This document shows, one piece after another, positions 1-64,000 of a stretch of DNA of 64,000 nt. The position numbers and the translations under genes are program-made. The stretch comes from Cucumis sativus (taxonomy: Eukaryota > Streptophyta > Magnoliopsida > Cucurbitales > Cucurbitaceae). The stretch is from the NCBI RefSeq assembly GCF_000004075.3, contig NC_026660.2, forward strand, positions 5,146,001 to 5,210,000, in the 5' to 3' direction. Under the pieces are notes generated by a model. That model saw only the letters and a list, made by a program, of their open reading frames with translations, was not told the origin of the DNA and did no database searches. Position 1 is the stretch's first letter, and the number at the start of each line of letters is the position of its first letter.

Positions 1-1347
1 TGGTAAAAGTGAATTTCTTTAACTTAATTTTTGAGTTTTGACTGACCTGCCTAGACATGGCCATTCACGTTGGAATTGACTTGTGGGCTTGGGCTCATAA
101 GCAAAGAACAAGACTCATAAGCAAAGTACATCGATTTTGTCCAACATTGGAGAATTTTGAAATACCAAGAGGGTATAAAATACCAAGGTGTGTTAGGTGT
201 GAGACTAAAGTATTTTGGTGGTGATAGCATAACTCTATCACCACAAGCGCGCCTTAGTATGTCAGGTCGGATAACCGCGCTTGTGCGAAAAAGAATCAAC
301 TTTTTATTTTCTATACGTTTGATTTTATAACTCCTATTTGGCAATTAAACATTTTGCTTTTTACAATTAATATTTTTCTCCATTTCCTACCTGTTGGAAA
401 ACCCTACCTGGCCGTTTTCTTTTCTTCCTCTTTATCTATCATCATCTTAATCCAGATTTGGGTACCCGAAAACCATCTACTCTCTGTTCTTTAATCTTGT
501 TCTTGATCTTGATTCTATTCCTTGTTCCGACGAGTGCACGTCGAAATAAGGAAGCTATGTTAACCTTAAGGAGCAACCGGCATTTGATTGGCACCACGGT
601 TGTGCCAAAATTGCTTTCAAGGTAGTTGTTCGTCACAGCGCAGCAATTCCTTTTGAAATCTTATTAACAACAATTCACTCCAAACTCCAGTAAGTATCAT
701 ACCACACAGCCACTCTTCATATTTAATCAGTATTATTTCCTACCCTTGCAGATTCTGTTGCTGAAGTCATTTTGCTCCCTTTAACCTTGTTCTCTGAGCT
801 GTGAATCACCATTGCTGGACTACTACATCTGTGCTATATAAGTTGATGCTATTATCCCAGCATATATTGGTTATGATCTCTGTAAGATATTTGTACTTTA
901 TTACAAAAAAAACCTTTAGTATTAATCGCAATTTACAATCAATCTTTTCCACTCACTTCCCTGAAAATACTACACCTGATTATTTTCACTGAATCCGGAC
1001 TTCGTCAAAATGCTCTTGGAAGTTTTAACATGTACATTTAATTGGAATGCCCAAACTAAATTTGCAGCTCAGTTGTGCATGTCCTATCATACTTTTCATC
1101 TTGGGGTTTGAGATTTGCTTTCATGTGAACTCTTGAAAATCTGTTCACTTTTAAAAATTTATAACCGTTTGTCAAATTCTTTATATGCAGAAGAGCCCTT
1201 GCCTTGCTTTTCCCCTTTGAGTTACTGATGATGCTTAACTAGAGATAGGCAGCATAGTTAATCAATGGTTGATTTTGCTTGTAATTGTTTTAGCATTTTT
1301 CTTCTTTTACAATACAACACCCTATGATCTTATGTGCACAAGTTGAC
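1..1347. other. Left-edge upstream and leader region
   Basis: No convincing coding exon is visible. The stretch contains the probable promoter and untranslated leader of the PHAX-like gene that starts at 1348. A short open frame opens with ATG at 557 and runs into a good donor (CAAG|GTAGTT, exon end 621); I could not join it in frame to the next exon, so it is more likely a spliced 5' leader with an upstream ORF than coding sequence. Pyrimidine-rich acceptor-like sites occur near 750, 1066 and 1190. A small direct repeat (ctcataagcaaag) lies at about 95-130. Confidence 0.4.
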
Positions 1348-2369
1348 ATGTCGGAATACCAGGTCAATGCAGTTCAAGCTTGTGGAGGTCAGATGACTGC
1401 AGATGGCAGGCGCTTTCGGACGGGAGGTGGCATATTATGGAGCATCATCAAAACCCGGGAACCAAATGCCTACAAAGAGATAATGAAACGTGCAAAAGAG
1501 TTTGAGGTATTTAACAAGACCCTTGTGACATACTTTATAACTCGAAAAACCTTTACGTGTTTTTTCCTTTATTCTTATTAAAATAAGTGCTATTCTTATT
1601 TTGGCCACATAAAAAAAAAATACTATCAATATTCCTAGAGGACACTTCTAAAATTTTTCATTGTGAAGACAAACTTTTTCATCTTTTCAAACCTTTGATT
1701 TTATTCAGAGTGGGCTCAGTTTCCTAAGCCCGTTTCTAACGTTTGAAATTGCTGAGCTTATTTACTCTCTGTTTTCTTTCTTTCTTCTTTTCTTTTGGAT
1801 TTTAATTGTATTTTGAAGAGTTGAACACGTACTTTTGAAGTATTGTAAACTCCGTCTCACAGTATAAGAAGTTAGGCATAAGATTGTTGTTTTCTAGTCA
1901 TGGGATGCTCAAACTCCTTTGGCCAAACAAGGTGTAGAGTTCACAACCCTGTTTTCCCAACTACTTGCAGCAAGCACCCCCTCTGATGTTAGAATAGAAA
2001 ATGCGTTGGAGTGAAATTCTGTATGATCCTATCGTGATGTTGTTCCTTCATTAGTTATTTCGTATTATACATATTTTTGTTACTTTCATGATGGTGCAGA
2101 AACAATTTAAGCAACCAAATGTGAGAAGGGAGGCTACAGAAACTGAGAAAGAAAGTTCTCAAAAAGTTCCTCACCTTTTCTCTGAAGGATCTTCTAGAAA
2201 TCTGCCAGATCACGTCCAAAGCTTTTCTTCAGAGCTGAATCAATCTAAGGAATCAAATTCCGAAGAAAAACTGTCTTCTATTCACGATAGATTAAGAGTA
2301 CCAGTTTCATATGATGATGACCTCCTTCAAGAAAATCCGAAAGAGGAAGATACAACTGACTGTAGATAG
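1348..2369 (+). CDS. PHAX-type RNA-binding domain protein (small, two coding exons)
   Basis: Two coding exons, 1348-1506 and 2100-2369, join in phase 0 across a GT-AG intron (GAG|GTATTT ... GTGCAG|AAA) to give 142 residues. Residues 1-60 contain the GG-rich segment ACGGQMTADGRRFRTGGGIL followed by WSIIKTREPNAYKEIMKRAK. That pattern matches the single-stranded RNA-binding domain (RNA_GG_bind) of PHAX, the phosphorylated adaptor for snRNA export in animals. Plants have short proteins carrying only this domain. The C-terminal 90 residues are charged, low complexity and probably disordered, ending with a RLRVPVSYDDDLL motif. ATG 1348 was chosen because it lies just upstream of the domain after a likely acceptor; an additional upstream coding exon cannot be excluded. 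The RNA-binding role is inferred from the domain, and the biological partner is unknown. Confidence 0.72.
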
Positions 2370-3945
2370 GTTTTCCCATTTTTTTGAACAATTGCTGTTG
2401 GTTTTTAGTTCGTGTCTAACCAAATCAACAGTTTTTACCTCCAAAACATGAGGCAGAAGAATGTTCTATAAGCTGAGTTTGTTACTTTCATTTTCAGTGC
2501 CTTTTTGTTTTAGGCTGCTTTGGTTGAGTGCCTGCTTGTTCAGATGAGGTTGGAATTAGCCACATGGAAACAAATTGGATTTATTGGTTGTAAATGGGAA
2601 AAGATTTTGCAATGTTCCTCGTGCTCTGCTGTCATTTGAAACGATTTGAGAGAGAATAAATTTTTAAAAATTGTCTTTAGAGAAAAAAAATGTTTCTTGA
2701 AGCAGTCTTAAAAAATGGTAATTTTGTGATCATAATTATTGGCTGCCTCTAGATTTAGGGGAAATTGATATTGTTAGAAGTAGGTGAATGTTGAGTAAAG
2801 GTTGTATTACAAATCACACACTTACACATTAATCACTAGCCTAAAGTTACCAAAATAAAGCTATGAAATTGTTACAATTAGTTCTTTATATATTGCAAAA
2901 TTTACAAATATTTCTAAACTACTTGCAAGATCCATCAATAACAATTTAGAGCCACCATCTTGATTTTAAAAATAGTTTGATTGATGCAATTGCGTTTATT
3001 GGTACAATTATTTAATGATATTTTTTTCTTTTCTTTTTGACATTTCATAAATTTTAATATTTTAATGTTCAATTCTACCTTAAAGTTTAAATCTTAAGTT
3101 TGACTCTCACTACATGATCCAGGCAAATCTACTTTTCAGAATATTTTGTTATTTATATTCTCTCAAAAAAGTAATGTTTCGTAGTCTATTGACATCTACT
3201 TTTTCGTAGTCTATTGACATCTATGAGTGATATTTGTAAATATTTTGATGCATTTTGCTATATTTGTAAACTACTGTAATCTTTTAGGACCACTAGGGTG
3301 AAAAATAAAAAAAAAATTGTTGTTTTAAGCCTATTGAAAATAAATACAATTTAATAAAATAGAGCTAAATGTCCTTTAGAATACCTAGAAACCCTAGAAA
3401 TGTTAGTAACTTAGTACATCCATATTTTAAATGTAAGCAGAAGGTAGGAGGTAGCTATATATTCTCATTTTAGATCATTCCTTCCTATTATTAGGCCTCT
3501 AAACTTCTTTAATGATGTGGGGATTATAATGTACTTTTAAACTTTACTTACAATACTCTTTTGGTCCCATTTCCTACCTGATGTTTCATATGTTGAACGT
3601 AGCTTTACAAATATAGCCACTTGAAATAAATACAAGATAAAAGAATTGTGGGTCATCATTAAATCAGCAAAAGAAAAAAAATTATAACCAAACATAAATA
3701 CAAGATAAAGTTTATATTAGTCCTTAAAATATATTCGATTATCTATAATATTTAGAGGGTGAGATGATTTTTTTCATTTTGGTTTGAAGAAAGGAAGAAG
3801 GAAAATCCCAATGTGTAGATGATATTATAATGAATGAAGTAGAGATAAGCAACCAATGTCCAAAAATCCATCTCTACCAAACGCCATGCAAATTACAAAA
3901 CTGCCATACAAACACCAAAGGGATGTGTTATCGAATCTGACCTTT
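2370..3945. other. AT-rich intergenic spacer with repeat fragments
   Basis: There are no supportable genes between the convergent PHAX-like and phytocyanin genes. The stretch holds their 3' flanks. A 19-bp direct duplication (CGTAGTCTATTGACATCTA) begins at about 3180 and again at 3205. A TTTGCTATATTTGTAAAC block near 3247 matches the ends of the MITE-like repeat at 30.9 kb and is probably a relic of the same family. Confidence 0.5.
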
Positions 3946-5039
3946 TCATCTAACTGACATCAGCAATGGGATCACCGCCATGAAGAAGAAGAACAAATCT
4001 TGGCGTAAGTTGGCGACGCTTTTGAACCCCCCGTTCTTCTTCGTCTCATCAGGAATAGTAAACGGAGGCGTTTGACTCGAGTCGGAATCCGGCGGCGTCG
4101 CGTATGGAGGTGGAGGCGGCTGATTCAGGCTCGGCGGCAAACCGAGGCCGGTATTCACCTCGATCTCGAAGGCCATACCTCGTTGGCATTGAACTCCATC
4201 ATCGGCGTCGGAGAAGAAATAGTTCGGGCCTTTGATGGTCAGCGGCACTGGAATCACCAATGGCTTGTTGAAGTTTGAATCGCCGCCGTAGTATTGAACC
4301 GTGTCGTTGTCGGAGGCGTCATCGAAGGAGCAGCTATTGAATGTCGTCAAGTTGTAGGTCTGGATCACGGTCTGATTCGAGTTCGTTCTGAAGACTGCAA
4401 TTAACAAAGATAAGGGAAACAGTGAGAGTGAAGTTCTGAGTTAATTGATTGATGAGAAAGAACAATACCTGTAATCCGAATTTCGAATTCAGATTGCGAA
4501 ATATAAACCTAGAAATTTGAGCACAGATCTTAAACAACGAAGAGAAAATAGCAGAAAATCGATTGGTTTGCTTGATCAAATCAACCGAAAACTCATTTTC
4601 TTGAATCGTAGAGAAACAATATGCATGGTTGCAAAGACATTTCAGAAGCTGGAAGACGATTGTAAAATAAGATTCGGACAAATTTCTTCGAATAGCCATC
4701 TATATTGCCAATCTTTCCACTTTACTTCCCCAAGAACAAACAAACAAACATTGACGGGGAGGAGATTTGAGAGAGTAGTCGACCATCAGGAACGAGTAAT
4801 GGACATAATCTAAAGAAAAAGAAGAGAATAAACTTACTCAAGAAGTCGCCGAGGTTGAAAGTCTGAGATGCAGCCCAAGAGGAGTAATTGGTAGTAGAAA
4901 TGTTGTTGGTAGCGTTGAAGAACCAACCTGCGGGGCCACCGACGGTGTAATTAGTATAAGCAGTGGGAGGAGTTTGAGAAGCCACAGCGGTGATCAGGAG
5001 AGCGAAGAGCGCCGTGAATGCTGCGGTCTCCGGCGCCAT
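3946..5039 (-). CDS. Early nodulin-like (phytocyanin-fold) GPI-anchored protein without copper ligands
   Basis: Two exons, 4838-5039 and 3946-4394, splice in frame (TTGA|GTAAGT ... TGCAG|TC) to give 216 residues. Residues 1-22 are a secretory signal peptide. A phytocyanin domain follows, with GGPAGWFFNATNN near its start, NLGDFLIFRTNSNQTVI in the middle and DDGVQCQRGMAFEIEV at its end. The blue-copper ligands are replaced: the first His by Asn/Gln (NSNQTV), the ligand Cys by Asp (FFSDADDG) and the second His by Gln (VQC). Disulfide cysteines remain (FNSC and VQC), so this belongs to the non-copper early nodulin-like (ENODL) group. A Pro/Ser-rich arabinogalactan-type linker and a hydrophobic C-terminal tail suggest GPI anchoring at the outer plasma membrane. 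The in-frame TTG at 5057 is not an ATG; ATG 5039 is the start. Its upstream region is shared with the divergent gene at 5807. Confidence 0.88.
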
Positions 5040-5806
5040 GGATCTTGGAGTGTCCAAAGTTGAGAAATGATATAAGCTGTGATGAGAAATTTCTCAACGA
5101 CGACTTTGAGAGCTCTTTTATTTGAATGGAAAAATGGTTCTCTCTTTTTTGCAGGGAAAATAACAAGAAGCAAGAATTAAAAAAAGGATATGTTTTTAAA
5201 TAGTAAAATAAATTTAAATATTTAACCGCAATAGTAAATTTTTTTGGACTTGATTACCAATATTTGTTATAAAAATTATTGTGGATAGCAAAAAAAATAT
5301 TTAAATGAATAAGGGAGAATTGGATGGATCATGCTATATTTTTTAAAATGCATTTTATAGTTCTATTCTTGTTTCTAAATAAAAAATATGTATATATGTT
5401 TTCCTACTCCCCTAATTTATTAATTTTGTTATCCATCACAATCTTTTGTTTATTTTTTTTCATAAATTTTAAAAAATATTATTCTTAAAATTAGTCCCAA
5501 AATATCAATATCATTAATTTTAGGCTACAATAAAAGGAAAAAGAAAAAAGAAAAAAAAAACAAATATTGTTTTATATTTTTTGGGCGCAAAAGTTGGAAA
5601 AAATGGTTAAAATGCGCTCATTTCTTTTTTCTTTTCTTTTCTTTCCTTTGTTTCTGTAATCGTAAACCTATTTTGTTTCCCATTGAAAAAAGAAAACAAC
5701 CGGAAGAGTTCCCAGTGGTCTTCTTCGGCGGCGGTGATTGAGGCTACACTCCGATCTCCTACTCCGACGCAGGGCTGCAAATTTGATTACCGAGTGAAAA
5801 GGGGAG
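5040..5806. promoter_or_regulatory. Shared upstream region between divergent genes
   Basis: The phytocyanin gene (minus, ATG 5039) and the CCDC137-like gene (plus, ATG 5807) diverge from about 767 bp of AT-rich sequence that must hold both promoters and both leaders. On the minus side the leader includes a CAAATAAAAG TATA-like stretch near 5113-5122. On the plus side, pyrimidine runs (ctttcttttc) at about 5620-5650 and GC-rich leader sequence at 5700-5800 precede the start. I see no gene in it. Confidence 0.45.
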
Positions 5807-8800
5807 ATGGGAGGCAAAGGAATGCGGAGGAGAGAGCGGAATTACAGAGCTGCTCATGGTGGCTATGATCGTCTCCCACCGCCGCCTGACACTTCCCAAC
5901 CCGACACTCTACCTTCTAAACTCCGCAAGTTAATGTCCTTTACTTCCTCTCGATCTCAAGGTTTGTTTAGTTGTTTCTTTGCGTTTTTCTTTTTGTTTGT
6001 CGACGAGTTTATTTAATTCCAAGCTCCTCGTGTTCTCACAGAGCCTGAGAAGGTCTCTGAAGATATTCAGCGAAAGCGCAAGAGAGAAGCTGTTAATACC
6101 GATAAGGTAATTGATTTTTTCTTTAATTCTTCACCGTCTTAGGTAAAGTGGGTTTTATTTGAATGGTTTTGTCTTAGGGCTTATACTGGATTAGGTGACG
6201 GAAGCTCGACAATGAATCTTTTAGTGTATATCAGTCTCTAATCAATGTCATTGTTATAAGCTTTGGTGCAAGAAAGTTGAGATTAAGCATCACTAGGCAT
6301 TCTTAGTCTTTTTGTTCAATCATCTTCTTCTTTGGTTGCCCTTGTCTTACTGTAGTTGAGATTAAGTATCTGGTTTGCCGTTAGTGTAGAATATATCTGT
6401 TAGTAGGTTCTATTGATTATTCTGTTGTTATTTTATTAGGCCTGCTCTAGAGTTTAAGCTAACTCCCTCTGAATGGGGATGCAAAATTGTTCTTATCAAG
6501 AGCTTGATAACGCATCCTATGCCTATAGTATGTGTTGCTCATCTGTAATTTGGTTTTCACGTTCTGTATAGAAATCCAATCAAAAGGATGCTTCGGGAAG
6601 CAAAGCTAATGGTGGGAATTCTCAAATGCCTCAACGTATGGGTAGTGACGACGACAACAACGTGCACAGCAAGTCCAGTGAGAAGAAAAACAAAAAACGA
6701 AAGAGAAAGCAAGTTACTGACCTTCGTTTTGAAGACTCATTGGAGGAATCAAGTCGACGTTTAAAGAAACGGGAACGTTGGAAAAAGTAAGCACCTTAAT
6801 GCACCACACGCTTTTGTTCTCTTATCTTTTATGAGGTCATGGACATTTTGGTTTTTATTATTGAGATAACATGTTCATCTTCATTTTGCATTTTTTAAAG
6901 TCAACTTAGTTCAACGGTGATTTGCATGACCTTTCATCCTAGAGATGAGAGGTTACATATCAATAAGTTTTTATGTGTTATTTAAAAGAATGAAGAGAAG
7001 TTCCCAGAACTTGTAATGTCCTAAGATTTTCTTTTTGGTAGTGACATGAGTTGGCTGTCTGAGAGAACCCCATATACCTCAGTTTTGTCAACTTACTGCC
7101 CAAGTAAATTTTGAGTAATGTGAATTGTGATTATGCAAATGTTATGTGGATTAGAGAGGAAGTTATGGTGACTATTGGTGTTATGGCTTGAGGTTCTCAA
7201 TGCACCATCTGAGACATGTCAGGGTATGTATTCAGCACATAATTTCTAAATGGTGTGAAATAAAAAGTTAGGTTAGTCGATTCTCATGCATTGAGGCAGA
7301 TGATGGAATTGACATTGTTGAGGATAAGCTTTTACATTTAGTAGAAGGTGTGAACTTTGATTATATTGTGAACTGGAATTCCACATTGGTTTGGCTCCCT
7401 TGTTACTCTTGTCCCAAAAAGAGCATGCTAACTTCATTTATAGCTTTGATGGCTTACTTTCGGGAGGAACTGGTGTTGATAAAAAGGGGATCAACAATCA
7501 AGAGGTGCCTTGAGCTGCATGCTCAAAGGGAAAGAGTTTGTGCTCGAACTTGGCCATTGGGAGTGCAATTTACAGTAGAAATGCAATTTTTGATCGTTGA
7601 TATTGATGTTGATGTTGATGATGGAAAGATCATGCAAAGATGATGGCCACACGACAACTTATGGCCTCACTTGAACCAGATCTATTTTATAGGTTGTACA
7701 ACTGTTTCCTGATTGAGTTCTTAAGATGATGATGTCTTCAGTTAATGGGTGTCAAATATGACAATATTGGAGAGGTTACTTTGAATTCAACTTTGGATAT
7801 TATCAACTCTCAAACAATATGTTTGAAGGGGATAATTGGAGAGCAAGAAGTAGTCGGGCACTTTGACCTTGGGAATGGATCTTGAATTTAGGAGAATAAA
7901 AACGTTAGTGGAAGTCAAAATTATGGATGGAATTAAAAGTGAAACTAGAGAAATCAGCATTGAGGGATTTGAGGCATTGAATTTGAATCAAGGGGGAAGA
8001 AACTATCCAAACTCATTTAGAGGAGCTTTCATGCAAAAGAAAGATAATCAAGTAATATTCAATCTGTAAAGTTGTTGGCAATATCAAATTCAAGTAATCA
8101 AATTGGTGGAATTCGAGGCCTCAAAATCAGAACTAAAGGGAAAGAAACTATCTAGTTTCATAGGAGCCTGCATGCAAATGAGATAATCTACTTATATTCC
8201 ATTTGAGAATTTAGTGACAATAGCGAAGGAAGGTTGGAAAAGGGTTCTAAGAAAAATGGAAGCATACAAGGAAAGAATTAGGTAGGGTACAGAGTAGAAG
8301 CAAGGAATTTGGTATGTAAATCAGAGAGATGAAAGTACTCTCAAATTTTGTTCCAATGTTTCGACCAGATCTCATAGGTTTTTCTAATACAAACAAATCC
8401 AGATCCTCTGGTTATTCAATTGAACATAGGGCTATCGCAGAATTATGGTTACCTTTAAATCCTATGACGTGTTTTACAATGTTTATTTAATTTGGTACAC
8501 ACTTTTACATTTACCCATTTTAGTATTTTTGTAGTGAATTTTTTATAGTGCAGAAGGTATCACATACATTTGAACTACCCATGATCATTCCCATTTAGTG
8601 CTTTATCTTTGATAATTCAATTTGTCATGTACCATGCTATAGTAGTAGTAGGTCTATTATAAAAACATGGTGACCTAGGAAGTATCCGTTCCCTTTTTAA
8701 CAGATATACATTCATTTCTAAATAGATATCAGGAGGCAAAGAAAAACAAACACAAAAAAGCCAAGACAGAGGAGTATCTAGACTTCCCAAAACATGAGAA

Positions 8801-9098
8801 AATAAAATTTGGAGACGTGGTTGAAGCTCCACTGAAGTTGCTTGCAGTTCCGAAGGTAACATCTAATTGTATGTGGTGAAGTTAAATGACAATTGAACAC
8901 TCCAATTTGAATACTTGACAATTTTTTATGTTCCTCTGTTACTTGTCACTGTGTTTCGTATAGGCATTTAAATCTGCACAAGTTGCTTCTCAAGAGAGGA
9001 AGCGTTTGCAGGCTATAAATGAGTACAGAAACCGCAAGGGATGGACTTCAAGGCCAGGGATACAAATACCCTCAATGACTATATCACCAGCTGATTAA
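5807..9098 (+). CDS. Basic nucleolar-type protein, CCDC137-like
   Basis: Five exons (5807-5960, 6042-6106, 6572-6786, 8726-8855, 8964-9098) join in frame across GT-AG introns to give 232 residues. The protein is very basic: it starts MGGKGMRRRERNYR, has nuclear/nucleolar targeting clusters RKRKRE and KKNKKRKRK, and a Lys/Arg/Glu helical stretch with coiled-coil character (SSRRLKKRERWKKYQEAKKN). The most diagnostic segment is KIKFGDVVEAPLKLLAVPKA followed by ERKRLQAINEYRNRKGWTSR at the C terminus. It resembles eukaryotic coiled-coil-domain protein 137 and its uncharacterised plant relatives; that assignment is from memory of the motif and is moderate. A role in nucleolar or ribosome-related processes is inferred only from composition. 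Intron 3 is unusually long (1939 bp) and holds degenerate repeat-like open frames at 7350-8070. Confidence 0.75.
6787..8725 (+). other. Large intron 3 with degenerate ORF relics
   Basis: This 1.94-kb intron lies between GAAAAA|GTAAGC and AAATAG|ATATCAGG. It is less AT-rich than most spacers here and carries broken open frames (about 7350-7643 and 7863-8069, then scattered fragments to 8340). They read like a decayed coding insertion, possibly retroelement-derived. I cannot name a domain with confidence and none of it reads into the host gene. A repeated GAT/GTT stretch (gatattgatgttgatgttgatgatgg) sits at about 7597-7625. Confidence 0.35.
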
Positions 9099-12000
9099 TT
9101 GTAAGTTTAGAGTTATTCCATTTTGTTGCCATTGGTTTGTTTCCTTTTAAACTAGAGTCTGAACAACATGTAGTTGTTACAAATAGTATCTCTAAATTTT
9201 ATTCATTGTCTAAAGTAATATTTCTATTCTTTCAAATGTTCAATACTACCTTTGACCTCTTATAAATGTTTCAAAACTACATTGAAAGTATAATTATTTA
9301 AAATTTTGGACGAAGTGAATGTGGCTGCACCCAGGTCCCTCCAGACAAGTCCAATTTCATAAAAAAATTCTTGTAGTTTTCTACCCTGGGATAGTTTTGA
9401 AACGTTTAAAAACAAGAATATTATTATATTTTCATTTTTGTTTGTGATTTTTCTTTACTTGCCTATCATCATCCAAATATATATTTATAAATGAACCTGC
9501 AAATTTGTGTCATTTCTCTTTGATTTGTCAACTTGTACAGCAGAGGGATCTTCTTAAAAAATCTTCATATTTTGACGTCATTCAGCTGGAATATATTTGC
9601 GCACGACATAACAACACAAATACTGACCTGGCAGTTGCTTTCCAGTTTTTATTCGAAAGAACACCTTACTAATTTTAGGTTACAATCATAACCATCTGAT
9701 GTCAGAATTTGCTGCCATCCTATTTTCTCTGATGTTAAATTCCCTGTCCTCAGTCTGCATATTCCCTCAATGCCCCATGGTTAATGCATGATGAGTCTAT
9801 GACTACTCATTATGTCTTCAGTCTAGCTCTGACCTAGAACAGAAAATGCCACTCGTCATTCATACTGTTCTAGGTCATTGCCACACTATTTGAGGCTTCA
9901 GTTTTGTCTGAAATTTTAAACGATTTCTACTCCAAGAATCGCTTTCAAACGATTATTGAAAGGTCAAGGATCGTATTTGAAACTAGGTAAAGATGCCTTG
10001 AGTGTGTGTTTGCTAGGATAGAAGTTTGAAGAATTATTTTGAACTACTATTCCTAAACAACCTATAAAACTTGAAATAGATTTTTGGTGAATTTTTTTTT
10101 GAACTGGCATCTTGAAAAGCTCAGCATTCTTAGTTGGCAGATGGATTTTGCATTAATGGCGGTAGTTGTGTTGGGGCAGCAGCAGATTTTGTTTCATTAG
10201 GAGGCCATAAGCTGGCATTGGAATGGGAATCTCTCTCTCTAACCAAGTACAGGAGAGTTATCAGAATGTGCTCTAAAAGGGACGATTTGTTCTAAAAATT
10301 ACCAAGCATTCAACTGAGAAATCAAACCCAAGATTCTCAAAATCTTATCAAAAACAGGTTGTGTGATGAAAGCTGTTATAACCATCGCCTGCTCGTTGTT
10401 TCTTTGTATGAGAATAATAGTCTAGTCTTGTTTATGAAGTTTATGGTTCCAGTTTAATTAGGATGAGAATGCTATACTATGTTTTTGGTTCAATTATAGT
10501 CTAGTCTAGTCTTTTTGGTTCAATTATAATTGATGTTTTGTTGTAGAGAGTAAGTTTGTATCAGCTTTATTTCTATACTATGTTTTTATTTATCTATTCA
10601 AATTTTTGTTTTCGATAGTATGTTATGATGGTAAATGTAACAGGAAAGTAACCATGATGGCAATGGGTTGGTCTAATGATAGATAAAAGTTGTGTATGTA
10701 ATGAAAAGGATTATAATTTTAGTGTTATTTATAATTAACTTCTACTTACATATGGATGAGAGGTTGGTCGGTGGTGCATGACAAAGTCAAATTATGAGTG
10801 ATGTTAATGTTTCGTGGATTAACAAAGAAGACTAGAGTGAGCCTTCTTCGATGGAAAACACGAAAATCATTACCATAAAAAAAAAAAAAAAAAAAAAGAA
10901 GATGGCCTACAAGAAGAGAAGCAAAATCAAACTACATGGTTATGTTCATACACATTAACGTTGGAGAACTACATCTCAATGTAGTCTTGAATCTCAAATA
11001 ACGTGGAGGTTAGTTTTTACTACTTTTCTCCATACATGACAAGATCATGTATTGCACCATTGAGCTTGTTATAACGGTTTAATCTTGAGGAAAAAGTTCC
11101 ACCATTATATGTGTCTAACTTGAGGTGGTCGATAAGGTAAAGAAGTCCATTTGATTTTTGTTTTGCCTTTCAATCTTGTGTTCATCTACCTTAAGTAAGG
11201 TCGTTTTCGTGACAAATACAGTTGGAGTGCCTTAATAGAGTAAATAAAATTAATGTCATTTATGATTTTGGTTTCAAGAATGAGAGGATTCAAGAATTAG
11301 AGGAGAATGTTATATATTTTTTTTGAGAAATGTATCCCAACCATAGAAGAGATGGCATAATGAAGTGGCACACTCGAGTGTCACCCATAAGTGCATCAAA
11401 TGGGTGCAAATCACTCTCATTATTATTATTGTTATTATTTCATATATATATATATATATATATAAAGTTATTGATATGAAAATTGAAAATAATTCTAAAT
11501 AAATAAATACATAGAACACAAAAAGAGCAAAAGCAGAGGCACCCCAATACCCCATTCATTCAAACTGCTCTCCCAAACAACCTTCCATCTTCTATTTCCT
11601 ATTTTGCCCTCCACTGATATCATATAAGATTTGGAAGAAGAAAGCATTTGAAGTGTAAATGAAATAGAATAAAGAAAAATACAAATACTTAGACATAGAC
11701 ATAGACATATATAATTATTAATGAAAAAGAAAAATTCCCACCAAAAAAAACAAAACCCTCCAACGTTCTTCTTCTTCTTCTCAGTTTACCGTTAGTAATG
11801 TGACCGTTGCTCCAAAATAAATATAATAATCTATTTATGTTTATTAGGGACAGAAGCGTAATTTAGGAGTAAAGTAAGAGAAAAGCAAGAAGCCACCTCT
11901 TTGCCATACGCCAAGCACATAAAACCACTTTTCTTATTTCCAGCTATGTCCAAAAGCGCTCTCTCTCTCTCTATCTCCCCCAAAATACCCCTAACCAAAC

Positions 12001-12165
12001 CATAGTTAACTTCCCCACCCCACCCTTTAACCCCAGTTAACTAACTTAACCACTCTCTCTTTTATTACCCTCTCCCACTCTCCACTCTCTAAAACCCACT
12101 CTTCTTCTTCTTCTTCTTCATCATCATCGTCCTCATCCTTACTCTCTTCTCTTTCGCCCTTTCCC
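9099..12165. other. Intergenic spacer before the FLA8-like gene
   Basis: No convincing gene. The first part is 3' flank of the CCDC137-like gene. An inverted repeat (aaatgtttcaaaactac at 9264-9280 against atagttttgaaacgttt at 9391-9407, 15 of 17 paired) suggests a small foldback element of about 145 bp. A poly-A tract lies at about 10880-10897 and a TA repeat at 11443-11464. From about 11750 the sequence becomes the promoter and pyrimidine-rich leader of the downstream gene, with CT runs near 11959 and CTT/CAT repeats at about 12100-12130. Confidence 0.45.
12102..12140 (+). repeat. CTT/CAT trinucleotide tract in the FLA8 leader
   Basis: Consecutive CTT units followed by CATCATCAT lie 25-65 bp upstream of the start codon. 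Pyrimidine-rich microsatellites of this kind are common in plant 5' leaders. On the opposite strand the tract reads GAA, and with the CT run near 11959 it makes the leader almost purely pyrimidine. Confidence 0.7.
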
Positions 12166-13437
12166 ATGGCGGCTTCCAAATCTCTTCTCCTCTTCCTCGC
12201 CATCGCCGCCACTGCTGCCATCGTCTCCGCCCACAATATTACCGACATGCTCAAAGACTTCCCTCAGTACAGCGTCTTCAGCAATTATCTCCAACAAACC
12301 AGACTCGCCGACGAGATCAACAGCCGTCAGACCATCACCGTCCTTGTCGTCGCCAATGGCGCTCTCTCTCCTATCCTCGACAAACATCCTCTCTCCGTTA
12401 TCAAAAATCTACTCAGTCTCCACATCGTCTTGGACTACTACGATCCCGCGAAACTCCACAAGATCTCCAACGGGACCACTCTCTCCACTACGCTCTACCA
12501 AACCACAGGTCACGCGCCTGGAAATCTAGGTTTCGTCAACATTACCGATCTCCAAGGCGGTAAGGTTGGATTCGGCTCCGCCGTACCCGGATCTAAACTT
12601 GAATCAAGTTACACGAAGTCGGTTGTGAGTTTGCCATACAACATTTCGGTTATTGAGATTAGTGCACCGATTGTAGCGCAGGGGATTTTGACAGCTCCGG
12701 CTCCCTCGGCTTCCGACGTTAACATAACGGCTTTGCTCGAAAAAGCTGGGTGTAAGACGTTTGCGGCGCTGATTGTTTCTAACGGTGTGATTAAGACTTA
12801 CGAATCGGCGGTTGAGAAAGGATTGACTATATTTGCGCCGAACGATGAGGCGTTTAAAGCCGATGGAGTTCCAGATCTGAGTAAGCTTACTAATGCTGAA
12901 GTTGTTTCACTTCTTCTATACCATGCTCTTCCTGGTTACACTCCCATCGGCACATTGAAGACCACTAAGGATCCAATCAATACTCTGGCTACTGGAAGTG
13001 CCGGAAAGTTCGACATTACCACGACTACGGCCGGAGATGCAGTTACTCTCCACACCGGGGTTGGACCATCGAGAGTCGCCGATACAGTCCTGGACTCGAC
13101 TCCGCTCGCTATTTTCAGCGTCGATAGTGTGTTACTCCCATCTGAGTTGTTTGGAAAGTCTCCTTCTCCAGCGCCAGCACCAGAGCCAGTGAGTTCACCT
13201 TCGCCGACGCCGTCTGTTGCTCCGAGTCCAAGCCCTATAGCGAAGGCTCCATCTCCATTAGCGGCGTCGCCACCTGCTCCTCCATCGGACACGCCGGAAG
13301 GTTCGCCAGCAAATGCACCTTCTGCGGAAGCGGAAACAAGTACTCCGGGAAGTTTCGCCGTTGGGGTGAAAGCGTCGGGTATGGTTGCTGTTGCCGTCAT
13401 TGCTACCACTATGATTTCGTCTCTTTTGTTGTCCTAG
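12166..13437 (+). CDS. FLA8: Fasciclin-like arabinogalactan protein, FLA8/FLA10 type
   Basis: Single-exon gene of 423 residues. Residues 1-22 are a cleavable signal peptide ending IVSA before [14 protein letters not shown]. The first FAS1 domain spans about 24-165 ([38 protein letters not shown]). A Pro/Ala spacer ([10 protein letters not shown]) leads to the second FAS1 domain at about 187-335 ([35 protein letters not shown]). The tail is rich in AP, SP and TP dipeptides, the glycomodules for arabinogalactan O-glycosylation, and ends in a hydrophobic segment ([17 protein letters not shown]) typical of a GPI-anchor signal. Two FAS1 domains plus GPI fit the FLA1/2/8/10 group; the opening sequence and the neighbouring AHL and LBD genes favour FLA8. 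The protein is expected at the plasma membrane and wall, in adhesion and wall assembly. Codon usage is GC-rich at the 5' end compared with the flanks. Confidence 0.93.
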
Positions 13438-16400
13438 ATCGTAATTTTCCCTCTTTTCAGCTGCACTTTCTTATTTTAGTTTTTTTTTCTATTTTTTGTA
13501 CTTTTTTATATGAATATTTTTTATGGGATTTATTAGTATTTTCTGAATACACCTTCGTTAGCTTTGTAGAGAGTGATGAGTGATTGAGCGAGAGAGTATG
13601 TAGTGGTGGGGTTCCCCACTCCCTTTTGTTTCTTTGTTTTTGAGTATTCACCTCACCTTCTTCTTTTCCTTCTTCCTTCTTCCTTCTTCCTTCTTCCTCT
13701 TTTTCCTTTTTCATGTTCGCCTTCATTTCCCTTTCTCTTTTGTGATTATATACTTAACTTTACTAAACTTGAATTCAATTACTTGAACTAAGTCAGTATT
13801 AAATTAACTTTATAGATTTGTGTGAATAATATAATTATATATATGAATATTTATGGTAAATTGTTGTACATATTCTTCTGTTTAAGGGCATATGATTGTA
13901 GGGTCTTAAAGATATTCAATTAATATCTGAATATCTCTTAGCAATTATAAGGTAGAAATCGTATGTCCAAAATTTCTTCGAGGGGATTCCCAAAATATTA
14001 AGCCTTGATTTATTTACCAAATTTTATTATATATATCAATATTTGAATCAGCATTCGATAGAGTTAAAATTTGATTATCAATGATAGTTGATTAAAAAGG
14101 GTGGGCTGTGCCAATAGAAGTGATTAAATAATATAATCTTAATTTTGAAGTTAAATTTAGAGGGTTTATTTATTTAGTTATTTGAAAATGCTATCTTCAT
14201 CTTCTTCTTATCCCCTCACTTAGTGTGTCAGTCAGTCGGTGAGAAATGTAATTTATGTAAGAAAGTGTCGGTGTGTGTATGAGTTCATCAATATATTGGA
14301 ATTGTAAATGAGGTGAGGGTGAGGGTGAGGGTGAGGCGTGGAGTGTGCGTGTGTGTGTGTGTCACTGTGGGGGCACATAGGTTTGTGGAAGTATTTGTTG
14401 TTTATGATTTAATCCAAACTGGGTGTGTGGATCTTTCCACAACTTTTCGCCATTTTTCTACTTCTTTTTCTTTCTTTTTTCTTCTTCTTCTTCTTCCTTC
14501 TTTCTTTTTCCTCGCGGCGAATACATTTTTCTCCTCATTTCACTTTAGCTCACAAACAAATTATATTATTTATATTCTAATTTACTACTTGCTAAAAACT
14601 TAAGTGCCTAACATGAACATAGCTGAGTTTAGTATAAATTTGTTATTTTTAAAATAGAGGTTTTAATTATTATTTCAAAATGTGTGACATTAATACTTAT
14701 AAATTAGGGGTAATATTTGAAAATCTAGGCGTAGTTAAAGATGAATTCCAAAGGAAAGTATAATATTAAAGTAATGACTAGAGTATATGTTCCCAATGTA
14801 AATGACTTTTTGGTTTTGGCAATGTGCTTTTTGTCTTCAACCTCCCAACACTTTGATATATTTCTTCACCATATCATATAGTGCTGTGTGCTTCACATTC
14901 TCTTTTTATTTTACATTTTACATCTCACCTAATTATATATATACACATTTAAGTATTTATATATCATTTTATTTTAAAATTCAAATGTTATTTGTACAAT
15001 TAGAAAAGAGTGAACCACAAACCATGTAATTAACACTACTCTTAAATGTCAATTAAACTAACCAATGGTTTAATTGTCTAAGGAGAAAATAACGTATAAT
15101 GAGTTTTTTTTTTCTTTTCTTCTGTCCATCTTTTATTTTATGATTTTTGATAAATTGACAAAATTTAAATTTTAAAGTAGGGGAAAGTTATGATTGTCTT
15201 GAAGAATATAGTCATGATTTTGAATACTTTTTTACTTCCATAGTGCACCTTACAAGATTTGGGAAACTCACCTCTCACTCAGTCCACTTTCAAATTATTC
15301 ACTTTTTTATTTGGGTCTATGCCTTTCCATTAATATTATTTTTTACCATTCTTTTTATAGTAAAATTAAAAATGATAACATTTGTCCAAATTTGAGTTCT
15401 AACCCCAAAAGTGATTCTTCTCTTAAATTTCATGAGGTAAGGAGTGAGGGTTTAACCTAAATTTAGGATTACGTGGAAGAGTTTTTTACCACTAAATTGG
15501 ATACTAATAATATTAGATGAGATTATTATTATTTTGTGAAATAAAATGTTAATAATTCAACCATGTTATTTTTCAACTTTGAAATTGGAAAGTGGAAATA
15601 AGTTAAAAATACGAAACTATTAATGGTGAATTTTTGAAAAGTTAAAAGATATGGTGAGAGGGCATTTACGAAATTTTCTTCCAGAATTATATACTGGGCC
15701 TGAGCCCAATGAACCTTAGAAACTGAACCGTCCAATGTCCATTATGAAAGCCCAAAAGCCCGTCCTGGATTCGCTCGTTGGATGTGCGATATATAAAACA
15801 GGACTACTTCACTTCATTTATTTGTATTATATTTTATCTATGAGTTTATAATTTTCAGCATACATAATTGTTTAAAAGACGACGACCACATCCGATAATA
15901 TTTACATGCAATGCAATGCAAGTGCAACTATCTCTAAAATGTGTTTCTCAGTGCACATCCTGATCCCATCTGCTTAATTTGTGTATATATTTTCAAAAAG
16001 AAAAAAGAGTGTGAGTTTCATCATATCAGAAACATGGAAAGGAATGCAACACTCAAACATCAATCCTTCCAAAACCTTTAACTTTCCCCATAAATTAAAG
16101 TTTTGTGTGTGTCCCTTAATCATAAGAATCATTAACCTAATTCCCACTTTTCGTAAGGGAATTTCAACAAGGGAATCTGAAACCCCCAACCATTCCTTTT
16201 TCTCTCTTCATATAAACAACATGTGTGTCTGTGTGTCTGTGTGTGGGTACCTTATTACCCCTCCAAAAATATGTTTTGAATAATGTTTACAAAAGCTACT
16301 TTAGAATCTCAACCATTTTATACTCATAAAAATATTATATGTATATATATATATGATCATTGATATCAGTGTAACGGCTCCTCATCTTCATAATTATCCT

Positions 16401-17749
16401 TACAAAAAAACAATGGCCCATATCATTTTTTTATATGCTATTCAATAATTCTATATGCTGCAAATCTTGTATATCAAGTGAAGTTGATGAATGAAAAAGG
16501 AGAAGGAGGGGGAGGATGTGGGTTATTCCATTTCTCACTTAAAAGAAATTCTCCCTCACTCATTCTCAAATGCTTACCCTTCACTTTTAATTTATTCATT
16601 TCTTTCAAATAACCTTTAATAATTCTAAACCAACTAATTTGAAAGTGATTTAGGTTATATATATATATATATATAAACCAGATGTGAAACTCCAAATAGA
16701 CAAATTGAATTTAAGATTATTGACTGTACATATCAAAGAGAGAGGACATGAATTACTTGCCCAAAAAACAAGGCATATGCTAGGTTAAATGAAATTTATA
16801 ATTTACATGCTAAGGTTTTTCTTGTCATATTTAATAAAAAAAGGATGCACAAATTCAAAATAAGTTTTGATTTATTATGATTATTATTATTTGTATATCG
16901 TTTTTTTTTAATTTATAGAAAACCCTACCTCAAATTATTTAAGGCTGTAAGAAAGCAGTTCCCCGTATAGCACTTTTGTTAAAGGTCTAAACTTACCTTC
17001 ACTAGGATTTTAAACATAATTTCAAAGAATAAATGATAACATATATAGAAAGAGCCTGTTTCTCATATTAAGTTAAATAACTAAATTCATTATAATCACT
17101 TTCTTTACAAAAATAAAAATACTTCCAAAAATAGAATTGGTTATTTTCAAATATGTAAAATGAACCAAAGTATTTACAAACATAGCTTCCTATACATTAC
17201 TATCATTACTGATAGACGATGATATTTTTCCATTTGAAACAACAATACAATTACAAAAAATGTGGGATGTGTCTTATATGTACACAACAACAATAGCTAA
17301 AATTTCTCAAAAGTAGCACACCTAGTTGAATATCTTTGTACTCTATTGATTCCTTAAAAAAGAAAAAAACTATAATTAAAGATAGTTAATTAAAAGTTTT
17401 CAAACACTAATATTACATTTACTTTACTTTGAAAAAGTCAGTGAATTGGTTGAGAGGAAGAAGATAATAATTAAGAAGAAGATATATAATATATTAACAT
17501 AAACAAACGACAAAAGTTTATATATATATATATTATCAAACAAACTTGATGGTTTAAGATTTGAAATGAAAAATTTTAATGTTAGAGATATACTGAAAAC
17601 GATAATGTCATGATAAAGTAAGATAAAAGTATAGTCGTAGTTAGAATTGGTAGCAAACTTATAAAACCCGATACTAATTATACAACATATAAAGCAGTAT
17701 GGTATAGTAGGGTTAGTATTGGTAATATGAGTGGGTATAACAATGATGG

Positions 17750-17790
17750 GGGAGAGAGAAAGAGAAAGAGAAAGAGAAAGAGAAAGAGAG
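17750..17790. repeat. GAGAAA hexanucleotide microsatellite
   Basis: About five consecutive GAGAAA/AAAGAG units, opening with a short GA run. The tract explains the Ser/Leu-rich open frames seen in this region. Confidence 0.85.
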
Positions 17791-17936
17791 AATTTTAACG
17801 CATACTGAAAACGAAGAAGCCTCTGGTTTGTTGCCTCGAAAAGGAGCTGTTTTCCACACACCTTTGCACGTGTGACCCAATACCCAATGCTCTTCTCTTC
17901 TCTCTCTCTTTCTCACAGATATAATAAAACCCTAAT

Positions 17937-17939
<3 letters not shown>

Positions 17940-17971
<32 letters not shown>
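17940..17971. repeat. CT dinucleotide microsatellite
   Basis: About fifteen uninterrupted CT units, flanked by further CT-rich sequence (17898-17912). Its reverse complement produces a run of alternating Arg/Glu in a spurious open frame. Confidence 0.88.
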
Positions 17972-17974
<3 letters not shown>

Positions 17975-18533
17975 CCATTCCCCAGTTTTCAGAAATAAAA
18001 TTAAACAATTAAAACTTCTGACCTCATTTTCCACCACTCACTTTCCCCATTCTCCGCCAGCCGCCGCCAACCTCCATCTTCTCCGTTACCTTTCACAATT
18101 CTCACTCTCATTTACACACAATACTTTAACAACAGAACAAGTTCAACAAACATACATCATTTCAGATTCCTTTTTTGTTTATAGGATCACTTCAAAGTAA
18201 AACCCAAGTTCAACTAAAAAAACATAATCTTAGAGTAATGTTATTAAAAAAAACTCTCACATGTATTATTTAACATGATAACATTATAAAGGATACAGGA
18301 ATAATTTATATGATCAAGTGAATTGGTACATATTAATTTAATGAAACAAATTATATAGAATAAAAATTGAAATTAGATAGGTAAACAAAAGGAATCAAAT
18401 TTAATTAGAGAATCTTAGCTTGCTCTCCTAATTAAGCACACCATGAATAATCCAAGAGAGAAATAAGTTACATATAAATTTGAATTTTAACTAAACAATA
18501 AATTTAAAACCAATAACACAATACTGAAATATA

Positions 18534-18556
18534 AAGAGAGAGAGAGAGAGAGAGAG
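18534..18556. repeat. GA dinucleotide microsatellite
   Basis: About eleven GA units downstream of the AHL22-like gene. A CTT tract (about nine units) follows at 18629-18655. Confidence 0.85.
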
Positions 18557-18931
18557 GGCATAGTTTTTGCTAAATATTGAAAGTCCCATTCATCATAAAT
18601 AATAAGAGCTACCAATTTTGTACATCCTTCTTCTTCTTCTTCTTCTTCTTCTTCTAATTCAACAACAATAAACATAATTAGTTTATTTTTTCTTCCATAA
18701 TTTGGTATGTTCAAATCAAAATATAAATTAAAATCTCACACACAACAGGAGAAGGAGTTAATTTAGACTTTGGGAAAAAGAAGATAGTAATAGAAACTAA
18801 ACCCCAAAAGTGAAAAAAAAAAAAAAAGGAAGATTAATTATTTGGTAAAATTAAAAGAGTTGAAGATAAAAATTAAAGCTGAGATGAACAAAAAAAAAAA
18901 AAAACTCATCAAACCCCAAAAGATTGTACTT

Positions 18932-19780
18932 TCAATACGGTGGCCGACCTCCTCCCCAAAACGCCGCCGCTGCTTCCCCCGGCAATTGACATGAAGAATT
19001 CACAACATTCTGCGCCATACCATGAAACAATCCCCCGTTAGGATCCCCCAACAATTGGGGCGGCGGTGGTGCTGCAGCCGCTTGTTGTCCCGCCATCTGA
19101 TCCGGCGCCGGTGAAGTTTCATCCTCATCATCAATAGGTAGCCGCTCATACGCAGCATTACCAAAAGAAGCGGCCATGATAATCACCGGTCCAGATGCCG
19201 AAAGTGGGCCGATAACATTCCCACCGACGACCTGCCCCTGCCCGCCAGCCAAGTAAACGGTAAGACCGGAGGCTGCTGGGGGAGCCGGGGGTGGGAGGAA
19301 AGAACCGGAGAGGGAGAGAATTTCAAATCTGCCAGGTAAGGTGATGACAGCGCCGGGGGAAGAGGGCTGGCGGAGAGTGACGTTGGCGACGGTTCCAGTG
19401 GCGCTAAGAATACAAACACCACGCTGGCGACGGCGTGCGAAGGTGGCGAGGGAATCGACGATGTCGGAGGCGGTGGAGATTTCGATGAGATGAGATCTGA
19501 GGGCGTTGGCGCTATCTCTAGTGATAATAATAGGTGGCTTTGGCTTGTTTTTGGAACCGGCTGGTCGGCCACGTGGGCGACGAGAAGAAGAGTTGGATAA
19601 TTCTTTGGTGTCGTCGTCCATAGTGGGGTTGTCGTCGGAGTCCCTGTCTCTCTTAGGTCCGGGGGTATGGTCGTCGTCGGAGTTTTGGTGGTGGGCGTGG
19701 AATAATCCATGGTGGAGATGGAGATCTTTGGAGAGGAAAGGAGGAGGAAGAGGGCGATTGTGGGGTGTAATTCCATCCAT
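18932..19780 (-). CDS. AHL22: AT-hook motif nuclear-localized (AHL) protein, AHL22-like
   Basis: Intronless gene of 282 residues. The N terminus is His- and Asp-rich. Residues 67-82 are a type-I AT-hook ([17 protein letters not shown]) that binds the minor groove of AT-rich DNA. The PPC/DUF296 domain follows at about 84-215 with the conserved [12 protein letters not shown] at 150-161 and a [17 protein letters not shown] strand; PPC mediates AHL trimerisation and recruits partners. The C-terminal tail is Ala/Gln/Pro-rich and ends FWGGGRPPY, a terminal motif of clade-A members. Intronless structure and one type-I hook also indicate clade A (AHL15-AHL29). The AHL22 label rests mainly on the neighbouring LBD18, LBD19 and FLA8 genes. 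The frame stays open upstream to 19930, but that part is translated CT repeat; ATG 19780 gives the usual family start. AHLs of this clade repress growth genes and affect hypocotyl elongation and flowering. Confidence 0.92.
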
Positions 19781-19875
19781 TTTGAAAATTTTGATGAGAA
19801 GGAATGAGATTTGCGTTTCAAATTTTGGTTTGAATAATCTTTGGAAGTGGGTTTTGGTTTTTGTATTGATTGTGC

Positions 19876-19878
19876 TGA

Positions 19879-19909
<31 letters not shown>
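19876..19909 (-). repeat. CT (GA) microsatellite in the AHL22 leader
   Basis: About fifteen GA units on the plus strand, reading CT on the gene strand, about 100 bp upstream of the AHL start codon. GA/CT tracts in leaders and promoters can bind BPC/GAGA-binding proteins; whether this one does is inference. Confidence 0.75.
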
Positions 19910-20108
19910 TGGGGCGAGGATTATATTCAAAATTGAAGAATTAGCAAAATAAAATGATGAAATATTGTTCCATAAGCTTGTGGGTAGCCATAGATATATG
20001 AAGAAGAATTTGGAGTTTTTGGGGTTAAGGGTTTGGGTTCGTAGTAAGGGAAATTAAAAATGAAAAGGAACCTAATGGGGACGGGGGAGAGAGTGTGAGA
20101 GAGAGGAC

Positions 20109-20115
20109 TATATAT
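20109..20115 (-). promoter_or_regulatory. Likely TATA box of the AHL22-like gene
   Basis: On the minus strand the sequence reads GGATGTATATATAGTCC, an isolated TATATA core in CT/GA-rich surroundings, about 330 bp upstream of the start codon. That would give a leader of roughly 300 bp containing the CT microsatellite. The prediction is from sequence only. Confidence 0.45.
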
Positions 20116-20569
20116 ACATCCCTTCCAAAGTTTGGAAACAAATATAACTCATACTTTTACTTTTACCATTGTTTTCTTTTTTTGAGATTATTGGATGCAG
20201 AATACCTCAACTGGGCATAATTTGTTAGCGGAGTAAATTATTCTATTAATTCGGATTCTTTAATTTTTTTTTTTTTTTTTTTTTGTTGTGCAATGATTAT
20301 AGGATGTATATAGAAATAAGTGAATAGAGTTGAAGAAAAAAATATAAAAATATATTTAAAATCACAACTATCTTGTAGTGAAGAAGAAAAATTAAAAGCA
20401 AATATATTATTTTGCAATTTCATCATGAATATGTATAAGAAAGATGAAAAATTTGAATATAGATCCAAGGAAAGGAAGGATTAATAGAGAAGAAAGGAAA
20501 AGGGTTAAATAATAATGAAAATAGTTTTAAAAAGAGAAGGAAGGAGAAGAGATTAGGTCTAAGGGAATG

Positions 20570-20611
20570 GATGGATGGATGGATGGATGGATGGATGGAT
20601 GGATGGATGGG
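20570..20611. repeat. ATGG/GGAT tetranucleotide microsatellite
   Basis: About ten ATGG units, followed by a G-rich GGGGTTTTGGGTTTGGGTTT stretch, about 0.8 kb upstream of the AHL22-like start. On the minus strand it encodes a spurious run of Ile-His-Pro-Ser. Confidence 0.9.
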
Positions 20612-23600
20612 GGGTTTTGGGTTTGGGTTTGGTTTTGGTAAGACAGCGTGCGCATGGGCGGTGCTGTGGGCCCTCTCATTTCTCATTTCTCTTTCTCTAA
20701 CGCAAACATCAACGTTCTATGCATAATTTCATATTTTCTATTTCACTCTCCCTCTCTATTTTTCTTTCTTCACGTCTATCTTCTCTTCAAACCCTTTAAA
20801 TCACACTCAAATATTATGTTTCCAAACTATGCTTTTCATCTCCTCTTGTATGCATTTCTCTTCTCTCTCTCTCTCTCTTATATACGTCCCTTTTAATTAT
20901 TTCAAGTTATAATATGTATAACACAACACTCATTACTTTCTATTCAAATTGTTTTCATGAAAACACATTCCTGTTTTCTCATTTTAGCTATATATTGACA
21001 CCATTGTACATCATGTGCAAAATTAACTATTAATAACCCATTATAAGATTTTTAAAAACTTAAAATGGAAAAGTTTTTAAAGAACGATGAATAACACTAA
21101 TTCTTGTCTTGTATTGATCCTTTAGTTTTAACTTTTAACTTTTGTACATGCTATCCTTTTTCAAAATTTATTTATTGTAGTTTTCATCATTTTTAACCTT
21201 TTAGGCAAACTGATCATTTTGTTGTATGCAAATTTGATAAACAGAAGAAAGAAAGTGAGATTATGCACATGAAAAATGGACAAGAACACATAACATATCA
21301 ATTTAAGAATGGTTCTAAATACAAAATTCTATGTGATGGATGCAGAAAAAAATGTATGATTAAATAATAAAATGAATATTTAAAACAATAAAAGTATGTG
21401 AAAACATTTATATATATATACGTCATAAGTTAAAATCTCACAGAATGAGATACAAAATTTAAAATAATAATAATTGAATCAAACTCTAATAAATTTGAAC
21501 CAATGAAAAGAAGAGAGGGGATAGATGAATACTAATGGTATTAATAAATAGGTGTGTAAGAAACGACTATATAACTACATCGACAAACGAGTAGTTTATC
21601 ATATTTTTAAGCTTAAAAAATTTGTTTTATCATATTTTCTTATTATTTAATGAACAAGGTAATTTTTGTCTTACATATCTTTATTGTTTAGGTTTACTTT
21701 TTGTGTTTTTTTTTCTCTCTTAAATATTTTAACAATACTTCAGAAACTCCAAAGTTCTATGCTCTGATACTACTCTTTATTAACAACTTGGAGAGAATTA
21801 TTTTGTAAAGGTCAATATAATTTTAGTCTATATATGATTTTAATATTATTAATTCTAATTTGGTGTCATTATTAAACTTGAATGGAAGTTTACTATAGAT
21901 ATATGATTTTGTCATCATTGAAGAAGGACAAAAGTTAAAAGTGATTTAAGTTATTTTGTGAATCTAACAAATGAATTTCAATGTCACATGATATATTGAT
22001 TTTGGTCATGACATAGAAGTTTAGCAATTTTGTATTAGTTGGCAAAAATATATATTAATTTAGATAAGGTTTTAAAGTTTTGTTTCCATTTAAAAGCAGA
22101 AAAGATGACCATAGCTCACCTTGTTCTAAAAGTGCAACTTATTATTAGTGTACTGATTTGTTAATTTTGTGTTCGATTCATTCTAAATTTACCTACCTAT
22201 TACACATAAAATGAAATTAAAAGATTAGAATAGTATAAGATACGGTTTTTCTTAATCAATACAACAATTAGGAGTAAGGATTTAAACTATATGCTTCGTT
22301 ACATATCTTTAATAGAAACCAAATTTTAAAAATAAACTTATAACTTACAGACATATCTTAGATATATAAGGGTTGTGAAGTTTCCTCACCTTCTCATGGT
22401 GAAATTATTTTTTAACATGTTTTTTAAATAGTGCATGTCTATTTAAGTTTATATAGTTATTAAGTCATATACAACTTCATTTATTTTAAATAAAATATGG
22501 GGTTTGAGCTTCATATGTAATATGATATGATATAAGAATACACATAGATTTGATATTAAAAACTAATGAACAACTTTGTGAATAACTAATTTTGGGTTTT
22601 AAAGAATAATGATGTGAGACATATATATATATATGTATGTTGACCTTCAATGGTAGAATTTTGAATAGAGAGAGTTAATGAAGATGGTATCTTTTTTTAA
22701 TAGAGAGAGAGAGATGAGATTGATTGGATTTTGTTGCACATTCAATTCACAGCACACGTGATGTAGTCCCCAAAGGGAATTGATGATATGATGATGGTTT
22801 TTTCTTTTATATATATATATATATTTTTGGTGTCATTTCTTCTGATTGCTTTAAATTCAAAGTACAGATATTGCTCCCCGGATTCTAAGGGAACTGTGTC
22901 CATCTCTTACCATTTCAATTTCCCATAACTAAAATATCCCAACTTTCCCCCCCTCTTTTTATTCCTTCCCTACAATTTCTTCTTTTTAAAAGAAAATTTT
23001 CAATTATTTTGATCTTTCAATAAAGAGTCGATATTGCAGTCAAAATGTGAGGGAACTAATAGTAAGACATGAACATCATTCTATATTTTGTAACTTCCTC
23101 ACTAATAAAAAGCTTGTTCCTTCTTTGCTTCGGAGATGGTGCTAAATTAGAAATTAGAAATCAGAAGTAAGTTTAAATGATGTAGCAAAAGGACAGAAAA
23201 CATGTAATGTTAAAAGAAGTGGTTGGTCAAAAGAATTAGGTTAAATTGGTCCAACTTGAGATCATATTTGCTAACTTGTGATAGGACATGTTGCCTCCAT
23301 TATTATCATATACTATATAATAAATACATTTCCAAGCTAATCCTTTCTTTTTCGCCTCTTTGGGACACTATATAACGTATGGATGTATAAATAAACAAAT
23401 AGCCCTTTCAAAATTTGCAGATTTAGTTTGGACAGTCATGTAAGCATTTCCATTCAACCATTCTATCTAAATTTTGCAACTATCTACTAGCTCGATGATT
23501 TAATTAATCCCATTTTAAATCGTTCTAACTAAATTTATAAACTTAATTTATTATATATCAGTACTTTAGCCATAGTAGACGAATGTAGATTGTAGGAATT

Positions 23601-23788
23601 GATGTTTTAAACCAAAACAAAACCCAATTGTATAAGATATAAAACCTGAAAAGAACCATCAATGTTTAAGAAGATACACATAAGTATGTATGTGTGTGTG
23701 TCTACATATTAAATAAAATATAATACAATAATGCACAAACAAACCATATATATAGATGGTCTTATTTCCATAGACGACAAACCCCTTT

Positions 23789-23793
<5 letters not shown>

Positions 23794-23863
<70 letters not shown>
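23794..23863. repeat. Long TA dinucleotide microsatellite
   Basis: About 35 uninterrupted TA units, the longest simple repeat in the window. It generates Ile-Tyr open frames on both strands, which are not genes. The length probably varies between individuals, and assembly across it may be inexact. Confidence 0.95.
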
Positions 23864-23867
<4 letters not shown>

Positions 23868-24049
23868 CCTCTTTTTGTTTATTAAACAAAGAAAGCACTG
23901 TCTTTGTTGTGTTTTGGAGACTGGAAATATCAAATAATAATAATGGGAGTTTTTTCTTTCTTTCTTTTTGGGATCAAATAATAAATGTGAAATGTGGAAA
24001 TGAAATATATTGATATAAAAAGGGGGAAAAAGAAGAAGAAGAAAATGAG

Positions 24050-24249
24050 AATGGCTGAAGAAGGTGGGTGTAGGGTGAGTGGCGTACCGGAGGGTGTGGG
24101 TGTAAAGAGAAGAAAGATGAGGCTTCGGCCGCCGCAATTTGTACGGACACGCCGTGGGTGGCGCTGACAGCCACTGCCGCTCCGCCGGGGGACAACAACC
24201 AACCATCACCATTATTTTGGAAGAGGTGTGGGTTGGTTTCTCTTACCAC
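24050..24249. other. GC-rich island in an AT-rich spacer
   Basis: Roughly 200 bp of much higher GC content (for example GCTTCGGCCGCCGC and CTCCGCCGGGGGACAAC) surrounded by AT-rich DNA. Minus-strand open frames cross it, one starting at 24249 with MVRETNPHLFQNNGDGWLL, but codon content soon turns into pyrimidine-repeat translation and no family is recognised. It could be a conserved regulatory sequence, a small uncharacterised transcript, or a decayed exon. Confidence 0.35.
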
Positions 24250-26237
24250 AATTTAATCAAATTTAGCTTTCTATAATATGGAGATTTGTAGTCTACTTTT
24301 TAGATTAGGAACGAATTATTGAAGCTGGTTGAAACGATGTGATTCATAATTTTACTACATAAATTATATATATATATATATAAAAAAAACTGAAAAAAAC
24401 ACCATTATTTTGGTTCTAAATTTCGAAATGTTATATGTTTTCATCCAACTTAGTTTCATTTTTATTATATAGATATAAAAAAACTTCAACCAAAACAAGT
24501 TTAACCTTTTTAAATGGTGATTGAATAAGGTTATAAAAACTATATTATTCTGCATTCTAAAATCTCTATTTCGCAAACTAGAACTCTAGAAGAATGAAAT
24601 ATATATATATAGTACTATTTTGTATTTTTGATATTAATTGGAATAGAAAATTTCTGAAGGGTGCTATATTTGACGAGTTTGTAGTGGACACAAACCCTTG
24701 TAGCTATTCTAGATGATTTAGTTTATGAGAATTTAATCTACATATTGATGAAATTATTGTGTAAGAGAGAAGGCAATACTTTGGACAGAGAAAAAGGAAA
24801 ATGAGATAAGTAAGGGAAAGTGCAGAGATTATTAAATCGAAGAAATGAAGAGTTGAAAGTTGTAAATATTGACAAATTAAAGATGGTTTTTGATGCTTTT
24901 TATTGACAACTCCCCTTCCTCATTAAACAAATTGAAACCCCATTATCTTAAACTAATTAATATATTATAGTATATAGTTTAATTTAGAAATAAAATAAGA
25001 AATATACGATTAAAAAAGAGAGAAACACCATGTGAGAGGCACCTAATTTTCTTCGAATCTTGCATAAGGTTGCATGTTCTCACAAATGCCCACTTACAAC
25101 ACACAAACACTCTTCTTACCTTTTCTTTTTATATTATGATTCTATTTCTCATTTTATTTTTTCCCTTATTAGCTTTCACTGTTTTTGTTCTTCTGTTCTT
25201 TTCTACTTAACATCCATCTCTCGTCTCTTTCTCCAATTTACAATACTTTAAAACACCCTCACCATTGTTACTAAACCTTTCTTTTTCATACTAATAAAAC
25301 ATTATTATATTTATTCAAACATTTACAACGTCCTTAGTTTTAAAACAAAAATTAGAAATAAATAGATTTTTAGGTTATAACTAAGCACTATTGACGGGGG
25401 GAAGTGCTATGGCATGCAAAGGGGTGAAAGAACTTCATAATAAGAGGATACATTATAAATTATTCAATCCTATATGAATCTTCAAGGTTTGTGTTCTTCT
25501 ACTCTCTTTAACTTTTAAAGTTATAAACTTAGAGTATTTCATATTTAAACAACTTTGTAAATAAATGTGATATAAAAGACTAGAAAAGTAATTTATGGTT
25601 GGATTAACTAATGGTATTGATATATTGTTATATGTATGTGTGTATATCATATCTAAATGAGACAATTTGAATATATATAAAAAAATTAGGATAGAAAAAC
25701 TTCATAAGTAATTTAAGAAAATTCCTTATCTATATACCTAACTCTAATATTTCATAATTGAGAGTTTGGATATATAAACATATATATAATTAGGTTAAGT
25801 TTATAAAAAAAAAAATAGTGGTAACCTAATCCAATTCATGTACAACTCAGATGATTGATGGAGAGAAAGTCCAAGGCTTAAAGGCCTTTAATCATATTAT
25901 TATTATATGTATATATATATATATATATATTAAGAAATAAAGGTGATTGAAATTAAAAAGCATTAGGAGTGAATTTGTTTAGAGTATAAACAGATAGCCG
26001 ACTAACTTCCTGGGGTGCCATGTGTTTGGATTTTGATTTTTTCACAATTATTTACTCCTTAATTCTTTAATATATATTATATTCTAATTAACAAACCTTG
26101 TTGGCTCCACTAATCTGCTAATTAATTAGGTGTCAACTACTTAAGTACCTCTCTCTTAGATCCTTTCATCTTTGTTTTCCATCTAATTGAATAATTTTTA
26201 TCCACCTTTTAAAAATTCCATTCATTATTATATTACA

Positions 26238-26239
<2 letters not shown>

Positions 26240-26275
<36 letters not shown>
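26240..26275. repeat. TA dinucleotide microsatellite
   Basis: About seventeen uninterrupted TA units in the AHL22-CML spacer. Confidence 0.9.
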
Positions 26276-26279
<4 letters not shown>

Positions 26280-28946
26280 TGATTTTCAGAAAACTTTTCT
26301 TCTTTTAACTTTAGAACTTGGGGTTTATTTATTAAAAAATGTGTTGGGTTTTAATCTCTATCAGTAAAGTAGAAGAGTTATGAGAAACACCTCACAAATT
26401 CCATTTTATCTCTTTTTCTTTTCTTTTTTATGATAATTAGTCAATTTCTCTTGATTTCCTTTTATCATAACACATTTAAAGTTATTGGTTTTACCTCTTC
26501 TTACACAAATAAATAAATAAAACTAAATTTTGTGTTTAAATGACAATAATAAAATGAGAAAATTTCTTTATATAGGCTGTTGATTATAAATTATTAATAT
26601 AAATTAAAAGTGATCTTTTAGGTTCAAATTCATCCCTTAATCCTTCTACTTGAAAAAGAAACTAAAAGAAAGTAATCCATCTCAAATCATTTTAAGTTTA
26701 AGAAACATTGTCTTAAAAGTTAAAAATAATATAGTAGTATTTTTTATCGGATCCAAAATTTTATAAATAGAGTATAATATAAAAATATTTATAAAGTCAA
26801 ACTCATCATATTATTTATAGGAATCAATAATATATCATATTGCTAATAGAAGTTTATCAATTATGGATTATGTTGGTAATAGAGAGCCTATCTACGATAA
26901 ATCGACAGAGTTAGATTTTGTTATATGTACCATTTAAAAAAAAAAAAGTTTTTTACACGTTTTACTATTATACTTTCTAAATTTGATTAAAATTTCAAAT
27001 TTGGTTCTCAATAAGAAGAGTAATTTGTATGGGATTGTGTCTTTTAACACTTTTTTTTTACAATGCTTAGTTGTATTTAGTTTCTTTGTAAATAACTTAA
27101 CCAAAGTTTAATTTGGGTACTAGTTTGATTGTATTAAAATCCATATTTATGATTTTGTATATTTTAATTTGTGTCAATATTGGAGAATATATATAGGTGT
27201 AATTATATATCACTTTAAGCTTTTTTTTACATTTAATTTTTATGATGAAATATATTATATTTATATTGACGTTGGAATAACACTACGAATACTATAAATA
27301 AGTGTCAACGTGTGTAATTCAACCACGTTCAAAAAGTATCACGAGTAAAACATTATTGACATTAATTACTAACATTATATTGATTGTGACAAATATTGGA
27401 TGTGAATGTAAATGTTTAATTAACCAACATATAAGATGGCCTTTATAAACAAATTAAAGAAGAAAAAAATCAGTTTCCGATTAGAAAATGAAGCATGTGG
27501 AATTAGCTACCTCTTTTAATTTTCTTTCTTTCTTTCTTTCCACCTCAACTACCACTCATATATTATATAAGAAACGAAAGATAAAAAGGGCAAAATTGAT
27601 ATAGAAATAGTTGATAAGGCCAATAGATCAGAGTATCGTAATAATATAAATATATATGTTGAGTTGAGTTCCTATCTATTGGGAAAGTCCCCATTATCTA
27701 AAGCAAACTTCTAATTAAAACATTTGTATAATTTAAAAGTAATTAATTAGGCAACCTCAGGTTAAGTTAACAAAAGAGATGGCAGAATAATAATTGAGTT
27801 CCAAAGTGTAGACATAATATATATATATATGTAATGCTGACTCATTGCATTAACAAAAACATATACTAATTGAGTTCCAATCTATGCAATCTATGTTTCC
27901 ATAATTTTTCTTAAACCTTTGCTTATAATTACTTATTATTGATACTCTTACTTTCAACACTCACGAGTTTCAATTTCTATAGGTTCTTACTCTTGGTTTT
28001 AAATAAATATATTAGTTGGTATTTAATCTTGAAATTTATTCCCACTATATCTATATATTTTCATTTTCATTTTCCCTTGTACTGTTTTTTTTTATAATAT
28101 ATTATTTTGATTTTAAAACTTCGAGGAGGAGCAAAGGGGAAAAGAAAACTTTAACTAAAACTGTTCTCAAGTTAATCTAAGAAAAAAATTAAAAGATAGC
28201 CCTTTAAAATTTGCATATCCTAACATTATTTAATTATTTAATTATTTAATACGTAAATAAAAGATGTGTTTTTAAAAATTTTATTTCCGATATCTAAAGT
28301 GAAGTTAGGTTGATCAAAACTTACACGACCTTCTCTTCAACTTATACTAAAATCTCAATGGACTCCATAACTCATGAATGCATTGCACTATGAATTTGGA
28401 CTTTAGACGGCCCAATATTAATTTTTTATTCAATTTGAAGATGGGCCTATTGAATCCACTAGGCCCATTGAAGATATATTCAAAAAAGTTCTCTCTTATT
28501 TATATTTAAATTATATGTGGGTCACTTGACATGATCATTAAATAGTGCATAAAGATCAACAATAAAAAAAATAAAAATAAAAATTGGGAGTATAAAGACA
28601 AAATAAATAGAATATATATATTTTTTTTTTGAAGAAGAAAGGTTAGAGATCCATATTAGAAAACTTGTATAAATTATAAGAATTAAATAAGTGCAAAAAC
28701 CCAAAAGTCTAAAGACTGAATTAAAAATGTTGCTAAGTACAAATACGTACTTTGTAACATGAATAAATTTTGTAATTTAATCAATTGAAAAATTCAAACC
28801 CATTACAATTTTTAAAAAAAGAAAAGAAAAAGAAGATATATTATTACAAGTCATAATCATAAGCATTAATTAAAGACGACATTACATTTCTTAGAGATAA
28901 ATCAAATATAAAATTACAGATAATAATCTCTATATTATATATATGA

Positions 28947-29740
28947 TTATCTTTTCTGTGTCATCATGAGCCGAAAGTCTTGAAAATTCACATAGCCATC
29001 GCCATCATGATCAACTCCTTCAATCATCTTTTTACATTGTTTGAGGTCACATTTTTGCCATCCAAATTTGCTCAATGTTCTCTTTAACTTCTCAGCACAA
29101 ATCAATCCATTCTTATCACCATCAAATATCAGAAAAGCTTCCCTAAGAATTTCTTCTTCTTCCTCCCCCTTCTGCAAAACCCTATATTAAAACGTTTCGT
29201 CATCAAAATTAAAAGCTAAGAATGTGTTTACCATCCGTTACGCCTAACCCAGTCGTCTCTTTTAAATTTTCCAAAATATACAAGTACAGTCAAAATAAAT
29301 AAAGGAAAAATATAAACCAAATTTGAAAGTATAAAGATTAAAATGAAATCAAAGTAGTATTTAAATGGTCTATTTTAGATCAAAAGTTGAAGCACGTTTT
29401 ATAAAAAGTGCTTAAACTAATATGTAAGTCATACTCACTCTAAAAATTCATCCATTTCAATGAATCCATCACGGTCTGAATCCATTTCCTTCACCATTTC
29501 TTCAGCTTCCATTGTAGCTTTCAGCTTTTTATATCCTAGACGATAGAGAAATTGACTGAGCTCTTTCGTCGAGATCTTGCCGTCACCATCGGAGTCGAGG
29601 AGGTTGAAGAGGAGCTGGAAGTGGTTAAAAGTGGTGAAAGATGGTAACTTTTGGTTGTTTAGGGATTTTTGGAAGAAGGGTTTTGAGGAAATATTCCTAT
29701 GGAAGAAAGTAGGGAATAAGGAAGAGGTAAGATTGAACAT
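28947..29740 (-). CDS. Calmodulin-like protein with four EF-hands (CML)
   Basis: Two exons, 29439-29740 and 28947-29181, join in frame (TTAGA|GTGAGT ... TATAG|GGTTTTG) to give 178 residues; the more obvious acceptor at 29172 would break the frame, so the upstream TATAG is used. The N-terminal 40 residues are hydrophobic/basic without a known domain. EF-hand loops are DSDGDGKISTKE (49-60), DSDRDGFIEMDE (87-98), DGDKNGLICAEK (121-132) and DHDGDGYVNFQD (158-169). Loops 1 and 2 look fully competent. Loop 3 has Lys at position 12 in place of the bidentate Glu, and loop 4 has Asp there, so binding at these two is probably weakened. This is a cytosolic Ca2+ sensor of the CML family; which CML cannot be assigned. 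The intron (257 bp) sits in the linker between the EF-hand pairs, unusual for CMLs, many of which are intronless. Confidence 0.85.
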
Positions 29741-32168
29741 AACTAAGAGAAGTGAAATTTTTCTATAAGAGAAATTGTGAAAAGAAACAGTTTATGTAAG
29801 TAGAAGAGAAGTTTAAAGTCCTACGGCTCTTAATTTAGAATTCTGTCTGTTTTCAATATCATAATAATGGAAGGGGGCAAAAAGGAAAGGCCCATTGTTT
29901 TTGTTTTGTAGCATTTATAAGGAATAAATACATATGTCAGTCAGTATGTGAGTGGAGAGCTTTATACCAATCCCAACACACATCCCACGACTCGACTTGG
30001 TCGTCTCTCAAGGGTGGAGCTCACGAAGATTCACCGTGAGTGGTTTATCAAACTAACATTTACCACGGTTTAGCTTTTCTTTCCTATTTTAAGTTTACCT
30101 CGCTCTGCTTGCTTCAGTGGTTGAATCTGATGTGGGAAAGGGTGATGATCTTAATTAGTAATTGTCACTGGAGTAGGATGTAGTTGTCTCCACGATTGGA
30201 ATTTTGCGAGTAGGTTGGTGTTATGTCTCTTTTCTGTATTATCTCTGTATACTTGTAATAGGGTTGCATAGTACTATTGTACACTTCCTTAAGAAGCAGG
30301 TCGATTCGATAATTGTGTGTTAGGCTTTTTGAACTGTTGATTTTGAAAATCTAGTGGCTCAATCAACTGCATCTTATTAACTTTAAGATGTCAAATATAT
30401 AACTTATTATGCAAAAAATATAAAAGTTTTCTTTTTGAGAATATGTGAAGAGAAGATAGAGAGTCAAAGGGCAAAGGCCCAAATATTATAATTAATGGAT
30501 AAAAGTAGCCCAAGCTCAGGTCAGGATAGGGCTTGGCTCATCAGAAGGGAAATGGATACCATACTTCTTTTACCTTGAAACATTTACGGGTATTCGAGAC
30601 CAGGAGTGAATTATTTTAATCTAGATTATTATAAGTTTGATTAAACTAGTTTACGTCTGAGATGTAGATTATTTTAGATTGGATCTATTCTATTCAATAC
30701 CGTCGTGGTTTTCCTTTGGGCCATTTGACTTGAAAGAACTAATAGAATCTTCAATAGCAAGGCTAGAACGGAGATCGAGTTATGGGAAGATATAACAGCA
30801 CTCACGGGCCTTTGGAGTAGTAGAGCTAAACTATTCTCTAATTATGATGCTAGTACTATTGCATTAAACATTAGATATGTTGTAAATTTAGGAATTAGAT
30901 TCAACATAATTAAGTATAAAACAACATTTTAAAAAATTTGCAAACATAGCAAAATTTATCAAATTCTATCAATGATACAAGTCTATCATCGATAGGCTAT
31001 GTTGTAAATATTGGTTTATCACTGATAGATCATACAAGATTATCAACGATACAAGTCTATCAGCGATTGTTTTGCTATATTTGTAATTTTTTTAAAATAT
31101 TACTATATCCTTAATTATTATTTCTCAAATGACCATCAATTACAATTACCCTAAACATTAAGGCTTTTGTATAACTTTTTGTAGGCCTGTTGGGCTATTC
31201 TCTAGCCATTTTCTTTGGACATTGATTAATTCCTTACTTCCTATACTTGTTTTCTTGATATTTATGAAACATGAATGATGGTAGAGGTAAACGAGTGTCC
31301 ACCTAGTAGAAATGTCCATATGCACCTATTGACACCTGTAGTATGTGTTTGACGTGTAGACTGTTTTAGTTTTTTAGTTTGATATGGAAAATAGTAAATA
31401 TTGTAGTAAAGAATAAAAAATGATAAATTTTGAATAGGAAAAATTGTAACAATTAGTAAATTTGGTAGTTAATTAAAAGTTTTAAAATAGTGTTTAACTT
31501 ACCTAATTGAATATTTTTAAATAATATTTACTCGAGGAAGATGAATATTTAAACTAATTTTAGAGTGAATTTCCGAGTGCTTCACAAATAGAATTTTAAG
31601 TGCCAAGAAGGATTTAAATACGAAAAAATTAATTTCATAAGAGTCCTAAAGTGTGAACATAAGTATCAATAGTTTGTACGATCAAATTCCTCAATATAAT
31701 CGGTTTTAAGAGTTAAGAGTAAGACCTATAATATTGTAATACAATCATCATTATCATTTCATATATATATAATATATATTAGACAAACTTTTAATGGGTG
31801 ACTCACCAACCAACTAACAATGATTGAAAATAGAACATGTTTAGAAAAGAGAGAAAATATAACAAAAACAATAGTCTAATCTTAAATTTTGAATAGAAAA
31901 AAATAGTTTCATAAAAAAAATTAGTTTCAACTAATCTGTGTTCTCTGTTTCTAATTACTTTAAACATGTAGAATATAGTTTAAAAAATTAATGAAAGATT
32001 AACATTTTTTAAATATATTTCTTTCTTTTTCTTGCCTTTTAACTCCAATCAATTTTCTTTGTAAAAAAAAAAAAAAACAAATTCTAGCACCCTTCAATTT
32101 TCCAGTAAAATTTTGACAAAAGAGGAATCAAAGAGGCAAGAATTTAAGTTATATAAAAAAAAAAAGTT
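29741..32168. other. Spacer between CML and LBD18-like genes
   Basis: Holds the CML promoter (immediately right of 29740) and the 3' flank of the LBD18-like gene. No gene recognised. It includes the MITE-like element at 30926-31098. A TATATATATAATATATAT stretch lies at 31761-31778. Confidence 0.45.
30926..31098. mobile_element. MITE-like foldback element with TCTATCA repeats
   Basis: About 173 bp bounded by imperfect terminal inverted repeats: left ATTTTAAAAAATTTGCAAAC followed by ATAGCAAAA, right TTTTGCTATATTTGTAATTT followed by TTTTAAAAT. Between them CTATCA-containing words alternate with GATAGACT/GATAGGCT-type words (for example gatacaagtctatcatcgat and its variant at 31048). There is no coding capacity. 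I see no clear target-site duplication, so the ends are approximate. Similar fragments occur near 3247, 17170 and 26830, so this is a dispersed family, of a kind I associate with cucurbit genomes. Confidence 0.55.
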
Positions 32169-34544
32169 TCATTTCGAGAGCGATTGCGGCGACGAGGCGT
32201 CGGAGCACGGCGGAGCGCCGTGTCTAAGGAGGAGTTCGCGGGCAAGGGCTTGAAGATCACCCTCTCCTGGCGCCGTGGATGAACCGCCACCTCCGCCGGC
32301 GAACTGGCGGTGGTCGAGCCGTTGCTGTTGCATGGCCCATGCAGGCTGAGCCATTGGGTCGAAGAGCGACGACAAGTCATAAGTGGCCGGCAGGGAGGAA
32401 GCCGATGGCAGGTCAGAGATAGAAAGCGGTGGTTGCGCCGGAAAACTTGGCGGGGGAGGTGGCGGAGGTGGGTTCGGCGGCGACGGGAGCTCTAGTGTTG
32501 CTAGATGGGCTTGAAGGTACGTCAGCTCGGCTTGTAAACTCACCACCTGCCAATGTTTTGAATTTCACACATATATATATTCTATTATTATTATTAACCT
32601 TCTAATTCAATCTCAAAGTACTTAGAAAGATTACACAACAAATAAAAAAGTGATCTGTAAAAATCTCTGTTTTCATTGTTGGATTATGTTGGTTGAGGTA
32701 AACAAATTTTCAATTATAGAATTGTTTTTTTGGGGTATTATTTTATAAAATAAGTAAATTACCAACCATACTGTTAATACACAGTACACAGACATTTACG
32801 TAGTAGGTATTTCCAAATGTGCAGTATACATATTAGGTACAAAAAACAAAAACAAAACAAAATAACTATTATACTCCAATATATACATCAAACATTTTTC
32901 AAAAAACAGGGAATATAATATGATCAAGTTAAATCATACGTAAATTACCTTAAGTTTAAAACTGTAGTCCATAGGCTTCATTCACTTTCACGCATTTATG
33001 TTTTCCTTACCATCAAACTTGTACTGATAATTTTAACTACGAAAAACTTAGCTCCTAATTAATAAAATTTTCACTTTTAGTTTTATATACTTCAAAATTC
33101 TTCAAATTCTTTGTTTTCCCATCTGTTAATAATAGTTTTGAAATCTTATCCAATTTTTTTTTTTAAAAATGTTAAAATTTTAGGTTTTTAGTTTAAATGT
33201 AGAGAACAGATTAATTAAAATCCTGCGTGTGTAATGAAAAGTTTCCAAAATAAAGCATTACATATTTAAGAAAGCAAAACATTATGACCACATTTGGTAA
33301 TTATATTCTTTTAGTTTTTGAAAATGAAGTTAACAAATAGTTGTGTATTTGTTGTGTATTTTTTACCAAATGAAATTGAAATACTAAAGAAAGTAGTTCT
33401 GAAAAGGGAAAATAGACAAAATTAAAAATATATATACGTATATGGAAGAAGGTATTACGAATTCAATTGATATATATTGTGTGTTATTTTTGATTTTGAG
33501 AAGATACACTAACAGGAAGCTAAAAATTGGGGAAACGTAGGAAATGAGTGTTGTCTCTCTAATCAAAGGGCTTAACTTTAAGGCTATAGACAGACCAATT
33601 CCCTAATAAGTGCAAATAATAATAATAAAACAAGGAATAAAAACCCCCAAAACACTCAAAAAAAGAAGACAGATCACTTTGATTAGGGAATAATACCGCA
33701 GTAACCGCCGAAGAAATGATTTGATAATAATCAACGAATGACTGATAGCTCTAGATTTTGAGTAAACTCAGTAGGGTAAAATAAAAATAAAGTTAAACTG
33801 CCACCCTAATTAAATTTAATTACTAGCTTTTCCTACCCATTTAAGGGTATAGTGTACCCTAGTATTTGAAGGGTATAACAGCCCTATATCTCTAAAACCC
33901 CATTTCTTTTAGTTGCCTTTTTTGGGTTTTCAAAACTGAAACAAACAACCCCCATTTTTAAAATAAAAATAAGAAAACTCAATTTCCCACTTCTGAAATA
34001 GCTTCAAAAACTAGCCTTTGTTTGAAACAAGTAAATTTCCATAAAAGAAATATTACAAGACAAACAGAATTATTTATTTCCATTAATTAGTATTTATTAT
34101 GCAAAATAAGAAAGAAAGTGGAGATAAAATATAATAAATATACAGTCAATCTGAATACACCTTAACAAATCAAGATGGAGAATCAAAATTCAAGTTTACC
34201 TGTTGTTGAAGAGCGAAAATATGAGCAACGCAACCGTATACGGGGTCTCGGAGGCGGGCTTGAGCCTCGTAACAAATAGTGACGACGGCATCCAGACGTT
34301 TGTGGACGGGAATATGAAGGAGGAGCTTGGAGACGTTGCTAGCTCCAAACACCTTGTGTACAGCTGCGAAATGAGCTGCCCCTTGCTCGGAGTCAAAATA
34401 AGGAGCAAATATGCAACCGGGAACACACTTTCTTCTCAAAAACTTGCAAGCCCCACATGGACCTCCTCCGCCGGCACCGACACTCCCGCCGGTACTGGCA
34501 GTTCCCGGCCCTCCGCCGCCGCTTGTACTAGGGTTGGCACTCAT
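32169..34544 (-). CDS. LBD18: LOB-domain transcription factor, LBD18-like
   Basis: Two exons, 34200-34544 and 32169-32546, join in phase 0 (CAACAG|GTAAAC ... TTGGCAG|GTGGTG) to give 240 residues. After a Gly/Ser-rich N terminus, the LOB domain has the CX2CX6CX3C zinc-finger-like block with cysteines 30, 33, 40 and 44 ([15 protein letters not shown]), the GAS block ([20 protein letters not shown]) and a coiled-coil [18 protein letters not shown]; the intron interrupts between GAS block and coiled coil. The C-terminal region is Pro-rich with [19 protein letters not shown] and [13 protein letters not shown] motifs and ends SLSK, closely like Arabidopsis LBD18. LBD18 is an auxin-induced nuclear activator downstream of ARF7/ARF19 in lateral-root emergence and tracheary element formation. 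The 1653-bp intron is long for the family. It is divergent from the LBD19-like gene 9.4 kb away, with which it shares a promoter element. Confidence 0.94.
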
Positions 34545-34742
34545 GCTAGGAGATAGATAACAAAAGAATTTTGATTTTTATAAAAGTAGATATGGATTTT
34601 GAAGGGAGAAGAGGGGGTTTTAGGGTTTGGTGGAAAATTGAGGAAGTGAAAGAAATGTATTTTTTTGGGGGGAGGATTTTAATTTAATGAGGAGAAAGAA
34701 GAGAAGAAATGACTTTATTTGAAAAGAGGAAAATAAAAAAAT

Positions 34743-34743
<1 letters not shown>

Positions 34744-34780
<37 letters not shown>
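34744..34780. repeat. GAAA tetranucleotide microsatellite
   Basis: About nine AAAG/GAAA units 200-240 bp upstream of the LBD18 start codon, between the gene and the conserved 23-bp element. It reads TTTC on the gene strand. A further TTTC tract lies at about 34912-34932, beyond the element. Confidence 0.88.
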
Positions 34781-34781
<1 letters not shown>

Positions 34782-34825
34782 TCTTTAAAGCCACGCGAGA
34801 GAGCAAAGCCTTAACACCTACATTT

Positions 34826-34848
34826 AGCTGCTTGCGTGAAGCAAACAT
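34826..34848 (-). promoter_or_regulatory. Conserved 23-bp element, LBD18 copy
   Basis: Read on the gene strand this sequence runs from ATGTTTGC through TTCACGCAAGCAGCT, and is identical over 23 bp to 43704-43726 upstream of the LBD19-like gene. It lies 281 bp upstream of the LBD18 start codon. Its core GCTT-CACGC-AAGC is an imperfect palindrome with a C/GACG-type centre. Farther downstream a TTTAAAGACT stretch also resembles CTTTAAGACT at the LBD19 copy. No match to a named plant element is claimed. Confidence 0.7.
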
Positions 34849-35929
34849 GCGATAAGCCCTATTGCTAAATATTACTCTCTTTTTCTTTTTATATTTTTAG
34901 TGCTCTCTCTCTTTCTTTCTTTCTTTCTTTTTAAATTCTCTCACTTGAAATCCCTCGTGAGTTTTTGTTGTTGTTTTTTTTAATCTTCTACCTATACAAC
35001 ACTCTCTTCTAATAATTCTAATTATAATTGTAACACATTATTTAGAGAGGGGGTATTTTTGTTTTCTTATTAACAAAGTAAATATTATATATAAAGAAAT
35101 TGGTAGGTTTGGAGACGTGTCCAACAGACTGTCTAAATTTTGCCACACTGCGAGTTTTAAGCTGCGTGGAGAGCAAAAGACGTCAACCTTTTCTTTCTTC
35201 TTTTCTTTTCTTTTTTTTTTTTGCTAATGGGTTCAAATTGAATAATGACTCAGCTTCTTTTATTTATATATATTTTTCATTTATGGCTTTTCATTTACTA
35301 TAAAAAGCCAAAAGAGGAAAGTGGGTAAGAAAAGCTATATGAGACTCATATCCAAAATCACCTTCTTCTTTGATTTATAATGATGAAGCCCTTTTGAAAC
35401 CCAAGCCACTCAAAAACTCAATAGTTGAAGGAATGAGTGCGAGAGTGAGACAGAATTGGCTCTGCTCTTAACTTTCCAAAAAAACAACACATTGTATGAA
35501 AAATGGTGCTATTTTTTCTACAAAAATTCCTGAAGAAACAGACCGTAATATACCATTGTTTTCGTTAAAGATAAAATAGGAGGTTCGAATATTTTTCTCT
35601 TTCAAAAAATGATCAAATGAAATTGCACTATACACTGATTAAAGTTATTTTATTCTTTAATAAGTATGATAATCTTTAACTTTAAACTATTGAAAGCATA
35701 ACCAAGCTAGGAACGTAACAAATATGACATGTTAATTAATCAAAATTAAAAGATGTTATTGATGAATAAGTAGAATTGTTTAATGAAGCTCAAAATTGAG
35801 TAATTTTAGAAAATTGAATTAAAGTATTGAAAATGTGATGGGATAAATTGAGAGAGAAGAAAATGATGTAAATGTGTGGGTGTGATGAGAGAGGGGAATG
35901 AAGAAAAAGGTCAAAAATAAGAAGTTCGG

Positions 35930-36065
35930 CGTTCAAATGTGGGGTCCAGGGAACAGTGTGCACCAATTTGGGGATGCCACGTTTGAGTCGGTGAGCAGGA
36001 ATGTAACGGCCGGGTAATTTGATGACCTCAGATCGAGAGTAGGGGCCCCACGCGCCGTTCAAACT
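35930..36065. other. GC-rich island 1 between the LBD genes
   Basis: About 135 bp of GC-rich sequence including GTAACGGCCGGGTAATTTG and GTAGGGGCCCCACGCGCCG. The latter contains GTGGGGCC on the minus strand, which fits the class-I TCP consensus GTGGGNCC. A minus-strand frame starting at 36062 (MNGAWGPYSRSEVIKLPGRY...) is open through the island for about 50 residues before low-complexity sequence. Protein, conserved non-coding sequence or enhancer cannot be separated here. Confidence 0.35.
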
Positions 36066-37489
36066 TGTTGTATAATAAGGTAACGTCTTCCTTTCTCTCT
36101 TTCTCTCTTTCTTTCTTTCTTCATTATCATTATTTATTATTTTCTTTTAATAACAAATTTCACTACTTTACTTTTTTTAAAAAAATTAAAGTTATATATT
36201 AATGCTAATACCAAATTAAATTTCGTTAACTTTTCTAAAAAACAACAACAACAACAATAAAACATGTCATTATAGTAATGAGTTTGCATTCATATTATAT
36301 CAACCATCCTTTGAAATTCTTTATTTGATTGTGTTTACAAACTCTATAATTATATATTGTTAATTAACTAAAGTATAAAAAAAATGAAAAGGATGAAAGG
36401 TTAGTAAAAAAAAAAGTAGGGTGAATCCCACGTAATAGTCAAATGTAAAGGAATAAAATTGCTGTTAGGAATTTTGCATTGGAATTACAACACATTAGTA
36501 ACAATGAATGGAGTCCCATTTTTAAAAACACATAACTAACAATTAATCACGAAACAATTCAAAATAGACATTATTGGTGGATGCTATAAGACCATTCTTC
36601 CACCAACACATGTGCCTCAAATAGGAAAACAAGAAAGTCGATTTCTCAATTCAACATTTGTCTACTCTTTCTCTGCATTTCATCTCTATATTTCTTCTTT
36701 ATTATATATATATATACAATACCAAATGGTAACTTAGTAATGTGCCACCTCTCCAATACACTTTAAACACTATGAATTGGTTTCTTCAGTTTGTAAATTA
36801 CAAATCTATTTTATAAATTTTTAGGTTTGTGTGTTGTTGTTTAGTTCCATTTAAAAGTATATGAAAAGTGTGTATGCTTTATTTATAGTCAAAATATTTA
36901 AATATCTATTAGATACAAAATATAAAATTCAAAACCAAACTGACAATTTAATTTTTCTTATATTTATATTTTTCAATAAGCAAAAGATTGATGTGAGTGT
37001 TGAATCAATCAATATTCAAGCATAGATAAAAAATGTAAATAAAATTCTGTGTTTTACTTTTGTAATACCATTATAATATTTAATTTTTAAACAAATTTAA
37101 ATAAGTTGGAGTAATTAAATGTAGTTTAATAAAAAAATTTGTTACAAGAGTTCGATCAAATTATACAGATGCTAAATTATAAAATTTTAAATTAACGAGA
37201 ATATAGTAAATATTATTTCAATTATTTATTATCTATGTTAATTTGAATATAACCCAATTATTAAAAAGAGGTGAGTTTTAGAAATAAATTACTGGTTAGA
37301 AAGGCTTAAAATAAAAAATACAAAACCAAAAGTGGGAAAGATTAAAAATAAAAAAATAAAAAAATAAAAAAATAAAGAAAGAAGAACCAATAGTTGAAAT
37401 TAATAATTTAATGATAGAAAAAAAAAAAAAGATAAAAATTATAAATAGATGTAGAAGGAAAAAAGAGAAAAGAAAAAGAGTAAACAGTT

Positions 37490-37610
37490 GGTAACGGCGG
37501 ATGACCGCGGTGTCCGGCTTTTGTCCAATCCCTGCGGTGTGAAGAGGAAGCACTGACAGACATCTTCCATTCAAATCCCACCATAATATTCACACGTGTC
37601 TCCATCTCAT
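37490..37610. other. GC-rich island 2 between the LBD genes
   Basis: About 120 bp with GGTAACGGCGGATGACCGCGG and CACACGTGTCTCC. The CACGTG is a G-box, immediately followed by TGTCTC, the classical auxin-response element. Short minus-strand open frames cross the island in two frames and neither is recognisable. Confidence 0.35.
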
Positions 37611-40089
37611 CCCTTCCTCTCTTTTCTTTTCATTTTCCTTACGTCCTCCCCTTCCTCTCTTTCATTCCTAATGCAAATATTAATTATAATCACTTACCTA
37701 ACTATTCATTTCTTTTATTTCAACGCAAATATTTTACATCTATTAACATACTAATTCCTCAAACTAAATAGATGTAAATAAATTATAATTTACTTTTATT
37801 TCACTTACGTAAGAACACATGATAAGGAAGAGTTGGTGAAAGAAATTGCACATGCATCAATACTTATTTAAATATTGGAGCTTTTCAAACAAATTTCTAA
37901 CTATAACAAGTTCGTGAAATATATGTATAATGAAAACGTGAAGTTGGATAGAACTTTAAATTTATGTAACGGTTGTTAATAAAGTTAACTTTCTTTTCTT
38001 GCATGGAGAGATTCCATTGAAACTAAAACGTTTGGTAGTTCCACCCAATTCATTGTTTTTCTTTTTGAGAAACTTATGGTAGAAGTGTTGCATATATCTA
38101 ACAGTTATGAGCATATCAATTTAATGCCAATATCAATTCTCAAACAACTTGCTATTATTAAAAGTAGCCTAATTTAAAAGTTATTTTACGTGATAATATT
38201 TTTTTTAAAACTCGAGTTAATAATTTAACGCTCCAAGTTTTCATTTACCTCTATAGTCTAAGTACAAAACTTAATTTACATATCAAAATATGGATTCCAT
38301 GGGCTTTTTTTACCTATTTATAAGAAAAAAAAAAGTCGATGGACTAACCAAATTTTATAATTAAAATCGTGTTTATTTTTTCAATTCGACATGAGGTTGG
38401 AAGGATCAACCCATTCATAGCTTGCATATACTTATTAAATTATGCTTAAATTGACTAAACCCGTTAATTTTTCCCAAACCACATGCCCCACTTTCAACAT
38501 TTTAATGGATCTAAAGGAAATATTGTCACACGTTTGTATCAAAAAGCTAGCTAAGATTACAAGAAAAGAGATTCAAAAAGCTATAACCCTAGCTAAGCCT
38601 TTTCTCTTCTAATTTCATTTTTTTTTCTCATGGATTCTACTGTTTTTTTTTCTTCTTCCATTCTAACTTGGATTCAAACTCCTGCTTTTAAGCCTTTCTT
38701 GATACAATTAGTGAGATAATGTCGTGGAATGAATTTGAAAATTGAAGATAAAAGAAAAGCTCGTGACCCTTTCTATATAAAATCATATTAGTTTGTAACC
38801 ATTCAATCACTGTACATTATAATTAAATTATAATAATTTTGAAATATAGTAACTAAATCTTTGTGTATCAAAATTTAGAGACTAACTCATTCGTTTGACC
38901 ATTTTTTTTTGTTAACAAGAACTTTGAATGATCATAGACTAAATTAAAAAACAATTAAATTAACAAACATTAATCAAGGAGCAACTTATATACATACATA
39001 TATATATATATATATAATTGAGATATATAATAAATAAAGATTGTCCCACGAGTTCACAAAACGTGTAACCAAAACCTAGAATTCATAAAGTTTGGTCCCT
39101 AAAATGCATGTAAAAATAAAATATAAATAAGGTATGATTGCTTTCCCAAATTTAAGGGTTTAAGAAATATATATTTAATTACAGTATGTCACCTGAGCAA
39201 ACGGCAAATGCAGCTTCCAATAGACTAACAAAGTCAATTTATAAACGTCGAAAAGGAACAATAACTTTTTCTAAAAAAAGATTAATTATTTGGGTTTAAT
39301 TAGAGACATTAATAATGATTAATTGTTTTTTTCTTTTGTTTTATTTATTATGATTATGAAAACTCTTGGGGTCAATCAGAAAGATTTAGACCCTAAACAA
39401 TAATTAATTAAATGTAACCCCTACTTTCTGTTTCATATACTTTACAATAGTCGTTTTGGTCAAAAGATTTTTGAAAATGCATTATGATATTGTGCATGGA
39501 CAAAGACCCTTTTCCTTTAATTTTCTTTTGCTTATTAGTCAATGTAAGTCGATGCATTAAAATGTGTGTTTTTTATTTTCTTTCTCTTTTAAAAAAAATA
39601 CTTCAATAAAATTAATCTTGAAAAGAAATAGTTGTAGTTTTGAATTAGGATAAAAATGTTTTATTTGAAAGAGGGTTTAGTTTTGAGTTGTTTAATTAAT
39701 GAAGGGTAAACAAGATTAAATTATTGATATAAGGAGTGACATTTGTGTAACATTCAGCACTAGAATTTATTTAGTAACAACCAGTTGACAAAATGTAGCC
39801 GTTAGCATGTAATTATTTTGAAAATTGGAAGATGACGTGATCTAGCAACCAACTTCAACAGCTTTTGGCAGATTTATAATTTGACTGTGCATGAGAAATT
39901 CGTGAATTCAAAACGTAATTTTGTCTTAAACACAAGTTACCAATTTTAGCTCAATCAATTATCAATTGCCTCTCGGCTATCAATCACTAAATTAACCAAA
40001 TGACTCCATCTCAATATTACTTAAGTTAAATGATATATTTGAAAATTGAGAACATTTAATCAAAGAAGTAAAAATGAAAAATTAGTAAA

Positions 40090-40262
40090 AGAGAAGGGAA
40101 GTGAGGTGGCATCAACGTTGTAGGATGGGAAATAGAAGGAGTCCCAGATCGGGTGCCACGTTTAAAGAAGTGACGTTTGAAGATAGAGGCGTGGATTTTG
40201 GTGCACAGCTGATTTGCGTCCCCAATCACTCCCCATTTTCTCCTTCTCCCTAATCTATTCAT
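40090..40262. other. GC-rich island 3 between the LBD genes
   Basis: About 170 bp with higher GC content, including GGGTGCCACGTTTAAAG and GAGGCGTGGATTTTGGTGC. It shares the 10-mers TGCCACGTTT (40154) and, inverted, TGTGCACCAA (40198) with island 1. A minus-strand open frame of 68 codons starts at 40262 but shows no family. Confidence 0.33.
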
Positions 40263-43200
40263 TTCTCTTTCTCCTCTATATCTTAATTTTAATTTTTAAC
40301 TTTTTTACTTCAACCATATTTTAATTTAACTGAATTAGCTTTTTTCAATATTGAATTTTCCTCTTTTGTTCTCAAATAAAATAATTTATTTGAAAATTTT
40401 CAGTCAATCAAATAAACTTATTTAATATTTGCGATCTGATGGATATAAAATTACGGATGGTGCAACATTTATCATTACAAATGGCAATGCAAACTCAATA
40501 TGTATATATAATTTTGTTGGATAATAAAGTGAATTACAATATTTTATGAAACTCCAGTATAAAAAAATTGACAACAAAAAAGTAAAACAATAACTTAATG
40601 CAACAATGCAATAGACAACGAATGCATACATTTACATAATTTACAAACAACGTGCTATAGCTATGTCACTCCATGGAAGAATAGTTTACATTAGAGGAAA
40701 TAATTTAGATTAAAGATTAGAAACACCTTTAGAGATAGAGTTTATATATATAACACACTTTTTCAAACTTTAGGTCAAAATTATACCCAACACAAATATG
40801 CTAGATATGAATAGGGTTTGAAAGGTGTTGCTCCTTTAACCTCTACTAGATTGTATAATCTCTCGGATATTGACTTGCTAAGTGGTTTGTGAGGCTCCCA
40901 CACTTGATCGTTCAAGACATTGCATATATGAAGATATTAGAAGCAAATAAAAGTTTTTAACACCTTCAACACTAATTATCTAAGCTGAGGTAGGATATTT
41001 TATTTTCTATTCACTTGGAAGATTTAAGAAGTATTTAATTAATAGGGTGGTATTTTTATTATTGTGTCATTCACTCATTTCATCTACACATACCCCTATT
41101 ATATGTATTGAAAATCTTTTCACTTCTCAACCACTATGAAGAAATTCAATGATGAAAAGCAATAGATTTATTAAAAGAGACATCAATGGTGAGAATAAAT
41201 AGTTTATTTGATTTTAATGATGAATGAGATATAATTTATGAGAAGTTTTCTGATCTTTTCAATTATTTTTGCCCCCACACGTGTGAGCTAAAATAGGCAA
41301 ACTATTTGTCCACAGAACTCTTGATTGATTAAAAGAGAAAAATTAGAGGATATCATATAGCCTATCTGTTTGTGATCCCATCAATAGCAACCAAACTTTG
41401 CTTTATTATTGTCAGATGTGAGAGGCCACTGTTACCAACATTAATATGTTCTTGGACCTACATGTACCCTAAAAACACATTACTAACCTTTTTTTCCTTC
41501 TCTTTTTTATACATTTTTGTGGGATTCTATTATAGTTATTGTTGGAATTGAAATTTTTAAAAATTAGTGCAGCTCTAGCATCATTCAACCCTAAATCCTA
41601 ACATAATTCAACTAACCATTCAAAAGCTTGATAATTTTATTATGTATGTGAGCAACAATATATTCCAAAAACAATAACCGAACAAAGGCATGTCAATTCA
41701 GGATGAGGTAAATATATGATTCTTACCTTTATAATTGATCATTTATATTTAGTCAATATTTTAAAGGTAACATTTATTAAAGTTGTGGAGATGTGTGTTT
41801 TGATAAAATGTAAATTATTGAGGCCTAAAACTATTGTGTATTGGCATAGCTTTGAATGATGCAATGTTCATTTAATAGCAACATTGTATAATTATATGCA
41901 GTTAAGATTTTCTTTTACACTATAGCTTTATTTATTAATGGGTTATATGCATGACTTTTGGGGTTTGCCTTCCATTTGACTCCAAATCAAAATAAAATCT
42001 CTTTTATGACATTCATATCATGAATCCCTTCAATATTTCAATGAATCATAAATATTTTAATCAATTGAATATTTATTCTTCTAATGATTTTTTGTTAGTC
42101 TTAAAGGAACTATACAATAAGAAATGAACAATAATGTCGGTGTAAGAGCTAGGGAGGTTCCATTTTCAACGTCACATTTGTTAAACTAAAATAATAACAA
42201 TAATACTAAAAGAGAAATACATCTTCATCAACCTTAGCATTTTAGTATTTATTTTGATGGACCAAAATTGTAACCTCCAAACTGGTGAAATTAGATGTCA
42301 TCAACCTATGTTGTCTTCTTTGGCCATTAATGACATTTCTTTTCCCTTTTAAGTCAAATATTTTAGTCCACAAATCCATTTCTTGGAATATAAAAAAAGC
42401 ACTTCAGCCTTTTCTTCTATTCTTCTTCTTCTTCTTTTATCAGTACAACCTCTAGTAGGTAGCCCCAATTAATTAATAAGAAAACACAACAAAGACAATA
42501 TGATAATAATGGGTGGAAGCTAGCTAGCTCATGTCCATTTTATTTATTAAAATGTATATAAGCCCTAAATGTTCATTTCAAATTTGATTGAGTTTGATGA
42601 AACTTATCAATCAACTAAAAATATATATGTCTTAGACATATTCAAATTGGTTAAAGACATTTTTGATTAAATTTTCATTCTTATGCAGTATTCTCACCTC
42701 TTAAAAAACAACATTTTCTTCTTATCATATTTATCATAGGCATGAATAAGTAACCATTATTGTTGCCAAACACAATAATATTGCATCTGTGTAAGTAAAG
42801 TAGGTTAAATATTACTAATTCTCAACTAAAAAATGTGCAGTGAAGAAGAAAATGAAAGTAAGTAAAAAAGGACAAAGTACAACAACTATGATTAAACTGT
42901 GGTAGTAGTTGCAATGACACCCTCAAACTTTTAGTTGTAAGAACGAGACTCTTAAAATTTTTCTAATATTGAGTTTAAATAACCCTTCGTAGAAATACAA
43001 TCTTAAACAATAAAAATTGAACCGTTTAATGTATACTTTTTGTATCCAATTTCAACACTCAATTCTTTTATTTCCAAAGTTTGACGATATAATTTTAACT
43101 ATTTGTACTTTAGGGAAGATTTCTACGTTTTAGGTTAACATACAAATTAAAAATGAAACCTACAAGGACTTGATCATCAAACCTACCAATGACCTCAAAG

Positions 43201-43703
43201 CTGAAACTAATATACTTCAACACGACTTCCCTTTCATCATGTGTTTAGAAATTAAATTAGCTAGTACACAAAATGGAACAAAATGACTATAATCAAATAT
43301 AAATGGAAGAGAAAATAACATAACATTTGGTATAAACTTGTTGGGTATATGATACTGACTTTGTTAGGGATGTAAGTAACTAGGTAAGTATGAATGTGAA
43401 GGAAGTGTATAAAGAGTTAAGATATATTAAGATGAATCATCGTTTTAAGAGACAGAAAGGGATAGATAATTGAATGATTTTGAGAGTAGATCAGCAGATA
43501 CTATGATGAAGGCTAGGTTTAAAATTTCTGTGTTGCAATGGAACATAAAAAATGGAAAAGACAAGAGGAGAGGAGGAAAAGGGAAAAGAGAGAAGAGATG
43601 TGATGGGATATATCTAAAAAAAAAAAAGAGTAGATGTGAATGTAGACGTGGCAGTCATTGAAAGGGGTTAAGAAGTTTGCTTGTGTCACCACTCGGTGTT
43701 TAT

Positions 43704-43726
43704 ATGTTTGCTTCACGCAAGCAGCT
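43704..43726 (+). promoter_or_regulatory. Conserved 23-bp element, LBD19 copy
   Basis: This copy is identical to the minus-strand reading of 34826-34848 and lies 179 bp upstream of the LBD19-like start codon, in the same orientation relative to the gene. The surrounding sequence is not otherwise alignable except for a CTTTAAGACT stretch about 25 bp further on. Given the match length and the matching orientation and position, chance identity is unlikely. Confidence 0.7.
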
Positions 43727-43905
43727 GCCCCTCAACTTCCCCTCCTCTTTAAGACTCAAACCAAAATCACACACTAAAACACACAAAACTTTCACACAAT
43801 TCATCCAAATTTTCATCAAACTTTCAAATGTAAAGGGAAAAACCCCATTTGCCCTTTCATATGACCCACACCCAAACATCAATTGCCCTCCATCAACATA
43901 CCCTC

Positions 43906-46702
43906 ATGAGTACCGGCGAAGGCGGCGTCGCTCACGGCGGAGGGCCATGCGGCGCCTGCAAGTTTTTGAGGAGAAAGTGTGTGAAAGGCTGCATTTTCGC
44001 ACCCTATTTCGACTCTGATCAAGGCGCCGCCCACTTCGCCGCTGTTCATAAGGTGTTTGGAGCTAGCAATGCCTCTAAGCTCCTCCACCGCATCCCACCT
44101 CCCAAACGTCTCGACGCTTGCGTTACGCTTTGTTATGAAGCTCTCGCTAGGGTTCGAGACCCTGTCTATGGTTGCGTTTCTCAAATTTTCTCCCTCCAAC
44201 AACAGGTTAGTTCGCTAATTATAGTTGATACCTAAGTTTTTTAATTATCAATCAAGTAGTTAAACTCATGGTAGCTAATTATGAATTTAAGCTCTTGAAT
44301 TCGAAAAACATTTAACTTAACATATCGAAACAAGAAGTGCAAGCTAAAATAACAGAGACGAAAAACATGGAAAAAGATCAAACCAAAGCTAAAGTACTAA
44401 TTACTGATTTTGAAGCTTTGATTTAAAGGTGAGTTTGTTTTAACATCCATTTTTAGGGTTTTGAGTGTTTGAATGCGAAAAGAGGAAAGTAAACAATTTG
44501 TAAAGAGATTTTATGATTGTGGGTTGCAGTTGTAATTATTATAATTAATCAAATGGGATTTTGCTTGAAAACCATGGCGACTTGCATTTCTAGGAAACAA
44601 ATTATTAGGGTTTTCTTTTTGGAAGGAATTAATTAATGAAAGAGCTTCCCATTTTCCAATGAATTATTTGTCAAACTATTTGAAATAGTTGTTTTGAAAG
44701 AGAGAGAGATAGAGAGCGGTGGCGGCTGCCTAATACTTGGTGTGTTGCTTCACAAACTAGCCAAACAATTTTAGCTGCTCCATAAATTTTTATATATAAT
44801 ATATATCTAAGTTTCTACATTTGACTTTCTCTTATTTATTCTTTTCATTATAATCATTTTATCTTAAATAAAAAATAAACCAACCTTAATTATGTTTGTA
44901 TATTTCCAAGAAACAAAAAGAAGGATAAGGTTTAAGTTGAATTTGTATTCATCTTTAAAAGACAGAGAGAGAGAGAAAGAAAGTGAGCTTTAAGTTGAAT
45001 TAGATATAAAATTAAGTTTTAAACCTATTAACATTTGTTTAACTTCTAAAGTTTTTCGAATTTGTTCTTTACTTCTTAGGTGTAAAATTGAAAGTGTAAG
45101 ATTTTGTCAAACATATCTATTTTTCTTTTTCTTTTTGTAGTTTAAGAAACAATTAGAATCAAATCTCAAAGTTAAGAAATTTGTAGAACAGTTTTTTTTA
45201 AAGCTTGGAAACCCAGATGGACTTAATTATCAAAGTTTAAGAGCTAGATATATATATATTTTTTAAATTTAGATTTTAGACTTTTGTTGGATATTTGTAT
45301 AAATAAATTGAAAAAGGTGTCTAAGCAAAGGCAATTTTACGTAATTATTATTATTGTAATAGTCTATAGATTGATCTTTTTTCTCTCTTTCTTTTCTATG
45401 GATTGAACTTGAAGTTTTCATTTCACATGGTCTTATTTTATTGTTGCAAATGGAATAGTTAATGCATTGAATTACTTCCTTTAATAAAATTCATATGAGT
45501 TTCATTTTAATCTTTTGCTTGCTTGTTTTGCTTTATGTTTTCCAAGAATATCAAATTTTCTTGTCGTTTTATGGCTTCTTATTTTCTAGTTTTGTCCACG
45601 AAGCAATCTCCCTTACATAGTACAATTTCACAATTTTGATATATATTATTGGCTATCTTGGATAACAAATACATACATTTTGTATATATCTACATGCAAA
45701 TACGACACATACTTATATCTTAAATACGATGCGTGTTAGTTTGCATTTTAAGATAAGTTAAAAAAGAATCTTCCGTTAAAGTTTCAAATTCATAAGACTT
45801 TTTCGTTTCGTTCTTATCCGTTTCATTTTTCATGGAACTTTATTTATTAGTTATTAATGTTATATTTGGATTACAACATTTTATTAATATCATGACTTGG
45901 AGGGTATTTCTATATTTGATCATAGTCTAGTCCAATATACATTTATGATGTCCATAGAATTTTATTCAACTTAGAGTTTTATAAAAAATAAGAACAAGGT
46001 TTATCAAGATGTTTTTCCCTTGGTACTCATAATATATAACTTTTTTATATAAAAAATTGTCAAAATTTTACACCTCATAGTGTTATAGATATTTGCAAAA
46101 AAAGTGAAGTGTAAATAGTTTAAACCCATAAATCTATATAGAAAATCATTACTCAATCTAAAGCAGTTTTAAGTTCCTTATCAAAGAAGAAAATAAGAGA
46201 AAAAAGAGAAACTTTTTCACTCTTTGATTCAAACAGATTCTCACTATATCATTGATTTGTGAGTTAATAGATACTAATTAGCCAAAAATACAATAATTTA
46301 TAACGACTACACTATGCATGATGATGACCTAACCCTAATTCAAATAAATGTTTATTACAGGTAGTGAATTTGCAGGCAGAGCTAGCATACATTCAGGCTA
46401 AACTTTCCACCTTGCAGCGGTTATTTCCACCGCCACTACACACCCCGTCACCCACCACTTGCAACACTCCGCTACCAGAAGCGATCCCGGACTCGGACAT
46501 GGGTTTGTTTCCCAATGTTCCAATGCTGCTTGACCCCTTACAAACCCAGCTAGGTTGTAATGAAATGACAAATAGCTTTCTGAACCCAGTTGATTATCAA
46601 GATCAGATGGATGAAGATGGTGGTCTTCAATCTTTGGCTCGAGAATTCGTCTCGAGGTGCTTGCCTGGAGTACGAATCCGGCCCCCATGCTCACAGATTT
46701 AA
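43906..46702 (+). CDS. LBD19: LOB-domain transcription factor, LBD19-like
   Basis: Exons 43906-44205 and 46361-46702 join in phase 0 (CAACAG|GTTAGT ... TTACAG|GTAGTG) to give 213 residues, with the intron at exactly the same LOB-domain position as in LBD18. Cysteines 15, 18, 25 and 29 form the CX2CX6CX3C block ([15 protein letters not shown]). The GAS block is [20 protein letters not shown] and the coiled coil [18 protein letters not shown]. The C terminus differs from LBD18: it lacks the long Pro/Gln stretch, keeps a [14 protein letters not shown] segment and ends PPCSQI. The family match is class-I LBD near LBD19/LBD20; the LBD19 name follows from adjacency to LBD18. An in-frame ATG at 43849 would add 19 residues without LBD character, so ATG 43906 is preferred. 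Expected role: nuclear DNA-binding factor in organ formation, probably auxin-responsive. The intron is 2155 bp. Confidence 0.92.
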
Positions 46703-48648
46703 ATCTCTCTAAACTCTTTTGTGACACCGACTTTCATCCAAGGCTCTTAATTTTCTTTCTTTATTTTGGGTTATTAATTAGTCTTTGGAGATAGAACTGT
46801 ATGGTCAATATATATTTGGTTCTGAAATTTTGGTGAAGATTATTACATATATATATATTGATCTTTCTTTTGTTCTTAAACACAAGCTGGGAACTGTTGT
46901 TACTTCTGGAAAAATGTGTGAGACTAATTGCTTACTATTTCTCTTTTTGGTTGTTTGAGATCAAAATTATATCTTTTGAGATGTTGGCTTTCTTGCAATT
47001 TTGGTTGTGGAAGCTTAGGAATTATTCTTTCGTTTAAATAGCTTTTTAGTACAAATTAATCGTCTAGAATTCATGCCTATATATAAGCTACTCTCCCATT
47101 CTAATTCTAATTAGAATCAATTCTATTCAACCTATAATTGAACCAAGAAAATTGACAAATAATAATATAGCGTATTCCAAATTTGTTAAGTACCCAACTC
47201 ACACTAAATGACTAAATCTCAATCTTCAAGGAATAAAATGAAAAATATGAGTATCAACCAAAAGTCAAATGTGAGAGCCATTATATAATCCCTAAACTAA
47301 TCTTTAGCATGGAGGTTTTGATATTATTATATGTTTTTCTAGTTCAAAGAACCCATCGAAATAAATAATTTAAGTCACTAACTACTTTCTAAACAAGAAT
47401 ATAGCATGAGTTATGTTAGAAATTTGTAATTAATTAAAATCAAATGTATATATCGTCACACACATGTAATAATATATTTGTGTGGCCAAAATTTAGAATG
47501 ATAGTTTGAGAGAATTGCTGATAAATTCGAAGAGCTACAATTACCAATGCAAAACCTCTTCAAATTATTATAATAATTTTTCTTCACTCAACGAACAATA
47601 AGATGGCGACTATACCCAATTGTATGCTTAAATGCTTCTATAGTCTATTGTTTCATGTGGAAATCTGAATTTGTACTCTAATATGAATTAGTAATATATT
47701 CCTAAGAGAGTTTTGGTCATTTTTTATATGCAATTCAGAGGAACATACATCGTAATTTACTTTATTGTTGTTTTGAATATTTCTACGCTAAATAGATAAC
47801 TTAGTCTATTATTATTATTTAATTCAATAAAGAAATTTCAACTCTCAAGTAATTAAAGCAATGATTATTTTTTAGTGCAATAAGGTTGGTATATTTGCTT
47901 TCAATTAATCTCAAATAATTCAGTATTTTTTTATATGAAAAAACATGATTGATTTTGTCAAATTAAAGTTGAAGGCATTTTGAATTGAATTTCATAACAA
48001 TCCTATTTTCTTAGGGAAATTGTAATAAAACTACTTACAAAAATATATTAAAATTTTCAAAAGGACTAGAGTTTAATTAATTATGCTAAATAGTTTCAAT
48101 TTTTTTTTTTTTATTGTTGAACATATCAATATTCTTTACGCAATAAATTATACTTTCGTGGAAATTTTAACGATTTTATGACAATAAAAAAATTGATATA
48201 AAAGAAAAGTAATCCATAACAGAAACATCTAAGAAATTAGAAACTAAAATTGGAGTCTTAAATATATATTAGTTAGGCTTGTGGGTTTCTTGTTATGAAG
48301 TATTTATTTTACGCCCACATATGTTTGCATTAATTTGAAATGAAACTATATATCAAAATTGAGAATATGAAATGAAATCAAAATGATTGTGACTGACAAA
48401 AATTCCGCGGCTTTGTTATTTGTTCTTCTTTAATTTGTGTTCATAGACGCGTAACGTTCTTTGCTTGAGGAAATTATATTTATATTTATATTGCTTTTAA
48501 AGTCTTATTTTGATATTGAAACAGATTAAACTATTAATTAAATATGCATATATAAATACAATTGCCTCTACCAACCTTTTTCCTCAAAAAAAAAAGGAGA
48601 ATTAAAGATATAATATAATTTTGGCGTTGTTAAAATTGAAGTGGGGGC
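46703..48648. other. AT-rich spacer between LBD19-like and DUF761-like genes
   Basis: LBD19 3' flank followed by featureless AT-rich DNA; no gene seen. The right end holds the promoter of the gene at 48649, with a TATA-type sequence at 48549. Confidence 0.5.
48549..48558 (+). promoter_or_regulatory. Likely TATA box of the DUF761-like gene
   Basis: TATATAAATA lies 91 bp upstream of the start codon at 48649, consistent with a leader of about 60 bp that includes a short poly-A stretch. Confidence 0.5.
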
Positions 48649-49074
48649 ATGAAGAAACTTCAAGTAATTTTTCTTTGCATCATTATTGTATTGAGCTTTT
48701 TCCTTTTCTTCATGGTGAGTTTCACGCATCGAAACGTTGTCAATCAATCGATGGAAATCGTTTTGGTAGTGAAATCGAGTCGTGCGTCGATATTCCTTGC
48801 ATCTAACACCATCATTTTGATCCTCTTTGGGAAGAAGTTGAAGCAGTTATCGAGCAAAGAAGAAGAAGAAGAAAGGTGTAAAGATTGTTGTAGTGGGTGT
48901 AGTGATGATCATGAGTTGAATAGTTATGAGATGATTTGTGTTGAAGATAGTTGTGATGAAGATTATTGTGAAGAAGGGATGATTCAAGATGATTTAGAGA
49001 AGAAGGCTCAAGAGTTTATTGATATGATGAATGCTTTTTGGAGGGAAGAGTTGATTCATGATAGGTTTCTTTAG
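48649..49074 (+). CDS. Small membrane-anchored DUF761-like (cotton-fibre-expressed type) protein
   Basis: Single-exon gene of 141 residues. Residues 5-25 (VIFLCIIIVLSFFLFFMV) form an N-terminal membrane segment and about 45-62 (ASIFLASNTIILILFGKK) a second. The middle is acidic and Cys-rich (RCKDCCSGC, EDSCDEDYCEEG). The C terminus DDLEKKAQEFIDMMNAFWREEL is like the short DUF761 motif that ends many plant proteins induced in fibres, wounding or elicitation, usually following an N-terminal DUF4408 hydrophobic region. Function is unknown. No intron. Overlapping frame 48621-48806 is a shadow. The family assignment rests on the C-terminal motif and the two-TM layout. Confidence 0.7.
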   Translation: MKKLQVIFLCIIIVLSFFLFFMVSFTHRNVVNQSMEIVLVVKSSRASIFLASNTIILILFGKKLKQLSSKEEEEERCKDCCSGCSDDHELNSYEMICVEDSCDEDYCEEGMIQDDLEKKAQEFIDMMNAFWREELIHDRFL

Positions 49075-49388
49075 TAGTTTAGATTCATTTATTTGTTAAA
49101 AGTTACATTACGTGTAAATTAGCATTTTGTTGTGCATTCCTATTTGTTTGTTTTAGTAACACAAATTGGAATATGTAAATTAGCATTGATATTAATGTTA
49201 GGATTTTCTTAAGCCATTCCTATTTGTTTTGTTACAGAACTAATTAACTTCTTAAGGATTTGCTATGCTAATAAAACCTTTCACCTATCCAAAGTTTTCA
49301 AAAATTCAAACACTACTCAATGCATATTAACTTAAGGAATATAGTTCAAAGTTCAAAGTTCAAAGTTTTATTAATGTTCAAAGTTTTA
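49075..49388. other. Short spacer with GTTCAAA direct repeats
   Basis: 3' flank of the DUF761-like gene. At 49345-49392 GTTCAAA is repeated in tandem and AAAGTTTTATTAATG appears twice, a small tandem duplication that overlaps the proposed last exon of the gene to the right. Confidence 0.5.
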
Positions 49389-50734
49389 TTAATGAAGTTG
49401 AAGAAGCTTTGATGACTCCTATGAGAAACGGTATGATCAAAACCCAAACATGTAGAACCAAATAAGTAAAAGTTAATATTAATTGGAGAAAAAAATAAGA
49501 TGGTAAAAGTTCTTAATACAAGACAACTCATGAAATAACTACATGTAAAATTAACGATTGATCAAAAAATATAAAGGAACGGATATAGGTAAATTTAATA
49601 CTATATCATCTAAAGAAAACACACGCACGCATGTATAATGTAAAGTAGTAGTATGAAGTTCAAATTTTAAAAATAGAACATACTAATAACTATCCTAGTT
49701 CTTCTCAATTCAAGTAATAAAATGTGTGTTACGTAATTCATAATTAAGGAACAGAAAAATAAGCAGCGTCATATATGTCAAGAAGCATCGAGTACAATGG
49801 TATGTACCATATCAAAGAAATGAAGAGCAGTACAAGAAAATAAATTACCTTAAGAAAGCTTTGCTTTTTCTCACAGCCAATCTGGTTGTAGATCTGGGTC
49901 ACATCTGCAAGGTGTTCTTTTCTGGAGTTGGAAGTTTCACTCAACTAAGAATCCTAAAAGTGGTGCCCATTGCAATTACTCTTTTAGTATCGCATCCTAG
50001 CTAATAAGTGACTACCACAGTGTTCACACTCATTCTCCCGAAAGTTTCTTTTATTTCATCGCATGACCCAATAAAGTAACTAGACCAACACAACTCACAT
50101 GATAGAAGTTTGAAACCGAATTACTATTGTCCAAAGAACAACACTAGGCTTTTCTTTTCTGTACTGGTAAGTTCTCTTAGAAAATGCAGACAAATTTGTC
50201 ATTTGTAATCAAGCCATCAGAACATGAAATATAACTCAATTTCCTCTCAAACAAATCAGATGTTTAGAATCCACACAAGTGCATTTATTGGGAAGAAAGT
50301 AGTTTATTTAGTTCTACATTCTATCTCTTCCTAAAGCAGATCTTTATCGGTGACTAACCACTCAACTATGAATTTACAATATTCAATCCCAATTGGAATA
50401 GAGAATCAGTTTTGAAATATCAAGCTTTCATAACCAGTTGAGTTTCATGTATTATCTTTTAATAATGATCACTGAGACCGAAACTTAAAGAAACATAGTG
50501 TTGTTGATTTGAGTTAATGGATTCAGGAAAGCAGAACTTACAGTTTGACGTTCAAGTATAGGCACGGAAGTGACACCAAAAACATGAACCAATGCCGTGC
50601 TAGAAAATGAACAAAGCTAAAAACTCCCTGGGCAACAAATTCCAACATTACAACTCTGTTGATCCGAGATGTCGAATCGAAGAGATTGATATAGTCAGAG
50701 ACTCAGACTCCAAATCCAACAAACATATAATCTG
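49389..50734 (-). CDS. Unrecognised multi-exon gene (tentative)
   Basis: Four minus-strand exons can be chained in frame: 50652-50734, 50542-50599, 49849-49944 and 49389-49418. Junctions are GAGTT|GTAATG to CTAG|CACG, CAAACT|GTAAGT to CTTAG|TTGAG, and CTTAAG|GTAATT to CATAG|GAGTC. The product would read ...SLTISISSIRHLGSTEF, TALVHVFGVTSVPILERQT, LSETSNSRKEHLADVTQIYN, QIGCEKKQSFLKESSKLLQ, then a stop. The two middle exons have strong splice sites, consistent phase and helical charged content unlike the spacer. The first exon is not settled; a short frame starting at ATG 50981 (MSANEDCEKLLWRIR) is a candidate but could not be joined. The last exon overlaps a tandem repeat and may be wrong. I recognise no family; the total coding length seen is under 100 residues. 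It lies in tandem with, and about 600 bp downstream of, the DUF1499 gene. Confidence 0.4.
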
Positions 50735-51345
50735 CTGCAGCACAACAGTAACTCAAATCATGATTTCTTGTTTCATTGTGTTAGGCAGATTTCTAATCAT
50801 GCAAAAATATACAGTTAAAAGCAGCCAGAGAAGATCTGCAAGAATAGGCTTCGATTTATGTAATTAAAGCAGAGCAAGAAAAAGCCCTTGGAAAGGTATT
50901 TTTGCAGAGGCAATTATGATAAAGCTTAAATAATCTTCTTATTCGCCATAATAACTTCTCACAATCTTCATTCGCACTCATTTTGCTACTACTCTCTCTT
51001 TACACTTCCTCTATTACAAGACGAACACACGATTGTAATTTTTATTTTTTTTAAGAAAAGGAGTCGGAAGTTAGACATTCATCTGAAAGCAAGCACAACT
51101 TGAAAGCTCCAATTTCAGCAGAAATTCATATTTAAGTTTGTTGGGTTAGAGTTTTAGGCCTTTTATACAAACAGATATACACATTTTATATATAGGAGGG
51201 ATTGACATAAAAGAGAGCCACCCTCCAATTAATGTATCACATAATTTTCCATTACAATGAAGGAATCTCCTCACGAAATGTAAAATAATCTTGTATTGTG
51301 AAATGTATTGAACACAGAAAGTAAAAAGAATCACATCCCTTCTTT
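50735..51345. other. Spacer between the DUF1499 gene and the tentative gene
   Basis: 3' flank of the DUF1499 gene and probable 5' part of the tentative gene. A short ATG frame at 50981 on the minus strand is the only coding-like item. Confidence 0.35.
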
Positions 51346-53993
51346 TTAAAAGCTTTCTACTGGAGCCCATCCTTTCTTCTCTAATTCCAGTCTAAGAGCC
51401 TGAAATTTTTATGCAAAGTCAAGAATCAGTGGAATTAAATAAAAACTCTTTGTTTGGGGTTAATCTAATGAAGTAAGATGCCAAAGATAAAAAATTGTAT
51501 GATGTTTCTGTTGTTGTAGATTCATTCACCTTGATTCTCCTTCTATTGTAATCAAAATCAAAGTTCCCAATCCGGGATGCTGATCTGTATTCTACTACTG
51601 ACTTCTTGCCTGGTGGAAACCAAAACTCGACGTCGTCCACAAACTGATTTATGTACAAAGAAAATTAGTCAAGGTTCTGTATAGATCACAAGTGAGCTAG
51701 TTATAAACTTAAACGTACCCCTAGTATGGGACTTTCATATTCAACTAATAAATAGTCATCTTTCTGCTCTACTATCTTTGGAGTAAACTTGTCGGGTCTT
51801 GTTGATTTTATCTGCAATGAAATAAAGGATTTCACAAACCAATGCTAATTGATCGGCGTTATCGTTAAAGCAAAATAAGATGCAAAATAAGATGAGAATG
51901 TAAAAAGTAAGGAGAGGTTCTTGGTTTTTACCACTTGGATAAGTTCCTGCATTGCCACTTCTCTGCTTATAGGATCTTTCTTGCCTCTTCCTTCTTCTGG
52001 GTTATAATCCCTGCCAAAATTAAAAATTAAATGGAATCTGATAATCATAACTCATGACAATCCTCAAAACATAGAACAAAACCAATAAAATCTTGAGACA
52101 TCTCATCATTCGTAGAACTATTCAGGTAATCAACAGATTTGAGTCCATAAACTCTTGATACCATGGTATGTAACAACAGTATCAGAACCACGATATTTTT
52201 GTTTTTTTTTTTTAATTTAATTACCGTGGGGTAGATATTTGAATATTTAATGTATAACATTTTTAGCAGAAAGAAATTGGAAGCACAATATGTTTCTAAA
52301 GGTCAAGATTGTCGTAATAGGAAGTTGTAAGTCGAGAGGCATGCTTAAAGATAGCTTTGAATAGTCTGATGTGAAGTTAATTACGAAGTAGTCCTTGTAA
52401 CAAAAAAGCTTTACCTTGCCGCCCATGATACCGTTTTTTAATCAGAAATAAGAAAAGGCACGTGTATTGTGTTACGAAAAAAAAAATTGAATTCCCTCTT
52501 AAATGTGAAAAAGTGGTGCCCTCCTAGATAACGTGGGATAGATAGGTCTAATATGATGTGCCTAATTTTGACTTTTCCAGTGTAGTGTATGGTTTGGCCT
52601 AACATATCATCATATGATCATTTCCTGTTTTGTCCTCAATCAAGATATATTTTCACAATATCACATGTTAAAATGATCACTTTAGAAAAAGTATGATGCA
52701 GACATTTGAAATCAGTCATCTTAAACGGAGTCAAACTTAAACTACAATATCTACTACTGATACATATTATTCAACTTTTCTGTTAAATAGTATTCAAAAC
52801 TATGTTCACTTTTTGGTGAGAGTAAGAGTAGGAGTAAGTGTTGTTTTACACGAGAAACTTAAAATGTGTTGGGAGTTATTTTCAAAACTTGAATGAAACT
52901 TAAATGGACAAGAATTTAGTGGGGAACTGAGTTTACCATGGTGGAGTATAATGGGTGAGATCGCTGACATTTTCTGCGGTAGATATACAGTTCTTAGTTG
53001 CTGGACACAGTGCCAAACTTGGTTGGTTTTTCTGCACACCAAGATATTCTGGCTTTTTCCCACTGCACAAAACACAAAGTACATCGCTCAATCAAAACAT
53101 TTATCCCTGCCTAAAACAACAACCAAATCCCAGAATTTACAAGCCCTCGTTTTCATTCCCTAACCTTATCCTAACACGTTTTTTTAAAATTTAAACCAAA
53201 ATTTGAAAATTAAAATGATAGTAGCTACTGAAATTTTGTTTTTCTAAAAGCAAAATCATTATGAATAAGAACCTTAGATTTTGGTATAAAGTATATGTTC
53301 CACTTTCCTTAGATTTTGGTATAAAGTATATGTTCCACTTTCTACGTCTATGTTTGTGTCAAACTCGTATTTATGCTACTAAAATTCAAAGTTTCGGTTC
53401 AGGAACAAAATGTCTAGCATTGAAGAATGCCACGCAACAGGGATGTGGGCTCAGCTGGTACTGTACAGTAGTGACCATTGTAATTAATAAGTTAAAAGTA
53501 GAATTACCAAATAGTAAATTTCAAGAGTACAAAATGGACTTATATATGATTAACACCCATAAAATTTGAATAGATTTTCCAATGTTGCAAAGAGAAACGG
53601 TATTACTTGAAAAAGAAACGTGAACAATTTGATAAATTAACACCACCAAATCAGATAAAAAGAGAAGGTTTTGAAGTCGTCACAAACAAAGTTAACAGTA
53701 GCACAAATCATTAAACTTCAACCACGGCAGCAACAGAAACTCTACCAGCAATTCGTCGAATAGAAAAACACGGTCAGATTTTAATTACTCAAACAAGAAG
53801 AAGATAATATCAAAATTACTTTCGTCTGAAAACTAATAACATAAACCAACATTAAGCAGAGAAACAAGAACAATGTGACAACAGACCTCAAGTTAAAAAT
53901 GGCTCCAATGACCGCTAATTCGCTGCTCCGCAATACTATTTCCCTTCAAGACGAAACGAGTCACATTTTAGAAACTTCTGTTGATAACGAAAC

Positions 53994-54024
<31 letters not shown>

Positions 54025-54179
54025 CTTCGATTGACATTTTCAGCGGAGTTGCCGCGGTTTTGCTGCTGGTGGCAGAGGAGGATACGGGGGAAGGTGGGGA
54101 TGGGAACAGAGCGTAAGCGAGCAGTTCCTCTGTAATGGTTGCAGAAACAATGAGTGGTTGAAGAAGCCATTGAAGCCAT
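51346..54179 (-). CDS. Plastid-targeted DUF1499 protein
   Basis: Seven exons (54025-54179, 53887-53943, 52937-53062, 51932-52010, 51719-51811, 51530-51643, 51346-51399) splice in frame to give 225 residues, stop TAA at 51346-51348. The N-terminal 50 residues are Ser/Thr/Arg-rich with no acidic cluster, as in chloroplast transit peptides. RREIVLRSSELAVIGAIFNL follows: twin Arg before a hydrophobic stretch, which suggests a thylakoid-lumen signal, possibly Tat-type. The mature part has LALCPATKNCISTAENVSD, HYTPPWDYNPEEGR, DYLLVEYESPILGFVDDVEF and SASRIGNFDFDYNRRRIKAL, matching DUF1499 (PF07386). Biochemical role unknown; plant members appear in chloroplast proteomes. ATG 54179 was preferred because the alternative frame from 54223 does not give the DUF1499 reading. 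Intron 1 starts with a GA microsatellite and intron 2 holds a 35-bp tandem duplication. Confidence 0.88.
53272..53341. repeat. Perfect 35-bp tandem duplication
   Basis: Two identical adjacent copies (53272-53306 and 53307-53341), each beginning CCTTAGATTTTGG and ending GTTCCACTTT, inside intron 2 of the DUF1499 gene. Perfect identity suggests a recent slippage or duplication event. Confidence 0.92.
53994..54020. repeat. GA microsatellite at the start of DUF1499 intron 1
   Basis: About thirteen GA units, CT on the gene strand, beginning within 5 bp of the exon-1 donor. The run forms a pyrimidine tract directly after the 5' splice site. Confidence 0.85.
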
Positions 54180-55846
54180 TGAGAAGAGGTTCTTGAAAGG
54201 GTAAAAAAACTGTCACCGTCCACCGTCCACCGGCTCGGGATTGGGATTGAATAGGAATTGATTTTGGAGCGAAGAAGTATTTATAGAGAGGCCGAAATTT
54301 GGTACGCGTAGGACCGTCATCTATTTTGACCATTGAAAATGAAAGTGCAAAGTATCAAAAAAGAAAAGCAAACCCTCCAACTTCATAATATATATAATAT
54401 TAATAGTTTGATTTATTGGTATAGTCTATAACAATAGTTTTAATTTTGGTCTAATCTACGATAACATTTTGTATGTAAGAAGAAGAGGAGCATCGGAAGG
54501 CTACATGGATCATTCTTCATTTTAAAATATATCTCTGTTTTAAATACTGATCTTAGCTATTGAAGGTGGTTGCTAAAATTTAATATCCATTTATATAAAT
54601 CTAAACTAATTATTTGTCAGTTTTTTTTCTTCAATCAAATTTTTACTCTTTACTTTAAGTAAAAAAAAGTAAAAAATCATGGCTTAGAGTAGATGCATAA
54701 GCTTTCTTAGAATCTAAATTGATTCATTAATGAAAGTTTAAAAATAAAACAAACAAAACTTCTCTAAATCGGATAGTTTAAATTTTTAGCTATTGGTTCA
54801 CAATTTAAATTGAATTAATAGAATAAATGGATGCTTTTTCGAATCTTTCATACTGTAAAGTAGTATGAAAAATGTCTAGATAAAAAACGAGTGAGAAATT
54901 ATAAAGGTAAAATAGAAAATAAATTCTAAAAGGCATTTTAAAAGATAGGACGATATTAAAATATAAAAAAGTTTATCCAACTTTTAATACCCTATTTGAA
55001 AATTTTGTTAAATTTGGGAAATGACCCATTATTATCAAACTCTCTTTTCTTTTTCTCAGGTTTCCATCCCACAAGTCCCCATCTCACTCTCAGACTCACG
55101 TTATGGCTTCAGGCCTCCACCGTCCACGCCCACTGCTCCACTTTCGTCTACCTCTCCAACTCTCACCTAAACCCGCCTCACCTCCAGCCGGCTGCCACAC
55201 CACTCTCAATTTCTCAGATCTGGTTGTCTCCTCTTCCATTCTCTCTCAGATCTGCCATCTCTCACCGTCACTCCCTACCACGCCGTTTTCTCTCTCAGGT
55301 CTAAAACACATAAAAGGGGAAAACCGTGAATCGAACCACGGTTCGGTTTCAGAAAACACTCGTAAAAAATTTACGGTATAAGATACTTGTAGGAGAACTA
55401 GTTTGAACTTAATCAATTCACCCATAATTCTTATATAATTGCATTTACTCAAAGAGAGCCAAGGATTTTGAACAAATAAAACCGTATCAAAGTTTATTAT
55501 AAAGGTACATTCAACTGTTCCAGTCTCTACTAATGTATATTAATTTCAGAACATAATTCAAAATTTAAGACACTAATAACCTTTCTAGTTTCTTCCTGTT
55601 TGAAAGATTGAATCCCCACCCTTTACAATGTAAAGTAATGTTCTAAAAAAGAATAAAGTTCTATTAATTTCTCTATTCAATATATTCAGCTCAAATGACA
55701 AATCAAAACAACGTAACTATAGGCAGATAAGCCAAATACAGTCCCTCCCTTGAAAATTTCCACAACGGTTAGCCATAGTTTTGGTACTTTCACTACTTCA
55801 ATAAGGAACATACCCATATTTTAAGGGATAAGGAGATGTGTATAAA
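54180..55846. other. Spacer between DUF1499 and FKBP43 genes
   Basis: DUF1499 promoter on the left, FKBP43 3' flank on the right, with AT-rich DNA between. The exception is a C/CT-rich patch at about 55060-55345 with a plus-strand open frame (starting at ATG 55103) and a palindromic sequence at its end; see the next entry. No supported gene. Confidence 0.45.
55060..55345 (+). other. Orphan C-rich patch ending in a palindrome
   Basis: Exon-like C/CT-rich sequence with plus-strand frames from 54996 and 55103 (the latter starts MASGLHRPRPLLHFRLPLQL). CTCAGATCTG occurs twice. At 55319-55350 the sequence folds: AACCGTG pairs with CACGGTT, and CGAACC-AC-GGTTCG is a perfect palindrome. No domain is recognised. 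It may be a decayed first exon or leader carried by a non-autonomous element; chance ORF is also possible. Confidence 0.3.
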
Positions 55847-58800
55847 CTAATGGACCTTTACCAATTCGATATCATACACGACCCACGAATCAGGTGGTAT
55901 ATTTCCTCCATCTCCTTCATTCCCATATCTGCAATAAAACATAAACATCTTTAGTGATGCAGGAAAAAATCAGTGCAAAGGAAGGAAGAACAATGACTTT
56001 TTTCATACCCCATTGAGGGCGGAATGGTAAGTCTTCGTTTCTCACCTACTCGCATGCCTGAGGATTTATGTGCAGAAGATATATTCCATCAAACTAAGTT
56101 ATTAAATAGAAGGAAAACAGAATATAGTTCATTTTGAAAATTTGGCCATGAGAATTGTACCTTCAAGACCAGCGTCCCAACCCTCAATAACTTGCCCAGT
56201 TCCTGAAGGAAGCAAGATATAGAAAGATAATTTAATTAGAAAAGACTCAAGGACACAAATGTACAACCTATAGAACAGATCCTGTTCAAATTAAGGTCAT
56301 GAAAGATAATTTAATTGGAAAGAAGGAAATGGATCGCTCACACATTGTGACCAATGAGATCTTACCCAAGCGGAATTTATAAGGAGGCTTGTCATCCGTT
56401 GAGTCAACTATTTCACCACTCTGCTTCAACTTACCAACATAACGCACACTAATCTAAAACCAAACAGAGTTCAAGCATATGAAGGACATTCTAACATGTG
56501 TCAGCAGTAAAGAAAGTAGCATTAAAAGTTTGTATATAAGTTCAAGTGGATCTTGCCTTTTTTTTCGAAGTTGCAACTTTTCCATTTGGTTTCTCAGCTT
56601 CTAGTTCTTCAATAACCAAGCCACTCGGTAAAGTTCTAGCATGAGATGACTTAGAGACACCATTACTTTCCTTATCCTCAGTTTCTGTGGTTGGTTTCTC
56701 TGCACCACCTGAAGAAAGTGTATCTGACTTCAACGAATCCCCGTTTTCTATTGCTTTGGTCCTTTTCTTCTTGGATATTTTCTTTGCCATGGGATGGTTT
56801 TCACTCCTGCACACAATGCAGTTGAAAACATTGAACCTAGTAATACGATAATGCTACAATAATATCAATATATGATAATTGTGTATAAGGAACACGGGTG
56901 TCCAAAAACCACATCGTGGCACACACAATTAGAACACTCAAAATTGCAACTTTGCATGTACAAAGTGGAATGAGAGGAAGTGGGTTTTATTTCTAGCTGC
57001 AGGACCAAAAACCTGTTAACGATATTTGCTAGTGAACAGAGGATGGTAGCAAGAAACCTAGGTCTCGCCCTTATCAAATAAGATTCCAGATAGATAATCT
57101 AGAAAACTCTGTGCTCTCCAAGTTTTTATTATATTGTAAAGACAACAAAAGAATTATCAAGAAAATTCAGATGACGTAAGTTTCAATAATTTTAATTCAG
57201 TTAGGTGACAGCTGTTGTCCAGTAAATTAGAGATATCTCATAAAGAAAGCATTAGCATTAAATAAAGCTGAGCTGCAGCATTATCTTTTCCTCCTGTTTC
57301 AAGCAAACGAGTGACAAGAATGCAGCACCACACAATCCCATTAGTTAACTCAGGCACCAACTTAAAAATAAAAGAGATCATACACTAACTTACTGATCAA
57401 AAGTGGGTTGCACATCTTGGTTCATCTTTCCAGGCTTGTGATCACATGTATCGTCATTTTCAATGATTTTCCCTTGCTCTGACCCTTTCTTCTTTTTCTT
57501 TTTTGGTCTCTCACCATCTTCATGGCCCAAATCAGCTGAAGGGTATGATAAATTATCTAGTTCAGCTCCAGTGCTTGAGATTTGAATAATAGCAAAATCA
57601 TGAACAAAAGAAATAGAGTAGTCAGCACGCTGCCAAAATACAAAATATGCTAGAATTACTCAAGTGAATGTAATTTAGCAAATATTTATATATATATATC
57701 TGTGTGTGTGGGTGGGTGGGTGTGAAGCTACTACTCACGCAGTCTCCTGTTTTCCTTTGCACACAGTAGTGACTGAGTTATCCGTCTTCAATTCATCTTG
57801 TTGGATCTCAACTTCTGAAGTGGCACAGCTACAGCTATTACCATCAGCTTCAGCAGATTTTCTCTTAAACCGCTCTTCTTTCCGTTTCTTCTTTCGTTTA
57901 CTACCAATTTTGGTGCTTATTTCAGAAGAATTGGTTGGCAGGCCTAAGTCCCTACATCCAATGCACAAACATGTGAATGACAAAAGCAGATGGTCCCTTA
58001 AAACATCAATGTACAACCTATGAGGCATCCTTAACCATATTTATAAAGTAGCATGGATTCATAAACTTCCATAACATTTCTTAGAGAGTCATAAATTACC
58101 TTGCTACACAAACCTAAGGTTGGAACTTTATAGAGAAGAAAACAAATTGATTATGTTTGAAAATTTTATAGCCGGAACTCACCCATTTAGCTGACCATCA
58201 GTATTTCCATTAACTCTGGTAACAAATTCGGTCTTCAAATCACTGCCTTCATGTAAGACTTTGTGCTCTATTGCTTCCTTTTCCTCTGCAGCCGTAGTAT
58301 TCCCTCCCTTGGTTTTGTTATTGCACAAGAAGGATATTGGAAGGCTGTCTTCATCTAAACTTTCCAATTCTGAGAAAGGAATCCCAGATTTTGCAATATT
58401 CTCAGGTTGAGAATTTTCTTCATCTTCTGATTCACTCAATTGATAGCTCTTTCTGAGCCGCCTACCATTGCGAACTTTATTTCTGTTTTTATGCTTGCCA
58501 AAAGTTCCATCTATAATCATCAAAACGGTTAAAGTCAAACTAGTGAATAGCATATTCATATCCCGATCAGTATGATTTTCCTTACTACTAAATATGGAAA
58601 ATAAAAGTGTTTCTGTATTATTGAATAAGAACAAATTATCGATATATTTTACTAATTTAGACTTTTAAAAGCATCATTAATATATATATATATATATATA
58701 TATAAGATATGACGTGAAGCAACACAAAGCAAACATACTGCATTTCCAGCAACAATATTTTAATGTCCGAGCCATAGGTCATACAGGCCAATAAAAGGTA

Positions 58801-60719
58801 CCTAGATCACTAACACCTAAGCCTAAGGTAAAATCTAATAGATCCCTAAACCAGATAAATTATGCCATTTTCCAAACACAAAAAGTGCAAGTAAATACCT
58901 CAGTTTAGATTATTAATGCCTAAAAGAACCTATCAAGTTACAAAAACCCAAAAGGATACTAATACGAACCTATATCTAAAACTATTTTGTGATAATTTAA
59001 GTTTTATGACATACAAGGCCATAATAGTACTGTGGGAATATGCTACAGTGAGTGAGAGCTACTATGAAAAATAAAAGGTGAGTTTAGAACTTATGCCCTG
59101 GAGACATCGAACTATGTGAGAGCTATCTTGAATTTCATGACCTGGACACATCAAAATTATGCCATGGCGAATCTAAAACATTAGAACAAGCTAATTGCCT
59201 AATAAACAATCTTAAAATAGATAGTAATGCAATCATAATACAACCTTTTTCATTTGAAATAGGAGAAGGGGAGTAAACTTCTGGATCCTCGTCATTGATA
59301 AAGCTATCCTCATACTTGTCTTCGTCAGCATACTCAGAGCTCTGTGTCTCGGTGTTTGCAATATCTTCTCCATAAGATTCTCTTTTTATTTAGTTAGTTA
59401 AAGAAAGCTAACGAAATCCACCATGAAACAATGCAATCAGCATTCCCAAGGGTCAAGACAAACTCCAATAATTGTATATCCCATTTATATTTTAAAAATT
59501 GAAACCAAGGGCAAGAGGGAGAGGACACAAAACATGGCAACATATTGTTGTAGATATATGATATATATGCTTAGTGGATTAGACATCTCAAATAACAGGA
59601 GTAATTTAACAATATTAACTTGAAATATGAGTGACGCCCATCCTATCCTGAAAGTATAAAATTTTTTGAAGATCTATATTTCCTATCTTTACCTACTATT
59701 CTTGAATTTTGAAGGATGGCAAGTACTACAACAAAAGAGAGCTACCATACGTAGATAAATATAATTTACAGAGCTAAGTCAGTAATCCATTCTGCTGCAC
59801 GAATGAACGGATACGTGTTATCATCAATTACATTATTGTGCCGGCAACTGCCAAGAAAATAACCAGAAAGGTGAATGCTTCGAGGACCGATAACAGAAAA
59901 AATGACTTCATCAGCCTCTTCGTATTCCAAATTCAGTTGCAAACACTCCGTCTTCTCAGGAAACAATGAGCATAGATAGACGGGACTCTTATTCCCCACA
60001 TTACACTGAAGAACACTCTTCTTTGTCGCTGTGCCAAACCCCAATGTTGCCTGCAAATATCCACATACTTCATGACATCAATGAGAAAGACTAAAGGAGT
60101 TTTCTGTATTTCTATCTTCTGATAAGAAAATGAGATGAGGAATATTAAAGCCACGGAAAAGGACAACCTAAGAACAGGGCCGAAGAGGCCTCCATCACAG
60201 AGAGAACTAACATAAAAGAGCCTTCCAGTTGCAAATAATCCAACTCATCATCCATAAAAAAATCAAATTAATATTTGTCACAAGCCCAGAACTAGAAATG
60301 AAACTCTACAGAACCATTAATCAGCTAATAACCAAAAAAATACGGCAACCCAGCTCTAAACTCTAATCAGAAGGAACAAAGAGCGAAGATTGTAATCATT
60401 ACCAGCGAAACATGAAGCCTTCCTTTGAAGTCATCAAATTTTTGAGTAAAAGGCTTCCCAGGCTTCACTTCAGTTCCTGGGAAACTAACAAACAGAAATG
60501 AGAAAACTCAAACAAAACTCAGGAAGTAAAATCAAATAAAATCAAAAGCTCCCTACAAATACACCCCGACACTCAAGATGTCAGCCAATCACCAAACTCC
60601 ATAATAAAAAAAAGATAGAGCAGAAGGTGAAAGATTAAATTAAATAAATAAACAAACAAAAGAAGAAAGGAATGGTGCAGATAATAGAAGGGATGGAGGA
60701 GTTTACCCCAGAAAGCCAT
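55847..60719 (-). CDS. FKBP43: Nucleolar FK506-binding peptidyl-prolyl isomerase FKBP43
   Basis: Twelve exons join in frame to 551 residues: 60707-60719, 60403-60476, 59849-60050, 59245-59379, 58183-58510, 57739-57951, 57394-57573, 56557-56806, 56366-56453, 56161-56202, 56009-56057, 55847-55928. The N-terminal nucleoplasmin-like domain (about 1-97) starts [14 protein letters not shown] and ends [21 protein letters not shown], the FKBP43/FKBP53 pattern. A long acidic and Lys-rich middle has nucleolar signals ([25 protein letters not shown]). The C-terminal FKBP domain (about 465-551) has [38 protein letters not shown] and [20 protein letters not shown]. Pocket Tyr (RYVG), Asp (VDS), Trp (GWD) and Tyr (GYG) are kept; Phe36 of FKBP12 is Val here. 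Family: histone chaperone and prolyl isomerase in the nucleolus. The exon-8 donor is GC (AAG|GCAAGA). Exon 4 uses acceptor AAAAAGAG|AATC to keep frame. Confidence 0.92.
58678..58703. repeat. TA microsatellite in FKBP43 intron 4
   Basis: About twelve uninterrupted TA units inside the intron between FKBP43 exons 4 and 5. Confidence 0.88.
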
Positions 60720-60753
60720 GTGTTGAGAAAGGGTGGAGAACTGTGTCACAGCT

Positions 60754-60773
60754 AAAACCCTAACCCTAAACCC
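60754..60773 (-). promoter_or_regulatory. Telo-box in the FKBP43 leader
   Basis: AAAACCCTAACCCTAAACCC, two telo-box units, 35-55 bp upstream of the start codon. Telo-boxes (AAACCCTA) are typical of plant translation, ribosome-biogenesis and nucleolar genes, which fits the product. Confidence 0.6.
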
Positions 60774-60866
60774 CTCGGAGAGCGAGAGAGAGAGGGGGAT
60801 ATGAATGGGGAAGAGGGCGGGATATTATAATGAAGTGCGGTTTTAGGTTGGACCCATTGAAATCCT

Positions 60867-60874
60867 TTTGGCGC
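60867..60874 (+). promoter_or_regulatory. E2F-like site upstream of FKBP43
   Basis: TTTGGCGC matches the E2F consensus TTTSSCGC and lies about 150 bp upstream of the FKBP43 start codon. In plants such sites are common in S-phase and chromatin-assembly genes. Binding is not shown, only the sequence match. Confidence 0.5.
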
Positions 60875-61960
60875 GCTTACTACGAAGGGACCGTTACCGC
60901 CTATCACAATACACACAGCACACCTCACCTCAGCAATTAACGTTCGTTATCCCAACTATATTTACCCATCCAATTAATTCATTGCCTTTCCAACCTGCCC
61001 TTATTTAACTAATACATTTGATTCAGCAATTTCATGAATATAAAATAATTTTAAATATAATATTTAACCATTTTTTATTTTTTAATGTTTTTAGGTAAGC
61101 TAATAGTAATAACAATTATCGATGACAGATAACTTTTAATTTGAGAAATTCTAAAATAAACGATACATTGATCTTTTTTATTCTTTAGTTAATTTTTGTG
61201 TTATATATGCAACTATTTTACTGCTGTATGATATTTTATTGTTCTCAGCCTAAATATCATGTATGCTAGTGGTCTATGAATATATCATGAAGAAATTATT
61301 TGACAAAATTGAGAGTCTTACCGTTTGATGTGTTAGAGAAAAACTACTTCCTCCAAAATTCATATATAATTGTAACGAAGTACATACAAATTTTCAAATA
61401 AATATCCAATGATAACAATTCCATTGTGCACACTAAACAATTTATGAACTAAAAACTGGTCTACATTACATTTAAATAGTATTGGAAAAGTAAATTATCA
61501 GTTCAATCCAATATAATCATTACAACATTGACAACCTTCTTTACGTTAGCTATTCTTCATCCTAAATTCGTTTAAAACAAAAATACAGACCTCTGAATAA
61601 AAATGGAAAAGTGACAGAAGAATTGAATGGTTACAAATATGATTTATAATCTGTTTGAAGTTTGTTTCACTTCCTCCGTAATCACAACTGTATATTAAAT
61701 TGTTGTGAAGGGAAAATGGTATCAATTTCAAGCAGTAGTACACATCGATATAACGAGAATAAAACTACAAGGATAAGAGTATTTTTAGTTCAACATTAAT
61801 ATATGAGATGGGGAGATTCAAACCTCTAACTTATTGGTGGAAGGTATATATCTTATGTCAATTGAGTTAGGCTCGTATTGACACATGGAAAGGAGTTAAA
61901 AAATTGAATAATTTTGAATTTGGTGAGAATTACTTTTTAAATATAAGAAAAGAACAGCCG

Positions 61961-63736
61961 CTAAAATCTGGGGGCCTCCACTGAAATGCCTTTTTCTGTC
62001 AACAGCTTCAATTTCTGCAATATAGCCAAACACTTATTGTGAGGTGTAGAAGAAAATGAACCACCAATAACTCAACGAAAACAATATCGAAATGCCCAGT
62101 AGACTAACTAAACAAAGTTATAGTGTATTTGGAATGACTATGAAGTAATGCTTTCTAAACCAAATCAAACATTTAAGAGTGGTAAAAAGTGTTTTTCTTT
62201 TAAATCTTAATAAACAAAAAGCACTTCAAAAATTTTAAATTAATTTAGATGTGCTATTTAAAAGAAAATCTTGATATATTTTTCTTGGGGTAAAGTCTTT
62301 ACCTCGTGAGAAAAAAATGTCCATATCAGGAAAGTGAGGATTGGTGTCTAATGTCTAATTGTCTTTCTCTTAAAGCGTCGCTTTTTTCTTTCTTTCTTTC
62401 TTTTCTATTTTTGTCCCTTTCTTCCAATTGTTTATCTCTATTCCTTTTAGGCTACTTTCTTCCCAATAAACCATCTAAAACATTACTGGTGATTGCATTG
62501 CTACCAGCAACTGACACATAAAAAGCTAGCTTGAATACAAACATACAAACATACAAACATCAATTATGGTGGGGGGTGGCAAAAAAATAGAGGTAAGTGT
62601 TAGACGGAAACTTAGGAACAGAAGATCATATGATATGTCATGGCAATCAGAAGAAAAAAATTAAGGTAATGGGCGACGAATTAGTACCGTGATATATTGG
62701 GGAGGATCATCCAAACTGGAGCAACCTAGCACTACTTCTCTCCTTAGTTTTGCTGTGAGCTTATGACAAACTCGCAACTGAAAGTAATAATAACAATACA
62801 AAACGAAAATCAATTGAAGGTCAAATGTATGAACGATACAAAATTAATTGGGACTAAGTAAGAGGACGGTTCAGAAAATCATACCTCAGACCGAGTAGCT
62901 CCGCCAACAATAAATACAAAAACACGTTGTCCCATCTTCTTAAAATCAAGAGTTGCGGCCTTCAAAATAGAGTCACTGAAACATGCTCATAGTCTTTATT
63001 GATGAACTTGAATGTTAAAGCTTTGAAATTAATCCCCAAAACAATTGTGTAAATTTATCTTGCAACGTAAATTAGTTTGGAAATCACAAAATCATCGAGA
63101 ATAGTTAAATCCTAGAAGCATGGATATGAGGTATGACGGGGTGACAAGCCATTTCTTAAAAATCTAAGACATGGGCATTACATGACACATTTATTCAAAT
63201 ATACAATTTTTTTCTAAATACTCGTAATTTTTTCTAAAGAGTTCAAATTCAATAAGTTTACATGCTTTTATGCTTTAGAAAATGAGTTTGATGTCTCGAA
63301 ATTTACTATTTTCCCCCTATTTTATTCCGTGTCTATTTATTACACTGAACATGGGCTCAATGTGTGCCTAGCAACTGCCGTTTTGTAGAACTAGTATTTG
63401 TCACGTCTATTATTGCTAACAGGCATCGTACACATCACCATCTCGTTGATGCAATAGTTGGTTCAAATAGAACAACTACTTATTAAAGGAAAATAAAAGA
63501 AAAATTCCAGACTTATTGACAGACCTTCCATATCCATCGTCAGAGATACTGGATCGTGCCCAATTTGCCGTTCGTCTTGATCTCATTGATTTTGGGCCAC
63601 CAGTAGATTGACCTGTCTGACTAGTTGCACTCTGAGAACCTTTGGGGGGAGCTTTTTCAGTCACCGGAGGAGGTTCGTTAATACATGAATATTCACTTTT
63701 TGATAAATCACCTTTGCACAAATTTTCAATAAGCTC
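61961..63736 (-). CDS. KEULE/SEC1-type Sec1/Munc18 protein, C-terminal part (partial)
   Basis: The last four coding exons, 63525-63736, 62885-62975, 62688-62777 and 61961-62014, splice in frame to 148 residues with stop TAG at 61961-61963; the 5' part lies beyond the window. The first exon here has a Pro/Ser/Gln-rich linker and [20 protein letters not shown]. Then come [39 protein letters not shown] and [15 protein letters not shown], diagnostic for the C-terminal domain 3b of plant SM proteins KEULE and SEC1A/B. These bind syntaxins such as KNOLLE and assist SNARE complex formation in cell-plate formation and secretion. The terminal residues [12 protein letters not shown] diverge from what I remember of Arabidopsis KEULE, so the paralogue is not assigned. 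Phases are consistent at all three junctions. The last intron is 673 bp. Confidence 0.9.
62534..62560. repeat. ACAAACAT tandem repeat
   Basis: Three copies of an 8-bp ACAAACAT unit within the last intron of the KEULE-like gene. Confidence 0.75.
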
Positions 63737-64000
63737 CTGAAGAAAAAGAGATGTTTATAAGCATTTGACCATAGTTTGCAACTTCAGTCTTCACGCGACG
63801 CCAACAACTTGGTTTTAATTTATGCTCTTTAAACGAGGCATTCCTATTCTAAGCCATTCTAGTGTCCATACTTCTTCCTCAACTATATGATTGTTGCTAC
63901 ATTAAATCTGTCAACGTAATAGATCAAAGTACCTAGTACATAAAAAGACCATTTTCATTTTTTGATAAGAAAAAGAAAGATCGTGAAATTGATCAAAATT
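63737..64000 (-). other. Right-edge intron of the KEULE-like gene
   Basis: Intron upstream of the exon starting at 63736 (acceptor TTCTTCAG|GAGCTT). No further exon is visible before the window edge. Confidence 0.55.

Follow-up and report, generated by a model that had tools for sequence, protein, structure and literature searches.

The question raised by this locus is why two old, divergent LOB-domain genes should share one block of 23 identical nucleotides in upstream DNA that otherwise hardly aligns, and whether selection on a common cis-element or some more trivial cause accounts for it. Within the window (the whole 64-kb stretch of DNA that was analysed), the two genes are adjacent, with gene A (LBD18/30-like) starting at 34544 on the minus strand and gene B (LBD19/31-like) at 43906 on the plus strand. 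Exon 1 of A (34200..34544, minus) and of B (43906..44205, plus) each encode a LOB domain (Pfam PF03195, E 4.1e-35 and 3.3e-33, respectively), their ends being placed by eye (for A from a GT donor). Exon 2 is approximate in both genes: 32169..32546 on the minus strand for A (acceptor ..GGCAG/GTGGTG by eye, open frame 32172-32564) and 46361..46702 on the plus strand for B (open frame 46328-46699). Both genes fall within an 8-row clade among 30 LOB rows, and over 86 codons their pS is 0.71 and their dS about 2.1, i.e. near synonymous saturation. According to a passage in PMC2721968, LBD19 and LBD31 adjoin LBD18 and LBD30 in Arabidopsis, so that the pair would be old, if orthologous; the orthology itself rests on that passage and on the labels of the earlier note.

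The shared block, ATGTTTGCTTCACGCAAGCAGCT, lies at 34826..34848 on the minus strand (copy A, positions -304 to -282 relative to A's start codon) and at 43704..43726 on the plus strand (copy B, positions -202 to -180 relative to that of B). The match is exact at both sites and has the same orientation relative to the gene, as the earlier note had described, and the distances that it gave from the element to the start codons (281 and 179 bp) are right. Between the 2-kb upstream regions, read in the same orientation, the longest common word is this 23-mer, and with the element left out it drops to 14. Since 1000 dinucleotide-shuffled pairs of the two promoters share at most 18 bp, the identity is not due to chance, and the paralogues thus show noncoding identity of the kind expected of an intragenomic conserved noncoding sequence (CNS). 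They are also old enough for unconstrained DNA to have lost its similarity, given their dS and a BLAST comparison of the upstream regions that aligned nothing besides the element at E 0.01. The only further patch noted, already pointed out before, is TTTAA(A)GACT, which is indeed present as TTTAAAGACT in A and as TTTAAGACT in B.

Genome-wide (226.6 Mb, 88 contigs), the 23-mer has two exact copies, and allowing up to 3 mismatches raises the count to three (reversed control 0), the third having 1 mismatch; all three adjoin an LBD gene or its relic. The element is therefore not found at many unrelated sites, which was the check for a repeat that had been proposed. The idea that LBD genes in general share this motif was rejected as well, since among the 30 LOB loci scanned only A and B hold the element; after them, the best match to the 15-bp core has 4 mismatches and the best match to the 23-mer has 8. 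These 30 were the rows with loci (1.5 kb upstream of each domain) out of 73 LOB rows, in which exon fragments count as separate rows, and the other 43 were covered solely by the genome-wide search at up to 3 mismatches.

Of the shorter words derived from the element, the 15-bp core has at least 4 exact and at least 6 one-mismatch sites genome-wide (control 0). Three of the four exact sites are the copies at A, B and the relic; the fourth, on C1, looks like a chance match, because it has 6 mismatches to the 23-mer and because the frames beside it look ATM-kinase-like. For the 19-bp palindrome (at least 3 exact sites, at least 3 with 2 and at least 56 with 3 mismatches; control 23) and the 17-bp word on the NAC side (at least 3 exact, at least 1 with 1 and at least 43 with 2 mismatches; control 13), nothing can be concluded from the excess, as the controls differ in dinucleotides. 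Of these near matches, four loci (L058, L059, L060 and L066) were inspected, and none looks like an LBD promoter, their open frames being judged by eye.

The third copy is embedded in a decayed fragment of the promoter and exon 1 of gene A on another chromosome (C3), with A-like flanks, so that A carried the element before the duplication that gave rise to the relic. In a wide MAFFT alignment, the element keeps 22 of its 23 bases in the relic, compared to 330 of 509 elsewhere (Fisher p 0.0008). In two tighter BLAST alignments, the remaining identity between relic and A is 317/418 and 323/412, and the excess conservation of the element becomes modest (p 0.014-0.031). Around the element, A and the relic differ at 22-35% of the aligned bases. 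The A-like paralogue L025, which has an AHL paralogue nearby on C3, lacks the element: over about 9.4 kb upstream of it, even the best match has 9 mismatches.

The relic bears directly on the explanations that invoke DNA transfer rather than selection. A short gene conversion or copy-paste event that moved 23 bp between A and B more recently would account for the exact identity of the two copies and for the fact that, the TTTAA(A)GACT patch aside, no other upstream stretch is aligned at E 0.01. Recent conversion had indeed been offered as one of two readings, but it is weakened by the presence of the element in a relic with A-type flanks that has diverged so far from A, and we consider it improbable. 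Moreover, conversion tracts do not usually look like this one, which spans exactly 23 bp, lacks similar flanks and is oriented alike upstream of both genes. A conversion from A to B after the relic had split off could in principle still have happened. Short identical words can also stem from repeats, and a repeat or transposon fragment might have been inserted near both genes. With just three genomic copies within 3 mismatches, however, each beside an LBD18/19-type gene or its relic, and with the relic copy accounted for by duplication of A's upstream region, a repeat origin is extremely improbable and was rejected. As expected, a scan of viral_contigs with 20 bases of the element gave no match.

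Two further explanations place the constraint in a transcript, as the element could sit in the 5' leader. Each copy begins with an ATG that opens an upstream reading frame, of 54 aa in A (34684..34848, minus) and of 104 aa in B (43704..44018, plus), both starting MFASRKQL (MFASRKHL in the relic) and both probably incidental. That the conserved feature is this peptide start is suggested by the A/B identity, which starts exactly at the ATG and breaks off within a Leu codon, at a third base that differs (CTA/CTG). Yet codons 2 to 7, all six of which are degenerate at the third position, do not differ there between A and B despite near synonymous saturation, which argues for constraint on the DNA or RNA letters and not on the residues alone. 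Past residue 8 the peptides diverge, the relic frame is only 10 aa long, and overlap with the main frame (out of frame, across its start) occurs in B only. Known conserved upstream frames keep their C-termini, unlike those of A and B, in which neither a conserved C-terminus nor a constraint acting on residues instead of codons was found. Control by the peptide is therefore very improbable, and as a sole cause it was rejected. Alternatively, the element might act as RNA, through a 7-bp hairpin (UGUUUGC-UUCAC-GCAAGCA, with one G-U pair). Its distance from the ATG (179-281 bp) is compatible with a leader, and when 43-nt stretches around each of the three copies are folded, the minimum-energy structure includes the hairpin (-11.7, -10.6 and -12.9 kcal/mol for the whole stretches of A, B and relic). 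The z-scores are only -1.3, -1.4 and -2.1, respectively, though, no covariation is visible because the stem is invariant in the three copies, and the window has no Rfam match at gathering scores, so that this reading is an unlikely one. A search of both genome strands at up to 3 mismatches likewise found no precursor of a small RNA for which the element might be a target.

With A and B near synonymous saturation, purifying selection on an old shared cis-element, which was the other reading put forward before, seems the best explanation of a block that is neither a chance match nor a repeat and that is older than the C3 relic. We consider it reasonably likely that the 23-mer is such a constrained element. 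From its identity, rarity, position and presence in a dead copy of A, we infer selection and a function at the DNA level. The 23-mer is probably an intragenomic CNS, a known kind of element; it is a well-supported conserved block and a probable regulatory sequence.

The palindromic core described earlier (GCTT-CACGC-AAGC) is present, but is better read as the perfect arms TGCTT/AAGCA with 5 bp between them, or, in a longer form with one mismatch, as TGTTTGC-TTCAC-GCAAGCA. The exact 5-5-5 form occurs in 3.7% of dinucleotide-shuffled elements, and any palindrome whose 5-bp arms are no more than 10 bp apart in 32% of 5000 of them. Since such palindromes are this frequent, they are weak evidence for the dimer-binding site that had been proposed.

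The statement that no named element matches stands only in part. The minus strand of the element holds the NAC half-site TTGCGTG in A and B as well as in the relic, so that the general NAC core TTRCGTR is found in all three copies. It occurs in 1-2% of shuffled elements, and a single hit at this rate is weak for a set of 21 patterns, of which 16 did not stem from the element. Consensus sequences of NAC sites were taken from PMC4106437 and PMC3756741. The loose SNBE pattern (WNNYBTNNNNNNNAMGNHW) fits over the element in B, while it fails in A and the relic, and the strict VNS/ICSV (CKTNNNNNNNAMG) and TERE (CTYNAAMGCNW) patterns have no match inside the element; near it, they match solely 3' of copy A. 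A palindromic NAC site of the Welner type, TTGCGTG(6n)CACGCAA, is absent, each 1-kb upstream region of A and B having one TTRCGTR. Also without a match in the element were the LBD site GCGGCG, G-box, AuxRE, BRRE, TCP, bZIP-I, HSE and VOZ. Copy B alone is overlapped at its edges by an E-box (CAGCTG) and a reversed TATAAA.

In A as in B, the element is followed 11-27 bp downstream by a site of the SNBE type, a kind of secondary-wall NAC site, which overlaps the TTTAA(A)GACT patch. In A, TCGCGTGGCTTTAAAGACT (34780..34798, minus; 27 bp 3' of the element) contains the patch and overlaps the VNS/ICSV and TERE matches; a TERE match in 60 bp is expected by chance in 0.5% of cases when the promoter is shuffled and in 3.9% when the shuffle is local. 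In B, TCCCCTCCTCTTTAAGACT (43738..43756, plus; 11 bp 3') likewise contains the patch, but neither VNS nor TERE matches there; by chance, 60 bp would hold an SNBE site in 5-9% of cases. In the relic, the first 65 bp 3' of the element match none of the SNBE, VNS and TERE patterns. SNBE and ICSV are described as permissive in a section of PMC12329193, and SNBE elements as lacking the canonical CACG motif in one of PMC3756741; as the core of the element is CACG, a general NAC fits it better than a VND. A NAC as binder of the element is thus a tentative and rather doubtful lead. For LHW/TMO5 bHLH factors, another candidate, nothing specific was found among the papers listed.

Taken together, the 23-mer would be a proximal cis-regulatory element, either a single site for a transcription factor or two such sites in a tight composite. 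It would date back to the ancestor of the tandem LBD18/19-type pair, and purifying selection may have kept it in both genes as the other upstream DNA diverged beyond alignment. The leading, though tentative, candidate for the factor that acts on it would be a NAC dimer at the TTGCGTG half-site together with the SNBE-type site downstream. According to a passage of PMC3756741, a positive loop links VND6/VND7 to ASL19/LBD30 and ASL20/LBD18, and one of PMC12329193 places LBD30 among the likely direct targets of VND7; NAC binding would place both A and B in this loop. A bolder version, which we regard as unlikely, is that the 23 bp form a composite constrained over its full length, specific to the LBD18/LBD19-type pair and kept throughout its life, perhaps in rosids or angiosperms at large; a single NAC-containing complex would act through it to activate both genes in the same cells, linking the vessel loop to the little-studied LBD19/31. 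If conserved in other plants, the element would offer a handle on the joint regulation of LBD18/LBD30 and their neighbours LBD19/LBD31, and on the VND/NAC feedback onto LBD genes, a step whose mechanism is called unknown in a 2013 review (PMC3756741).

Compared with known NAC sites, the element has a half-site identical to that of a footprint listed in PMC4106437 (TTGCGTG(6n)CACGCAA), whereas it lacks a second full half-site. Its CTT/AAG arms are 5 bp apart instead of the 7 in VNS/ICSV, and it is conserved over 23 bp, which is more than degenerate NAC motifs need. Gene A belongs to the same class as the genes of the VND6/VND7 - LBD18/LBD30 feedback in xylem vessels, but the accessible parts of PMC3756741 and PMC12329193 name neither LBD19/31-type genes in the loop nor the element. 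Nor do those of the cucumber and melon LBD family papers (PMC4108051, PMC11049230) name such an element; no report of a conserved noncoding element at LBD18/19/30 was found among the papers listed, and a literal search with 12- to 14-base pieces gave no title on LBD promoters.

The closest likeness is to the intragenomic CNS of plants, which are likewise short exact blocks upstream of duplicated transcription-factor genes whose promoters are otherwise unalignable. Such sets, on which Freeling reportedly worked in 2007, come mostly from whole-genome duplicates. Loss of a CNS in one paralogue accompanies reduced expression, as stated in a section of PMC4906602. Unlike those sets, A and B are an old divergent pair of neighbours, and a dead third copy also records the element.

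Two identical copies of the 23-mer ATGTTTGCTTCACGCAAGCAGCT lie upstream of the divergent LOB-domain genes A (LBD18/30-like, ATG 34544, minus strand) and B (LBD19/31-like, ATG 43906, plus strand), at 34826-34848 (-) and 43704-43726 (+), in matching orientation relative to their own gene and 281 and 179 bp away, respectively, all as described in an earlier note on this DNA. The note's view that the remaining upstream sequence cannot be aligned holds as well: with the element masked, the longest word common to the 2-kb upstream regions (30% GC each) is 14. Among 1000 dinucleotide-shuffled pairs of these regions the maximum was 18, below the 23 of the element. Genome-wide (226.6 Mb, 88 contigs) there are two exact copies and three at up to 3 mismatches, with none for the reversed control; neither the repeat origin that the note had considered nor a small-RNA origin is supported by these three copies. 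Among the 30 LOB loci scanned (out of 73 LOB rows) only A and B carry it, and as far as tested it seems particular to this pair. What emerges is a genuine conserved noncoding element, specific to its locus and not explained by chance. A literal sequence search of the open-licence literature, outside supplements and figures, did not find it in print, and it appears to be an undescribed member, in the literature searched, of an already known kind of conserved noncoding element.

The synonymous divergence of A and B is near saturation (dS 2.1, pS 0.71, dN 0.10 over 86 LOB domain codons). According to the accessible text of PMC2721968, Arabidopsis LBD31 and LBD19 adjoin LBD30 and LBD18, each set being taken as duplicates by the authors, which means that the pair predates that duplicate split if the cucumber pair is orthologous, as gene arrangement and the earlier gene labels suggest. 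A further A-like locus, L025 (C3:7850736, minus strand), is at a dS of 2.3 from A and has an AHL paralogue at ~21 kb on the same strand; since an AHL-like gene (18935-19780, minus strand) also lies ~12 kb from gene A, L025 probably arose from A by segmental duplication. Upstream of L025, ~9.4 kb hold nothing resembling the element (best match 9 mismatches); there it was either lost or absent from the start. A 99-bp stretch ~1 kb upstream of B (42874-42972) matches the L025 upstream region at 71/99 positions and may be a repeat or another conserved block. The gene order across 12166-46702 (fasciclin-like, AHL-like, EF-hand, LBD18-like, LBD19-like) presumably resembles the Arabidopsis LBD18 neighbourhood (FLA8, AHL22). 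The fasciclin-like gene (12166-13434) is copied about the genome, with several dispersed partial matches on C1, C4, C5 and C7 (69-89% protein identity, some with stops).

The third copy, one base different, lies at C3:6279217-6279239 (+) in a relic (L044:4796-5323) of upstream region, leader and exon 1 scraps, from which the start codon is gone; no convincing exon 2 match was found in 29.9 kb of C3 (best E 8). Aligned with gene A over 484 columns (43 gaps), the relic is identical at 339, from ~34965 down to 34494, just inside the coding region; it does not match the L025 upstream region, so that it derives from the A line, and A must have carried the element before the relic duplication. It thereby provides a natural yardstick for the gene A promoter: 22 of the 23 element bases match, against 330/509 outside the element when a wide MAFFT alignment with poorly matching ends is used (Fisher one-sided p 0.0008), and 317/418 and 323/412 in two tighter BLAST alignments (p 0.014-0.031). 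Judged from these alignments, the excess conservation in the relic is genuine, though modest. Some 280 bp at 30871-31149 are 71% identical to the C3 DNA directly beside the relic, with 54 bp of the match present also in inverted form, possibly a small palindromic transposon adjoining both.

The earlier note had offered purifying selection or recent conversion. The relic weakens recent copying between A and B, although copying from A to B after the relic split is still conceivable. An RNA hairpin in the leader is an unlikely alternative: it forms in each of the three copies, though its z-scores are just -1.3 to -2.1. A uORF beginning at the element's ATG reads MFASRKQL in both genes, an attractive coincidence. 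But third codon positions are conserved too, which suggests that the letters themselves are constrained, and past residue 8 the two peptides no longer agree. In gene B this upstream ORF (43704-44018, 104 codons) overlaps the main start out of frame and, if within the leader, could damp translation. From the shared sequence, its rarity, the relic and the A-B divergence, we infer selection on the element and a DNA-level function: it would be a proximal site that selection has preserved in A and B from the origin of the pair onwards, recognized by a dimeric factor and acting jointly with an adjacent SNBE-type site.

The palindromic core proposed earlier is present, with perfect arms TGCTT/AAGCA flanking CACGC (alternatively TGTTTGC/GCAAGCA around TTCAC, 1 mismatch), but such palindromes are not rare: 3.7% of shuffled elements have the exact 5-5-5 form, and 32% any 5-bp arms with a gap of up to 10. 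That no named element matches was true of the secondary-wall NAC consensus sites VNS/ICSV and TERE (from the available parts of PMC3756741, PMC6309453 and PMC12329193), which do not fit inside the element, but not of the NAC half-site TTGCGTG on its minus strand, known from the footprinted site TTGCGTG(6n)CACGCAA (PMC4106437, in excerpt). As TTRCGTR occurs in 1-2% of shuffled elements and 21 patterns were tried (16 not derived from the element itself), the half-site counts as a lead. SNBE fits copy B and fails in copy A and the relic. The TTTAA(A)GACT stretch of the note is contained in two SNBE-type sites, TCGCGTGGCTTTAAAGACT, 27 bp downstream of copy A and overlapping SNBE, VNS and TERE matches, and TCCCCTCCTCTTTAAGACT, 11 bp downstream of copy B and fitting SNBE only. 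At gene A, the chance of a TERE match within 60 bp lies between 0.5% with promoter shuffling and 3.9% with local shuffling; for SNBE at either gene it is 5-17%. In the relic, the 65 bp downstream of the element contain no match to SNBE, VNS or TERE. This makes NAC, a doubtful binder though the single most likely candidate, slightly less probable, and likewise a pair-specific composite site with a NAC-containing complex, itself rather improbable.

If a NAC factor does bind, the element could be linked to the positive loop of VND6/VND7 with LBD30/LBD18, in which the accessible part of PMC3756741 treats the step from VND to LBD as unknown; LBD30 is among the likely direct VND7 targets in that of PMC12329193. 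Two further points from these papers speak against the NAC lead: SNBE and ICSV are called permissive in PMC12329193, and the SNBE elements in the available text of PMC3756741 are without a CACG core, whereas the cucumber element has one.
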